Positions 1-45,181 of a DNA stretch of 45,181 bases are shown here, one piece after another; position 1 is the first letter of the stretch, and each line of letters begins with the position of its first letter. The stretch is from Gemella sanguinis ATCC 700632 (lineage in GTDB: Bacteria; Bacillota; Bacilli; Staphylococcales; Gemellaceae): NCBI RefSeq assembly GCF_000701685.1, contig NZ_JNJO01000013.1:1-45181 (forward strand). The letters run 5' to 3'. Both the position numbers and the translations under genes were made by a program. Below the pieces are notes generated by a model, which saw only the letters and a program-made list of their open reading frames with translations, did no database searches and had not been told where the DNA came from.

Positions 1-254
1 GTTTCTATTCTTTTTATTGTTTCTCTCATAGATTTTATTCCATAAAAGTCTTTTAAAAATACCAGTTTAAATAATACAACAGGATCTAGACTATTTCTCC
101 CTGTCGTATGGCTATAGTATTTTTCTGTTAAATCATAAATAAATTTAAAATCGATAGCTTTATCTACTTTTCTTAAAAAATGGTCTTTAGGTACTATTTC
201 TGATAGTGTCATTAGTATTATTTCATCTTTTATATTTTCTACTTTATTAAACAT
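1..254 (-). mobile_element. IS1182-type transposase, N-terminal part (cut by window edge)
   Basis: The minus strand encodes 84 residues from an ATG at 254, preceded by a strong AAAGGAGG, and runs off the window edge without a stop. The segment has the look of the DUF772 region at the start of IS1182/IS5-type transposases: an N-terminal KVENIKDEIILMTLSEIVPK, a DHFLRKVDKAIDF stretch, then a conserved block containing LDPVVLFKLVFLKDFYGI and SMRETIKRIE. The catalytic DDE residues would lie beyond the window. Whether the element is intact cannot be told. The family call rests on recognising the sequence, not on a search. Confidence 0.8.
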
Positions 255-316
255 ACTAAAACCTCCTTTGTATACTTATATTATACCATTTTAAAGGTTT
301 TATTTCAGTTAAAAAA

Positions 317-342
317 GGCTGTTGACTTATTTGTCAACAGCC
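317..342. repeat. Perfect 10-bp stem hairpin upstream of the transposase
   Basis: GGCTGTTGAC and GTCAACAGCC are perfect inverted copies around a 6-base loop. The hairpin lies between the transposase start and the next gene. It may be the end region of the insertion sequence or a second insulating terminator; no target duplication can be examined because the other end is outside the window. Confidence 0.5.
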
Positions 343-344
343 TG

Positions 345-382
345 AAAAATCTGAAGTATAAAATTATATACTTCAGATTTTT
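345..382. terminator. Bidirectional intrinsic terminator
   Basis: AAAAATCTGAAGTATA (345-360) pairs perfectly over 16 bp with 367-382 around a 6-base loop, giving U-rich ends on both strands. It lies just past the stop codon of the minus-strand gene at 427-2190 and would stop that transcript before it enters the transposase. Confidence 0.8.
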
Positions 383-426
383 TATTTTATAATATTTTTA
401 ATAAATAAGTAGTAGGAAAACCTCAA

Positions 427-2190
427 TTACTCTACATACATATATGCTTTACTAATGACTCTCCAATCTTCTGTCATTCTAGAGCTTGCTTCTAATTCTC
501 CTTTAGCGTTAATGCGATACCTTGTAGGAAGCATTTTAGGACTTGGGTGTTTAGAAGAGTTAGGATTTTCACTAATTACTGCGTAAACTAAATTATCAGA
601 GTGTAGAGATACACTCACGATATAGTCATCTTTTGTCATATCAGGTAGGAGTTGAATATAAGATGCTAGTACCCAGTTTTTCACCTGTTCTTCAGATAGT
701 TTTGTAGTGTCTACAGAGCTATCTTCTTTAACTCGACTATTAGTTTTAGAAGTAGATTTATCACTAGAACTACTATTGCTATCATTGTTGCTATTTTCTT
801 TAGTTTCAGTAGTTTCTTTATCTTTATCTTTTTCTTTCTCTTTTAGACCTCTAACTGTAAAACTTCGTTTGAATTCATCTTTAATAACTATTTTCTTTCC
901 GTTTAATTCAGATTTATCTAATGAAAGTGAGACCTCTACTTTATCTCCATTTCTTAAATTATCATTTTTATCATATGAAATTTTAGGATTTTGTAGAAGT
1001 TGTTTTAGGTCATCGCTAGCGTTGTCAACGTTAGGTATATTTTTTATATTTGCAGAAGGTTTACCTTCTCCTTCAGTTCCGCTAGTGGTAAATTCTAATT
1101 CATATTGAGACATGTTTACAGCTATTTCTTTATTTTTATTAATATGATTATAAGCGAAGTAACCTCCAGCGCTAAGAAGTATAATAAGACCTATAATGCT
1201 AGTGATAATTATACCTAGTTTACTTTTACGAGGTTTATCATCATCTGAAGTCTCTTGGTTATCTTGATCTTCTTGGCTCTCTTCAGATTCTTGAGCTTTT
1301 TGTAGTTCTCTAGCCATTAAAATATCTTGAGTATTTTGAGTTTCTTGCTGTTGTGTGTTCATACTTTCGAAATTATTGTTTGATGAAGTGTGAGTTTCTT
1401 CTTGTGGAACATCTGTAAGAGTAGAGTTAGTGCTTGGATAACTTGCAGAGTTGTTTTGTTCTACGTTTGAATATTGGTCTTTGTTGTTGTAGAAAACTTG
1501 TTCGCTGTTTCCGTTAAAATCATTATTATAATTAGGAAATTGTTCCTGATTGATGTAGAAATTTTGTTCGTTATTCCCATTAAAATCATTGTTATAATCA
1601 GGGAATTGCTCCTGATTGTTGTAGAAAACTTGTTCGCTGTTTCCGTTAAAATCATTATTATAATTAAGGAATTGCTCCTGATTGTTGTAGAAAACTTGTT
1701 CACTATTCCCGTTAAAATCATTATTATAATTAAGGAATTGCTCCTGATTGTTGTAGAAGTTTTGTTCATTATTCCCATTAAAATCATTATTATAATTAGG
1801 GAATTGTTCTTGGTTGTTATAGAAAATTTGCTCATTATTTTCATCAAAGTTATTATAGTAATTTGGATATTGTTCCTGATTGTTATATGTATTATTTCCG
1901 TCCATATTTTGATTATAACTGTTATTATAATATGGGTTTTGTTCGTTATTACCGTTATAATTTGCATTATTAGGGTAGTTAGAGTCGTAATTGTTATTAT
2001 AATATTGCTCTTGATTATTGTAGTTATAATTCTCAAAATTCTTATTATTGTTATAATTTTCTTCTTCGAAATAATATTGATTAGATGAATTGTTTTCGGA
2101 ATTGTTGTAATTCGAAGAGTTTGAATTTAGATAATTATTTTCGTTTTGGTTGCTTTGTGAGCCGTTAGTTAATTTATTTTTTTCATTCAT
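427..2190 (-). CDS. Asn-rich repeat membrane protein, function unknown
   Basis: A 587-residue protein with a plausible ribosome site (AGGAG) before ATG. Residues 1-240 are extremely rich in Asn, Tyr and Gln and include six 22-residue repeats of the form NNQEQFPNYNNDFNGNNEQN-FY (residues about 103-234). Residues 240-320 are acidic and polar. A basic PRKSK precedes a single membrane segment at about 322-345 (GIIITSIIGLIILLSAGGYF), so by the positive-inside rule the Asn-rich half should be cytoplasmic. The outer half has a beta-rich stretch (about 360-455, ending FTVRGLK) like the repeats in many Firmicutes zinc-ribbon membrane proteins, a Ser/Lys/Asp linker, and a C-terminal domain (about 500-587) with YRINAKGELE. 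No function is known to me. Divergently placed from the gene at 2446. Confidence 0.85.
   Translation of the reverse strand: MNEKNKLTNGSQSNQNENNYLNSNSSNYNNSENNSSNQYYFEEENYNNNKNFENYNYNNQEQYYNNNYDSNYPNNANYNGNNEQNPYYNNSYNQNMDGNNTYNNQEQYPNYYNNFDENNEQIFYNNQEQFPNYNNDFNGNNEQNFYNNQEQFLNYNNDFNGNSEQVFYNNQEQFLNYNNDFNGNSEQVFYNNQEQFPDYNNDFNGNNEQNFYINQEQFPNYNNDFNGNSEQVFYNNKDQYSNVEQNNSASYPSTNSTLTDVPQEETHTSSNNNFESMNTQQQETQNTQDILMARELQKAQESEESQEDQDNQETSDDDKPRKSKLGIIITSIIGLIILLSAGGYFAYNHINKNKEIAVNMSQYELEFTTSGTEGEGKPSANIKNIPNVDNASDDLKQLLQNPKISYDKNDNLRNGDKVEVSLSLDKSELNGKKIVIKDEFKRSFTVRGLKEKEKDKDKETTETKENSNNDSNSSSSDKSTSKTNSRVKEDSSVDTTKLSEEQVKNWVLASYIQLLPDMTKDDYIVSVSLHSDNLVYAVISENPNSSKHPSPKMLPTRYRINAKGELEASSRMTEDWRVISKAYMYVE
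1489..1884 (-). repeat. Six tandem 66-bp repeats inside the Asn-rich gene
   Basis: Six head-to-tail 66-bp units (1489, 1555, 1621, 1687, 1753 and 1819 as left borders) encode 22-residue repeats. The middle copies are almost identical at DNA level, the outer ones more diverged. 66 is a multiple of three, so gain or loss of units keeps the frame. There are no unique spacers, so this is not a CRISPR array. Confidence 0.9.
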
Positions 2191-2376
2191 TAATATAATT
2201 TCTCCTATTATATATTTTCTAGAATTATAATAACATATTTTGATTGAAAAAAGAATATTTTTTTTATAACAGAAGTCAAATTATATTCGTAAATTAACAT
2301 TATACTTGTGGATAAATAGCAAAACTATGGAGATGAGATATATTTTACAAAAATGTAAAAAATTTAATAAATTAAG

Positions 2377-2405
2377 TTGACTAAAAGATTATAATAATAT
2401 ATCAT
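2377..2405 (+). promoter_or_regulatory. Promoter of the gene at 2446
   Basis: TTGACT at 2377-2382 and TATCAT at 2400-2405 are separated by 17 bp. The gene follows 40 bp later with an AGAGGAGG ribosome site. The 255-bp gap 2191-2445 is otherwise AT-rich and must also hold the divergent promoter; ATTATA at 2224-2229 (TATAAT on the minus strand) is the best -10 for it. Confidence 0.55.
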
Positions 2406-2445
2406 AAGATTATGTATTTTTTTTATATAAACAGAGGAGGATATT

Positions 2446-3657
2446 ATGAATTTTAAATTTATGGTTTCACTGTTACTTTTTTACATGAAAGGTGAAGTGA
2501 ATATAGAAAAAAATATGGTAAGAGCAACATTTCCAAATACCATATTCAAGTTAATTCCATTAGGAAAAACTAATAAAAGTATACAAGTTAATCAAATCTC
2601 TAATATTGATGATAGCTTCAGATTAGATGTTAAAGCATTTATTCTCGGTATTCTTGCAGTAATATTTGGATTCTCTGCGTTTTCAGATTCTGTAGTGCTT
2701 GGTATTATTTTATTAGTATATGGAGTGAGTACAATTGTTTCATCTTTTGAAACTATATTAGTTGTGTATTCTACAGCTGGGGTACCTTTTGTTATTAGCT
2801 TTGTTATATTCGAGAAAGAAAAAGCACTGCAAATTAAAGCCGAATTAGATAAAATAACAAATTATCATAACGATTCTCGTGATTTAAATATCCATAGAGA
2901 ACAAAGTCTAGCAGGAATGAGAGATATTATGAGAGAAGTTACTAACTTCCCACGATATGATCAATATGGTAATCCGGTGAATGGTCAACCTAATTTCCAA
3001 AATGGACAACAACCATATAATCCAAATTTCCAAGGAAATAATGGATACCAAGGATATAATGGGCAAAATCCACAAGGGCATGATTATCAACAGTTTGATC
3101 AATATGGACAACCGGTAAACCCTAATTATCAAGGTCAACCAAATCATGGTTACAATTTTAATTTCCAAGGTCAATCAAATCCTCAAGGATACCAAAACCA
3201 GGGACAACCAAACCACGGACAAAATCCAAACGGACCAAGACCGCAACAACCAATGAATCAAGGACATCCAAATCAAGGATATAATCCAAATGGGCCAAGA
3301 CCACAACAACCAAATTACCAAGGTCAACCAAATCAAGGTGTAAATCCAAACCAAGGTCAAAATCCAAATGGACCAAGGCCACAACAACCTAGCCAAGGGT
3401 CAGTAAATCAAGGTGTAAACCCAAATCACCAAGAGCAAAGCCCTATAAAAGAAGCTCCGAAACCACAAGAAACTGTGCAAAAACAAGAGGCTCCAACTCC
3501 AGAGGTTAAAGAAACACCAGAAGCTAACGAGCCAGTTGAAGTGAAAAAAGAAGTAAATGAAACTCCAAGTATTCAAGGTGGAGCTAAGAGTAGAAGACTT
3601 CAAAAGTTAAATAAACCAGAAGAAGAACAAACTATTCTAAAAAGAAGAAATAAATAA
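2446..3657 (+). CDS. Two-helix membrane protein with Gln/Asn/Gly/Pro-rich tail
   Basis: 403 residues, start fixed by AGAGGAGG five to six bases before ATG. Residues about 20-60 (MVRATFPNTIFKLIPLGKTN...) look like a small beta-rich PH-like domain; this is an inference. Two hydrophobic segments follow at about 64-82 and 84-125, with charged EKEKALQIKAELDKI after them. Residues 165-330 are a low-complexity tail with QPNHGQNPNGPRPQQP-like repeats, followed by a Glu/Pro/Lys-rich end (PKPQETVQKQEAPTPEVK) and a basic C-terminus. With a two-helix hairpin both ends should be cytoplasmic. Function unknown. It faces away from another protein with an Asn-rich part, suggesting both may be scaffold or cell-surface assembly factors, but nothing proves it. 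Confidence 0.8.
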   Translation: MNFKFMVSLLLFYMKGEVNIEKNMVRATFPNTIFKLIPLGKTNKSIQVNQISNIDDSFRLDVKAFILGILAVIFGFSAFSDSVVLGIILLVYGVSTIVSSFETILVVYSTAGVPFVISFVIFEKEKALQIKAELDKITNYHNDSRDLNIHREQSLAGMRDIMREVTNFPRYDQYGNPVNGQPNFQNGQQPYNPNFQGNNGYQGYNGQNPQGHDYQQFDQYGQPVNPNYQGQPNHGYNFNFQGQSNPQGYQNQGQPNHGQNPNGPRPQQPMNQGHPNQGYNPNGPRPQQPNYQGQPNQGVNPNQGQNPNGPRPQQPSQGSVNQGVNPNHQEQSPIKEAPKPQETVQKQEAPTPEVKETPEANEPVEVKKEVNETPSIQGGAKSRRLQKLNKPEEEQTILKRRNK

Positions 3658-3665
3658 TTAACTGC

Positions 3666-3698
3666 AAAGATAGAGTCTTAGGACTCTATCTTTTTTTT
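3666..3698 (+). terminator. Intrinsic terminator
   Basis: GATAGAGTC and GACTCTATC form a stem around TTAG, extended by A:T pairs and followed by eight T. It lies 9 bases after the stop codon of the preceding gene. Confidence 0.9.
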
Positions 3699-3804
3699 GT
3701 ATACAGAAATTTGTTAAGATACCATATTGTTCATAAAAAAATAAAAGTCATATTAAATAATTAATTTTTCTAGGATATTATTTAAATATAGTATCAATCT
3801 AGTA

Positions 3805-3810
3805 TATAAT
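3805..3810 (+). promoter_or_regulatory. -10 box before the glycosyltransferase gene
   Basis: A consensus TATAAT lies 34 bp before the start codon at 3844. No good -35 is visible 17 bp upstream, so the assignment is moderate. Confidence 0.4.
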
Positions 3811-3843
3811 AGAGGTGTGAGATAATGGAAAGGATCAATTATT

Positions 3844-5283
3844 ATGACAAAAATAGCTATTTCTTTTTCTAATTCATATACAGGAAAAGTGCTAAATGGA
3901 ATAGATAGGTTGCAGGTAAAAAGAACAGACTATTTGGAAAAATTAGGTATTGTTCATACTATAGTTAGTACGCTAAAGAAAAATATTGGTAAGGATAATC
4001 ATATATTGAACTATTTATTTTCAAGTGATTATAATATAACGAATAAAAATAATAAAGAACTGAATATAAGTAATACAGAAAATGAGATAAAAATCGATTT
4101 AAATAATGAAGAATATATTTTTAATGGAGTAGAATTCTCGTCATATTATAGTCTGATAACTCATTTATTAACAGTGTTTATACCTGAAGATGCATTATGT
4201 TTTTTTGATTGGTTTGGAGAACCTATAAATTATCTGTTTGAAGGTGTGAAACATGCTCGCACAATAGGTGTAGTTCATTCGAATCATATTTGTAGTTATG
4301 TGCCATCGGTAACTAACAATCATCAACTTTGGCATAGAGAGTTTGATTACTACATAACTACTAATGATATTCAAACGGAAGATCTTAAGAAGAGGTTTCC
4401 CAAAAAAGCTAATAGAATATTAACTGTAGTTCCTTATGATGTTTTTTATTTAGAAGAGCCAGTGTCGCCTGAAGATAAAGTGTCGCACAATACTAATACG
4501 TTACAACTAGTTACAGCTAGCTATCTAGAGGATAACAAGTGTATTGACTATCTGATTCAAATAATGCGTTTAGTTATAAATAAAAACCCTAATGTTTATT
4601 TGAATATTTATGGACAAGGGACGCAATTAGAGTATTTACAAAATTTAGCTAGTAGTCTAGGGGTCAGCAATAATGTTTATTTTCATGGACATTATGAAGA
4701 TGCGGCTATCTTAAAAAAATATGACGTCTATGTAAGTACTTCTCCAAATGAAGCTTTTGCGACAGTTTTATTAGAAGCGATGTCGCTTGGGTTACCGGTT
4801 ATTGGTTTAGATGTGCTATTTGCGAATAAAAACTATATTAAAAATGGTTATAACGGCTATCTTATACCTTATTCTGTAGTGAATATTGAGTCGAAAGCAG
4901 ATATCTACTTTGAACAAATAGCTATGTATACTGAATTTTCTAATAAACTATTGACATTAACAAACGATGAAATAAGTAACTTAGGTGAAAACGCGAAAAA
5001 GTTTGTTGAAAAGTTTTATGGAGAAGGTAGAGCTGTTCAAGATTATAGAAAATTATTAGAAGATGTAGAAAAAATAGAGGAGGAACCTTACATACCGATT
5101 AAGAGGGGTGATTTATGTGCAGGTCTTCATGTAAATCATGTTAAAGTTCCTAGGGAATGGTCATATGTTATGCAGTCGTATAATAATTCATATATTTGTG
5201 ATCTAGATGTTAATATAATAGCGGTGACTGAATTTAATGAAGGAGAGTTTCCTATAATAAAAGCAATCAAGTGGAAAGAATAA
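3844..5283 (+). CDS. Family 4 glycosyltransferase, substrate unknown
   Basis: 479 residues with AAAGGA before ATG. The C-terminal half has a GT4 core: SPNEAFATVLLEAMSLGLPV contains the E-X7-E pair (Glu303 and Glu311) that binds the nucleotide sugar, and VYLNIYGQGTQLEYLQNLA matches the usual GxG strand-loop. The N-terminal half (residues 1-200) is divergent and resembles cytoplasmic Gram-positive protein or teichoic acid glucosyltransferases more than capsule enzymes. No signal peptide or membrane helix is seen. It stands alone, 15 kb from the capsule locus and directly upstream of two Pro/Thr-rich exported proteins; glycosylation of a surface protein is possible but unproven. Confidence 0.8.
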   Translation: MTKIAISFSNSYTGKVLNGIDRLQVKRTDYLEKLGIVHTIVSTLKKNIGKDNHILNYLFSSDYNITNKNNKELNISNTENEIKIDLNNEEYIFNGVEFSSYYSLITHLLTVFIPEDALCFFDWFGEPINYLFEGVKHARTIGVVHSNHICSYVPSVTNNHQLWHREFDYYITTNDIQTEDLKKRFPKKANRILTVVPYDVFYLEEPVSPEDKVSHNTNTLQLVTASYLEDNKCIDYLIQIMRLVINKNPNVYLNIYGQGTQLEYLQNLASSLGVSNNVYFHGHYEDAAILKKYDVYVSTSPNEAFATVLLEAMSLGLPVIGLDVLFANKNYIKNGYNGYLIPYSVVNIESKADIYFEQIAMYTEFSNKLLTLTNDEISNLGENAKKFVEKFYGEGRAVQDYRKLLEDVEKIEEEPYIPIKRGDLCAGLHVNHVKVPREWSYVMQSYNNSYICDLDVNIIAVTEFNEGEFPIIKAIKWKE

Positions 5284-5382
5284 TGTTTTATATAAAAGAA
5301 TACGTTTTACAAAATTTATTTAAAAAAGTTTAAGATTTAAACATGAAAATAGTGTAAATCGTTTTATTAAAGGGATTTACTA

Positions 5383-5412
5383 TTGATAAGTTATTATATA
5401 TCGTGCTATAAT
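5383..5412 (+). promoter_or_regulatory. Promoter of the first internal-LPXTG gene
   Basis: TTGATA at 5383-5388 and an extended TGC-TATAAT (-10 at 5407-5412) are 18 bp apart, 73 bp before the start codon at 5486. Confidence 0.65.
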
Positions 5413-5485
5413 AGAGACGTATAATATTCAGAGGGGATATTTAAGTTACAAAGGAATGGAAGGTTGTTACAAGAAAGGATATATC

Positions 5486-6319
5486 ATGAAAAAGAAATTG
5501 TTTTTATTAACATTATCTGCGAGTAGTTTATTAAGTGCACAACCAGCTCTTGCGAACAACTCACAAACAGATGTTGAAGCTAAATTAAATAGTGTAGAGT
5601 GGAAAGGATTAAAGCCTGCTAAAAATGGTGGAGCGAATATTGCTCATATAGATAAATCTAGTTTATCTGCTGATGAGGCGAAAGCAATCCGTACGTTAGG
5701 TAGAGATGAGAGAGTAAAAGAATGTTCGGTTTATAAATTGGTTTATGAAAAAAATGGGTCATCACCGAAAAAACCAAAAACATTACCTAATACAGGTGAT
5801 GTAATAGGTAGCGGTTATTTAGTTGGAGCGGGAGTTCTAGCTGGATTAGCGTTTTATTTATTAAGAAATAAACAAGGAAGAAAAATGCTTGTTATTATGT
5901 TAGTAGGGGGAAGTTCATTAGTATATGCGATAAATGATGCTAATGCAATTTCAGGTACTGTCATTAAACCTTCAATTCTAGTAGCGAGTGATAATGTGAT
6001 TAACGCACCAGAAATAGATGGATATCGTTTTGTAGGTGTTATTGAAATGGAGGGTGTTTGTTTAATAGATCCAACGCCAACACCAACGCCAACACCAACG
6101 CCAACACCAACGCCAACACCAACACCGACACCAACGCCGACACCAACGCCAACACCGGAACCTCAACCGGAAAATGAAGATAATAATTATGTTACGGTTA
6201 AACCGGGAACACCTTCTCCGGCAAGTTCACCAATTATGTCACCATTTATTATAGATTTTAGTGATCAATTTGAAGACGAACAAAAAGATGAATTAAAAAA
6301 ACTTACAGATTTAGTTTAA
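5486..6319 (+). CDS. Exported protein with internal LPNTG sorting signal and Pro-Thr repeat tail
   Basis: 277 residues. I start at ATG 5486, behind AAAGGA, rather than at the in-frame ATG 30 bases upstream, because the paralogue at 6610 begins at the same residue. Order: signal peptide 1-23 (cleavage after ALA); a short outer domain 24-98 with one cysteine (Cys80, VKECSVYKLVYEKNG); LPNTG at 100-104; a membrane segment 108-126; basic RNKQGRK 127-133. That is a complete sortase signal, yet the frame goes on: a second hydrophobic segment from Met134 (MLVIMLVGGSSLVYAINDANA) looks like another signal peptide with cleavage after ANA-154. Then comes GYRFVGVIEMEGVCLIDP (Cys192), 14 Pro-Thr dipeptides, and a conserved end (PGTPSPASSPIM, then acidic DFSDQFEDEQKDELKK). 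Function unknown. Either one polytopic protein cut by sortase in the middle, or two products. Confidence 0.85.
   Translation: MKKKLFLLTLSASSLLSAQPALANNSQTDVEAKLNSVEWKGLKPAKNGGANIAHIDKSSLSADEAKAIRTLGRDERVKECSVYKLVYEKNGSSPKKPKTLPNTGDVIGSGYLVGAGVLAGLAFYLLRNKQGRKMLVIMLVGGSSLVYAINDANAISGTVIKPSILVASDNVINAPEIDGYRFVGVIEMEGVCLIDPTPTPTPTPTPTPTPTPTPTPTPTPTPTPEPQPENEDNNYVTVKPGTPSPASSPIMSPFIIDFSDQFEDEQKDELKKLTDLV
5874..5887 (+). promoter_or_regulatory. Possible internal ribosome site and start codon
   Basis: AAGGA at 5874-5878 lies six bases before an in-frame ATG at 5885-5887. Translation from it would give a protein starting with a signal-peptide-like MLVIMLVGGSSLVYA. The identical arrangement is at 6998-7011 in the paralogue. 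It also simply encodes QGRKM, so the site may be coincidental. Confidence 0.35.
6071..6154 (+). repeat. Hexanucleotide CCAACR repeat encoding 14 Pro-Thr pairs
   Basis: Fourteen tandem 6-bp units, mainly alternating CCAACG and CCAACA with a few CCG/ACA variants toward the 3' end. Length changes would alter the exported tail in two-residue steps without breaking the frame. Confidence 0.9.
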
Positions 6320-6328
6320 AACTAAATA

Positions 6329-6383
6329 AAACACCTGTAAAAACTCCTTTGTGAGAGCAAAGCTGTTTACGGGTGTTTTTTTG
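6329..6383 (+). terminator. Intrinsic terminator
   Basis: AACACCTGTAAA pairs with TTTACGGGTGTT (one G-U) and an inner CTTTG/CAAAG hairpin caps it; a run of T follows. It ends the transcript of the first paralogue. Confidence 0.8.
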
Positions 6384-6510
6384 TAAAGTTATGAAAAAAA
6401 TAAAAATTTTCAATATATTTTTAAAGATGAAATAATTATTTTCAAATAAAATGTAAAAAATAATATTATTCTTAATCTATGAATATATTATATTGCTGTT
6501 TATATAAGTA

Positions 6511-6540
6511 TTGGAAAAAATATAAGCTGTATGATATAAT
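6511..6540 (+). promoter_or_regulatory. Promoter of the second internal-LPXTG gene
   Basis: TTGGAA at 6511-6516 and TATAAT at 6535-6540, 18 bp apart. With the terminator upstream, the two paralogues are transcribed separately. Confidence 0.55.
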
Positions 6541-6609
6541 AAAAATTAAATAGAGAAGAAAAATATTAAATTTACAAAAATAACAACAACAAAAGGGGAA
6601 GGGTATATC

Positions 6610-7566
6610 ATGAAGAAAAAATTATTATTATTAACATTATCGGCAAGTAGCTTATTATACGCACAACCAGCGCTCGCAAATAACTCAAAAACAGATGTGG
6701 AAGCTAAGTTGAGCAGTAATCAGTGGAAAGGTTTAAAAGCGGCTAAAAATGGAGGAGCAAATATTTCTTATGTAGATAAAGCTAGTTTATCCGCTGAAGA
6801 GAAAGCTGCAATTCGAGCATTAGGAAAAGATGAAAGAGTCAAAGAATGTTCAGTTTACAAACTGGTTTATGAAAAAAATGGAGCACCAGTCAACAAACCT
6901 AAAACATTACCAAATACTGGGGATGTAGTAGGTTATGGTTACCTAGTAGGAGCAGGCGTATTAGCGGGATTGGCCTTTTATCTATTAAGAAATAAACAAG
7001 GAAGAAAAATGCTTGTTATTATGCTAGTTGGAGGAAGTTCATTAGTATATGCAATAAACGATACTAATGCATTTTCTGGGAATCCAGTTGCTCCAACTAT
7101 ACTAGTAGCTAGTAATAGTGTAATTAATGCACCGGAGATTGATGGATATCGTTTTGTAGGTGTGATAGAGTTGGAAGGAGTTTGTTTAATTGACCCTAAT
7201 CCAACACCAAAACCAGATCCGAAACCAGAACTAAAACCAGATCCGGATCCAAAAGTGACACCAAATCCAGAACCGAATCCAGAGGAACCACAAGTTAAGC
7301 CAGGGACACCGTCACCAGCATGTCCGCCAACTATGAACCCTAATGTACCTTCAGAAGTTCCAACAGGTGATCCAGGAACACCGTCACCAGCGTGCCCACC
7401 GACCGTGGTACCAAATCTACCTACACCCCCAAGTTCACCTGGTGGTGGAGTGGGAACACCAGCTCCAGCGAGTTCACCAATTATGGCACCGTTTATGTTA
7501 GATTTTAGTGATGAGTTTGAAGATGCACAAAAAGATGAATTAAAGAGAATAGCAGGTCTATTTTAA
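6610..7566 (+). CDS. Second exported protein with internal LPNTG signal, Cys/Pro-rich tail
   Basis: 318 residues, tandem paralogue of the preceding gene, with GGGGAAGGG before ATG. Residues 1-196 align without gaps: signal peptide to ALA-23, Cys80, LPNTG 100-104, membrane segment 108-126, RNKQGRK, Met134, second signal-like segment with cleavage possible after TNA-154, Cys192. The tails differ: instead of Pro-Thr repeats this one has a PKPDPKPE-type stretch and three related modules, PGTPSPACPPTM, PGTPSPACPPTV and GTPAPASSPIM. Two of these add cysteines, which are rare in exported Gram-positive proteins. The acidic C-terminus (DFSDEFEDAQKDELKR) is shared. The pair arose by duplication with many synonymous changes. 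Function unknown. Confidence 0.85.
   Translation: MKKKLLLLTLSASSLLYAQPALANNSKTDVEAKLSSNQWKGLKAAKNGGANISYVDKASLSAEEKAAIRALGKDERVKECSVYKLVYEKNGAPVNKPKTLPNTGDVVGYGYLVGAGVLAGLAFYLLRNKQGRKMLVIMLVGGSSLVYAINDTNAFSGNPVAPTILVASNSVINAPEIDGYRFVGVIELEGVCLIDPNPTPKPDPKPELKPDPDPKVTPNPEPNPEEPQVKPGTPSPACPPTMNPNVPSEVPTGDPGTPSPACPPTVVPNLPTPPSSPGGGVGTPAPASSPIMAPFMLDFSDEFEDAQKDELKRIAGLF
6998..7011 (+). promoter_or_regulatory. Possible internal ribosome site and start codon (paralogue)
   Basis: AAGGA at 6998-7002 with a six-base spacer before in-frame ATG 7009-7011. The 13 codons around it are identical at DNA level to the first paralogue, although most codons just before the block differ synonymously. Confidence 0.35.
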
Positions 7567-7572
7567 AATAAA

Positions 7573-7627
7573 TAATACCTATAGGAGATCTTGAATAACG
7601 AAGATACTCTATAGGTATTTTTTGTTA
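7573..7627 (+). terminator. Intrinsic terminator
   Basis: AATACCTATAG pairs with CTATAGGTATT across a long loop, followed by six T. It separates the surface protein gene from the fructose operon. Confidence 0.8.
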
Positions 7628-7655
7628 TTAACTAAAAATGAGTGTATTTTTATCG

Positions 7656-7708
7656 AAACGCTCAAATAAAATGGAAACCACTCTTTTAATTACATAAAAA
7701 CGTTCAAA
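7656..7708 (+). promoter_or_regulatory. Pair of AAACGYTCAAA elements upstream of fruR
   Basis: AAACGCTCAAA at 7656-7666 and AAACGTTCAAA at 7698-7708 are 42 bp apart, about four helical turns. Each resembles a weak catabolite responsive element (cre, CcpA site) with about two mismatches to the core. CcpA control of a fructose operon would be expected, but the assignment is tentative. Confidence 0.35.
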
Positions 7709-7720
7709 CTAAGCGATAAA

Positions 7721-7760
7721 TTTGATTGTTTTTGATTGTTTTTGCTTGAATTTGATTGAA
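7721..7760 (+). promoter_or_regulatory. Four 10-bp direct repeats, likely FruR operator
   Basis: TTTGATTGTT, TTTGATTGTT, TTTGCTTGAA and TTTGATTGAA follow head to tail with exact 10-bp period, and the last copy overlaps the -35 box. Tandem short direct repeats on one helix face are typical of operators for DeoR-family sugar repressors. Autoregulation by the downstream fruR product is the simplest reading. Confidence 0.7.
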
Positions 7761-7784
7761 CAGTTGTTATATATTAAGTATAAT
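7756..7784 (+). promoter_or_regulatory. Fructose operon promoter
   Basis: TTGAAC (7756-7761) and TATAAT (7779-7784) are exactly 17 bp apart. The transcript would start near 7791, so the in-frame TTG at 7756 and ATG at 7783 cannot be start codons. Confidence 0.85.
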
Positions 7785-7812
7785 GAATTTGGGAGTTAAG
7801 GAGAATAAGAAA

Positions 7813-8553
7813 TTGGTAAATGAAAGACAAAATAATATTTTAAAATTATTAGAAGAAACAGGTTCTGTAACGTTGCATGAATTGGTAAATTTCTGTGATG
7901 TATCAGAAGCAACAATAAGACGTGATCTTACAACTTTAGAAGAAAAGAATTTGCTGTATAGAACTCACGGTGGAGCTGTGAAACGCTCATCTGCACGCGG
8001 AAGTGAAGAAAGTGTTGCGATGAAACGCTCAGAATACCTAGCAGAGAAGAAGGAAACTGCAAAGTACATTAATCAAAATATAATTCAGTCTGGGCAGACG
8101 ATTTATTTAGATGCAGGTACATCTACATATGAATTAATTGATTACTTACGTGATAAAAGAATAACGGTAGTAACAAACTCTACATATCATTTGCCAAAAC
8201 TTATTAATAATAAAATACATACTATTATATTGGGTGGAACTTTGAAACATTCAACACAAGCAGTAGTGGGACCTGCGGCTATTGAACAATTAAAAAATTA
8301 TAGCTTTGATATGTGTTTTATTGGATGTAATGGGGTTGATGAGAATTTTGGAGTTACTACAGCTGATGAAAGTGAAGCATTTATTAAGAGTTTAGCTATT
8401 CAAAACAGTAAGAAAAAATACGTTTTGGCAGATAAAACAAAATTTGGACATAGAAAATTCCAGAAATTTGCTGAACTAGATGAGGTAACAATATTATCTT
8501 ATGAAGTACCAGAAAAATATAAAAGTTACAAAAATATAATAGAGATTAAGTAG
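7813..8553 (+). CDS. fruR: DeoR-family repressor of fructose operon
   Basis: 246 residues from TTG 7813, chosen because AAGGAG lies nine bases upstream and every earlier in-frame start falls in the promoter. Residues about 1-55 form the DeoR winged helix-turn-helix (NERQNNILKLLEE, then CDVSEATIRRDLTTLEEK and RTHGGAV). The rest is the sugar-phosphate sensing fold related to ribose 5-phosphate isomerase (YLDAGTSTYELIDYL, VVTNSTYHLPKL, GCNGVDENFGVTTADESEA). First gene of fruR-fruK-fruA, 15 bases ahead of fruK. By family it releases DNA when fructose 1-phosphate accumulates; the effector is inferred. Confidence 0.92.
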   Translation: MVNERQNNILKLLEETGSVTLHELVNFCDVSEATIRRDLTTLEEKNLLYRTHGGAVKRSSARGSEESVAMKRSEYLAEKKETAKYINQNIIQSGQTIYLDAGTSTYELIDYLRDKRITVVTNSTYHLPKLINNKIHTIILGGTLKHSTQAVVGPAAIEQLKNYSFDMCFIGCNGVDENFGVTTADESEAFIKSLAIQNSKKKYVLADKTKFGHRKFQKFAELDEVTILSYEVPEKYKSYKNIIEIK

Positions 8554-8568
8554 AAGGAGGAAGTGTAA

Positions 8569-9486
8569 GTGTATTATACAATAACTTTAAATCCAGCGGT
8601 AGACATGTTAACAACAGTAGAAAACTTTGCTCTTGGGAAATTAAATAGAACAGGGGAAGCTAAGTATGTTGTTGGTGGAAAAGGTATCAACATTTCAATG
8701 TTATTAAAAAATGTTGGGGTAGATACTTGTGCATTAGGATTTGTTGCAGGGTTCACAGGATATTTCATTAAAACAGAGTTAGATAAACTTGAAGTTAAAT
8801 ATGACTTTGTTGAAACTTTAGGTGCAACTCGTATCAATATGAAGTTAACTACTGAAACTGAAACAGAAATAAACGGTCAAAGTAGTGCTGTTAGTGAAGA
8901 AAATGTTAATGAATTCTTTAAAAAATTAGATAAACTAACATCACAAGATGTAGTATTTTTATCAGGAAATGTTATTGCAGGAATGGGTGTAGAAGACTTT
9001 AAAGCTATCGCTAAAAAAGTATCTGAATCAGGTGCGACATTAATAGTTGATAGTAATAAAGACTTAGTGTTAGATACATTACAATATAAACCATTTGTAG
9101 TAAAACCTAATGAATTTGAATTAGGTGAAATGTTTGGTGTAACATTAAATGGCTTAGATGAAATATTAGATTATGCTAAAAAACTTCAAGACCGTGGAGC
9201 AAAAAATGTACTTGTTTCACGTGGAGCAGACGGCGCAATCCTACTTACAGAGGCGAATGAAGTGTTTGAAGTGAATGTAGCAAAAGGAAAAATTGTTTCA
9301 ACTGTTGCAGCTGGAGATAGTATGTTAGCTATGTTCGTTGCAAAGTATAACGAAACAAAAGATTACGCTGAAGCATTAAAATATGCTTCTGCAGCAGGAG
9401 GAGCTACATCATTCTCAGTAGGTGTAGGAAGCAAGGCCCTAATTGAAGAACTTGTACCTCAAATTAATGTAAAAAAACTAAAATAG
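8569..9486 (+). CDS. fruK: 1-phosphofructokinase
   Basis: 305 residues from GTG with AAGGAGG eight bases upstream. A PfkB-family sugar kinase that phosphorylates fructose 1-phosphate to fructose 1,6-bisphosphate in the cytoplasm. Visible signatures: N-terminal YYTITLNPAVDML typical of the FruK/LacC subgroup, VGGKGINISMLLKNVGV (PfkB signature 1), and the C-terminal STVAAGDSMLAMFVA, in which Asp250 is the catalytic base. Position between the regulator and the fructose PTS permease settles the substrate over tagatose 6-phosphate. Confidence 0.95.
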   Translation: MYYTITLNPAVDMLTTVENFALGKLNRTGEAKYVVGGKGINISMLLKNVGVDTCALGFVAGFTGYFIKTELDKLEVKYDFVETLGATRINMKLTTETETEINGQSSAVSEENVNEFFKKLDKLTSQDVVFLSGNVIAGMGVEDFKAIAKKVSESGATLIVDSNKDLVLDTLQYKPFVVKPNEFELGEMFGVTLNGLDEILDYAKKLQDRGAKNVLVSRGADGAILLTEANEVFEVNVAKGKIVSTVAAGDSMLAMFVAKYNETKDYAEALKYASAAGGATSFSVGVGSKALIEELVPQINVKKLK

Positions 9487-9519
9487 ATTAAAGAAAAAAT
9501 AATTAAGGAGATTTTTTTA

Positions 9520-11460
9520 ATGAAATTAACAGATGTTATTAATTATGATTTAACACAGTTTGGTTTTAGTGCGGCAAATAAAAATGAAGCATTAGACAAA
9601 TTAACTACTATGTTAGTAGAAAAAAACGTTATTAAAAGTAAAGATAATTTTTTAAATGCTTTATTAGCGCGTGAAGCTCAATCAACAACAGGTGTTGGTG
9701 AAAATGTTGCGATTCCTCACGCTAAAAGTGCTGATTTTGACAAAGCTATGATTGTTTACGCTAAAAGTAATGAAGGTGTGGAGTGGGAAAGTTTTGACGG
9801 ACAACCAGCTAAACATATCTTTATGATTTGTGCACCAGATGGTGGAGCAGATGAACACTTAAAAGCTTTAGCTTCATTATCTCAAGCTCTAATGGATCCT
9901 GAAGTAAAAGCAGGTTTAGATGCTGCAACAACTAAAGAGGATGTAGAAAAAGTATTTTCTGACTTTGTAGCTAAATCAGAAGCACCAAAAGAAGAGAAAA
10001 AAGAAGAAGCTAAACCAAGTGGAGAAAAACCTTACATCATAGCTGTTACAGCTTGTCCTACAGGTATTGCTCACACATTTATGGCTGCTGAAAAAATAAA
10101 AGAAACAGCTAAAGAAATGGGACTTGATGTTAAAGTTGAAACAAATGGTCAAATCGGTGTAGAAAACAAACTTACTAAAGAAGATATCGAAAGAGCGGCA
10201 GGTATTATCGTAGCTGCTGATAAGAAAGTAGAAGTTGCTCGTTTTAACGGGCGTCCAACAATTATGACAAAAGTTGCTGATGGTATTAATAAACCAAAAG
10301 AACTTATTCAAACTATTTTAGATGGTAAAGCACCAATTTATAATCACGATGGTGCAGAAGATGAAGCAGAAGATTCTGCTGGAGATGAAAGCATTTGGCG
10401 TCAAACTTATAAACACCTAATGGAAGGTGTAAGTAATATGCTACCATTCGTAGTAGCTGGTGGTATCTTAATAGCTATCTCATTTATTTGGGGTATTAAC
10501 TCATTTAATCCAGAAGATCCAAGCTATAATAAATATGCTGAAGTGTTATTCTACCTAGGTAAAATTTCATTTAGTATGATGTTACCGATCCTTGCTGGAT
10601 TCATTGGACGTAGTATAGCGGATAGACCAGGGTTTATTGTTGGTATGGTCGGTGGTATCCTAGCTGATCCAAGTATTCTTAGTCTGAAAAGTGATGTATT
10701 AGCGTATACACCATCAGGATTCTTAGGAGCATTAGTAGCCGGGTTCTTAGCGGGAGGAATAATTTCATTCCTTAAACTAGCGTTCAAATGGATGCCTCGT
10801 TCATTAGATGGAATTAAACCAATCTTCTTATTCCCTATCCTAGGGTCACTAATCATGGGGTTATTAATGATTTATGTAATTAACGCTCCAATGGCGTCAG
10901 TTATGGTAGGGTTACAAAGTTTCTTAGGTGGTTTAAGTGGAAGTGGAAAATTCATCCTTGGTTTCGTAGCTGCAGCAATGATGGCTATCGATATGGGTGG
11001 TCCAATTAACAAAGCAGCATATGTAACAGGTACAGCTCTTCTAACTGCTTCAGGAACAGCAGGTAGTGATGTAATGGCGGCAGTAATGATTGGTGGTATG
11101 GTACCTCCATTAGCGATTGCTGTTTCAGCAACAATTAATAAATCTATCTGGCCAAAATCTCAACGTAGTGGTGCATTAGTGAACTATGTAATGGGGTTAG
11201 CATTTATTACTGAAGGAGCTATTCCTTTTGCAGCAAGTAATCCATTACGTGTAATTCCACCATTATTCTTATCAAGTGGAGTTGCAGGAGCATTAAGTAT
11301 GGTATTTGGTTCTGTATCAAAAGCGCCGCACGGTGGTATCTTTGCGATAGCAGTAGGTGCGGTAAGTAATCCATTAATGTACTTCCTTGCATTAGTAGTA
11401 GGTGCGTTATTAGGTGCAGTATTATTAATTGCTTCACTAAACTTTAGAAAGAATAAATAA
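9520..11460 (+). CDS. fruA: Fructose PTS permease, IIABC fusion
   Basis: 646 residues with AAGGAG before ATG. One chain carries the three PTS modules. IIA is residues 1-150, with phospho-accepting His67 in GENVAIPHAKS. A Lys/Glu-rich linker (155-168) leads to IIB, 170-268, whose phosphocysteine is Cys179 in VTACPTGIAHTFMAAE. IIC, about 285-640, is the membrane channel (GVSNMLPFVVAGGILIAISF, GSGKFILGFVAAAMMAIDMGGPINKAA, EGAIPFAASNP). Fructose is taken up and released as fructose 1-phosphate, the substrate of fruK. Full family length; last gene of the operon. Confidence 0.95.
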   Translation: MKLTDVINYDLTQFGFSAANKNEALDKLTTMLVEKNVIKSKDNFLNALLAREAQSTTGVGENVAIPHAKSADFDKAMIVYAKSNEGVEWESFDGQPAKHIFMICAPDGGADEHLKALASLSQALMDPEVKAGLDAATTKEDVEKVFSDFVAKSEAPKEEKKEEAKPSGEKPYIIAVTACPTGIAHTFMAAEKIKETAKEMGLDVKVETNGQIGVENKLTKEDIERAAGIIVAADKKVEVARFNGRPTIMTKVADGINKPKELIQTILDGKAPIYNHDGAEDEAEDSAGDESIWRQTYKHLMEGVSNMLPFVVAGGILIAISFIWGINSFNPEDPSYNKYAEVLFYLGKISFSMMLPILAGFIGRSIADRPGFIVGMVGGILADPSILSLKSDVLAYTPSGFLGALVAGFLAGGIISFLKLAFKWMPRSLDGIKPIFLFPILGSLIMGLLMIYVINAPMASVMVGLQSFLGGLSGSGKFILGFVAAAMMAIDMGGPINKAAYVTGTALLTASGTAGSDVMAAVMIGGMVPPLAIAVSATINKSIWPKSQRSGALVNYVMGLAFITEGAIPFAASNPLRVIPPLFLSSGVAGALSMVFGSVSKAPHGGIFAIAVGAVSNPLMYFLALVVGALLGAVLLIASLNFRKNK

Positions 11461-11471
11461 TATTTAATAAC

Positions 11472-11509
11472 AAAAATCCTTAAAGTCTTTTGAACTTTAA
11501 GGATTTTTT
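11472..11509. terminator. Bidirectional terminator between fruA and lysin
   Basis: AAAATCCTTAAAGT pairs with ACTTTAAGGATTTT around a short loop, with T-rich ends on both strands, between two convergent genes. Confidence 0.88.
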
Positions 11510-11514
11510 GTTAT

Positions 11515-12189
11515 TTAACTAAAACTTCCCCAGTAGCTAGTGCGGATGTTGTTTTTACAGTTACCTGTAGCCATATAGCGTCGTTCATTGGAATATGAAA
11601 GGTAGCTAATCCAGATAAAGCCTTCATTCATAATATAACTATCGTAGTTAACTATCTCTCCGAAGGAGTAATTAGCTACTACATGACCTTGAATGCTAGG
11701 TTTATCTCGAACGTTGATAGAAGTAACATTAACTTTGAATTGTCCAGTTTCATCTGTTCGTTGCCAGGCATCTTCGTTATCGTAGCACGGTCTAATAAAT
11801 CCTACTAGGTGAGTATCATCTCTTGACATCAACTTAGCTGTACCACCTCGAGAAGGAGTGCCGTCAACATTTTGCTCTACAGAGGTAATTATATTGCCTT
11901 GTACTTTGATAACAATACCAACATGCCCATATATATCCCAAGGTCCCCATTGCCAAATAGCTATATCGCCTGGTGCTATAGCAGTTTGTCCTTTTAAATA
12001 TCTACGCCAACCTTTAGGAAGTGGATTTTTCAGATAATCAATAGCATTGCCAAACATACGATAATTACCAAAGTATTGCGTATATGCCATAGTAAGGTCT
12101 ACGCACTGTGCTCCATACATACCATCCATATCAATCCAACGATAAAGATTATTTTTAGCCCAATTAACCATAGCTTCTTGTGTAGCCAT
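11515..12189 (-). CDS. CHAP-domain peptidoglycan hydrolase with SH3 wall-binding domain (phage-type lysin)
   Basis: 224 residues, AAAGGAGG before ATG. Residues 1-125 are a CHAP amidase/endopeptidase domain: catalytic Cys29 in GAQCVDLTMAY, His89 in DIYGHVGIVI, and Glu105 in SVEQN as a likely third residue. After a short linker, residues 150-215 (VNVTSINVRDKPSIQG...EGFIWISYLS) form a bacterial SH3 domain like that of lysostaphin-type and phage lysins. There is no signal peptide, so release would need a holin, as for phage endolysins. It is last in a minus-strand set DUF1659-DUF2922-YvrJ-lysin, and no capsid, tail or integrase genes are near. Confidence 0.88.
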   Translation of the reverse strand: MATQEAMVNWAKNNLYRWIDMDGMYGAQCVDLTMAYTQYFGNYRMFGNAIDYLKNPLPKGWRRYLKGQTAIAPGDIAIWQWGPWDIYGHVGIVIKVQGNIITSVEQNVDGTPSRGGTAKLMSRDDTHLVGFIRPCYDNEDAWQRTDETGQFKVNVTSINVRDKPSIQGHVVANYSFGEIVNYDSYIMNEGFIWISYLSYSNERRYMATGNCKNNIRTSYWGSFS

Positions 12190-12201
12190 AAGAATCCTCC
12201 T

Positions 12202-12366
12202 TTATTTTAAGTTGGTAGTTTTACTATCTAATTTAATTTCGATAATTTTAATTAAATCATTAACGCTTTTTCCAATGTTTTGTAAGGTTTTATCTAGTTT
12301 TACTATAAAAAACACCGCAACAAATATTGGGAAACCTACAGTATTAATAAAATTAAGAATATCCAT
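12202..12366 (-). CDS. YvrJ-family small membrane protein, holin-like
   Basis: 54 residues, ATG at 12366, TAA at 12202-12204. The sequence begins MDILNFINTVGFPIFVAVFF, a single N-terminal membrane helix (about 5-22), then a charged helical tail (KLDKTLQNIGKSVNDLIKII). This matches the YvrJ family, short proteins often found beside phage-type lysins and thought to be holin-like. Its ribosome site (GGAAGGAGG, 12399-12407) is 32 bases from the ATG, with a terminator-like hairpin between. The stop codon is followed directly by the lysin's ribosome site. The holin role is inferred from topology and context. Confidence 0.75.
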   Translation of the reverse strand: MDILNFINTVGFPIFVAVFFIVKLDKTLQNIGKSVNDLIKIIEIKLDSKTTNLK

Positions 12367-12369
12367 AAT

Positions 12370-12396
12370 AAAAAAAGGTGCGACTTTCGCCGCACC
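12370..12396 (-). terminator. Intrinsic terminator hairpin between SD and start of yvrJ
   Basis: On the minus strand GGTGCGGC, a GAAA tetraloop and GTCGCACC form an 8-bp stem followed by seven T, a textbook terminator. It lies after the Shine-Dalgarno sequence GGAAGGAGG (12399-12407) and only three bases before the yvrJ ATG. It should cut transcription of yvrJ and lysin; in read-through transcripts the fold brings the ribosome site to about 12 bases from the ATG. Confidence 0.75.
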
Positions 12397-12410
12397 CGCC
12401 TCCTTCCAAA

Positions 12411-12623
12411 TTATTGAAGAACAGTTTCTTCAGTAGTTACGTAAGAGGCTTTTTTGAATTCTGCTAGTGTACGTTTTTCATTGTTAAAAACTTTTGTAGC
12501 AATAATTTTTTGACCTACAGCTTCAGCCTCCGCTTTTGTTAAATTATCTTTTGGATAATTTAATGTAATATGATAAGATTTTTTATCTGCAGTAGTAAAG
12601 TATAAATTTAATTTTTTTTGCAT
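12411..12623 (-). CDS. DUF2922 family protein
   Basis: 70 residues, with AGGAG before ATG. The pattern KKLNLYFTTADKKSYHITLNYPKDNLTKAEAEAVGQKII is that of DUF2922, small cytoplasmic proteins of Firmicutes with two beta strands and a helix. Function is unknown. The family is regularly adjacent to DUF1659 and YvrJ genes, as here. Seventeen bases behind the DUF1659 gene and followed by the terminator at 12370-12396. Confidence 0.8.
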   Translation of the reverse strand: MQKKLNLYFTTADKKSYHITLNYPKDNLTKAEAEAVGQKIIATKVFNNEKRTLAEFKKASYVTTEETVLQ

Positions 12624-12640
12624 AGTTTAGTTCTCCTTTA

Positions 12641-12835
12641 TTAGATAAGTTCTTTAGTTGTTACGGTTATATTATCGATAGTTTTTGATAATAATTTTCC
12701 TATATTATCTCCAACATCTTTTAAAGTAGTCTCGTCGACAGTAGTGTTAGCATCGAAAGTATAGCTTTTTACGACTTGTTTATCACCTTTTTCTTCGGCG
12801 TAGTTTAATTTTAAAACTTTTTTTAATATTCTCAT
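12641..12835 (-). CDS. DUF1659 family protein
   Basis: 64 residues, with AAAGGAG before ATG. The layout (KKVLKLNYAEEKGDKQVVKSYTFDANTTVDE, then a helix and a short final strand ITVTTKELI) matches DUF1659, and it resembles its neighbour DUF2922 in size and strand-helix pattern, so the two may be distant relatives that pair. Function unknown. First gene of the minus-strand set; I found no strong promoter upstream of it. Confidence 0.75.
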   Translation of the reverse strand: MRILKKVLKLNYAEEKGDKQVVKSYTFDANTTVDETTLKDVGDNIGKLLSKTIDNITVTTKELI

Positions 12836-13159
12836 GTAAAAATCTCCTTTTATATATTATTTGTTATTTTTGTCTTAGGCCTCTGACACTATATATATCG
12901 AAGGAAAATTCAAAATTTCCCAAAAAATATTTAAGAAAATAAAATTAGTAAAGTTAATGTGAATTTATAATGAAAATGTGGTATAATATATTCACTGAAA
13001 AAGTGTGAAATGTGATTAAACCGGAATTTAATATACACATTTAAAGGAGTTTTAATTATTATTAAGGTACAAATACTATAATGTAAGGTGATAGAATTTG
13101 AAAAGTTATGGTTTTGTATTGGGAATTTTGAAAAAATAAAGAAGAAGGACTGATAAAAA
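12836..13159. other. Intergenic region between divergent genes
   Basis: 324 bases, AT-rich. It must hold promoters for the minus-strand lysis set and the plus-strand gene at 13160. A TATAAT lies at 12981-12986 in plus orientation. A 13-codon TTG-started frame (13098-13139, preceded by AAGGTGA) is possible as a leader but unsupported. I see no RNA gene. Confidence 0.4.
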
Positions 13160-13774
13160 ATGAAGGATAACAAATTATTAAAAGTTTTATGGGGGATTGT
13201 TCTAGCGATCTTTTTATGCAGTGCTATCTTTATAGGGATAAGTTATTTCTCTGGTGGGGATAGTTCATCAAGTAAAAAATCGAGTGAAAATTCAACGACA
13301 ACTACAGACAAAGATAAAGACAAGGATAAAGAGAAGGAATCTTCATCTGACAACAAAGATGATGAGTCTTCATCTGATGATAATAAAACTGATGAGCAAA
13401 AATATAGAGAAGGTCAAGACTCAGACAATAACTCTTCTAATGACTCATCTGATAACAACGCTTCAAATAGTAGTTCAAGAGAAAATAGAGATAATAACTC
13501 GAATAGAAGCAATAGATCATCAAATAGTAGTTCAAGAAACAATAGCTCAAATAGTAATAGAAACACTAATACATCAAGACCAAGTGAAGATAATAGCGGT
13601 TCAAATGCTTCAACATCTTCAACACCAGGTACATTTAAAAACTCTCAAGATGCACACAAGTATGCTGACGAAGAAATTAATCGTCTAGCTAAAGAGAATA
13701 AAAAAGGTTACGAATATACTTTAGGACGCAATAATAAAGGTGAAGTAACTGTAAATATTAAACCAAAAAAATAA
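13160..13774 (+). CDS. Single-pass membrane protein with Ser/Asn-rich linker, function unknown
   Basis: 204 residues. A short basic N-terminus (KDNKLLK) precedes a membrane helix at about 9-29, so the rest should be outside. Residues 33-150 are a disordered linker of Ser, Asn, Asp and Lys, with SNRSNRSSNSSSRNNSSNSN-type runs. A compact domain of about 45 residues ends the protein (FKNSQDAHKYADEEINRLAKENKKGYEYTLGRNNKGEVTVNIKP). That end recalls the short F..xxEAxxxA...Y.I...DG repeats of some LPXTG proteins, but I cannot name it. Paralogue of the gene at 14009. Ribosome site GAAGGA is somewhat distant from ATG. Confidence 0.75.
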   Translation: MKDNKLLKVLWGIVLAIFLCSAIFIGISYFSGGDSSSSKKSSENSTTTTDKDKDKDKEKESSSDNKDDESSSDDNKTDEQKYREGQDSDNNSSNDSSDNNASNSSSRENRDNNSNRSNRSSNSSSRNNSSNSNRNTNTSRPSEDNSGSNASTSSTPGTFKNSQDAHKYADEEINRLAKENKKGYEYTLGRNNKGEVTVNIKPKK

Positions 13775-13778
13775 GTTT

Positions 13779-13824
13779 AACTAGCTTAAGTTGTGTGCAA
13801 GTACAGAGCTTAAGTTAGTTTTTT
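13779..13824 (+). terminator. Intrinsic terminator
   Basis: AACTAGCTTAAG (13779-13790) pairs with CTTAAGTTAGTT (13809-13820) with one G-U, followed by T. Confidence 0.8.
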
Positions 13825-13865
13825 AAAAAATTAATGTTCTAATTATATACTGTAAATGCTTAGTT

Positions 13866-13887
13866 TTAACCAACTATCGTTGGTTAA
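13866..13887. promoter_or_regulatory. Perfect 9-bp palindrome, possible operator
   Basis: TTAACCAAC and GTTGGTTAA flank a TATC centre, in the gap before the gene at 14009 and about 75 bp upstream of its -10. No T-run follows, so a protein-binding site is more likely than a terminator. The regulator is unknown. Confidence 0.4.
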
Positions 13888-13962
13888 AGAGCTGGGAAAA
13901 ATCTTTGAAATAACACTAAAAATAGAAAATTTATATAAATCTTAGCTAATTATTAAAATTAG

Positions 13963-13971
13963 TGTTATAAT
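13963..13971 (+). promoter_or_regulatory. Extended -10 promoter element
   Basis: TGT-TATAAT, 38 bp before the ATG at 14009. No clear -35, as is common for extended -10 promoters. Confidence 0.5.
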
Positions 13972-14008
13972 AGAATATGAAAATTATCTGATAGAGGAAA
14001 AACTAACT

Positions 14009-14626
14009 ATGAAAAATAATAAACTATTTAAAATAATGATAGGACTTGTGTCTGCAATAGTAGTTGTAGGTGTAGTCTATTTTGGTGTTAGTTATTTTAA
14101 TGGAGAGGATAATCAGAAAAAGACTAATAACCAAGTTACAGAAAAGAATGAAAGTAAAAATGAAGATAAATCAAATAATAAAGAAGAATCATCAAATAAA
14201 AATGAAGATAAAAAAGATGATAACAACAGTACTAATCAAGAAAGCCAAGGAAATCAGCAACAATCAGGTTCACAATCTAAGCAATCATCAAATAACAATG
14301 CTAAGAATGTAATCACAAGTCCTAGCCAAGGGTCAAGTAGTTCTAATTCATCTAGTGGTGTAATAAAATCACAAGAGTATGGTGGGAAAAAGATTTCTGG
14401 AAATGAAGGATTAGGGACAACAGGAAAAGTGTTTAAATCACAAAAAGAAGCTATGGAATTTGGAAATAGTGAGGTTGCGCGTCTTGCTAAAGAAGATCGA
14501 AAACCAAGACAATTCTCTGTAAGTAAAGTAGCTGCTGATGATGGTTCAGTATTAGGATGGACAGTTGATATATACCTAGATAATTCGGCTACAACTAATA
14601 GTAATGATAAAAATGAGAGCAACTAG
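14009..14626 (+). CDS. Single-pass membrane protein, paralogue of the gene at 13160
   Basis: 205 residues with GAGGAAAA before ATG. Same plan as its neighbour: MKNNKLFKIMIGLVSAIVVV starts alike, membrane helix about 9-29, then a Lys/Asn/Glu/Ser linker (about 31-105), a Ser/Gly stretch, and an outer C-terminal domain (about 142-193) with FKSQKEAMEFGNSEVARLAKE and a strand pair ending GWTVDIYLD. The C-terminal domain is longer than in the paralogue. Function unknown. Its stop codon lies inside the hairpin at 14616-14643. Confidence 0.75.
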   Translation: MKNNKLFKIMIGLVSAIVVVGVVYFGVSYFNGEDNQKKTNNQVTEKNESKNEDKSNNKEESSNKNEDKKDDNNSTNQESQGNQQQSGSQSKQSSNNNAKNVITSPSQGSSSSNSSSGVIKSQEYGGKKISGNEGLGTTGKVFKSQKEAMEFGNSEVARLAKEDRKPRQFSVSKVAADDGSVLGWTVDIYLDNSATTNSNDKNESN

Positions 14627-14643
14627 AAAAATCTAGTTGCTCT
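14616..14643 (+). terminator. Perfect 12-bp hairpin over the stop codon
   Basis: AGAGCAACTAGA and TCTAGTTGCTCT form a perfect stem around AAAA and include the TAG stop. The following bases (ATTAAAATT) are only mildly U-rich, so termination may be partial. Confidence 0.6.
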
Positions 14644-14746
14644 ATTAAAATTAGGATAGAATTATGAATACTCTTTGTTCTTTAAATATAACATAATAGA
14701 ATTGTCTAGTCAAATAATTGAAAGTGCTTTAATCAAGAGGAAAAAT

Positions 14747-15880
14747 ATGCGTATAGGAATAATAGCTGAATTTAATCCACTTCATAGTGGTCATAAATAT
14801 TTAATAGATCAAGCAAAAAATATAATAGAAAACAATGGTGGGGGAGAAATTGTCTGTGTTATGAGTGAATTCTTCACGCAAAGAGGAGAAGTAGCTATAG
14901 TAGATGGTTATATTCGAGCGACAGAAGCTGTTCGAGCAGGTTGTGATATGGTGATTGCTCTTCCTTATTTAGCAAGTGTTGCTTATAGCGACGATTTCGC
15001 CAAAAAAAGTATAGAAATTTTATCAAACTCAGGAATAACACACCTTATCTTTGGAACAGAAGATACTTCAATCGAAACATTTGAAGAAATTTATAATAAA
15101 CAACAGAATATAACTGAAGAACAGTATAGAGAATTGTTAAAACAAGGATATAACTTTGCGACTATTAATAGTAAAATACTAGGGTTGCAAAATGATGTTC
15201 CAAACTTTATTTTAGCGTATAGTTATTATAAAAACATTCGTAAATATGCGCCTCATATTAAACTTTTACCTATTAAAAGAGAAGGTCAGGGACTTAATAA
15301 AGAAGAGGTAGAAGATAAACAATTTTTAAGTGCTACAGCAATTAGGAAAAATATAAATAATAGTGTGGTAACAAACTACTTATCTAAAGAGATGATTGTA
15401 AATATACGAGCGAGTAAAATTTTATTGGAAGAGGACTTTTTTGACTTAATAAAATATAAGATATTGTCTCTAGGAAAAGCAGGATTAAAAAATATATATG
15501 ATGTCAATGAAGGATTAGAAAATAGAATATATGACATGGCAAATATAGCCACTGACTATCAAGAGCTAGTAAATAGTATATCTACAAAAAGATATAGCAA
15601 AAAGAAAATACAAAGAATATTATTACACATATTAACTAATACTACAAAGGCTGATTACAACGAATTTTTTGGAACAAAAGTATTTAGAGTATTAGCGGCT
15701 AAAGAAGACAAGGCTAGTATAATAAGAGAAATAAATAATCAAAGCAATATTACTTTAGTGCCAGTTTTAAATAGTAAGACTAGCGGTTATTTTGTTCACG
15801 ATATAAAAGTAGCCCGTATATATAATTTAAAAGCGCAACAAGAAGATATATTTAGAAAAAATATAATATTAATAAAATAA
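14747..15880 (+). CDS. tmcAL: tRNA(Met) cytidine acetate ligase
   Basis: 377 residues from ATG 14747, chosen over an in-frame start 72 bases upstream because AGAGG lies six bases before it and the family starts directly with this strand. The protein activates acetate with ATP and acetylates the wobble cytidine of elongator tRNA-Met. Nucleotidyltransferase signature at the N-terminus: GIIAEFNPLHSGHKYLIDQA, with the HxGH ATP-binding motif; then VMSEFFTQRGEVAIVDGYIR, and ALPYLASVAYSDDFAKKS. Family length is about 380-400. Monocistronic by context. Confidence 0.9.
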   Translation: MRIGIIAEFNPLHSGHKYLIDQAKNIIENNGGGEIVCVMSEFFTQRGEVAIVDGYIRATEAVRAGCDMVIALPYLASVAYSDDFAKKSIEILSNSGITHLIFGTEDTSIETFEEIYNKQQNITEEQYRELLKQGYNFATINSKILGLQNDVPNFILAYSYYKNIRKYAPHIKLLPIKREGQGLNKEEVEDKQFLSATAIRKNINNSVVTNYLSKEMIVNIRASKILLEEDFFDLIKYKILSLGKAGLKNIYDVNEGLENRIYDMANIATDYQELVNSISTKRYSKKKIQRILLHILTNTTKADYNEFFGTKVFRVLAAKEDKASIIREINNQSNITLVPVLNSKTSGYFVHDIKVARIYNLKAQQEDIFRKNIILIK

Positions 15881-15917
15881 AAGAAGTGACTTGAATTTTT
15901 ATCAAGTCACTTCTTTT
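15879..15917. terminator. Bidirectional terminator overlapping two stop codons
   Basis: AAAAGAAGTGACTTGA pairs perfectly over 16 bp with 15902-15917 around seven bases. It serves the convergent tmcAL and MATE genes and overlaps the stop codons of both. Confidence 0.88.
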
Positions 15918-17274
15918 ACATACTAGGTTCTATATAAAACTCTTTATTTTTATTTTTATGTGAACGTGTAGCTATAAAGTATACTGTTAGTAGGAATACT
16001 GCAGTAATTACCCAGTTTACAGAGTCTGCAAGACAGATTGCTAAGAATCCGAAAGAATCTGTAAGGAAGATTACTATAACAACACGGTTGATTAACTCGA
16101 TAATACCTGCCATCATCGCAGTAATTGGGAATCCATATCCTTGTAATGCACTACGATAAACTATTATAAGACCTAAAGGAATATAGGCAAGAGTTACGTT
16201 GTTAAAGTAGGTTACTGTAGCGTGTGTTAATTCTTCGTTAGGTGCAGTAGTAAATAATGAAATAAAGTTTGGTCCGAAGAATCTAATAACGATTGTACTG
16301 AAAATAGCGCAACCTATAGTAATTAATGTTGTATATTTAACGGCTTTTGGTATACGATACATTCTTTTAGCTCCGATGTTTTGGCTAATAAATGTTGAAA
16401 TAGCTGTACCTAAAGCAACGTAGACATAAGATACAATATTTTGAATACGTACACCTACACTGTACCCAGCGATATAGTTAGTTCCAAATCCGTTAAGGAA
16501 TTTTTGAACAACTATTAGTCCTATACCAGTAAAAGAAAACTGCATTCCCATAGGAGCACCTTGTAAAATAAGGTCTTTCATATGAGAAATATCTAGTACA
16601 GCATCTTGTTTAGTAAGTCGTATTTGAGGGTATTTTCTGTTTATATAAATATAGCAACAAAGAGCCGAAGCGGCCTGTGCGATTATAGTTGCCACCGCGC
16701 TTCCTTCTACTCCCCAACCAAATATAGCAACAAAAACATAAGCTAAAATAGCATTTATTACTACTGAAAGTAATAAGAATAAAACAGGAGTGAAGCTGTT
16801 ACCAATACTTCTTAGAGTGGCGGCAAATAGGTTATAAATTAAAGAAGAAGCGCACCCTATATATAATATAAATAAAAATCTATGTGCTCCATCAAATAAT
16901 TCGGCTGGAGTACTAATAAGCTCAAGAAGATAAGAGTTGACTAATGATAGAACAATAGTAAATACTATTCCGATAATAATAGATAAAATAATAGAGTTAA
17001 AGAAATATTTCCTAAACTCTTTAAAATCACCAGCTCCAAAGCTTCTGGCCATAATTACCCCAAACCCGTAGGCAGAACCAATAAGAAATCCCATAACAAT
17101 GAAGTTAATAGGGTTAGCGACACCTACAATTGCTATTCCACTTTCTCCTACATAATGACCAAGAATAATAGAGTCAATAATTAGGTATAAGTTTTGAAGT
17201 AGTCCTCCAATAAAAATAAAAATAGAAAAGTGTATTATTTTTGATAATATAGGACCTTTGGTCATATCATGCAT
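15916..17274 (-). CDS. MATE-family multidrug/cation efflux protein
   Basis: 452 residues, about 12 membrane helices. The start MHDMTKGPILSKIIHFSIFIFIGGLLQNLYLIIDSIILG is the usual N-terminus of bacterial MATE exporters (first membrane helix with the NLYLIIDSI motif), and a related second half begins near residue 230 (GAPMGMQFSFTGIGLIVVQK). These transporters expel organic cations using a Na+ or H+ gradient; the substrate cannot be told. AGAGGTG lies five bases before ATG. An inverted repeat ATGTT-ATTTAA-AACAT at 17326-17341 lies upstream and might be an operator. Confidence 0.88.
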   Translation of the reverse strand: MHDMTKGPILSKIIHFSIFIFIGGLLQNLYLIIDSIILGHYVGESGIAIVGVANPINFIVMGFLIGSAYGFGVIMARSFGAGDFKEFRKYFFNSIILSIIIGIVFTIVLSLVNSYLLELISTPAELFDGAHRFLFILYIGCASSLIYNLFAATLRSIGNSFTPVLFLLLSVVINAILAYVFVAIFGWGVEGSAVATIIAQAASALCCYIYINRKYPQIRLTKQDAVLDISHMKDLILQGAPMGMQFSFTGIGLIVVQKFLNGFGTNYIAGYSVGVRIQNIVSYVYVALGTAISTFISQNIGAKRMYRIPKAVKYTTLITIGCAIFSTIVIRFFGPNFISLFTTAPNEELTHATVTYFNNVTLAYIPLGLIIVYRSALQGYGFPITAMMAGIIELINRVVIVIFLTDSFGFLAICLADSVNWVITAVFLLTVYFIATRSHKNKNKEFYIEPSM

Positions 17275-17385
17275 AAAAACACCTCTTTCTAATTGTTTGC
17301 AAAATTCTAAATAAATTTTATAATATGTTATTTAAAACATCATAGTAATTTTAAACTAGAATTAATGGAAAATCAATTGAAAACA

Positions 17386-17459
17386 AAGAGGTGTTTCAAA
17401 AGAAAGTATAAATTACTGAATAATTTTATTTAATATACATCTCTTTTAAAACACCTTTT
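17386..17459 (-). terminator. Long hairpin after the sigma-like gene
   Basis: The 16-base arms at 17388-17403 and 17441-17456 (GAGGTGTTTCAAAAGA against TCTTTTAAAACACCTT) pair with one mismatch and one wobble; an inner GTATA/TATAC stem lies between. On the minus strand GTTTTC follows, a weak T-run. It probably ends the minus-strand transcript of the gene at 17485-18012. Confidence 0.55.
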
Positions 17460-17484
17460 GAGAGGAGTATTAATCTCTATTATT

Positions 17485-18012
17485 TTAATTATGTTTTGTA
17501 TTTAGCAAAGTGGTGGTACATTTATTTTTTATACTTTTTAATAATCTATAACCTTGTGATTTTGAGATCTTTCTTAATTTTATAGTTTTATCAAAATTAT
17601 TAGTTTTCATAAATGTACTAAAAAACTCTTTTTCTTGATCTGTCAATTCGCTATCTATACTCGAAAAAAATTCAAACTTTATAATATTAAAGTCTGGTTC
17701 AGAAAACAGAGTAGTTTTTTCTACCTCTTCAAAATTAATTATTTTTTGTCGATTTCTACGACGGATTTCATCGATAATTTTTCTTTTCATTGTTGAAAAA
17801 GAAAATTTATCAAAATCATCTTTTTTAATCTCCCCAGCTTCTAGAATCAAAAAACTAACAAGTAAACCATCTAACGCAAACCCATAGAACTCCCTATAAT
17901 CTTTAGGTGCGATGTTAACCTTTTTTAAAGCTAGTAGTATTAATTGTTGTTTTTCTTCAACTAGTTTTTGAAATTCTTCTTCCTGTTTATCAGAAAGATT
18001 ATAGTCTTTCAT
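17485..18012 (-). CDS. Sigma-70-like factor (SigH/ComX-type)
   Basis: 175 residues. Residues 42-90 (FYGFALDGLLVSFLILEAG, then FDKFSFSTMKRKIIDEIRRR) have the pattern of sigma region 2: a DxxQxG-like helix followed by F-x-x-Y/F-x-x-x-x-x-R-x-x-I-x-D-x-x-R. Residues 123-165 (LTDQEKEFFSTFMKT, ISKSQGYRLLKSIKNK) fit a divergent region 4 helix-turn-helix. Size and layout recall the competence sigma factor ComX and staphylococcal SigH. AGGGAGG precedes ATG. It lies 70 bases downstream of another sigma-like gene on the same strand. Role in competence is a guess. Confidence 0.65.
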   Translation of the reverse strand: MKDYNLSDKQEEEFQKLVEEKQQLILLALKKVNIAPKDYREFYGFALDGLLVSFLILEAGEIKKDDFDKFSFSTMKRKIIDEIRRRNRQKIINFEEVEKTTLFSEPDFNIIKFEFFSSIDSELTDQEKEFFSTFMKTNNFDKTIKLRKISKSQGYRLLKSIKNKCTTTLLNTKHN

Positions 18013-18082
18013 ACTTTCTTACCTCCCTAAAAAGACTCCTCTCATATATATACCTTAAAAAATCTAAGGTTTGTAACAAAAA

Positions 18083-18502
18083 TTAATAATAATCAACAAA
18101 TTTAATAAGATCTTTTCTTAGTTTCTTAAGTATTTTATCCCTTTGTCTACTTATAGCCATAGCATTTGTATGTCTAATACTAGCTAATTTTCTGAGAGAA
18201 TAATTTTTAAAATATATCCCCAAGATTATTACTTTTTCACTCTTGTCTAATTTATTTATAGCATTATATAATGCATTATAAATTTCTTTTGTTTCATAAA
18301 GTTGGCTTGGTAAAGATCTAGTATCTCTAACTTGATTAACTGCATTAAAGCTTTCGGTATCATAACTAGAAAAATGTATTAATTTATTTTTTTGATCTAA
18401 TTTTTTTGTATAGTAATACCTATTGTCTATTGTTTTTAATAAGTTATATTTTTTCCTTGAGATAAACACTTTTTTCTTGTTTATTATGATAAATTTTTTC
18501 AT
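18083..18502 (-). CDS. Sigma-70 region 4-like DNA-binding protein
   Basis: 139 residues from the second in-frame ATG (18502); the earlier one (18523) lies within the ribosome site AAAGGAG. The N-terminus MKKFIIINKKKVFISRKKYN and a KLDQKNKLIHFSSYDTES stretch are typical of short sigma-like proteins carried by conjugative elements and phages. Residues 70-135 are a region 4 helix-turn-helix: ALYNAINKLDKSEKVIILGIYF, then YSLRKLASIRHTNAMAISRQ and a basic KILKKLRKDL. No region 2 is present. With the downstream gene it might work as a two-part regulator, or it is a relic of a mobile element. Confidence 0.6.
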   Translation of the reverse strand: MKKFIIINKKKVFISRKKYNLLKTIDNRYYYTKKLDQKNKLIHFSSYDTESFNAVNQVRDTRSLPSQLYETKEIYNALYNAINKLDKSEKVIILGIYFKNYSLRKLASIRHTNAMAISRQRDKILKKLRKDLIKFVDYY

Positions 18503-18677
18503 AATGTATTCTCCTTTATACAAAATTAATAAAAAAGTATAAACATAAAGAAGAAAAGAGATATTAAAAGGTACTAATAATTATATAATATTTCTCAAAA
18601 ATAAGAAATACTACAGAAAAATGTACATTTTAATATTCTCCTATAATACAAAATAGCTATATATAATTATAGTTTTA

Positions 18678-18686
18678 TGTTATAAT
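18678..18686 (+). promoter_or_regulatory. Extended -10 promoter of the DUF4064 gene
   Basis: TGT-TATAAT ends 31 bp before the ATG at 18717. No good -35. The 214-bp gap 18503-18716 also holds ATTATA at 18580-18585 (TATAAT on the minus strand), a candidate for the sigma-like genes. Confidence 0.5.
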
Positions 18687-18716
18687 TGTTCCATATATAT
18701 ATTAAAGGAGATTAAT

Positions 18717-19301
18717 ATGCAACCATTTAAAAGAACAACAGAAATAGTTTTAGCTTGGATAGCTAATACATTGTTATTTATTTTCACAGGAGCGTTGGGA
18801 TTAACGATTTTCACAGGATTAGGAAAAGAAATAGCGAAAGATCCTGACTTTATAAGAGGATATTTAAGAGAGGCGGGAAGAGGAGCAACAGCAGCGGATG
18901 CAGAAAGAATGCTAGATATAATGTTAAAATTAGGTTTTATTGTTTATTTAATATTAGCTGTACTTGCTTTGGTGGCAACATTAACAATGAAATCTAGAAT
19001 AGTATCGGGTGTGTTATTTTTATTAACTGCGGTAGGAGTAGGATTGTTCTCATTATTAGTGTTCTTCCCAATCTATATAATGTACTTAATCGTAGCTATT
19101 ATGTTATTCGTAAGAAAAGAGCCGGAGCAACTGCCGTTTAATCCATATATGGGAAGTGGAGGATATCCTTACAGTACGCAAAATAATCAATATAACCAAG
19201 GTCAAGATACATTTAACCAAAATGTAGATGGTACAAACTATCAAACGACAAATACTCAAAATAATAACGAGGAAAAAGTAGATAAAATAGAATATCTATA
19301 A
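18717..19301 (+). CDS. DUF4064 membrane protein with Asn/Gln-rich tail
   Basis: 194 residues, AAAGGAG before ATG. RTTEIVLAWIANTLLFIFTGALG is the start of the DUF4064 fold: helix one (about 8-32), a polar loop with KDPDFIRGYLREAG, helix two (about 70-88), and two more helices (about 95-135). Residues 145-194 are a cytoplasmic-looking tail rich in Asn, Gln, Tyr and Thr (STQNNQYNQGQDTFNQNVDG), ending acidic. Function of DUF4064 is unknown. The tail resembles those of the proteins at 427-2190 and 2446-3657. Confidence 0.82.
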   Translation: MQPFKRTTEIVLAWIANTLLFIFTGALGLTIFTGLGKEIAKDPDFIRGYLREAGRGATAADAERMLDIMLKLGFIVYLILAVLALVATLTMKSRIVSGVLFLLTAVGVGLFSLLVFFPIYIMYLIVAIMLFVRKEPEQLPFNPYMGSGGYPYSTQNNQYNQGQDTFNQNVDGTNYQTTNTQNNNEEKVDKIEYL

Positions 19302-19307
19302 AATTAA

Positions 19308-19336
19308 AGAGGAGTTGACACTTTGTCAACTCCTCT
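19308..19336. terminator. Bidirectional terminator
   Basis: AGAGGAGTTGAC and GTCAACTCCTCT form a perfect 12-bp stem with a 5-base loop between the convergent DUF4064 and ribU genes. Confidence 0.8.
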
Positions 19337-19349
19337 AATTTTGTTTATT

Positions 19350-19910
19350 TTATGAAAATCTTGCCTTAATTGTAGTAGGTATATTTTCGTAAACTTTGAT
19401 TGTTACGAAGAATAAGAATGTAACTAATGCACCTTTAAGAAGGTTGAATGGAATAATTCCTGCAGTAACAATAGTTTTAACGTTTTTTGTAATATCAGCT
19501 AAGTCCATAATATAACCATATGCTGGTAAAAGAATAAAGTAGTTAAATAGAGACATAAATGCTGTTATTGCTAAAGTAGCGACTACTCCACCGATAATAA
19601 CCTTAGTGAATCCTTTTTTGTAGAATAAAACAATGATACTAAGGAAAATAAATTCTACAGCTAAGTTAGCTACTGCTCCAGTTGGCTCGTGTGTAATAAG
19701 TGCAAAATGCAAGAAGTTTTTTAGTAAAGAAACTAAAAGTGCATGTTTGTAATCTAATAATAATAGAGCCATAAACAATGGGATAAATGTAAAATCAAAC
19801 TTTAGAAACGGTGGTAAAAACGGCACCGCAAAGCTAAAGAAAGATAGAAGTAGTGCAATAACTGCCAGCATTCCACTTAGTGTAAGTGAATGAATATTTT
19901 TTTTGTACAT
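19350..19910 (-). CDS. ribU: ECF-type riboflavin transporter, substrate-binding subunit
   Basis: 186 residues with about six membrane helices; AAAGAGG before ATG. The N-terminus LTLSGMLAVIALLLSFFSF carries the AxxxA-like helix by which S components dock to the shared EcfT, and PPFLKFDFTFIPLFMALLLL has the D-F-S/T-x-x-P motif of RibU. With the EcfA/A'/T energy module, encoded elsewhere, it imports riboflavin. The FMN riboswitch directly upstream confirms the substrate. Single-gene transcript. Confidence 0.93.
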   Translation of the reverse strand: MYKKNIHSLTLSGMLAVIALLLSFFSFAVPFLPPFLKFDFTFIPLFMALLLLDYKHALLVSLLKNFLHFALITHEPTGAVANLAVEFIFLSIIVLFYKKGFTKVIIGGVVATLAITAFMSLFNYFILLPAYGYIMDLADITKNVKTIVTAGIIPFNLLKGALVTFLFFVTIKVYENIPTTIKARFS

Positions 19911-20151
19911 ATTGAACCTCTTTCCATCTTCATAGGCAAAAAAATAACCGCCTTCTAATTATGTAAAGGTGATGTAATAAGGGTAGCTTAATAAATCTAT
20001 CAAAGATAGATAGATATCATTATTCTTATTTCACCACGCTTTAAATAATGTACTAAAGCGGGACTAAAGGTATGGTTGATTCAGTTAAAATATAGATTGA
20101 AAATATTATAAATAAATATTTACCAACTAATAAAATAAGTGAATACGACTA
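19911..20151 (-). promoter_or_regulatory. Leader between FMN riboswitch and ribU
   Basis: About 240 bases of expression platform. Visible structures: CGCTTTA/TAAAGCG at 20037-20060, ATCTATC/GATAGAT near 19996-20013, and an outer pairing of GGTGA (19968) with TCACC (20031). Seven T (minus strand) follow at 19947-19953. I could not settle which hairpin is the terminator and which the antiterminator. Confidence 0.45.
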
Positions 20152-20258
20152 TATCTTCTATCATCCAGACTGTACTGTCGGTTTTGGAATTTCACCAAAT
20201 CAGCTTGCGCTCGCGGACTTTAACCGCCGGTCGGGAATTTCACCCTGCCCCGAAGATA
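20152..20258 (-). ncRNA. FMN riboswitch (RFN element)
   Basis: The minus strand carries the conserved RFN blocks in order: TATCTTCGGGGCAGGGTGAAA, CCCGACCGGCGGTTAAAGTC, GCAAGCTGATTTGGTGAAAT, CCGACAGTACAGTCTGGATG, closed by a P1 stem with GAAGATA. It senses flavin mononucleotide and turns down ribU when flavin is plentiful. Confidence 0.97.
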
Positions 20259-20278
20259 ATTAAATTTTTTATAGTTTT

Positions 20279-20307
20279 ATTATAAACCTAAATGAAAAGG
20301 TTGTAAA
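20279..20307 (-). promoter_or_regulatory. Promoter of the ribU transcript
   Basis: On the minus strand TTTACA and TATAAT are 17 bp apart, about 20 bp upstream of the riboswitch. Confidence 0.75.
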
Positions 20308-20334
20308 TAGAAAGGGCTTAAAATTTTAAAAAAA

Positions 20335-20361
20335 TTGATAGTAGCCGGAAGCTACTATCAA
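20335..20361. terminator. Terminator after dps
   Basis: TTGATAGTAGC and GCTACTATCAA form a perfect 11-bp stem around CGGAA with T-rich flanks on both strands; for the dps transcript the tail is TTTTTTT. Confidence 0.85.
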
Positions 20362-20406
20362 ATATTTTTTTATTTAATAATTTAAATTTTATATAACTTA
20401 TTTTAA

Positions 20407-20838
20407 TTAAGCAAGGTAAGCTTTTAGCATCCAAACATTTTTTTCTAATTGAGTTTTAACGCCTAAAGCAAAATCAGATGTTCCTTGATCTCCTTCAGCT
20501 TCTGAGCTTTCCATAAGTTTTGATAAATCGTTAATTAATAATTCAAAGTCGTGGAATACTTCTGCAACCATTTCAGAAGTAGTTTCTTTTTCTGTAGCTT
20601 CTTTGATAGTTGCTAATTCTAAAGCACCTTTAAGTGTAGAAACTGGACGTCCTCCAATAGCAAGTAATCTTTCTGCAGCTTCATCAAGAGTTTCTGTAGT
20701 GTAGTCATAGTAGTTTTCAAACACTTCGTGTAAAGTGTAGAAGCTACGACCAGATACATACCAGTGGAAGCTGTGTAATTTAGTATAAAGAACTGTTAAG
20801 TTTGCTACAAGTTTATTTAAATCTGTTTTATGTGCCAT
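20407..20838 (-). CDS. dps: Dps-family ferritin-like protein
   Basis: 143 residues with AAAGGAG before ATG. Dps proteins form 12-subunit shells that oxidise and store iron and protect against peroxide. The inter-subunit ferroxidase ligands fit the spacing of Listeria and Streptococcus Dps: His25 (SFHWYVSG), His37 and Glu41 (LHEVFENYYD), Asp52 and Glu56 (LDEAAERL). It has its own promoter and terminator. PerR or Fur control would be usual, and a loose inverted repeat lies upstream of the -35 (20934-20950), but it fits neither consensus well. Confidence 0.93.
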   Translation of the reverse strand: MAHKTDLNKLVANLTVLYTKLHSFHWYVSGRSFYTLHEVFENYYDYTTETLDEAAERLLAIGGRPVSTLKGALELATIKEATEKETTSEMVAEVFHDFELLINDLSKLMESSEAEGDQGTSDFALGVKTQLEKNVWMLKAYLA

Positions 20839-20884
20839 AATGTTTATCTCCTTTAAATTTTTTATTTAAATTTTTTATATTTAA

Positions 20885-20913
20885 ATTATAACACCACAAA
20901 AAAATATTGTAAA
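20885..20913 (-). promoter_or_regulatory. Promoter of dps
   Basis: TTTACA and an extended TGT-TATAAT on the minus strand, 17 bp apart, 47 bp upstream of the start codon. Confidence 0.8.
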
Positions 20914-21010
20914 GGTTAGTTGCTCAGGACAGTTATTGAGAATTGTTATCCACATAAGAAATTAGTGAGGAGAGTATTCTTTGTTATTTAACTTGGCTTG
21001 AGTTTCAAGT

Positions 21011-21039
21011 TTGCAATATTTTATTTATGTTGTTAGAAT
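21011..21039 (+). promoter_or_regulatory. Promoter of yidD
   Basis: TTGCAA at 21011-21016 and TAGAAT at 21034-21039, spacer 17 bp. Confidence 0.55.
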
Positions 21040-21062
21040 AAAAGAAAACAAAGGAGGAAAAC

Positions 21063-21320
21063 ATGGCTAGAATATGCATATTTTTAATTAATTTATACAG
21101 AAAATATATATCTCGTTATACAAAGCCCCGTTGTAGATTTTCTCCTACTTGCTCAAGTTATGCAGTCGAAAGTTATCAAAAATTTGGGTTCTTCTTAGGC
21201 ACATATTTGACCGTTAAAAGACTGCTAAAATGTCATCCTTTTTATAAGGGGGAATACTTTGATAACGTTCCGTTGTTTAAAGAGGATATATTTAAATTTG
21301 GTAGAAAGAATAAAAAATAA
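21063..21320 (+). CDS. yidD: Membrane protein insertion efficiency factor
   Basis: 85 residues with AAAGGAGG before ATG. YidD is a small membrane-associated protein that helps YidC insert membrane proteins. The signature is complete: LINLYRKYISRY, then CRFSPTCSSYAVESYQKFG (Cys24 and Cys30), and KRLLKCHPFYKGEYFDNVP. It stands alone here, not beside rnpA or yidC, which is common in Bacillales and lactic acid bacteria. Confidence 0.95.
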   Translation: MARICIFLINLYRKYISRYTKPRCRFSPTCSSYAVESYQKFGFFLGTYLTVKRLLKCHPFYKGEYFDNVPLFKEDIFKFGRKNKK

Positions 21321-21322
21321 AG

Positions 21323-21370
21323 CTCTATATTTATCATAGTAAAGGTTATTGATAAATATAGAGTTTTTTG
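21323..21370 (+). terminator. Intrinsic terminator after yidD
   Basis: CTCTATATTTATCA pairs with TGATAAATATAGAG over 14 bp, followed by six T. Confidence 0.88.
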
Positions 21371-21382
21371 TATAAAAAAGGA

Positions 21383-21406
21383 GGGTTGGCTATTGCTAGC
21401 CAACCC
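21383..21406. repeat. Perfect 10-bp hairpin in the yidD-rhodanese gap
   Basis: GGGTTGGCTA and TAGCCAACCC around TTGC; GC-rich for this genome. No T-run follows directly. About 60 bp downstream GGTTAACTATTGTTAA resembles a worn copy of it. The 261-bp gap holds nothing else I recognise apart from a DnaA-box match at 21554-21562. Confidence 0.45.
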
Positions 21407-21581
21407 AGGGGGGCGGAATTTTTTGAATAAATTTAGAAAATAGGATTGATTTTTGCCGAGGTGGTTAACTATTGTTAATTTGCCCAGCAACAATAACTGT
21501 TTGTTTTAACCCTATGCAATATAAAAAGTATTTGTGAGGTAACTCCTCATTTATTATCCACAAATTCCAACTGTATTTATG

Positions 21582-22094
21582 TTATTTTTCAACACTGTTT
21601 CCTGCATCTAACCATGCGGCAATTCCGCCCGGGAATCTATAGACATTTTTGAAACCTGCTTCTTTAGCGATAAGTGCACCAACATGACTTCTTTCGCATC
21701 CTACAAATCCACAATAAAGAACTATTTTTTTATCTTTATCATCACCTAAAGCTTTTAAGAATGCTTCTTTTTCTTCTGGTTTTACCTCATCAAGTTTAGT
21801 CGGTAAAACTGCGTTAACAGCAGTTTTGATATGAGATTTTTTGAAACTATCAGCTGGCATAGTATCGACAAGAACCATGCTTTCGTTGGCGTCTAGAGCT
21901 TTTTTAAGTTCGTCAGCACTCATAAGATTATAATTACCAGTTTTAACCGCATTAACTAGTTTTATTGCAGCTTTTTCTACATCAGCTTCTTTGCCGTCTT
22001 TATAAGTACGTGCAGTATTGTCGCTACAACCAACTAGAGTAGTAGCTAATAGAAGGCTAGATAAACCTAATGATAGTCTTTTAATTTTTTTCAT
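21582..22094 (-). CDS. Rhodanese-domain lipoprotein
   Basis: 170 residues, with AGGAGG before ATG. A lipoprotein signal ends in the lipobox LVGC (Cys23 would be lipidated), so the protein sits on the outer face of the membrane. Residues 55-168 form one rhodanese domain: LMSADELKKAL, VLVDTMPADSFKKSHI, and the active-site loop YCGFVGCERSHVGA with Cys128, Cys133 and Arg135, then NVYRFPGGIAAW. Rhodaneses carry persulfide sulfur; the exported lipoprotein version is uncommon and its partner is unknown. A monocistronic gene with an extended -10 at 22129-22134. Confidence 0.85.
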   Translation of the reverse strand: MKKIKRLSLGLSSLLLATTLVGCSDNTARTYKDGKEADVEKAAIKLVNAVKTGNYNLMSADELKKALDANESMVLVDTMPADSFKKSHIKTAVNAVLPTKLDEVKPEEKEAFLKALGDDKDKKIVLYCGFVGCERSHVGALIAKEAGFKNVYRFPGGIAAWLDAGNSVEK

Positions 22095-22466
22095 AAGAAA
22101 GTTTCCTCCTGATATTCTTTACATATATATTATAACACATAACAAGGTTAAAATAAATGATATACAACAAACCAATGTTGTTAATATAAGGCTTTAAAGC
22201 GATTATATTAATAAAATAATGAAGTAATATTATAATTATTGTTACACATAATATATAAAATTATATTTTAGAGAATACCAATTATATTAAAAATATTGTG
22301 TATCTTTTTAGGGAGTGAAAATAAGGAGAGGGGAATAGTATAAATATATTATAATAGGGTTAAAAATAGAAAAAATAATAGTTGAAAATAAATTAATTAT
22401 TATTTTTTCTTTTATAATTTTTTTAAAAAATATAAAAGGCCTAGAATTCTAGACCTTTAATTGATA
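22095..22466. other. AT-rich intergenic region
   Basis: 372 bases. It contains the minus-strand extended -10 TGT-TATAAT (22129-22136) for the rhodanese gene, a 6-6-6 inverted repeat ACAACA-AACCAA-TGTTGT near 22163-22180, and near the right end the terminator for the next gene. I see no coding frame with a credible ribosome site. Confidence 0.4.
22434..22458 (-). terminator. Probable terminator after the ferrochelatase gene
   Basis: AAAGG-C-CTAG, AATT loop, CTAG-A-CCTTT: an interrupted stem, followed on the minus strand by TATATTTTTT. The centre is a 12-bp palindrome CTAGAATTCTAG. Confidence 0.55.
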
Positions 22467-23543
22467 TTAGTTATTCTTGTTTATGCCTAACATTGCTTTA
22501 ACGAAGTCCGGCATTTCTTGACTGTTACCTTGATTTGATCCATTATTATTTGCATCTCGTTTAGCTAACATTTCTTTAACAAACTCCGGCATTTTTGGTT
22601 CGCTTTCTTTGAATTCATCAAAGGTTGATTTTTCTGGATTGTGGAAAGTATACTTGTTATTTTCGTGTTTTCTTATAGTTGAAACTAATGCCTTAATTAG
22701 TCTCGGATCATAGTTAGGCATAGGTGGACGATGATACTTAACGCCGAATTCTTCGCAAAGTTCCTTACATTCAACATCGTTATCGTACAATACTTCAACG
22801 TGCTCACTAATAAAGCTTAATGGAATAAATATATAGTGCTCTGGGTGTTGTTCCTGCCCTTTTAAATATTCTAGGACATCAGGTTTTATCCACGGCATAC
22901 CAATATCACTTTCACTTTGCCAAGTATTTACATAATTATCAGGGTGTAGATCTAATTTATTTGCGATAATATCAGTCATATTATAAACTTGTTCAACATA
23001 TGGATCATTGAACTTAAATGCGATTTCTGGAACGCTATGTGCTGTGAAAATTGCCTTATAGCTATCAGTTTTTATGTCGTTTTCTATGATTTTTTTAATT
23101 TCGTCTACCCAATAGTTAATAAGTTCTCCTTCTTCATACCATGATTTTATAATATTAAATTTGATTTTATCGCTTTTAATAAATCTCTCGTAACCCATTA
23201 TTGAATAAATAGAGTAATGAGGTTCTAGTACTAAACAAATACATTGCTCTATGCCATCATTTTCCATAGTTTTGATAACGTCAGGAATAAATGGTCTTGA
23301 GAATTTATTTGCAAAGTATATTGAATATTCTTCGCCTAATTCATCTCTAAGTAATTCTACTTCTTTTTTTGTAATTTCTTGAAGTGGTGATTGTTTAATT
23401 TTTAAATAATTGCCTAGCAATAAGTTTATTTCGTCGTCATTAGGACGTTTTCCTTTTCTAATGTTAGTAAAAAATTCGCATATTCCATCGAAATCATAAC
23501 TTTCTGGCGAACCATAAGTCATAACAAGAATAGATTTTTTCAT
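22467..23543 (-). CDS. cpfC: Coproporphyrin III ferrochelatase with C-terminal extension
   Basis: 358 residues. It inserts Fe2+ into coproporphyrin III in the Gram-positive heme route (formerly hemH). Key residues align with Bacillus subtilis: Tyr10 (MTYGSP, equivalent to Tyr13), catalytic His169 (FTAHSVP, His183) and Glu250 (HVEVLYDND, Glu264); also LEPHYSIYS and WQSESD. The core ends near residue 300. A 50-residue tail follows, not in the Bacillus enzyme, with two copies of a short motif, MPEFVKEML (318-326) and MPDFVKAML (344-352), joined by a polar Asn/Gly/Gln linker. Single gene, no other heme genes nearby, so coproporphyrin may be made elsewhere or taken up. Confidence 0.92.
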
Positions 23544-23789
23544 ATAAATAAATACCTCTCAGTTAATGTATAAATTTATTATAGCACTGTACATACAAGA
23601 AAGCACGAATTTTTATTTAAGAAGAGTCGGAGGTGCATGGGGGAGGAGAGATTTATAGTTGAAAAAAAAGAGAAAAAGAGTTATTATCAATAGTAAAGTA
23701 TAAAATATGCTTTTTGTGGATAATGAATATCCATATTGTTTTTATAAATGTGAAATTTTATATGTTTAAAGAAAAAAGGAGGCGGAACT

Positions 23790-24155
23790 ATGAGAAAGAG
23801 ATTTGTAGGAGCGGTAACATTGATTACAGCAGTGGCGGGGGTTATTTATATGAAAAATAATCCAAAATATAAAGAGATAGTTCAAAAAGTAAAAAATGCA
23901 GATGCTCGTGGTTTATATGAAAAAATTATTTTAGAAAAAGATAAGTTAGCTTTTACAAGTAAAGCTAAAATAAAAGATTACAAAGTAGATTATGAAAGTA
24001 TTAGAAATATGGGCGAAAAAATATTCGCAAGACTGATTATTAATAATAATGAAAAAGCTAATATTGAAATTCTTATGAGTGATGATGCGCAGCAAGTTGA
24101 GGAAGTAGGTCATTCAGAAGAAGTTGATAAAATATTAGAGAGCGAAGAAGAGTAA
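23790..24155 (+). CDS. Small membrane-anchored protein, function unknown
   Basis: 121 residues, AAAGGAGGCGG before ATG. One N-terminal hydrophobic segment (residues 5-20, FVGAVTLITAVAGVIY) after RKR acts as an anchor. The rest is a charged alpha/beta region (KYKEIVQKVKNADARGLYEKII, GEKIFARLIINNNEKANIEIL) ending in a very acidic tail. I do not recognise the family. Monocistronic, with its own terminator. Confidence 0.7.
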   Translation: MRKRFVGAVTLITAVAGVIYMKNNPKYKEIVQKVKNADARGLYEKIILEKDKLAFTSKAKIKDYKVDYESIRNMGEKIFARLIINNNEKANIEILMSDDAQQVEEVGHSEEVDKILESEEE

Positions 24156-24157
24156 TA

Positions 24158-24197
24158 AAACAACCCTCTGAAATGAAAGTTTCAGAGGATTGTTTTG
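24158..24197 (+). terminator. Intrinsic terminator
   Basis: AAACAACCCTCTGAAA pairs with TTTCAGAGGATTGTTT with one mismatch around a six-base loop, right after the stop codon. Confidence 0.85.
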
Positions 24198-24522
24198 TCT
24201 TAAGGGGGAGTTTAGTATTGATAATTTATATAAAATAATTAATTTTTGGTATAAAAAATACATTTCAATAAAGGGTTTTTATAGAATTTTGGAAACGAAT
24301 TACTCAGAAATTATATTTTAAAATAAATTTAAATTATGAGATAGATAAAATAACAAGAATATAGATACGAATTGTCAGAAAATACAGCTTTATTTTTCGA
24401 TTTAAAATGCTAATTTATCAATGATTAGAGCTTATTCAAATTTTTTTAAAAACAATCTAAAAAATTATAATTTATTAATGCTTCTAACTAGTTTTAGGAC
24501 ATATAATAGTATATAATAGACA
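24198..24522. other. AT-rich intergenic region before the lipid kinase
   Basis: 325 bases without a credible gene. TATAAT occurs at 24502-24507 and 24512-24517; the second, about 40 bp before the start codon at 24553, is the likelier -10. I see no RNA structure. Confidence 0.4.
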
Positions 24523-24552
24523 GTGAGAAAGTGTTTTTTTGGAAAGGATAAA

Positions 24553-25401
24553 ATGATCGAAATAATTGTAAATACAAACAGCAAAAATTCTGTAAAAAAG
24601 TTATCTGAATTAGAAAAAATATTTAAAGTGGAGAAAATAGCTTATAAAGTTCATAGAACATCAAAAACTATTACCGCTAAGGAGCTAATGGATGAGGTTT
24701 CTTCAGAAGAGTTGATAGTTATAGGGGGAGATGGAACAATTAATGAAGTCATCAACAACTATCATGATGAAAAGATTATCTATCTAGCAAAAGGTTCAGG
24801 TAATGATTTAGCAAGATCACTAGGACTAAAATCAGAAAATATAATGGATTTAATAAAATCAAAGAAAGTAAATATATATGATGTTGCTAGTGTGAATGGG
24901 GAGAAATTTTGTTCTGGATTAGATATAGGGTTTAATGCGGATATAATAAAACGTGAAAAACAAACTAAGCTAAAAAAGTACCTAAAGAAGTATATTTACA
25001 TTTATTGCGGGATTTTAAGTTTGTTGTCGCTGAAAAAATACTATGTAAAGGTGGAGTATGATGAGGGGAAATTAGAAAGTAGTAATATCTATTTATTTAA
25101 TATCATGGTTCAGCCTTACGAAGGTGGAGGAATAAAATTTTCCGATACCGCAAATGGTCAAGATGGATTTCTTCATGTGATGGTAATGAGTGATATGAAG
25201 TTTAGAACTTTTGTCTATAATTATATATGCCTTCTTCTGAAACAACCTCAGAAGATGAAAGGTGTAAAATATATAAAAACAAAAAATATAAAAATTGAGA
25301 CGAATCAAAAACATTACCAAATTGATGGAGAATTAAAGAAGGCCAAAGGGATTTTAGATATAAAATGTATAGAAAAATTCTATAAGATTAAGAGAAAATA
25401 A
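24553..25401 (+). CDS. Diacylglycerol kinase-type lipid kinase (DagK/YegS family)
   Basis: 282 residues from ATG 24553 with AAAGGA close upstream; an in-frame GTG at 24523 lies at the transcription start and is unlikely. The catalytic domain signatures are VIGGDGTINEVINNY (58-65 core) and AKGSGNDLARSLG (81-85). The second, beta-sandwich domain follows, with FCSGLDIGFNADI and KHYQIDGELKK. Family members phosphorylate diacylglycerol or related lipids at the membrane, recycling the lipid released by lipoteichoic acid synthesis; which lipid is used here is not shown. It precedes the capsule locus but is separated by a hairpin. Confidence 0.88.
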   Translation: MIEIIVNTNSKNSVKKLSELEKIFKVEKIAYKVHRTSKTITAKELMDEVSSEELIVIGGDGTINEVINNYHDEKIIYLAKGSGNDLARSLGLKSENIMDLIKSKKVNIYDVASVNGEKFCSGLDIGFNADIIKREKQTKLKKYLKKYIYIYCGILSLLSLKKYYVKVEYDEGKLESSNIYLFNIMVQPYEGGGIKFSDTANGQDGFLHVMVMSDMKFRTFVYNYICLLLKQPQKMKGVKYIKTKNIKIETNQKHYQIDGELKKAKGILDIKCIEKFYKIKRK

Positions 25402-25428
25402 GGGAATAATTTAAGCGAATAATTGGGG

Positions 25429-25456
25429 ATAGTAAATACAAAGACGAATTTACTAT
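25429..25456 (+). terminator. Hairpin between lipid kinase and capsule locus
   Basis: ATAGTAAAT and ATTTACTAT form a 9-bp stem; the U-run after it is weak (TTATTAGAG), so read-through into the capsule genes is possible. I found no strong promoter between here and 25541. Confidence 0.5.
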
Positions 25457-25540
25457 TTATTAGAGTTATTTGCATTTAAAATTATTCCTTGTTTTTTGTG
25501 GAATATTTATAAAAAAATGAAAAGAGGAAGAGAAGGAAAA

Positions 25541-27010
25541 ATGAGCAGAAGAACGAGAAATAGTGGTGTAGAAGAGTCGAAGTTAGATGGCTTTAGAGTA
25601 GTTAATGGGTTATTAACTATAGCCTTATTAGTGTTAGGAGCTATAGTTCTGTGGACGATGTTTTCGCATAATTTCCTGGACTTTAGAGGAGTTAACTATA
25701 TTATAGCGATAAGTACTTTGTTAGTACTTATATTGGGACTATATTCTGTAATTAAAAGAAGGGTAAAAGTACTTACTACAATACTGTTAGTATTAATGAA
25801 TATAGTACTAGTCTTTACATATTCACAATTTAGAACTGCGATTAACTTATTTGATAACTTAAATAGTACAGCAGCGGTAAGTGAATATACTATGAGCGTA
25901 GTAGTGCCAAAAGATAGTGATGTTAATTCGATAAATGATTTGAGTGGAGCGGATGTAGCAGCTCCAGTATCAAGTGATGGAGATAATATCAATAAGCTAA
26001 TGAAAGACATCCGTGCAAAAAACAACAATAAATCATTAGATTTAGTGGAAGAAAAAAGTTATATTAGCTCTTATGAAAGTCTAGAAAAAGGAACTAGCAA
26101 GGCTATGATACTTAACAGTGCACATGAAAGTTTTGTAACTAGTCAATACCCAGACTTTAGTGAAAAAACTAAGAAAATATATGAACTTAAAATAACAAAA
26201 CGAGTAGATTCAAAAGGTAATGAAAAAGTTGGAGATACATTTAATGTTTATATAAGTGGTATAGATACTCACGGTCCAATATCTTCAGTATCTCGTTCAG
26301 ATGTAAACATAATTATGACGGTCAATAAAAAAACAGGTAAGATATTATTAACAACAACGCCTAGGGACTCATATGTAAAAATAGCCGATGGCGGAAATAA
26401 CCAGTACGATAAATTGACGCACGCAGGTATATATGGAGTTGATGCTTCTATTCATACTTTAGAGAATTTATATGATATTAAGATAGATTATTATGCTAGA
26501 CTTAACTTTACATCATTTACTAAGATTGTTGATATTATCGGTGGTGTAGATGTTTATAATGATCAAAGTTTTGTATCACATATAGGAAATTATAATTTTG
26601 AACCTGGTATGTTACATCTAGACTCTGCACATGCATTAGCCTTTGTAAGGGAACGTTATAGCTTAACTGATGGAGATAACGATAGAGGTAAAAACCAAGA
26701 AAAAGTTATAACTGCGATGATTAAAAAATTATCAACAAAAGAAGCTCTTTCAAATTATAACAGTATAATTAAAGAGTTAACAGAATCTATTCAAACTAAT
26801 ATGCCGCTTGAGACAGCTATGGGGCTTGCGAATGAGCAGTTAAGTGCTGGAAAAGACTATATCGTGAGTTCTCAAGCATTAACAGGAACAGGAAGCATGG
26901 GATTAACATCTTACGCTATGCCTGAAGCAAATCTATATATGACAAAAATAGATGATAAGAGTTTAAATGAAGTAAAAGAAAATATTAAAAATGTATTGGA
27001 AGGAAAATAA
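25541..27010 (+). CDS. cpsA: LCP-family (LytR-CpsA-Psr) capsule attachment protein
   Basis: 489 residues from ATG 25541, with AAGGA and GAGG just upstream; an upstream TTG is less likely. Three N-terminal membrane helices (about 18-38, 44-64, 70-92) are followed by a CpsA-type accessory outer domain (about 110-210, VVVPKDSDVNSINDLSGADV) and the LCP catalytic domain (about 235-400): DVNIIMTVNKKTGKILLTTTPRDSYV, YYARLNFTSFTKIVDIIGGVDV, FVRERYSLTDGDNDRGKNQE. LCP enzymes move the finished polymer from undecaprenyl phosphate to peptidoglycan. The three-helix layout matches streptococcal CpsA, the usual first capsule gene. It abuts the next gene with no gap. Confidence 0.92.
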   Translation: MSRRTRNSGVEESKLDGFRVVNGLLTIALLVLGAIVLWTMFSHNFLDFRGVNYIIAISTLLVLILGLYSVIKRRVKVLTTILLVLMNIVLVFTYSQFRTAINLFDNLNSTAAVSEYTMSVVVPKDSDVNSINDLSGADVAAPVSSDGDNINKLMKDIRAKNNNKSLDLVEEKSYISSYESLEKGTSKAMILNSAHESFVTSQYPDFSEKTKKIYELKITKRVDSKGNEKVGDTFNVYISGIDTHGPISSVSRSDVNIIMTVNKKTGKILLTTTPRDSYVKIADGGNNQYDKLTHAGIYGVDASIHTLENLYDIKIDYYARLNFTSFTKIVDIIGGVDVYNDQSFVSHIGNYNFEPGMLHLDSAHALAFVRERYSLTDGDNDRGKNQEKVITAMIKKLSTKEALSNYNSIIKELTESIQTNMPLETAMGLANEQLSAGKDYIVSSQALTGTGSMGLTSYAMPEANLYMTKIDDKSLNEVKENIKNVLEGK

Positions 27011-27754
27011 ATGAGAGAAGGAATAAGGATAGTTGATATTCATTCACATATAATCTTTGGTGTTGATGACGGCGCTAGCGATGAAAGTGAAACTAGAAAA
27101 CTATTAGAAGAAAGTTATAAACAAGGGGTACGCACTATAATTGCTACCCCTCATAGAAGACGTGGGATGTTTGAAACATCTAATGAAGTTATTAAAGAAA
27201 ACTTTGCGAGGGTTGAGGAAATCGCTCGTGAAGTAGCGGATGACTTAGAGGTATATCTAGGAAGTGAAATTTTTTATAGAGAAGGTGAAATCGCAAAAAT
27301 TGAAAGTGGTAATTATGAAACACTAGCACAAACAGACTATATATTAATAGAGTTTTCTTATGAGATACGCTATAAAGAAATGTACAATGCATTAAATAAT
27401 ATACTTCAATTAGGTCTTACGCCGGTAATTGCTCATATAGAAAGGTATAACAATCTTGATGAGAAAAAAGCGCAAGAGCTAGTTAATATGGGATGTTTAG
27501 TACAAATTAATGCAGCTAGCATATTAAAACCGAAGTTGTTCGGAGATAAGCATAAAAATTACAAAAAACGTGCTAAGAAATATTTAGACGCAGAGCTAGT
27601 GCATTTTATCGCTAGTGATATGCATAATATGACGAATAGACGAACATATATGGAAGAAGCGTTCAATATAATTGAGAAAAAATATGGAACATCTTATGCT
27701 TTCGAGTTGTTCTCAAAAAATCAAGAACGACTATTAATGAATAAAATTATATAA
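27011..27754 (+). CDS. cpsB: Capsule tyrosine-protein phosphatase (PHP family)
   Basis: 247 residues; the ATG directly follows the stop of the LCP gene, with AAGGAAA inside that gene's end. A manganese-dependent PHP phosphatase that removes phosphate from the CpsD tyrosine tail. Metal ligands are visible: DIHSHIIFGVDDGA (His11, His13, Asp19/20), ATPHRRRG (His48), and later VIAHIERY and FIASDMHN. Full length for CpsB/Wzh. Confidence 0.93.
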   Translation: MREGIRIVDIHSHIIFGVDDGASDESETRKLLEESYKQGVRTIIATPHRRRGMFETSNEVIKENFARVEEIAREVADDLEVYLGSEIFYREGEIAKIESGNYETLAQTDYILIEFSYEIRYKEMYNALNNILQLGLTPVIAHIERYNNLDEKKAQELVNMGCLVQINAASILKPKLFGDKHKNYKKRAKKYLDAELVHFIASDMHNMTNRRTYMEEAFNIIEKKYGTSYAFELFSKNQERLLMNKII

Positions 27755-27775
27755 GGAAAAGAGGAGAAGCCAAGA

Positions 27776-28468
27776 ATGGATAATCAAGAAAAAGATTTTG
27801 TACAAATAGATATAATGCTGTTATTAAGAAGAATATGGAGTCAAAAACTAATAATAGTATTAACGACGTTAGTTTTTACAGCTGGAGCACTAATGTATAG
27901 CTTATTTATTGCAACGCCGAAATACAACAGTACAACAAGAGTATATGTGGTAAATCAGAAAAAAGATAATCAAGCTATTACTACACAAGACGTTCAGTTA
28001 GGTACATTATTAGTTAAAGACTATAAAGAAATTATTTTATCAAATAGTGTAATGAGTGATGTAGTATCAAAAAATAATTTATCAATAACACCTGGGGAGC
28101 TTGCTAAAAAAATAAGTGTTGATGCTCCAAAAGATACACGTATAATTTCTATTACTGCAACTGATAAAGATCCACAAAAAGCTCGTGATCTAGCTAATGC
28201 TGTAAGAGAAGTATCAGCAGATAAAATTAAAGAAGTTACAAAAATAGAAGATGTAACAACTTTAGAACAAGCGGAAGCGGCTTTAACACCAAGTTCACCT
28301 AATGTATTTAAAAATTCAGTACTAGCAGCGTTATTAGGATTTATTTTAGCGGTTGGTGGAGTAGTGTTAATAGAACTTATGGATGATAGAATCAAACGTC
28401 CAGAAGATATTGAAGAAACAATGAATTTAGTACTTTTAGGTGTTATCCCAAGTACAAATAAAAAATAG
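27776..28468 (+). CDS. cpsC: Capsule chain-length/kinase adaptor protein (Wzz type)
   Basis: 230 residues, GAGGAGAAGCC before ATG. Membrane helices at about 26-46 and 180-200 flank an outer domain (YVVNQKKDNQAITTQDVQLG; DPQKARDLANAVREVSADKI), the Wzz layout without the kinase. It activates the cytoplasmic kinase CpsD and helps set polymer length. The C-terminal cytoplasmic end (MDDRIKRPEDIEETMNLVLLG) is the usual kinase-contact piece. Nine bases before cpsD. Confidence 0.92.
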   Translation: MDNQEKDFVQIDIMLLLRRIWSQKLIIVLTTLVFTAGALMYSLFIATPKYNSTTRVYVVNQKKDNQAITTQDVQLGTLLVKDYKEIILSNSVMSDVVSKNNLSITPGELAKKISVDAPKDTRIISITATDKDPQKARDLANAVREVSADKIKEVTKIEDVTTLEQAEAALTPSSPNVFKNSVLAALLGFILAVGGVVLIELMDDRIKRPEDIEETMNLVLLGVIPSTNKK

Positions 28469-28477
28469 GAGAAGATT

Positions 28478-29206
28478 ATGTCGCAAATCAATTTATTAAC
28501 GAATGAAAGAATAGTAGATAGAACTAATACAGAGTATTATAATGCGCTAAGAACAAATATCCAGTTTTTAGGAAAAGATATAAAAGTTATTGCACTAACA
28601 TCAACAAGTGAAAACGAAGGGAAAAGTACAGTTTCTGTAAATATAGCAATTTCACTTGCTGAACTAGGGTATAAAACTATTTTAGTAGATGCTGATACAA
28701 GAAAATCTGTAATGGCAGGTAGATTCAAATTCACTAACAAAATAACGGGTCTTACTAGTTATTTATCAGGGGTAGCAGCTATTGAGGAAGTAATTTATGA
28801 AACAGACGTTGAGAACTTAAATATTATTCCTGCAGGGAAGGTTCCACCTAGTCCAACTAGCTTATTACAAAATAAAAACTTCAATATTATGATTGATGTG
28901 TTTAAAGAATATTATGATTATATTATCATTGATACACCACCTATTGGTGCAGTTATCGATGCTGCGATTATCGCGAAAAAATGTGATGGCTTTATAACTG
29001 TAGTAGAAGTAAATAAAGTTAAGAAAAAAGCTTTAGAAAGAGCAAAAGATCAACTTGAAAAAGCTGGTTCAAAATTCCTTGGAGTAATTTTAAATAAAGT
29101 AGAAGAACGTGATTTAGGTTACGGTGGTTATGGTAGCTATGGTGGTTACGGGGATTATGGTAAAAAAGAAGAGTCGAAAGATAAAAAGAAAAGAAGAAAT
29201 AAGTAG
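28478..29206 (+). CDS. cpsD: Capsule autophosphorylating tyrosine kinase
   Basis: 242 residues, AGGAG before ATG. BY-kinase fold: Walker A TSENEGKSTVSVNIA (about 43-57), Walker A' ILVDADTRKS (68-77), and Walker B YIIIDTPPIG. The C-terminus carries five tyrosines in a Gly-rich run (GYGGYGSYGGYGDYG), the sites of trans-phosphorylation, then a basic tail. Phosphorylation state tunes polymer assembly together with CpsB and CpsC. Confidence 0.94.
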   Translation: MSQINLLTNERIVDRTNTEYYNALRTNIQFLGKDIKVIALTSTSENEGKSTVSVNIAISLAELGYKTILVDADTRKSVMAGRFKFTNKITGLTSYLSGVAAIEEVIYETDVENLNIIPAGKVPPSPTSLLQNKNFNIMIDVFKEYYDYIIIDTPPIGAVIDAAIIAKKCDGFITVVEVNKVKKKALERAKDQLEKAGSKFLGVILNKVEERDLGYGGYGSYGGYGDYGKKEESKDKKKRRNK

Positions 29207-29215
29207 GTAACAAAT

Positions 29216-30580
29216 ATGTATTATGTAAGAAAAAATAATAAAGTTTTATTCTTGCTTTTTGACATACTTGGTTTGTTAATATCATACATATCTACTTTCA
29301 ACTTTAACATTAGTTCTAAGGTCAGTGTATATTTAGCTATGATTTTAGTTGTAATAAGTACCGCTATTATTGTTATGGGAGAAGAATATTCTACGATAGG
29401 AGAACGCGGATATTTAGTAGAGTTGAAAATGGTATTTATCTATACTGTTAAGTTAGTTTCGTTATTTGCTCTTTATACAGCGATATTTGAGAGAGAGTAT
29501 TTCTATAATCTTTCTTCAAGTTTAGAATTACCTAAATTCATGGTATTGATTTTTGTGTTTACATATGTATTTAGAACAGTAATAAAAAGGATTAATTCTA
29601 AGTATAAAGATGATAGTAGAAATATAATAATCTTATCTGAATTTGAGGACCTTGACAAAATTGGGGAGTTACCTCCGAACTATAATGTACTTGGATATGC
29701 TAATGATTCTGAAGAGTATATTTATAATAATAAACCTGTAATACACGGTCTAGATCAAATCAGATACTTTTTATCGACACATAGGGTTGATGAAATATAT
29801 GTAAATTTACCTTCTCATAGTAATTTACGAGAAACATTTCAAATGTTTGAGTTGTTAGGAATTCCGATGAAGATAAATATCACCCCTATAATTCAAGAAG
29901 TAGGGGCTAATACTGTAGTAACATTTCAAGGGGATAATGTTTATCTAACATCCGCTATGAAGATAGCTACATTAAGACAGATGATATTTAAACGTTTAAT
30001 GGATATTGTCTTATCTATTATTGGAATTGTTTTAACAGGTATAGTTGCGATAATAATATATCCAATTGTAAGAAAAGAAGCGCCGGGTCCATTAATATTT
30101 AAACAAACAAGAATGGGTCAAAACGGGAAAAAATTCCAAATATATAAATTTAGAAGTATGTATATGGATGCTGAGGAAAGAAAAAAAGAGCTGATGGAAA
30201 AAAATCAGCTATCATCAGATCTAATGTTCAAAATGGATAACGATCCTAGGATTTTCCCATTTGGGCAAAAATTACGTGATTGGTCACTAGATGAACTACC
30301 ACAATTTATCAATGTCCTAAAAGGAGATATGAGTGTTGTGGGAACTAGGCCGCCAACATATGATGAATATAAAAAATATGAGCTACACCACTTCAAGAGA
30401 ATGCGGGTGAAACCAGGAATAACGGGTATGTGGCAAACGAGCGGTCGTAGTAATATATTAGATTTTGAAGAAGTTGTAAAACTAGATTTAAAATATATAG
30501 AAGAATGGTCATTAAGGCTAGATGTAAAAATTATTTTTAGAACAATATTAGTTGTTTTAAAACGAGAAGGAAGTAAATAA
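29216..30580 (+). CDS. cpsE: Undecaprenyl-phosphate sugar-phosphate transferase (initiating enzyme)
   Basis: 454 residues; the ribosome site is weak (AGTAGGTAA). Four to five N-terminal membrane helices and a CoA-binding-like central part (about 135-240) lead to a polyisoprenyl-phosphate hexose-1-phosphate transferase domain (about 255-454): KRLMDIVLSIIGIVLTGIVA membrane segment, PLIFKQTRMGQNGKKFQIYKFRSM, LDELPQFINVLKGDMSVVGTRPP, RVKPGITGMWQTSGRS. It places the first sugar phosphate on the lipid carrier. Length and order match streptococcal WchA/CpsE (glucose-1-phosphate) but the sugar cannot be proved from sequence. Confidence 0.9.
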   Translation: MYYVRKNNKVLFLLFDILGLLISYISTFNFNISSKVSVYLAMILVVISTAIIVMGEEYSTIGERGYLVELKMVFIYTVKLVSLFALYTAIFEREYFYNLSSSLELPKFMVLIFVFTYVFRTVIKRINSKYKDDSRNIIILSEFEDLDKIGELPPNYNVLGYANDSEEYIYNNKPVIHGLDQIRYFLSTHRVDEIYVNLPSHSNLRETFQMFELLGIPMKINITPIIQEVGANTVVTFQGDNVYLTSAMKIATLRQMIFKRLMDIVLSIIGIVLTGIVAIIIYPIVRKEAPGPLIFKQTRMGQNGKKFQIYKFRSMYMDAEERKKELMEKNQLSSDLMFKMDNDPRIFPFGQKLRDWSLDELPQFINVLKGDMSVVGTRPPTYDEYKKYELHHFKRMRVKPGITGMWQTSGRSNILDFEEVVKLDLKYIEEWSLRLDVKIIFRTILVVLKREGSK

Positions 30581-30697
30581 ACAGCTAATTAGGGAAAAAA
30601 GAAAAAGCCTATGTTTAAGTCGGCAAACAAGAACATAGACCTTAATATTCAATAAAGACATTATAGCATAAAATAATAAGAAATGGAAGACGATGGT

Positions 30698-31492
30698 ATG
30701 GAAATAAATGAAAAAGTAAGGTTAGTACAAAAGAAAGAAGTAGAACTATTAAAAATCTTTTCAGACATTTGTGAAAAGCACAATTTAACATATTATGCCC
30801 TAGGAGGAACATTATTAGGAGCGATAAGACATGGAGGTTTTATCCCTTGGGATGACGATATGGATTTAGGTATGCCTAGGGAAGACTATGATAAATTCAT
30901 AGAGATCGCGGATAGTGAATTGCCAAAACATATACTACTAAAAACTCATACTGATAATTTAGGAAATACTTCTATTCGTGATACTGCTACTGTAGTAACA
31001 TTTGGTACTACTGACTGCAATCCATTTTTAGACATCTTCCCACTAGATGGTTTCCCAGATAAAGGATTTTCTGAATGGAAGCATGAAAAACATATTTTAT
31101 TCTATAGAATGTTATCTAAGCTATCTGTTGTTCATGAAATTTCTGATAGAGATAGAGGGAAATTTGAGAATACTTTAGTAAAAGTAGCTAAGGCAACAAA
31201 GATAGATAGATTTTTAAATACAGAAAAAATTAATAAAAAACTTCATAGAGTAATTAGAAAATATGGGTTCTATGATAGCCCTAGAGGTGGTAATGTTTTA
31301 GGAACATATCGTGATAGAGAGATTGTTCCAATAGAAGTATTTGGTGAACCTAAAAAAATGGAGTTCGAAGGTATGCAATTAAGCGTGCATAGCCAACCAG
31401 AGAAATATTTAGAAAATATCTATGGCGACTTTATGAAATTACCAAAAGAAGAAGATAGAGTAGGTCATTTCGAAGCGGCTTATGGAAAATAG
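30698..31492 (+). CDS. LicD-family phosphotransferase
   Basis: 264 residues from ATG 30698, where GGAAG lies eight bases upstream; an in-frame ATG at 30683 has no ribosome site. The LicD nucleotidyltransferase core is clear: YYALGGTLLGAIRHGGFIPW followed by DDDMDLGMPREDYDKF with the metal-binding Asp pair. LicD proteins transfer phosphocholine or other phospho-groups, such as phosphoribitol or sugar phosphates, from a CDP or lipid donor to glycans. No choline uptake or activation genes are in the window, so the group is undetermined. The 117-bp gap before it contains CTATGTT/AACATAG, a possible attenuator. Confidence 0.88.
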   Translation: MEINEKVRLVQKKEVELLKIFSDICEKHNLTYYALGGTLLGAIRHGGFIPWDDDMDLGMPREDYDKFIEIADSELPKHILLKTHTDNLGNTSIRDTATVVTFGTTDCNPFLDIFPLDGFPDKGFSEWKHEKHILFYRMLSKLSVVHEISDRDRGKFENTLVKVAKATKIDRFLNTEKINKKLHRVIRKYGFYDSPRGGNVLGTYRDREIVPIEVFGEPKKMEFEGMQLSVHSQPEKYLENIYGDFMKLPKEEDRVGHFEAAYGK

Positions 31493-31502
31493 GAGGAAGA
31501 CT

Positions 31503-32243
31503 ATGAGCAAAGTGAATATTATGGGAATAGATATTGATTCGCTGACGAATCAAGAAACTATAAATAAAGTAGAAGAATATATTATTAACAAAAAACCACT
31601 GCATCTTATGGGTGTGAATGCAGATAAATTAAATTTATGCAAAACTGATAAAAAATTAGAAGAGATTGTAAAAAAATCAGAAATAATAAATGCAGATGGA
31701 GCCTCTGTTATTTTAGCTTCTAAGTATTTAGGTAAACCTCTACCGGAAAGAGTAGCAGGGATAGATTTAATGCAAGATTTATTAAAACTATCTTGTGAAA
31801 AAGGCTATAGTGCATATTTCTTTGGGGCAAAACAAGAAGTAGTAGATAAGATGTTAGAAAACTTCAAAGAAACTTATCCTAATTTAAAAATCGTTGGTGC
31901 AAGAAACGGATATTTTACTGATGAAGAATTAAAAGGGATCGAAGCGGATATAGCAGAGAAAAATCCAGATATAGTATACATTGGTATAACTTCACCTAAA
32001 AAAGAATATATAGTTCAAGAGTTTTTAGATAACGGGCTAAACAGTGTCTTTATGGGAGTTGGAGGAAGTTTTGACGTTCTTTCAGGAACTATCCCGAGAG
32101 CGCCAAAATGGATGCAAAAAGCTAATTTAGAATGGTTGTTTAGAGTAGCCAATGAACCAAGAAGATTATTCAAACGTTATTTCGTCGGGAATGTCACTTT
32201 TATAAAAGAGATAGTAAAAGAAAAGAGAAGTCAAAATGGCTAA
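31503..32243 (+). CDS. WecG/TagA/CpsF-family glycosyltransferase
   Basis: 246 residues from ATG 31503 behind AGGAGGAAG; an earlier in-frame ATG overlaps the licD-like gene. Family signatures: NADGASVILASKYLGKPLPE, RVAGIDLMQDLL, YFFGAKQEVVDKM, GVGGSFDVLSG and RAPKWMQKANLEW. Members (GT26) add N-acetylmannosamine or its uronate to lipid-linked sugars. The UDP-GlcNAc 2-epimerase two genes downstream would supply UDP-ManNAc, supporting that substrate. Overlaps the next gene by 8 bases. Confidence 0.88.
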   Translation: MSKVNIMGIDIDSLTNQETINKVEEYIINKKPLHLMGVNADKLNLCKTDKKLEEIVKKSEIINADGASVILASKYLGKPLPERVAGIDLMQDLLKLSCEKGYSAYFFGAKQEVVDKMLENFKETYPNLKIVGARNGYFTDEELKGIEADIAEKNPDIVYIGITSPKKEYIVQEFLDNGLNSVFMGVGGSFDVLSGTIPRAPKWMQKANLEWLFRVANEPRRLFKRYFVGNVTFIKEIVKEKRSQNG

Positions 32244-33291
32244 TATACTTCATATTTCACGTACAATGGATATAGGGGGAGCTGAGAAGATAGTATATCA
32301 ATTGGCTACTGATTTAAAAGAAGAGTTTGATAGTGTTCATATAGCCTCTACAGGCGGATTATGGGAAGATGAGTTAAAGAAAAACGGCATTCAACATCAT
32401 AAAATACTAGATGTTGAATCAAAATCACCTAAAACCCTTGCTAAAAATTTTAAAATATTAAGCAGTATTATAAAAAAATATAAAATTGATATTATTCACA
32501 CACATCATAGAATGGCAGCTTTTTATGCCAGATTACTAATGTATTTATTCCCGAAAGTAAAGCATGTCTATACAGCTCATAATATTTTTGATAATAGATT
32601 GAAACTTTATAAATATTCAGTGCAAGGTGCAAGAGTAATAGCTGTAAGTATAGCGGTAAAAGAACATTTAAAAAAACAGTTAAATTTAAATAATGTAGAA
32701 ATTATTTATAATGGCATAAAGGTAGATAACTCTAAAGAAACATCATCTGAAGTTACTGATTTTACAGGGACAAAAATAGGTTTTATTGGACGATTAGATT
32801 ATCAAAAAGGTGTAGATATATTAATTAAGTCATTAGCTCGTCTAGATTATAGCGATTATAAAATGTATATAATTGGAGCGGGACAAATGGAAAATGAGCT
32901 AAAAGAACTAGTTTCTACTTATAAATTAAATAGTAATGTAGAATTTTTAGGGTATAGAGATAATATTTCTGCATTGATAAATAGCTTTGACTTTTTAGTT
33001 TTTCCTTCTAGATTTGAAGGTTTTGGTCTGGCGTTAGCGGAAACTTTTCTACGTGAAAAAACTGCTGTTGTAACAAATATCCTAGGTTTTAGCGATTTGA
33101 TAAATGAAGACAACTCTGTAATAGTTGAATCAGAAAACATCGATGAAATTAAAGATGGTATAGAATTATTAATTAGAGATGAGAAAAAAAGGATAACTTT
33201 AGGAAAAACGGCAAGAATTAGTACACTAGACATGGTAGAGTATGATGTATTTCTAAAAAAATATTTACAGGTATATAAAAATATTAAATAG
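32236..33291 (+). CDS. Family 4 glycosyltransferase
   Basis: 351 residues, start overlapping the previous gene. N-terminal Rossmann half starts ILHISRTMDIGGAEKIVYQL with the Gly-rich loop of GT4 enzymes; THHRMAAFYARLLM and VYTAHNIFDNR follow. The donor-binding half has KIGFIGRLDYQKGVDILI, EFLGYRDNISALINSFDFLV and PSRFEGFGLALAETFL, which holds the E-X7-E pair. A retaining, cytoplasmic-face enzyme of repeat-unit assembly; sugar unknown. Confidence 0.9.
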   Translation: MANILHISRTMDIGGAEKIVYQLATDLKEEFDSVHIASTGGLWEDELKKNGIQHHKILDVESKSPKTLAKNFKILSSIIKKYKIDIIHTHHRMAAFYARLLMYLFPKVKHVYTAHNIFDNRLKLYKYSVQGARVIAVSIAVKEHLKKQLNLNNVEIIYNGIKVDNSKETSSEVTDFTGTKIGFIGRLDYQKGVDILIKSLARLDYSDYKMYIIGAGQMENELKELVSTYKLNSNVEFLGYRDNISALINSFDFLVFPSRFEGFGLALAETFLREKTAVVTNILGFSDLINEDNSVIVESENIDEIKDGIELLIRDEKKRITLGKTARISTLDMVEYDVFLKKYLQVYKNIK

Positions 33292-33360
33292 AAAAATATA
33301 AAAAACTATTGAAAATCAATAGGTAAATAGTATTTATTTAAAATTGAAGGAGATGTACAG

Positions 33361-34458
33361 ATGAAAAAAGTAATGTTGGTTTTTGGTACAAGACCAGAAG
33401 CTATAAAGATGTGTCCGTTAGTTAATGAATTAAAGAGAAATGGAAATTTTGATGTAAAAGTATGTGTAACTGGGCAACACCGAGAAATGTTAAATCAAGT
33501 ATTAGATGTTTTCAAGGTAGTTCCAGATTATAATTTAGATATAATGAGAGATAATCAAACTCTATTTACTATTACAACATCAATATTAGATAAAATTAAA
33601 CCAGTATTAGAAGATGAAAAACCAGATGTTGTTTTAGTTCATGGAGATACTACGACAACATTTGCTACTGCACTAGCTGCGTTTTATCTTGGTATAAAAG
33701 TAGGACATGTAGAAGCAGGATTAAGAACATACAATATTTATAGTCCATTCCCAGAGGAGTTCAATCGTCAAGCAGTATCTATCGTATCAAACTTTAACTT
33801 TGCACCAACAGAAAAAGCAAAAGAAAATCTATTAGTTGAAAAAAGAGATGAAGACACTATCTATGTTACTGGTAATACAGGTATAGATGCTTTAAAAACA
33901 ACGATTAATCCAGAATATAAACATGAACTATTTGATTGGGTAGGAGATGATCGTCTAATAATGTTAACAGCACATAGACGTGAAAATCTAGGTGAACCAA
34001 TGGAAAATATGTTCAAAGCTATAAAGAGAGTATTACAAGATCACAGCAATGTAAAAGTTATTTATCCAATTCATAAAAATCCAAGAGTAAGAGAAGTTGC
34101 TAATAGAATTTTTGGGGATGAAGATAGAGTTAAATTAATTGAACCGCTAGAAGTTATTGATTTCCATAACTTCCTTAATAAGAGTTATTTAATTCTAACA
34201 GATTCTGGTGGAATTCAAGAAGAAGCACCATCACTAGGGAAACCAGTGCTTGTTTTAAGAGATACTACTGAAAGACCAGAAGGTGTTGCTGCGGGAACAT
34301 TAAAACTGGTAGGGACAAAAGAAGAAGATATTTACAATAACTTCAAATTGTTATTAGAAAATAATGAAGAATACAAAAAAATGAGCCAAGCAAGTAATCC
34401 TTATGGAGATGGTAGAGCAAGTGAAAGAATAGCAGAAGTGCTATTAAAGGAGATATAG
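33361..34458 (+). CDS. wecB: UDP-N-acetylglucosamine 2-epimerase (non-hydrolysing)
   Basis: 365 residues, GAAGGAGATG before ATG. Converts UDP-GlcNAc to UDP-ManNAc. Signatures: FGTRPEAIKMCPLV at the start, VHGDTTTTFATALAAFYLG, VGHVEAGLRT, TAHRRENLGEPM and LTDSGGIQEEAPSLGKPVLV, DTTERPEG. Full family length. Next to a WecG/TagA-type transferase, so it likely feeds ManNAc to the repeat unit; it may also serve wall teichoic acid linkage units. Confidence 0.94.
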   Translation: MKKVMLVFGTRPEAIKMCPLVNELKRNGNFDVKVCVTGQHREMLNQVLDVFKVVPDYNLDIMRDNQTLFTITTSILDKIKPVLEDEKPDVVLVHGDTTTTFATALAAFYLGIKVGHVEAGLRTYNIYSPFPEEFNRQAVSIVSNFNFAPTEKAKENLLVEKRDEDTIYVTGNTGIDALKTTINPEYKHELFDWVGDDRLIMLTAHRRENLGEPMENMFKAIKRVLQDHSNVKVIYPIHKNPRVREVANRIFGDEDRVKLIEPLEVIDFHNFLNKSYLILTDSGGIQEEAPSLGKPVLVLRDTTERPEGVAAGTLKLVGTKEEDIYNNFKLLLENNEEYKKMSQASNPYGDGRASERIAEVLLKEI

Positions 34459-34461
34459 ATT

Positions 34462-35433
34462 GTGGATAAAGTAGCAATTATTGTTCCAGTTTATAATGCA
34501 GAGGAATTTTTGAAATATAGTGTAGAAAGCATGTTAAATCAAACATATAGTAATCTGGAGATTGTTTTGGTAAATGATGGTTCTACTGACAAATCTGGAT
34601 TACTATGTGATGAATATGCTCAAAAAGATAGCCGTATTAAAGTTGTTCATGTAGATAACGGTGGGCAAAGTAGAGCCAGAAATATTGGGGTTAAAAATAC
34701 AACCGCTGATTGGGTTATGTTTTTAGATTCTGATGACTATTATGAAAAAATAACGGTAGAATATTTAGTAGCTTTGCGTGATAAGTTTAATGCTGATATG
34801 GCTGCAACTACAGTAGTAGAGGTAAGAAACTACGAAGTAAAAGACGCTTTGGATAGAGTTGACTTAGAAGGAGCTACTGTACTTAATAGAGAAACTGCTT
34901 TAGAAGAAATGTTCTATGGGAATATAGTAGGAACTCACCCAGGTGGAAAAATATATAAAAAAGAAATAGTAGAAAAATATCCATTTCCAGAAGGTGTGAT
35001 TTATGAAGATTTGGCTATTGCTTATGAACATATAAATGCTTGTGAGAAAATAGCTGTAGGAAAGCATAATCTATATAAATATTATAGACGAGTAGGAAGT
35101 ACGGTGAATTCAGAATTTAATCCAAAAATACTAAACTTCTTTAATGCGATGGATTGCAATTTTGGCTATGTTGACAGAGACTTCCCAAATAATCCTAATA
35201 TGAGAAGGGCGGTTAATAGCCGTTATGTCTTAAATGGATTACACGTAGTAAATGCGATGTTAAAATCAAATATGACTACAGAATTAAAAAAACAAAGAAA
35301 AGATTTTTCTAAGTATTGGAAGGATGTTATGAAAAATCCTAGAGTTATTAAGAAAAACAAAGTAAAATATGGATTATTTATAGTGTCTCCAAAACTTTAT
35401 AATTTAGTACGAACTAAGTATTTAAAAGATTAA
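34462..35433 (+). CDS. Family 2 glycosyltransferase
   Basis: 323 residues from GTG 34462, with AAGGAG nine bases upstream and only three bases after the preceding stop. Inverting GT-A fold: KVAIIVPVYNAEEFLKYSVE, LVNDGSTDKSGLLCDEYA, NGGQSRARNIGVKN, VMFLDSDDYYEK (DxD). The C-terminal third has basic residues (KQRKDFSKYWKDVMK) and may touch the membrane. Acts in repeat-unit assembly; substrate unknown. Confidence 0.9.
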   Translation: MDKVAIIVPVYNAEEFLKYSVESMLNQTYSNLEIVLVNDGSTDKSGLLCDEYAQKDSRIKVVHVDNGGQSRARNIGVKNTTADWVMFLDSDDYYEKITVEYLVALRDKFNADMAATTVVEVRNYEVKDALDRVDLEGATVLNRETALEEMFYGNIVGTHPGGKIYKKEIVEKYPFPEGVIYEDLAIAYEHINACEKIAVGKHNLYKYYRRVGSTVNSEFNPKILNFFNAMDCNFGYVDRDFPNNPNMRRAVNSRYVLNGLHVVNAMLKSNMTTELKKQRKDFSKYWKDVMKNPRVIKKNKVKYGLFIVSPKLYNLVRTKYLKD

Positions 35434-35461
35434 ACTTAGAAAAGATAATATAGGAGGAAAG

Positions 35462-36535
35462 ATGATATATTATATAAATGCGCTTAAAACTGATGATAAT
35501 ACAGCTGGTCCTAAGGCGCCGAATGATATATACAAATTGACAAAAGAATATAATGGTAAAGAAATAATTTTTAATCCTTTTCCAGTAAATAAAGGTAGAT
35601 TATATCAAAAAGCATGGTTATTATCTAAAGGGGTAATGCAATGGATGAAGGTATTTTCTAGTGCGAAAGAAGGAGATGTTGTAATTTATCAACACCCTAC
35701 TTATGGTATAGGATTAAATGCTAAACTTATTCCTTTGATTCAAAAACATAAAAAAGCGAAGTTTATAGCTGTTATCCACGATTTGGAATCTCTTAGAATG
35801 GGAGTTCAAAAAGGAGTAGAGCACAACCATGAGTTAACTGATGTTGCAGATAATAAAGTATTGAGATGTTTTGATAAGATTATTTGCCACAATGATTTTA
35901 TGAAAAAATACCTTATCGAAAAAGGTTTTGAGGAAGACAAACTAGTTTCTCTAGAAATTTTCGATTATTTAACTGATGCACAGATGAATGATCAGGTGAC
36001 AGATGGACTAGCAATAGCTGGGAATCTTTCAAAAGGTAAAAGTACATATATTTATGAGTTATTAAAAACTAATCCTAATTATAAGTTAAACCTATTCGGG
36101 CCTAACTTTGATAAGAGTATTGAGCTAGGGGAAAAAATAGAATATTTTGGTAGTTTTAAACCAGAAGTTCTTCCAGGTGAATTACGAGGTAAGTTTGGTT
36201 TAGTATGGGATGGAGAAAGTTTAGAAACTTGTAGTGGGAACACTGGGAATTATTTAAGATATAATAACCCTCATAAAACGTCACTGTATTTAGCTTCTGG
36301 GATTCCTGTTATTATATGGAAAGAAGCGGCAATAGCGAAGTTTATTGAAGAAAACAATGCAGGAGTTGTCGTAGGTAGTTTGTTAGAAATAGAAAATATC
36401 CTTAATAATATTACTGAAGAAGAGTATGTTCAAATTAAGAAAAATGCCGAACAAATCGGGAAGAAACTAAGAGAAGGATATTATTATAAAAAGGCATTGG
36501 AAAAATGTCTTGAAAAGGATAAAGTTAATGAGTAG
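35462..36535 (+). CDS. Glycosyltransferase, possibly a galactofuranosyltransferase
   Basis: 357 residues, AGGAGGAAAG before ATG. The sequence (MIYYINALKTDDNTAGPKAP start, FIAVIHDLESLRMG, ICHNDFMKKYLIEKG, LAIAGNLSKGKSTYIYELL, GLVWDGESLETCSGNTGNYL, YNNPHKTSLYLASGIPVI) is like a GT4-fold group annotated as beta-1,6-galactofuranosyltransferases in streptococci and lactobacilli. The UDP-galactopyranose mutase two genes downstream supports a galactofuranose donor. The specific linkage is not shown. Confidence 0.7.
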   Translation: MIYYINALKTDDNTAGPKAPNDIYKLTKEYNGKEIIFNPFPVNKGRLYQKAWLLSKGVMQWMKVFSSAKEGDVVIYQHPTYGIGLNAKLIPLIQKHKKAKFIAVIHDLESLRMGVQKGVEHNHELTDVADNKVLRCFDKIICHNDFMKKYLIEKGFEEDKLVSLEIFDYLTDAQMNDQVTDGLAIAGNLSKGKSTYIYELLKTNPNYKLNLFGPNFDKSIELGEKIEYFGSFKPEVLPGELRGKFGLVWDGESLETCSGNTGNYLRYNNPHKTSLYLASGIPVIIWKEAAIAKFIEENNAGVVVGSLLEIENILNNITEEEYVQIKKNAEQIGKKLREGYYYKKALEKCLEKDKVNE

Positions 36536-36550
36536 AAACGGTGGGAAATT

Positions 36551-37714
36551 ATGAATATAGTAATAAGAAGAGATTCTTTGAAAAATATGTTGTTTTATAT
36601 ACCATATGTAGCTTATTTGTTATATAGTTTATTAAACACATCATTTTACGCTAAGTATATAAACAGTTATGGGAAAATTTTGTTTGCATTTTGCGTTTTA
36701 CTATTATTACTAAAAGAGTTTTTGGGTGCTAGATTTACTTCTAGAGATGGAATTCTAGCTTTAGTACTAATGGTGATTACGGGATACTTTTATATGTATT
36801 TTGGATTAACTCAAACACTACTCCCAATATTTATTTACTCTGCGCGTAATATGGAAGTTAATAAAATATTACGAATCTCATATATTATCAGCGTATTTAT
36901 GCTAGTATTTATTATATTAAGTAGTTATTTAGGAATAATACAAAACTATATTTATTATTCTGCATTAAGGGAAAGACAATACTTAGGATTTAGATATGCT
37001 TTATATCCATCATCTATTTTATGTAATATTATCTTTTTAAAAGTTTACCTGGAAAAAGAAAATATTTCGTGGTTATCTCTAATATGTCTTTTAGCAGCTA
37101 ATTATGTATTATTCCAGTATACAGATTCACGATTAACATTTATTTTAGGAGTAGCATTAATTGTTTTCTCTACTATAATGAAAAAATCACAAAAATTCAG
37201 AGAAATTTTACTAAATAGAACATTTATATGGTCGTTTCTTGTGCTAGCTTTATTAAGTATATATGCTACAATAAATTATGATTATTTAAGCGATTGGCAA
37301 TCGGATCTAAATGAAGCTTTAGGTGGTAGATTATCACTTGGTAACAGTACTCTGAAATTTTACGGATATGGATTATTCGGGAAGACGCTTTCGCTATCAG
37401 GTAATGGATTAGACGAAAATGGGATGCTTAATACATCAACATATGACTATGTAGATAACTTATATGTGTTATTACTGCTAAGAGCAGGGATAATATTCTT
37501 ATTTATATTCCTAGTAGCTATGACTATAATAATGAAAAAAATATATATTCAAAAAGATAGTTATTTATATATTATATTTATTTTATTAGCATTCCATGGA
37601 ATTATAGATGATTTAATAATGCTACCTCAATATAATAGTTTTTGGTTTGTAGTAGCTGCACTATTTATGGGTAGAAGAATAGGTAAGACAACAAATAATG
37701 AAAATACCGAATAG
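36551..37714 (+). CDS. wzy: Polysaccharide polymerase (Wzy type)
   Basis: 387 residues with about ten membrane helices, preceded by GGTGGG. Wzy proteins vary greatly in sequence. The support is topology, a large outer loop near residues 240-300 (DYLSDWQSDLNEALGGRLSL ... SGNGLDENGM) as in EpsG/O-antigen polymerases, and position between the transferases and flippase genes. It would link repeat units on the outer face. No other polymerase candidate exists in the locus. Confidence 0.75.
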   Translation: MNIVIRRDSLKNMLFYIPYVAYLLYSLLNTSFYAKYINSYGKILFAFCVLLLLLKEFLGARFTSRDGILALVLMVITGYFYMYFGLTQTLLPIFIYSARNMEVNKILRISYIISVFMLVFIILSSYLGIIQNYIYYSALRERQYLGFRYALYPSSILCNIIFLKVYLEKENISWLSLICLLAANYVLFQYTDSRLTFILGVALIVFSTIMKKSQKFREILLNRTFIWSFLVLALLSIYATINYDYLSDWQSDLNEALGGRLSLGNSTLKFYGYGLFGKTLSLSGNGLDENGMLNTSTYDYVDNLYVLLLLRAGIIFLFIFLVAMTIIMKKIYIQKDSYLYIIFILLAFHGIIDDLIMLPQYNSFWFVVAALFMGRRIGKTTNNENTE

Positions 37715-37740
37715 TATTTGCTATTTAGAAAGGAATAATT

Positions 37741-38838
37741 ATGTACGATTATTTAATAGTAGGAGCGGGGTTGTCAGGTGCAATTTTTGCTCACGAAGCA
37801 ACAAAAAAGGGAAAAAAAGTAAAAGTAATAGATAAACGTGATCATATTGGTGGAAATATCTACTGTGAGAATGTAGAAGGTATTAATGTCCACAAATATG
37901 GTGCACACATTTTCCATACATCTAATAAAGAGGTGTGGGAATATGTAAATCAGTTTGCTGAATTTAATAATTATATTAATTCACCAGTGGCGAACTACAA
38001 AGGTAAGCTATACAATTTACCATTCAATATGAATACTTTTTATGGATTATGGGGAACAAAAACTCCAAAAGAAGTAAAAGCAAAAATTGCTGAACAAACT
38101 GTTCATCTTAAAGACACTGAACCTAAAAATTTAGAAGAACAAGCAATTAAACTTATAGGAACAGATGTGTATGAAACTTTAATTAAAGGATATACAGAAA
38201 AACAATGGGGACGTAGCGCTACAGAACTACCGCCATTTATTATTAAACGTCTTCCTGTGCGTTTTACATTCGATAATAACTACTTTAACGATAGATACCA
38301 AGGTATTCCTATTGGAGGGTATAATGTTATTATTGAAAATATGTTAAAAGGTATTGAAGTTGAGCTTAATGTTGACTTTTTCGAAAACCGTGAAGAACTT
38401 GAAGCGAGTGCTAAAAAAGTAGTGTTTACAGGTATGATAGACCAATACTTTGACTATAAATACGGTGAATTAGAATATAGAAGTTTACGCTTTGAGCATG
38501 AAGTATTGGATGAAGATAATTTCCAAGGAAATGCTGTAGTGAACTATACTGAACGTGAAGTACCATATACACGTATTATTGAACATAAGCACTTTGAAAA
38601 AGGTACTCAAGAAAAAACAGTTATTACTCGTGAATTTTCAGCGGATTGGAAACGTGGGGATGAACCATATTATCCAATTAATGATGAAAAAAATAATGCA
38701 ATATACCAACAATATTTAGAAGAAGCTAAAGGCAAAGATGTAATATTCTGTGGGCGTTTGGCGGACTATAAATACTATGATATGCATGTAGTAATAGAAA
38801 GAGCGCTTAATGTGGTGCGTGAAGAGTTAGGAGAGTAG
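37741..38838 (+). CDS. glf: UDP-galactopyranose mutase
   Basis: 365 residues, AAAGGA before ATG. A FAD enzyme that interconverts UDP-galactopyranose and UDP-galactofuranose. Visible: dinucleotide fold YLIVGAGLSGAIFAHEA and VIDKRDHIGGNIY, KYGAHIFHTSNKEVWEYVNQ, IKGYTEKQWGRSATELPPFI, and RLPVRFTFDNNYFNDRYQG with substrate-binding Arg. Its presence predicts galactofuranose in the polymer. Confidence 0.96.
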   Translation: MYDYLIVGAGLSGAIFAHEATKKGKKVKVIDKRDHIGGNIYCENVEGINVHKYGAHIFHTSNKEVWEYVNQFAEFNNYINSPVANYKGKLYNLPFNMNTFYGLWGTKTPKEVKAKIAEQTVHLKDTEPKNLEEQAIKLIGTDVYETLIKGYTEKQWGRSATELPPFIIKRLPVRFTFDNNYFNDRYQGIPIGGYNVIIENMLKGIEVELNVDFFENREELEASAKKVVFTGMIDQYFDYKYGELEYRSLRFEHEVLDEDNFQGNAVVNYTEREVPYTRIIEHKHFEKGTQEKTVITREFSADWKRGDEPYYPINDEKNNAIYQQYLEEAKGKDVIFCGRLADYKYYDMHVVIERALNVVREELGE

Positions 38839-38898
38839 TAATAAAGATTGCCTTAAATTATTATTTGTAAGAGTGTGCTTATAAATACATACATCTAT

Positions 38899-38934
38899 AA
38901 ACCTACCATTGCATGTTTGTGGTGGTAGGTTTTT
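38899..38934 (+). terminator. Terminator-like hairpin inside the locus, before wzx
   Basis: AAACCTACCA and TGGTAGGTTT form a 10-bp stem followed by two more T; total T-run five. It lies between glf and the flippase gene and could lower flippase expression or mark an older operon end. Confidence 0.6.
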
Positions 38935-38964
38935 GAGGAGAAATAAAGCAGAGGAGGAACTTAG

Positions 38965-40377
38965 GTGAAAGTAATTAGAAATTATTTGTACAACTTATCG
39001 TATCAAATATTAAATATAATATTACCGATTATCACAGTACCTTATGTCACGCGTATATTTACTAGTGAAGAATTAGGTAATTATGGTTTTTATAATTCAA
39101 TAGTAAGTTATTTTGCTTTGTTTGCGATGTTAGGGATTAGTATTTATGGTACAAAGCAAATAGCTGCTTCTAGAGATGTAAGTAGCACTTTTTGGAATAT
39201 TTACATCATTCAAGTTATTACGAGTGGTATAGCAATAGTAATATACTTCTTTATAATAAAATTAATACCTGGAATGTCAGGTATGATACCATTAATATTA
39301 GCGATTAGCTTATTTGGAAAACTAGTCGATATATCTTGGTTATTCTCAGGTAAGGAAGATTTTAAAAAGATTACTATTCGTAATGGTATAGTAAAACTAG
39401 CTGGTGTATTAAGTATCTTCACTTTTATTAAAAGTCAAGACCAATTATATCTTTATGTATTTTTCTTAGTAATCTTTGATTTTCTAGGACAATTAGTAAT
39501 GTGGGTACCTGCGAAAAAATTTTTAAGAAAACCTACATTTAATAAAGAAATTATTAAAACACATATTAAACCGACGGTAATGCTATTCCTACCTCAAGTT
39601 GCGATTTCTCTATATGTTGTACTAGATAGAACGTTACTAGGGGTTTTAGGTTCATACTCTGATGTAGGTATTTATGAACAAGGGCAAAAGTTAACGAGTA
39701 TATTGTTAACGGTAGTAAGTTCATTGGGAACAGTTATGCTACCGAGAGTGTCAAATTTACTTTCGGATAATAAGCATAAAGAAGCGGAAAATATGGTTAA
39801 GTTCTCTTTTACATTGTATAACCTAATTATTTTCCCAATGGTATTTGGTTTGTTAGCTGTTAATGAAATATTCATTAAACTGTTTTTAGGTGAAAGTTTC
39901 CAAGATGTAAAATATGTTATTTACATAATAACGATAAATATTATGTTTATAGGCTGGACGAATATACTTGGATTCCAAGTGCTTGTAGTGAGAGATAAAA
40001 ACAAAGAGTTTATGTTATCTACAACAATACCAGCGGTGGTCAGTGTTCTCGTTAACTTAGCCATGATACCATGGCTTGGTTATATTGGAGCAAGTATAAC
40101 ATCGGTAATTGTAGAATTTTTAGTGTTTGCCATACAGTGGTTCTATAGCCGAAATATTATCAATAAGAACTTATTATTTAATACAGAATTGTTGAAAATT
40201 ATAGTTGCGTCAACAGTGATGTTTGCTGTTATTGAAGGTGCTAAAATTGGATTAGGGCTAAGTGGGTTAATAGGCTTAATAGTATATGTTGCCCTTGGAG
40301 GAGCGATATATCTTGTTATATTATTTATACTAAAAGCTATAAATATTCGAGAGATAAAAGCTACACTAAAACATTAA
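38965..40377 (+). CDS. wzx: Polysaccharide flippase (Wzx type)
   Basis: 470 residues from GTG 38965, with GAGGAGG seven bases upstream. About 12-14 membrane helices. The beginning NYLYNLSYQILNIILPIITVPYVTRIFTSEELGNYGFYNS is the usual start of Wzx/RfbX exporters, which flip the lipid-linked repeat unit to the outer face. Final gene of the locus, followed by a terminator. Confidence 0.9.
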   Translation: MKVIRNYLYNLSYQILNIILPIITVPYVTRIFTSEELGNYGFYNSIVSYFALFAMLGISIYGTKQIAASRDVSSTFWNIYIIQVITSGIAIVIYFFIIKLIPGMSGMIPLILAISLFGKLVDISWLFSGKEDFKKITIRNGIVKLAGVLSIFTFIKSQDQLYLYVFFLVIFDFLGQLVMWVPAKKFLRKPTFNKEIIKTHIKPTVMLFLPQVAISLYVVLDRTLLGVLGSYSDVGIYEQGQKLTSILLTVVSSLGTVMLPRVSNLLSDNKHKEAENMVKFSFTLYNLIIFPMVFGLLAVNEIFIKLFLGESFQDVKYVIYIITINIMFIGWTNILGFQVLVVRDKNKEFMLSTTIPAVVSVLVNLAMIPWLGYIGASITSVIVEFLVFAIQWFYSRNIINKNLLFNTELLKIIVASTVMFAVIEGAKIGLGLSGLIGLIVYVALGGAIYLVILFILKAINIREIKATLKH

Positions 40378-40401
40378 AAGTAATATAACAAATTAATATG
40401 A

Positions 40402-40437
40402 TAAAACCAACTGGATAAAGTATCTGGTTGGTTTTTT
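40402..40437 (+). terminator. Terminator at the end of the capsule locus
   Basis: AAAACCAAC and GTTGGTTTT form the stem, with imperfect inner pairing, followed by T. Confidence 0.75.
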
Positions 40438-40844
40438 ATTTCGGAAAATCGTGTTGAAAAATATTTTTCTCAGTATGGTAAAAATTAGTGCTGAATTTTA
40501 TCTTTATTTAGGTATAAAGTAGATAAAAAATGTTGCTTACATAATAAAAAAATAATATAAAATTAAGATATGTAAGCTTTGAAAACGCACTAATTGATAC
40601 TTAAAATCAGAGTTTGGAAACGAAGAAAACGCTGTAAAATTAATGAAATAAGGTAAATTTTCTGACAATAATACAAAATACAAAAAAATTAAAAAAAAAT
40701 ATGTTTTTTCGGTTCAAATATTTTACTTGTAGCTAATTATAATGTTATAATAACTAGTGCAAATAGCGGACTAGTGCTAAAATACTAGTTTTTTACATGT
40801 TCATAATGAAAATATTATTAAAAAAATATTAAAGGAGAAAAAAC
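40438..40844 (+). promoter_or_regulatory. Long upstream region of the adhesin gene, with promoter
   Basis: About 400 bases without a gene. An extended -10 TGT-TATAAT lies at 40743-40751; TTTACT/TTACTT near 40722-40728 is the possible -35. The transcript would start near 40757 and have an 85-90 base leader. I see nothing recognisable in 40438-40700 except A-tracts. Confidence 0.55.
40768..40794 (+). terminator. Possible leader attenuator of the adhesin gene
   Basis: Three ACTAGT copies occur at 40753, 40770 and 40784. The second and third can pair around GCTAAAAT and are followed by six T, a small terminator within the 5' leader; the first and second copies could pair instead and undo it. Confidence 0.4.
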
Positions 40845-43800
40845 GTGATCGGAAAAAATAATTTATTAAAGAAACAACAGAAACAAGGAACCCGAGTTGA
40901 AACTTACTCAATTAAGAAATTTAAAGTAGGTGCAGCGAGTGTTCTTGTCGGTGTAGGTATTTTCTTTGGAGCAGGAGCAGCTCAAGCGAGTGACCAAACT
41001 GCAGAAAATACAGCCGGAAAAAATACTAATGTAGATACAGGTGTAAGTAATAATACTAATAATGCTAATGTTGCAGCTAATACAAATGTAGCAACAGAAG
41101 CTAAAAAAGTAGAAGCTAACACAAATGCTACTACAGAAGCAAAAGTAGAAACTAAAGAAGCAGCAAAAGCAGAAGTAAATGCAAATGCTACAGCTGAAAC
41201 AAAAGTTGAAGCTGACAAAAATACTGCAACAGAAACTAAAGTAGATGCTGAAAATAAAGAAGTTGAGGCAAAAGCTGAAACTAAAGAAGCAGCTGATAAA
41301 AAAGAAGAAACAGCTAAAGAAGACAAAAAAGAAGAAGCTAAACCAGCTGCAAAAGAAGAGAAAAAAGAAGTAAAAGTAGATAATTCAAAATTAACTAACT
41401 ATATTTCAAACATTGAATCTAATATTCAAAACGGAAAATATGCTAATAAAACTGACGAAAGTCTAGATGAACTTAAAAAAGCTTTAGCTAATGCTAAAAT
41501 CACAGCAGGTACAGCTACATCTCAATCACAGTTAGATAAAGCTTACCAAACATTAGTTACTACTGCTAACTCAAGATTAAGAAATAGATCTAAAGATGCA
41601 GTAGAAAGCAAAGTAGAAGTTAAACCAGAAGACAAAACTGAACCAAAACCAGGAACAAACGCTATTGCTAACACAGGGAAAAATGACCCTCGTAATGGAA
41701 AAGAAATCAATAAAAATGCAGCATTCCGTGCAGATGTAGCGGGAGCAGCATCAGGAATCGGTGCAGATGTTGAGGATGCAACAGCAACACCAAAAGCAGA
41801 AAAACCAACAGAATTTTCTAAAATTAATGCAAAAGAACTAGTTAAACAAATTAACTGGTTAGATTTTGGAGATACAAGTGCTTGGACTAATACCACAAAA
41901 GCTAAAGATGGTAGAACAGCTCTTCAAGTAGGATCAACTTACACTAAAGAAATTATGCCTGGATATATAGTTAATATTAAGGTTAAGAGTCTTAAACCAT
42001 TCCAAACAACTGAAATCTATAAAAACCGTATGGAAGCAGAAGGTGCTACAGAAGCTGAAAAAGCTACATATGATCCAAATGCAAAAAATGGATATATTGG
42101 AACTATTGGAGATCCTACAACTAGAGCAGCTTTCGCAAACAGAGAAGAAGCATTAGTAGTAGCAGACGCTCAAAATCGTTGGACTGAAATTCGTACAGAA
42201 GGAATTGATACTGGTTCAAAACGAACAACAATTTCATCAGAGTATAATGGTGCGAATATCGGTGTTCAATTTGAGATTTCTGCAACATTCCGTGGTAAAT
42301 CAGTGAAACCTGCAGTAGTAGCTGCTGATGGTGAGTCAGCTAACCCTGGTGAATTAGTAATGTTCACAACGAATGGTACTGGTTGGAAACATATCGGAGA
42401 ATGGAAAAAAGCTACTTATGGGGGAAATACTAAAACGTATGTAGTTCAAGACACACACAATTATTTTGATCCCGCAAATAACTATAGTAGAGCAAAATTT
42501 GTTGATGTAAATGGTACTAAAATATCAGGACTAAACTTGGAATTACTTCGTAATGCTAATGAGGTTGGCCCAGATAAAAAACCAGTAGCGTGGAAATACT
42601 TTGGTAGCCCAGACCAAGTTACGGGAGGATTAGGAACTGGAGTTTTCGGACCAAACGTGTCTGCTAACCGTTTTTCAGTACCCCTAGTTATGACTCAAGG
42701 AGCTTCAGAAGTGGGACTTTATATCGCATCATCAGGTAAACAATCTGCTATGCTTGGATTCTTCCCTCTTGATGAAGGAGACGCTCCAGAAAGTTATGGG
42801 AAAGCACAACACTCAATTGGAACGGTAGATGGTGTAACAGGTACAAAACTTGCTCAACCATACTTAGGAACTGTAAGTCCTGATATGGATGAAAATAACG
42901 CAAAAGACTGGACAGGTGATGACAACACTATTTCAGCCGATGAAGGTGTTGATCAAATCGTACCTGATAACTTAAAAGGTCAAACTAATGATATGATTAA
43001 ATTAGACCGTACTCGTCCAGGGACGTATACTTTAGATGTTGAAGCACATACTGATGGCGCTCCTAAAGCGTATGTTTACGGTTGGATTGACTTTAACCAA
43101 AACGGAACATTCGATGAGGATGAACGTTCTGACTTGGCAACTATTACAAAAGATGGACCAGTTAGACTTGAATTCAGAAATGCAAAAACAATGATTGACC
43201 CAAGTGTTACTGAATTAGGTACACGTGTTCGTATTGCTAGTAATCAATCAGATATTGAAAACCCAACAGGTTTAGCTTTATCTGGAGAAGTAGAAGACTT
43301 TAAAACTCAAATTACTTTCCCTCCAAAAGGTGAGCGTAAAGAAACAATCGATGTTCAAGGAGCGACACAAACAGCAACAGTTGCTTTCACGGCTCAAGGA
43401 CTATACAAGTACAACCGTGATAAAAATGCAGAAATCGATCAAACTGTAGCTCCAGTTATTATTGATAATAGAACGAAACAAGTAATAAATCCAAAAGCTG
43501 ATGGATATTATGTAATACCAGGAGAAGGTAAATATAAAGTTACTCCAAACGGTAATAACGTAGATATTGAATTTACTCCAGAAGATAACTTTGTAGGAAC
43601 TGCGAGCGGTATAAGTATCCGTCGTACAGATGATAATGGTTATACAACTGATTGGGTTTCTAAAGATAAAACATTATTACCATCAATTAATGAAGTGATG
43701 GACAATATGGATGGTCTTTACATTCCAACAGTAACACCTAAAAATATCGAAGGTGTTGACAAAACTTCTACTGACGTTCAAGGTGCAACTCAAACAGGAA

Positions 43801-45181
43801 CACCTGAGTTTGAATTAGAAGGAACTAACAGCAACGGTGAAAAAGTTAAAGTAACACCTGATTTAGAGTACGGAGCTAAATTTATTGACCCAGCAACAGG
43901 TCAAGAAACAGATGATTATATAGTGACAGTAGAAGGAGAAGGTACATATATATTAGACCAAGCAACAGGGCAAGTAACATTTAAACCTGAACCAGGATTT
44001 ACTGGAACAGCAAAAGGTATTACAGTATCAATTACAGCTCCAGTTGGTAGAGATAAAGATGGTAATGTACCAGCAGATGCTCTTAAAACAGCAACAGCTA
44101 AATACATACCAACAGTAACACCAATTACTTTAACACCAACAAATAAAGTTTCTGAAGATGTACAAAATGTACCTCAAACACAAACTCCAACATTTGAATT
44201 AAGTAATGATAAAACAGCAGAAATCACTAGTAAGAAATTAGTAGATCCAGCAACAGGTCAACCAACTGATGCAACTACTGTAACAGTGGCAGGAGAAGGT
44301 AGCTACACTATCGATCCAACAACTGGGGCAGTAACATTCGTACCAGAAAAAGATTTCGTTGGAACTGCAAAAGGTGTAACAGTTCAAGCAACTGCAACAA
44401 TTAAAAATGAAGATGGTAAAACAACTACAATTACTGCAGACGCAACGTACACACCAACAGTAGTACCAGCTGTACCAACAGCACAACCAGCTAAATCAAT
44501 CGATGTTCAAGGTGCAACTCAAAAAGGTAAACCAACATTCGAAGGTACAACTGTAACAGTTAATGGCGAACAAAAACCAGTAACAATCAAAGAAAACAGC
44601 TATACATTAGTTGATAAAGATGGAAATGAAGTAACATCAACTCCAGCTTATGCTGAAGATGGAACTACTGTAATTGGAACACATACTATCGATCCAACAA
44701 CTGGAGAGGTAACATTTACTCCAACTGATAAATCATACTCAGGAAAAGTAACACCAGTAAGTGTTCAAGCAGAAAGTTCAAATGGAATTAAAGTATCAAC
44801 AACTTACACACCAGAAATCGTACCTGTAACACCAACAGCTGAAAATGCAGCAACAAAAGATATTCAAGGTAAAACACAAAAAGGTAAACCAACATTCGAA
44901 GGTGGTAAAGCAACAGTTGATGGTGTAGAAAAAACTGTAGAAATTGATGAAGACACACCAGCAACATTCGAAGATGGATCAAAAACTAAGACAATTCCTG
45001 GAGAAGGTACATATACAGTAGCGCCAGATGGAACAGTTACATTTGTACCAGAAAAATCATTCACAGGAAAAGGAACTGGAGTAACAGTTAAACGTGTAGA
45101 TAAGAATGGAACAGAAGTAACGGCTAAATACACACCAACAGTAACACCAGTAACACCAACTGCAGATCCAGCAGAAACAAC
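40845..45181 (+). CDS. CshA-like fibrillar adhesin with YSIRK-type signal (3' part beyond window)
   Basis: An open frame of 1445 codons from GTG 40845, seven bases after AAAGGAG, still open at the window edge. The signal contains YSIKKFKVGAASVLVGVG and ends near AQA-S, directing export at the septum. Residues about 50-180 are Ala/Lys/Glu/Thr-rich, followed by a helical stretch (about 180-245). Residues about 325-680 resemble the CshA NR2 ligand-binding domain (LVKQINWLDFGDTSAWTN, NGYIGTIGD, GELVMFTTNGTGWKHIGEW). About 680-825 is a GEVED-type domain (YGWIDFNQNGTFDEDERS, LSGEVEDF). From about 835 at least five CshA-type fibril repeats of 100-140 residues begin with DVQGATQ-like motifs and end PTVTP. 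An LPXTG end is expected outside the window. Likely a surface fibril binding host or bacterial partners. Confidence 0.9.
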   Translation, partial: MIGKNNLLKKQQKQGTRVETYSIKKFKVGAASVLVGVGIFFGAGAAQASDQTAENTAGKNTNVDTGVSNNTNNANVAANTNVATEAKKVEANTNATTEAKVETKEAAKAEVNANATAETKVEADKNTATETKVDAENKEVEAKAETKEAADKKEETAKEDKKEEAKPAAKEEKKEVKVDNSKLTNYISNIESNIQNGKYANKTDESLDELKKALANAKITAGTATSQSQLDKAYQTLVTTANSRLRNRSKDAVESKVEVKPEDKTEPKPGTNAIANTGKNDPRNGKEINKNAAFRADVAGAASGIGADVEDATATPKAEKPTEFSKINAKELVKQINWLDFGDTSAWTNTTKAKDGRTALQVGSTYTKEIMPGYIVNIKVKSLKPFQTTEIYKNRMEAEGATEAEKATYDPNAKNGYIGTIGDPTTRAAFANREEALVVADAQNRWTEIRTEGIDTGSKRTTISSEYNGANIGVQFEISATFRGKSVKPAVVAADGESANPGELVMFTTNGTGWKHIGEWKKATYGGNTKTYVVQDTHNYFDPANNYSRAKFVDVNGTKISGLNLELLRNANEVGPDKKPVAWKYFGSPDQVTGGLGTGVFGPNVSANRFSVPLVMTQGASEVGLYIASSGKQSAMLGFFPLDEGDAPESYGKAQHSIGTVDGVTGTKLAQPYLGTVSPDMDENNAKDWTGDDNTISADEGVDQIVPDNLKGQTNDMIKLDRTRPGTYTLDVEAHTDGAPKAYVYGWIDFNQNGTFDEDERSDLATITKDGPVRLEFRNAKTMIDPSVTELGTRVRIASNQSDIENPTGLALSGEVEDFKTQITFPPKGERKETIDVQGATQTATVAFTAQGLYKYNRDKNAEIDQTVAPVIIDNRTKQVINPKADGYYVIPGEGKYKVTPNGNNVDIEFTPEDNFVGTASGISIRRTDDNGYTTDWVSKDKTLLPSINEVMDNMDGLYIPTVTPKNIEGVDKTSTDVQGATQTGTPEFELEGTNSNGEKVKVTPDLEYGAKFIDPATGQETDDYIVTVEGEGTYILDQATGQVTFKPEPGFTGTAKGITVSITAPVGRDKDGNVPADALKTATAKYIPTVTPITLTPTNKVSEDVQNVPQTQTPTFELSNDKTAEITSKKLVDPATGQPTDATTVTVAGEGSYTIDPTTGAVTFVPEKDFVGTAKGVTVQATATIKNEDGKTTTITADATYTPTVVPAVPTAQPAKSIDVQGATQKGKPTFEGTTVTVNGEQKPVTIKENSYTLVDKDGNEVTSTPAYAEDGTTVIGTHTIDPTTGEVTFTPTDKSYSGKVTPVSVQAESSNGIKVSTTYTPEIVPVTPTAENAATKDIQGKTQKGKPTFEGGKATVDGVEKTVEIDEDTPATFEDGSKTKTIPGEGTYTVAPDGTVTFVPEKSFTGKGTGVTVKRVDKNGTEVTAKYTPTVTPVTPTADPAET

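What the first reader, a model, noticed from the sequence alone, without database searches (positions are those of the whole stretch)
5486..7566. Sortase sorting signal in the middle of two tandem exported proteins
In both paralogues LPNTG, a membrane helix and a basic RNKQGRK tail form a complete cell-wall sorting signal at residues 100-133, where the protein should end. Instead a second hydrophobic segment with an ANA/TNA-type cleavage site follows, then an exported-looking Pro-rich tail and a conserved acidic end. Sortase cleavage would split the chain: the small N-terminal domain becomes wall-linked while the rest stays in the membrane or is released by signal peptidase. This would give two surface products from one gene. 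I know of no described system with this layout.
Basis: partly seen in the sequence, partly recalled or inferred. Interest (0 to 1): 0.82.

Follow-up and report, generated by a model that had tools for sequence, protein, structure and literature searches.

The report
Split wall anchor on short proteins
Two neighbouring genes make short surface proteins with the cell-wall attachment signal in the middle, a layout shared with antibody-cutting enzymes of related bacteria, and paired cysteines suggest that the two cut halves stay bolted together on the cell surface.

Summary
In detail: both tandem genes encode signal peptide, ~75-residue domain, LPNTG, hydrophobic segment, RNKQGRK, second hydrophobic segment with an Ala site, a conserved strand and a Pro-rich tail. 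The layout is not undescribed. The module is homologous to the N-terminal sorting module of M26 zinc metalloproteases (IgA1 protease/ZmpA-D), including this genome's own M26 protease. Papers seen in passages say sortase A recognises that N-terminal LPXTG and the enzyme is cut about 56 residues downstream. New here: the module on short non-protease proteins (three in this genome, five in two Streptococcus-genus genomes, a diverged one in a third). Also new: among 198 sampled modules, 18 of 19 with a mature N-side cysteine also have one beyond the second cleavage site, in six sequence clusters; in most complete cases no further cysteine follows. Their positions fit antiparallel strand pairing. 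I infer that sortase and signal peptidase excise the membrane hairpin and that the wall-linked N-half and tail-bearing C-half stay joined as one two-chain domain, stapled by a disulfide in some lineages, both window proteins included. Cleavage and disulfide are inferred, not shown.

The parts
5486..6319 (+). short module protein 1, 277 aa
   Evidence: intact ORF; module homology
6610..7566 (+). short module protein 2, 318 aa, tandem paralogue
   Evidence: intact ORF; 78% identical over residues 1-255 of protein 1
5486..5554 (+). signal peptide of protein 1 (residues 1-23, ALA|NN, by eye); not YSIRK type
   Evidence: sequence; no YSIRK_signal match up to E 1
5555..5782 (+). N-half of the split domain, residues 24-99
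   Evidence: alignments; predicted strands at about residues 50-56 and 81-89
5723..5725 (+). Cys80 codon, N-half member of the cysteine pair
5783..5797 (+). LPNTG, residues 100-104
5798..5863 (+). first hydrophobic (membrane) segment, residues 105-126
   Evidence: hydropathy
5864..5884 (+). basic loop RNKQGRK, residues 127-133, taken as cytoplasmic
   Evidence: topology inferred
5885..5947 (+). second hydrophobic segment with putative cleavage site after Ala154 (alternative: Ala148)
   Evidence: aligned Ala in 188 of 198 modules; searches align Ala148 instead
5948..6067 (+). C-half of the split domain, residues 155-194, with IDGYRFVGVI strand
   Evidence: strand at about 180-189
6059..6061 (+). 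Cys192 codon, C-half member of the cysteine pair
6071..6156 (+). (Pro-Thr)n tail encoded by a 12-bp repeat, 7.2 copies
6218..6316 (+). conserved acidic end PASSPIM...LKKLTDLV
   Evidence: dN/dS 0.21 against protein 2
6679..6906 (+). N-half of protein 2 (Cys80 codon 6847-6849)
6907..6921 (+). LPNTG of protein 2
7009..7071 (+). second hydrophobic segment of protein 2 with TNA|F site
7072..7191 (+). C-half of protein 2 (Cys192 codon 7183-7185)
5383..5412 (+). promoter-like site before protein 1, TTGATA-18-TATAAT, 11 of 12
   Evidence: 13 such sites in the stretch, 10.3 +/- 3.6 in shuffles
6511..6540 (+). promoter-like site before protein 2, 10 of 12
3844..5283 (+). GT4 glycosyltransferase, GtfA/SdgA-like below those families' cut-offs; may decorate the Pro/Thr tail (inferred)
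   Evidence: found only in this genome of 9 of its genus at E 1e-20

Best explanation
The two proteins are short surface proteins that use the N-terminal sorting module of M26 metalloproteases to display a Pro-rich, acid-ended tail instead of a protease. Inferred pathway: (1) the signal peptide exports the N-half; (2) the segment after LPNTG stops transfer, RNKQGRK stays inside, and the second hydrophobic segment sends the rest out, making a membrane hairpin; (3) sortase cuts LPNT|G and links the N-half to peptidoglycan; (4) signal peptidase cuts after Ala154 (or Ala148); (5) the hairpin is thereby excised, and the N-half (strands before LPXTG) and C-half (the GY.(F/Y)VG strand beyond) remain one two-chain domain that holds the tail on the wall. 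In some lineages, both window proteins included, a disulfide (Cys80-Cys192) staples the chains. Steps 1-2 rest on sequence. Steps 3-4 are supported by published work on homologues, which I saw second-hand. Step 5 is my inference, mainly from cysteine co-occurrence.
For: Homology: the module profile hits the own-genome M26 protease (2269-aa frame; E 7.7e-53; YSIRK, FIVAR, G5, M26_N, M26_C by Pfam) and the PDB sequence 7uvk_A, 'IgA1 Protease', 2201 aa, at residues 47-200 (E 2.2e-24; the length is that of G. haemolysans IgA1P in PMC9637739). Processing: PMC9637739 passages state sortase A recognition and cleavage 56 residues downstream; PMC7695701 gives mature S. pneumoniae IgA1P as residues 154-1963. 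Leu100 to Ala154 spans 55 residues, the commonest value (81 of 198). One sortase was found in this genome, its best PDB matches class A. Two chains joined: of 198 distinct modules, 19 have a mature N-half Cys and 18 of these also a C-half Cys. In 60 clusters at 50% identity, 7 have N Cys, 8 have C Cys, 6 both (hypergeometric 3.8e-6). In 10 of 13 complete pair-bearing ORFs no other Cys follows the module, in proteins up to 1964 aa. Offsets from Tyr87 and Gly184 sum to 1, 0 (or -2), 3 and 1 in four lineages; a second strand pair gives 1 and 1 in two more, as antiparallel pairing predicts (Monte Carlo on the first four 0.003-0.012). AlphaFold2 puts strands in both halves with block pLDDT of about 70-88.
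Against: 162 of 198 modules have no cysteine at all, so a disulfide is not general. One module is N-only (L243) and four are C-only (three of L146 type, L062). Mean-field DCA on the 198 (effective 92): the strongest coupling is between the halves, but inter-half couplings are not enriched (6 of the top 10 against a fraction of 0.67 expected) and the antiparallel register is not favoured. The grouping into two strand pairs was made after seeing the data, and clusters are not fully independent lineages. AF2 models are weak (mean pLDDT 55.6 and 68.6; pTM 0.52 and 0.56), show the hairpin as low-confidence strands rather than helices, and gave no coordinates, so strand partners are unseen. Foldseek found no PDB match at E 0.001 for either model. 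The second cleavage site depends on the alignment: searches align Ala148 (VYA), Ala154, with the conserved Ala. Bender and Weiser 2006 was not held. No cleavage, sortase dependence or disulfide is shown for these proteins.
Confidence: 0.6

Rival explanations
1. Two independent products: sortase leaves the N-half on the wall and signal peptidase releases the tail; the halves do not stay together.
For: Both cleavage motifs are conserved. IgA1 protease can be released from cells in late stationary phase (PMC7939560, passage).
Against: The C-half has invariant columns of its own next to the hairpin, and cysteines appear on both sides together (18 of 19), which independent products would not need.
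Confidence: 0.17
2. The LPNTG is a relic and the protein is an uncut two-pass membrane protein with both ends outside.
For: A mid-chain signal followed by a second hydrophobic segment gives this topology if neither enzyme cuts it. 18 of 198 modules lack a strict LPxTG.
Against: Strict LPxTG in 180 of 198 and Ala at the second site in 188 of 198; dN/dS 0.04 over LPNTG to Ala154; published processing of homologues.
Confidence: 0.12
3. The genes are decaying remnants of an M26 protease.
For: They share the module with the own-genome M26 gene, and in four of seven relatives fetched an M26 or module gene lies near the same fructose operon. Shortened M26 genes do occur in streptococci.
Against: Two paralogues and a third copy elsewhere are intact; selection is purifying in the five segments analysed, the tail end included; the tails are unrelated to M26 (Pro-rich, FctA). 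The same short subfamily has MucBP passengers in two Streptococcus-genus genomes. The own M26 gene is an open frame elsewhere.
Confidence: 0.04
4. The C-half is made as a separate secreted protein from an internal ATG at 5885, which has an AAGGAAG ribosome-site-like stretch upstream in both paralogues.
For: Sequence before 5885 and the identical stretch in protein 2.
Against: Met occupies that column in only 15 of 198 modules and is Phe in the third own paralogue; the segment would lack a basic n-region.
Confidence: 0.05

Closest known systems
N-terminal sorting module of M26 zinc metalloproteases (IgA1 protease/ZmpA, ZmpB, ZmpC, ZmpD) of Streptococcus and Gemella
   Same: Same order of parts, detectable homology over the ~155-residue module, same spacing from LPXTG to the second site.
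   Different: No protease, no G5 and no YSIRK signal found in the window proteins; passenger of only ~85-125 residues; cysteine pair at positions of its own.
Canonical C-terminal LPXTG surface proteins
   Same: LPXTG, hydrophobic segment, basic tail; Pfam Gram_pos_anchor above cut-off.
   Different: The signal lies at residues 100-133 of 277 and 318, followed by a second hydrophobic segment and a tail; what sortase would link is the N-half, not the tail.
EF2685/EF0750 family sortase-dependent surface proteins (NF053819)
   Same: Weak match to the sorting-signal region only (27.8 and 24.9 bits).
   Different: Below the 47-bit cut-off; match limited to residues 86-130.

Membership tests
M26-type N-terminal sorting module | LPXTG about 100 residues from the N-terminus, not at the C-terminus | tested here: met
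   residues 100-104 in both, no other LPxTG
M26-type N-terminal sorting module | two hydrophobic segments after LPXTG with a basic loop between | tested here: met
   hydropathy peaks at 110 and 134, RNKQGRK at 127; 198 of 198 modules pass the cut used
M26-type N-terminal sorting module | Ala-x-Ala type motif about 55-56 residues after LPXTG | tested here: met
   55 residues from Leu100 to Ala154; PMC9637739 gives 56. Motif only: cleavage was not tested and Ala148 is an alternative
M26-type N-terminal sorting module | sequence homology over the module | tested here: met
M26-type N-terminal sorting module | sortase A dependence | not testable with these tools
   bench work; only the presence of one sortase was seen
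M26 metallopeptidase | M26 catalytic region with HExxH | tested here: not met
   no Pfam match up to E 1, no HExxH and no phmmer match to the M26 region
M26 metallopeptidase | G5 domain | tested here: not met
   no match
YSIRK-type signal peptide proteins | YSIRK signal | tested here: not met
   no match, while the own M26 protease has one
Canonical LPXTG protein | sorting signal at the C-terminus | tested here: not met
   residues 100-133 of 277 and 318
Two-chain disulfide-stapled anchor (this report) | Cys on both sides of the two cleavage sites | tested here: met
   Cys80 and Cys192 in both proteins
Two-chain disulfide-stapled anchor (this report) | the two halves pack together and the cysteines bond | tested here: inconclusive
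   strands predicted, partners not visible; DCA uninformative

The most novel reading that the evidence does not exclude
A self-excising wall anchor: sortase and signal peptidase cut the membrane hairpin out of the middle of a single folded domain, leaving a two-chain domain whose N-chain is bonded to peptidoglycan and whose C-chain carries the passenger. This would explain how an N-terminal sorting signal can hold a protein that lies after it, in M26 proteases as well as here. Several lineages lock the chains with a disulfide whose place follows the register of the paired strands. The module is portable: M26, trypsin-like, FctA, MucBP, G5 and Pro-rich passengers follow it.
Probability: 0.45. 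Interest if true: 0.82.

Novelty: new variant of a known kind. Interest (0 to 1): 0.6.

Why it matters
The passages I could read say that M26 proteases are linked to the surface by sortase A, yet that the mature enzyme starts after the sorting signal, so what is linked to what is unclear from them. The cysteine pairs offer a concrete, testable answer. The short proteins are small, protease-free carriers of the same module in which the mechanism can be tested cheaply. If right, this is a way to fix a protein by its N-terminal end to the Gram-positive wall, which C-terminal LPXTG display does not do.

Tried and rejected
The scan of named genomes with protein 1 found no relative; none in viral contigs with A3 or protein 1; no match to the module of protein 1 in plasmids or phages. 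So the fold is untested, not new. Coevolution was inconclusive. Internal start: rejected as a general feature. Short Streptococcus-genus ORFs not counted as short forms: L100 (M26 match continues in another frame), L101, L237, L238 and L239 (cut at contig ends), L232, L234 and L242 (M26-like sequence in or beside a shortened ORF), L103 (N in the sequence), L108, L229, L230, L231, L236 and L243 (no M26 match in the stretch fetched; L230 is a shortened relative of L233 by sight). Weak hits of A1 in other genera (E above 1e-5) were left aside. TIM-barrel hits of the A7 profile look like composition matches. My recall of Bender and Weiser 2006 could not be checked; Bek-Thomsen 2012 was not held either. 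For the two-chain or disulfide idea I saw nothing in the listings or in the passages read; only open-licence PMC papers are covered, and I read passages, not whole papers.
Full report
Observation. The two genes are intact and as described. Protein 1 (5486-6319, 277 aa) and protein 2 (6610-7566, 318 aa) each have a conventional signal peptide, a ~75-residue domain, LPNTG at 100-104, a hydrophobic segment, RNKQGRK at 127-133, a second hydrophobic segment from Met134, ANA or TNA ending at Ala154, a conserved stretch with IDGYRFVGVI and Cys192, then a Pro-rich tail and an acidic end. Selection between the paralogues is purifying in the parts that can be aligned without gaps (dN/dS 0.033 signal peptide, 0.161 N-half, 0.040 LPNTG to Ala154, 0.082 C-half, 0.214 tail end). 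A promoter-like site precedes each, though such sites are about as common as in shuffles.

What it is. A search of this genome found a third paralogue on another contig (415 aa, FctA-type domain in the tail), with no C-terminal LPXTG. A profile of the module (A1) then hit the genome's own M26 metalloprotease: one 2269-aa frame with YSIRK signal, the module, FIVAR, G5, M26_N and M26_C. In own-family genomes (G000-G014) one search gave 23 matches below E 1e-18, in this genome and 9 of the 14 others, and I examined all 23 ORFs. Fifteen have an M26 catalytic region with HExxH, one is M26-like and cut by a contig end, three are cut at contig ends, one carries a trypsin-like domain, one is the FctA protein, and two are the window proteins. 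(My notebook entry says sixteen; the count is fifteen.) The profile also matches the PDB sequence 7uvk_A, named IgA1 Protease, at residues 47-200, E 2.2e-24. In 398 genomes drawn from the window's class (Bacilli, by inference) the module was found at E 1e-8 in 23, in 2 of 146 genera, the window's and g41. Two g41 contigs have the lengths of named Streptococcus contigs (G235:C2 and NZ_CALSFO010000002.1; G327:C13 and NZ_KV813662.1), so I call g41 Streptococcus. The alignment scan returned 40 named loci, 37 Streptococcus and 3 Gemella haemolysans. G003 and G007, of the window's genus, match G. haemolysans contigs by length, so the window is from Gemella.

Known biology. Passages read in PMC9637739 state that metallo-IgA1 proteases share an N-terminal LPXTG recognised by sortase A and that the enzyme is cleaved 56 residues downstream, citing Bender and Weiser 2006, which I could not read. 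PMC7695701 gives the mature S. pneumoniae enzyme as residues 154-1963 and says it is linked to the surface by sortase A (passages). [quoted passage not shown] PMC2705793 and PMC6722419 call the location atypical (passages).

What differs here. The passenger. A subfamily profile (A7) built from the three own-genome proteins and two Streptococcus-genus proteins finds, at E 1e-15, only this genome among 398 of its class. At E 1e-20 it finds 4 of 284 Streptococcus-genus genomes: five frames of 501-607 aa in G674 and G675 (some N-termini masked), and one long frame each in G552 and G647. The two of the five scanned by Pfam (L224, L227) have MucBP after the module. A more diverged short protein (L235, G515, 253-aa frame) has a PTPEPKPDP tail. 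Among 59 other genomes searched with protein 1, matches were partial and weak, best E 1.2e-14. The neighbouring glycosyltransferase was found at E 1e-20 only in this genome of 9 of the genus. In four of seven relatives fetched (G005, G003, G008, G002) an M26 or module gene is followed by three or so conserved genes and then DeoR-FruK-FruA, with a relative of the 403-aa gene next to DeoR in two (G008, G002); the other three (G004, G006, G001) do not show this. In the window, glycosyltransferase, protein 1 and protein 2 sit between the 403-aa gene and DeoR, so the three look like a lineage-specific insert (inference).

Evidence that the halves stay together. I collected module-bearing ORFs from the fetched loci: 279 ORFs, 7 partial and 1 with masked letters dropped, 198 distinct after removing duplicates. 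The sample is not exhaustive: the lists were capped and I chose regions for diversity. Cysteine tally (N-half, hairpin, C-half): none 162; 1-0-1 13; 0-1-0 11; 0-0-1 4; 1-0-2 3; 1-0-0 3; 1-1-1 2. Of the three N-only rows, two cysteines lie in the signal peptide (L186, L264, by sight) and one (L243) in a long linker. So 18 of 19 modules with a mature N-half cysteine also have one in the C-half, while 4 have a C-half cysteine only. An earlier set of 78 gave 14 both, 0 N-only, 1 C-only. After clustering at 50% identity, 6 of 60 clusters have both, 1 mature N-only, 2 C-only. In 10 of 13 complete pair-bearing ORFs no cysteine follows the module; the exceptions are protein 2, the own M26 protease and L098, part of a split M26 gene. 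Of 31 complete ORFs without module cysteines, 28 have none after the module either. In the seven complete S. infantis-type proteases of that table (1882-1964-aa frames) the two module cysteines have no other after them.

Register. The pairs sit at different places in different lineages. Counted from Tyr87 in the N-half and Gly184 in the C-half: window family -7/+8, L088 -7/+5 and +7, L051 +6/-3, L235 +4/-3; the sums are 1, -2 or 0, 3, 1. Counted from Tyr54 and Leu160: L114 -9/+10, L214 -7/+8; both sums 1. (Residue numbers are window columns of the alignment.) Constant sums are what antiparallel neighbours give. A simple Monte Carlo on the first four gives 0.003 (0.012 with a narrower range). 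The grouping into two strand pairs was made after looking, so this is suggestive only. AlphaFold2 with 35 sequences predicts strands in both halves (window: block pLDDT 71-84 and 70-80; Streptococcus module: mostly 80-88) and a poor hairpin, drawn as strands (blocks 31-60), where helices were expected; strand partners could not be read. DCA did not settle it.

Mechanism and its standing. Shown by sequence: parts, order, conservation, homology, cysteine co-occurrence. Taken from passages about homologues: sortase recognition and downstream cleavage. Inferred: that both cuts happen in these proteins, that the halves form one domain, that Cys80 and Cys192 bond, and that the Pro-Thr tail is glycosylated by the neighbouring enzyme (GtfA/SdgA-like, below the family cut-offs). 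One sortase was found in the genome at E 0.001, with class A structures as its best matches.

Verdict. A known sorting layout on a new kind of passenger, with an unexpected cysteine pattern that makes an unclear anchoring step testable.

Noticed in passing
L003 2804-3733 (G000:C11): The third paralogue lies next to a thioredoxin-like lipoprotein gene (WCGPC motif) and a CcdA-like membrane protein gene on the opposite strand, genes of extracytoplasmic thiol chemistry (named by sight).
   Followed up: no
window 3844-5283: GtfA/SdgA-like glycosyltransferase beside a (Pro-Thr)n protein, not found at E 1e-20 in the 8 other genomes of the genus searched; a possible dedicated O-glycosyltransferase.
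   Followed up: partly
window 2446-3657: 403-aa protein with hydrophobic N-terminal part and a long Gln/Asn/Pro/Gly-rich repeat region; no Pfam or NCBIfam match up to E 1; relatives sit next to DeoR in two other genomes.
   Followed up: partly
L053 2023-3849 (G005): 609-aa frame with the same sorting module and a trypsin-like domain but no M26 region; PMC9637739 describes a trypsin-like domain inside G. haemolysans IgA1 protease.
   Followed up: partly
L106 1188-4112 and L233 1789-4755: Streptococcus-genus frames of 975 and 989 aa with the module but no M26 match; L106 has five G5 domains and a sub-threshold CAP match; the last residues shown are identical.
   Followed up: partly
L225, L226 and L003 C-termini: Unrelated passengers end in similar short motifs (TPIAVAPVDEL, PPTHVGPDDEL, PITVAPSDHLDD), and the window proteins end in an acidic KDEL-containing stretch; meaning unknown.
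   Followed up: no
window 5864-5890 and 6988-7014: Identical ribosome-site-like stretch before an in-frame ATG at the start of the second hydrophobic segment in both paralogues; Met at that place in only 15 of 198 homologues.
   Followed up: yes
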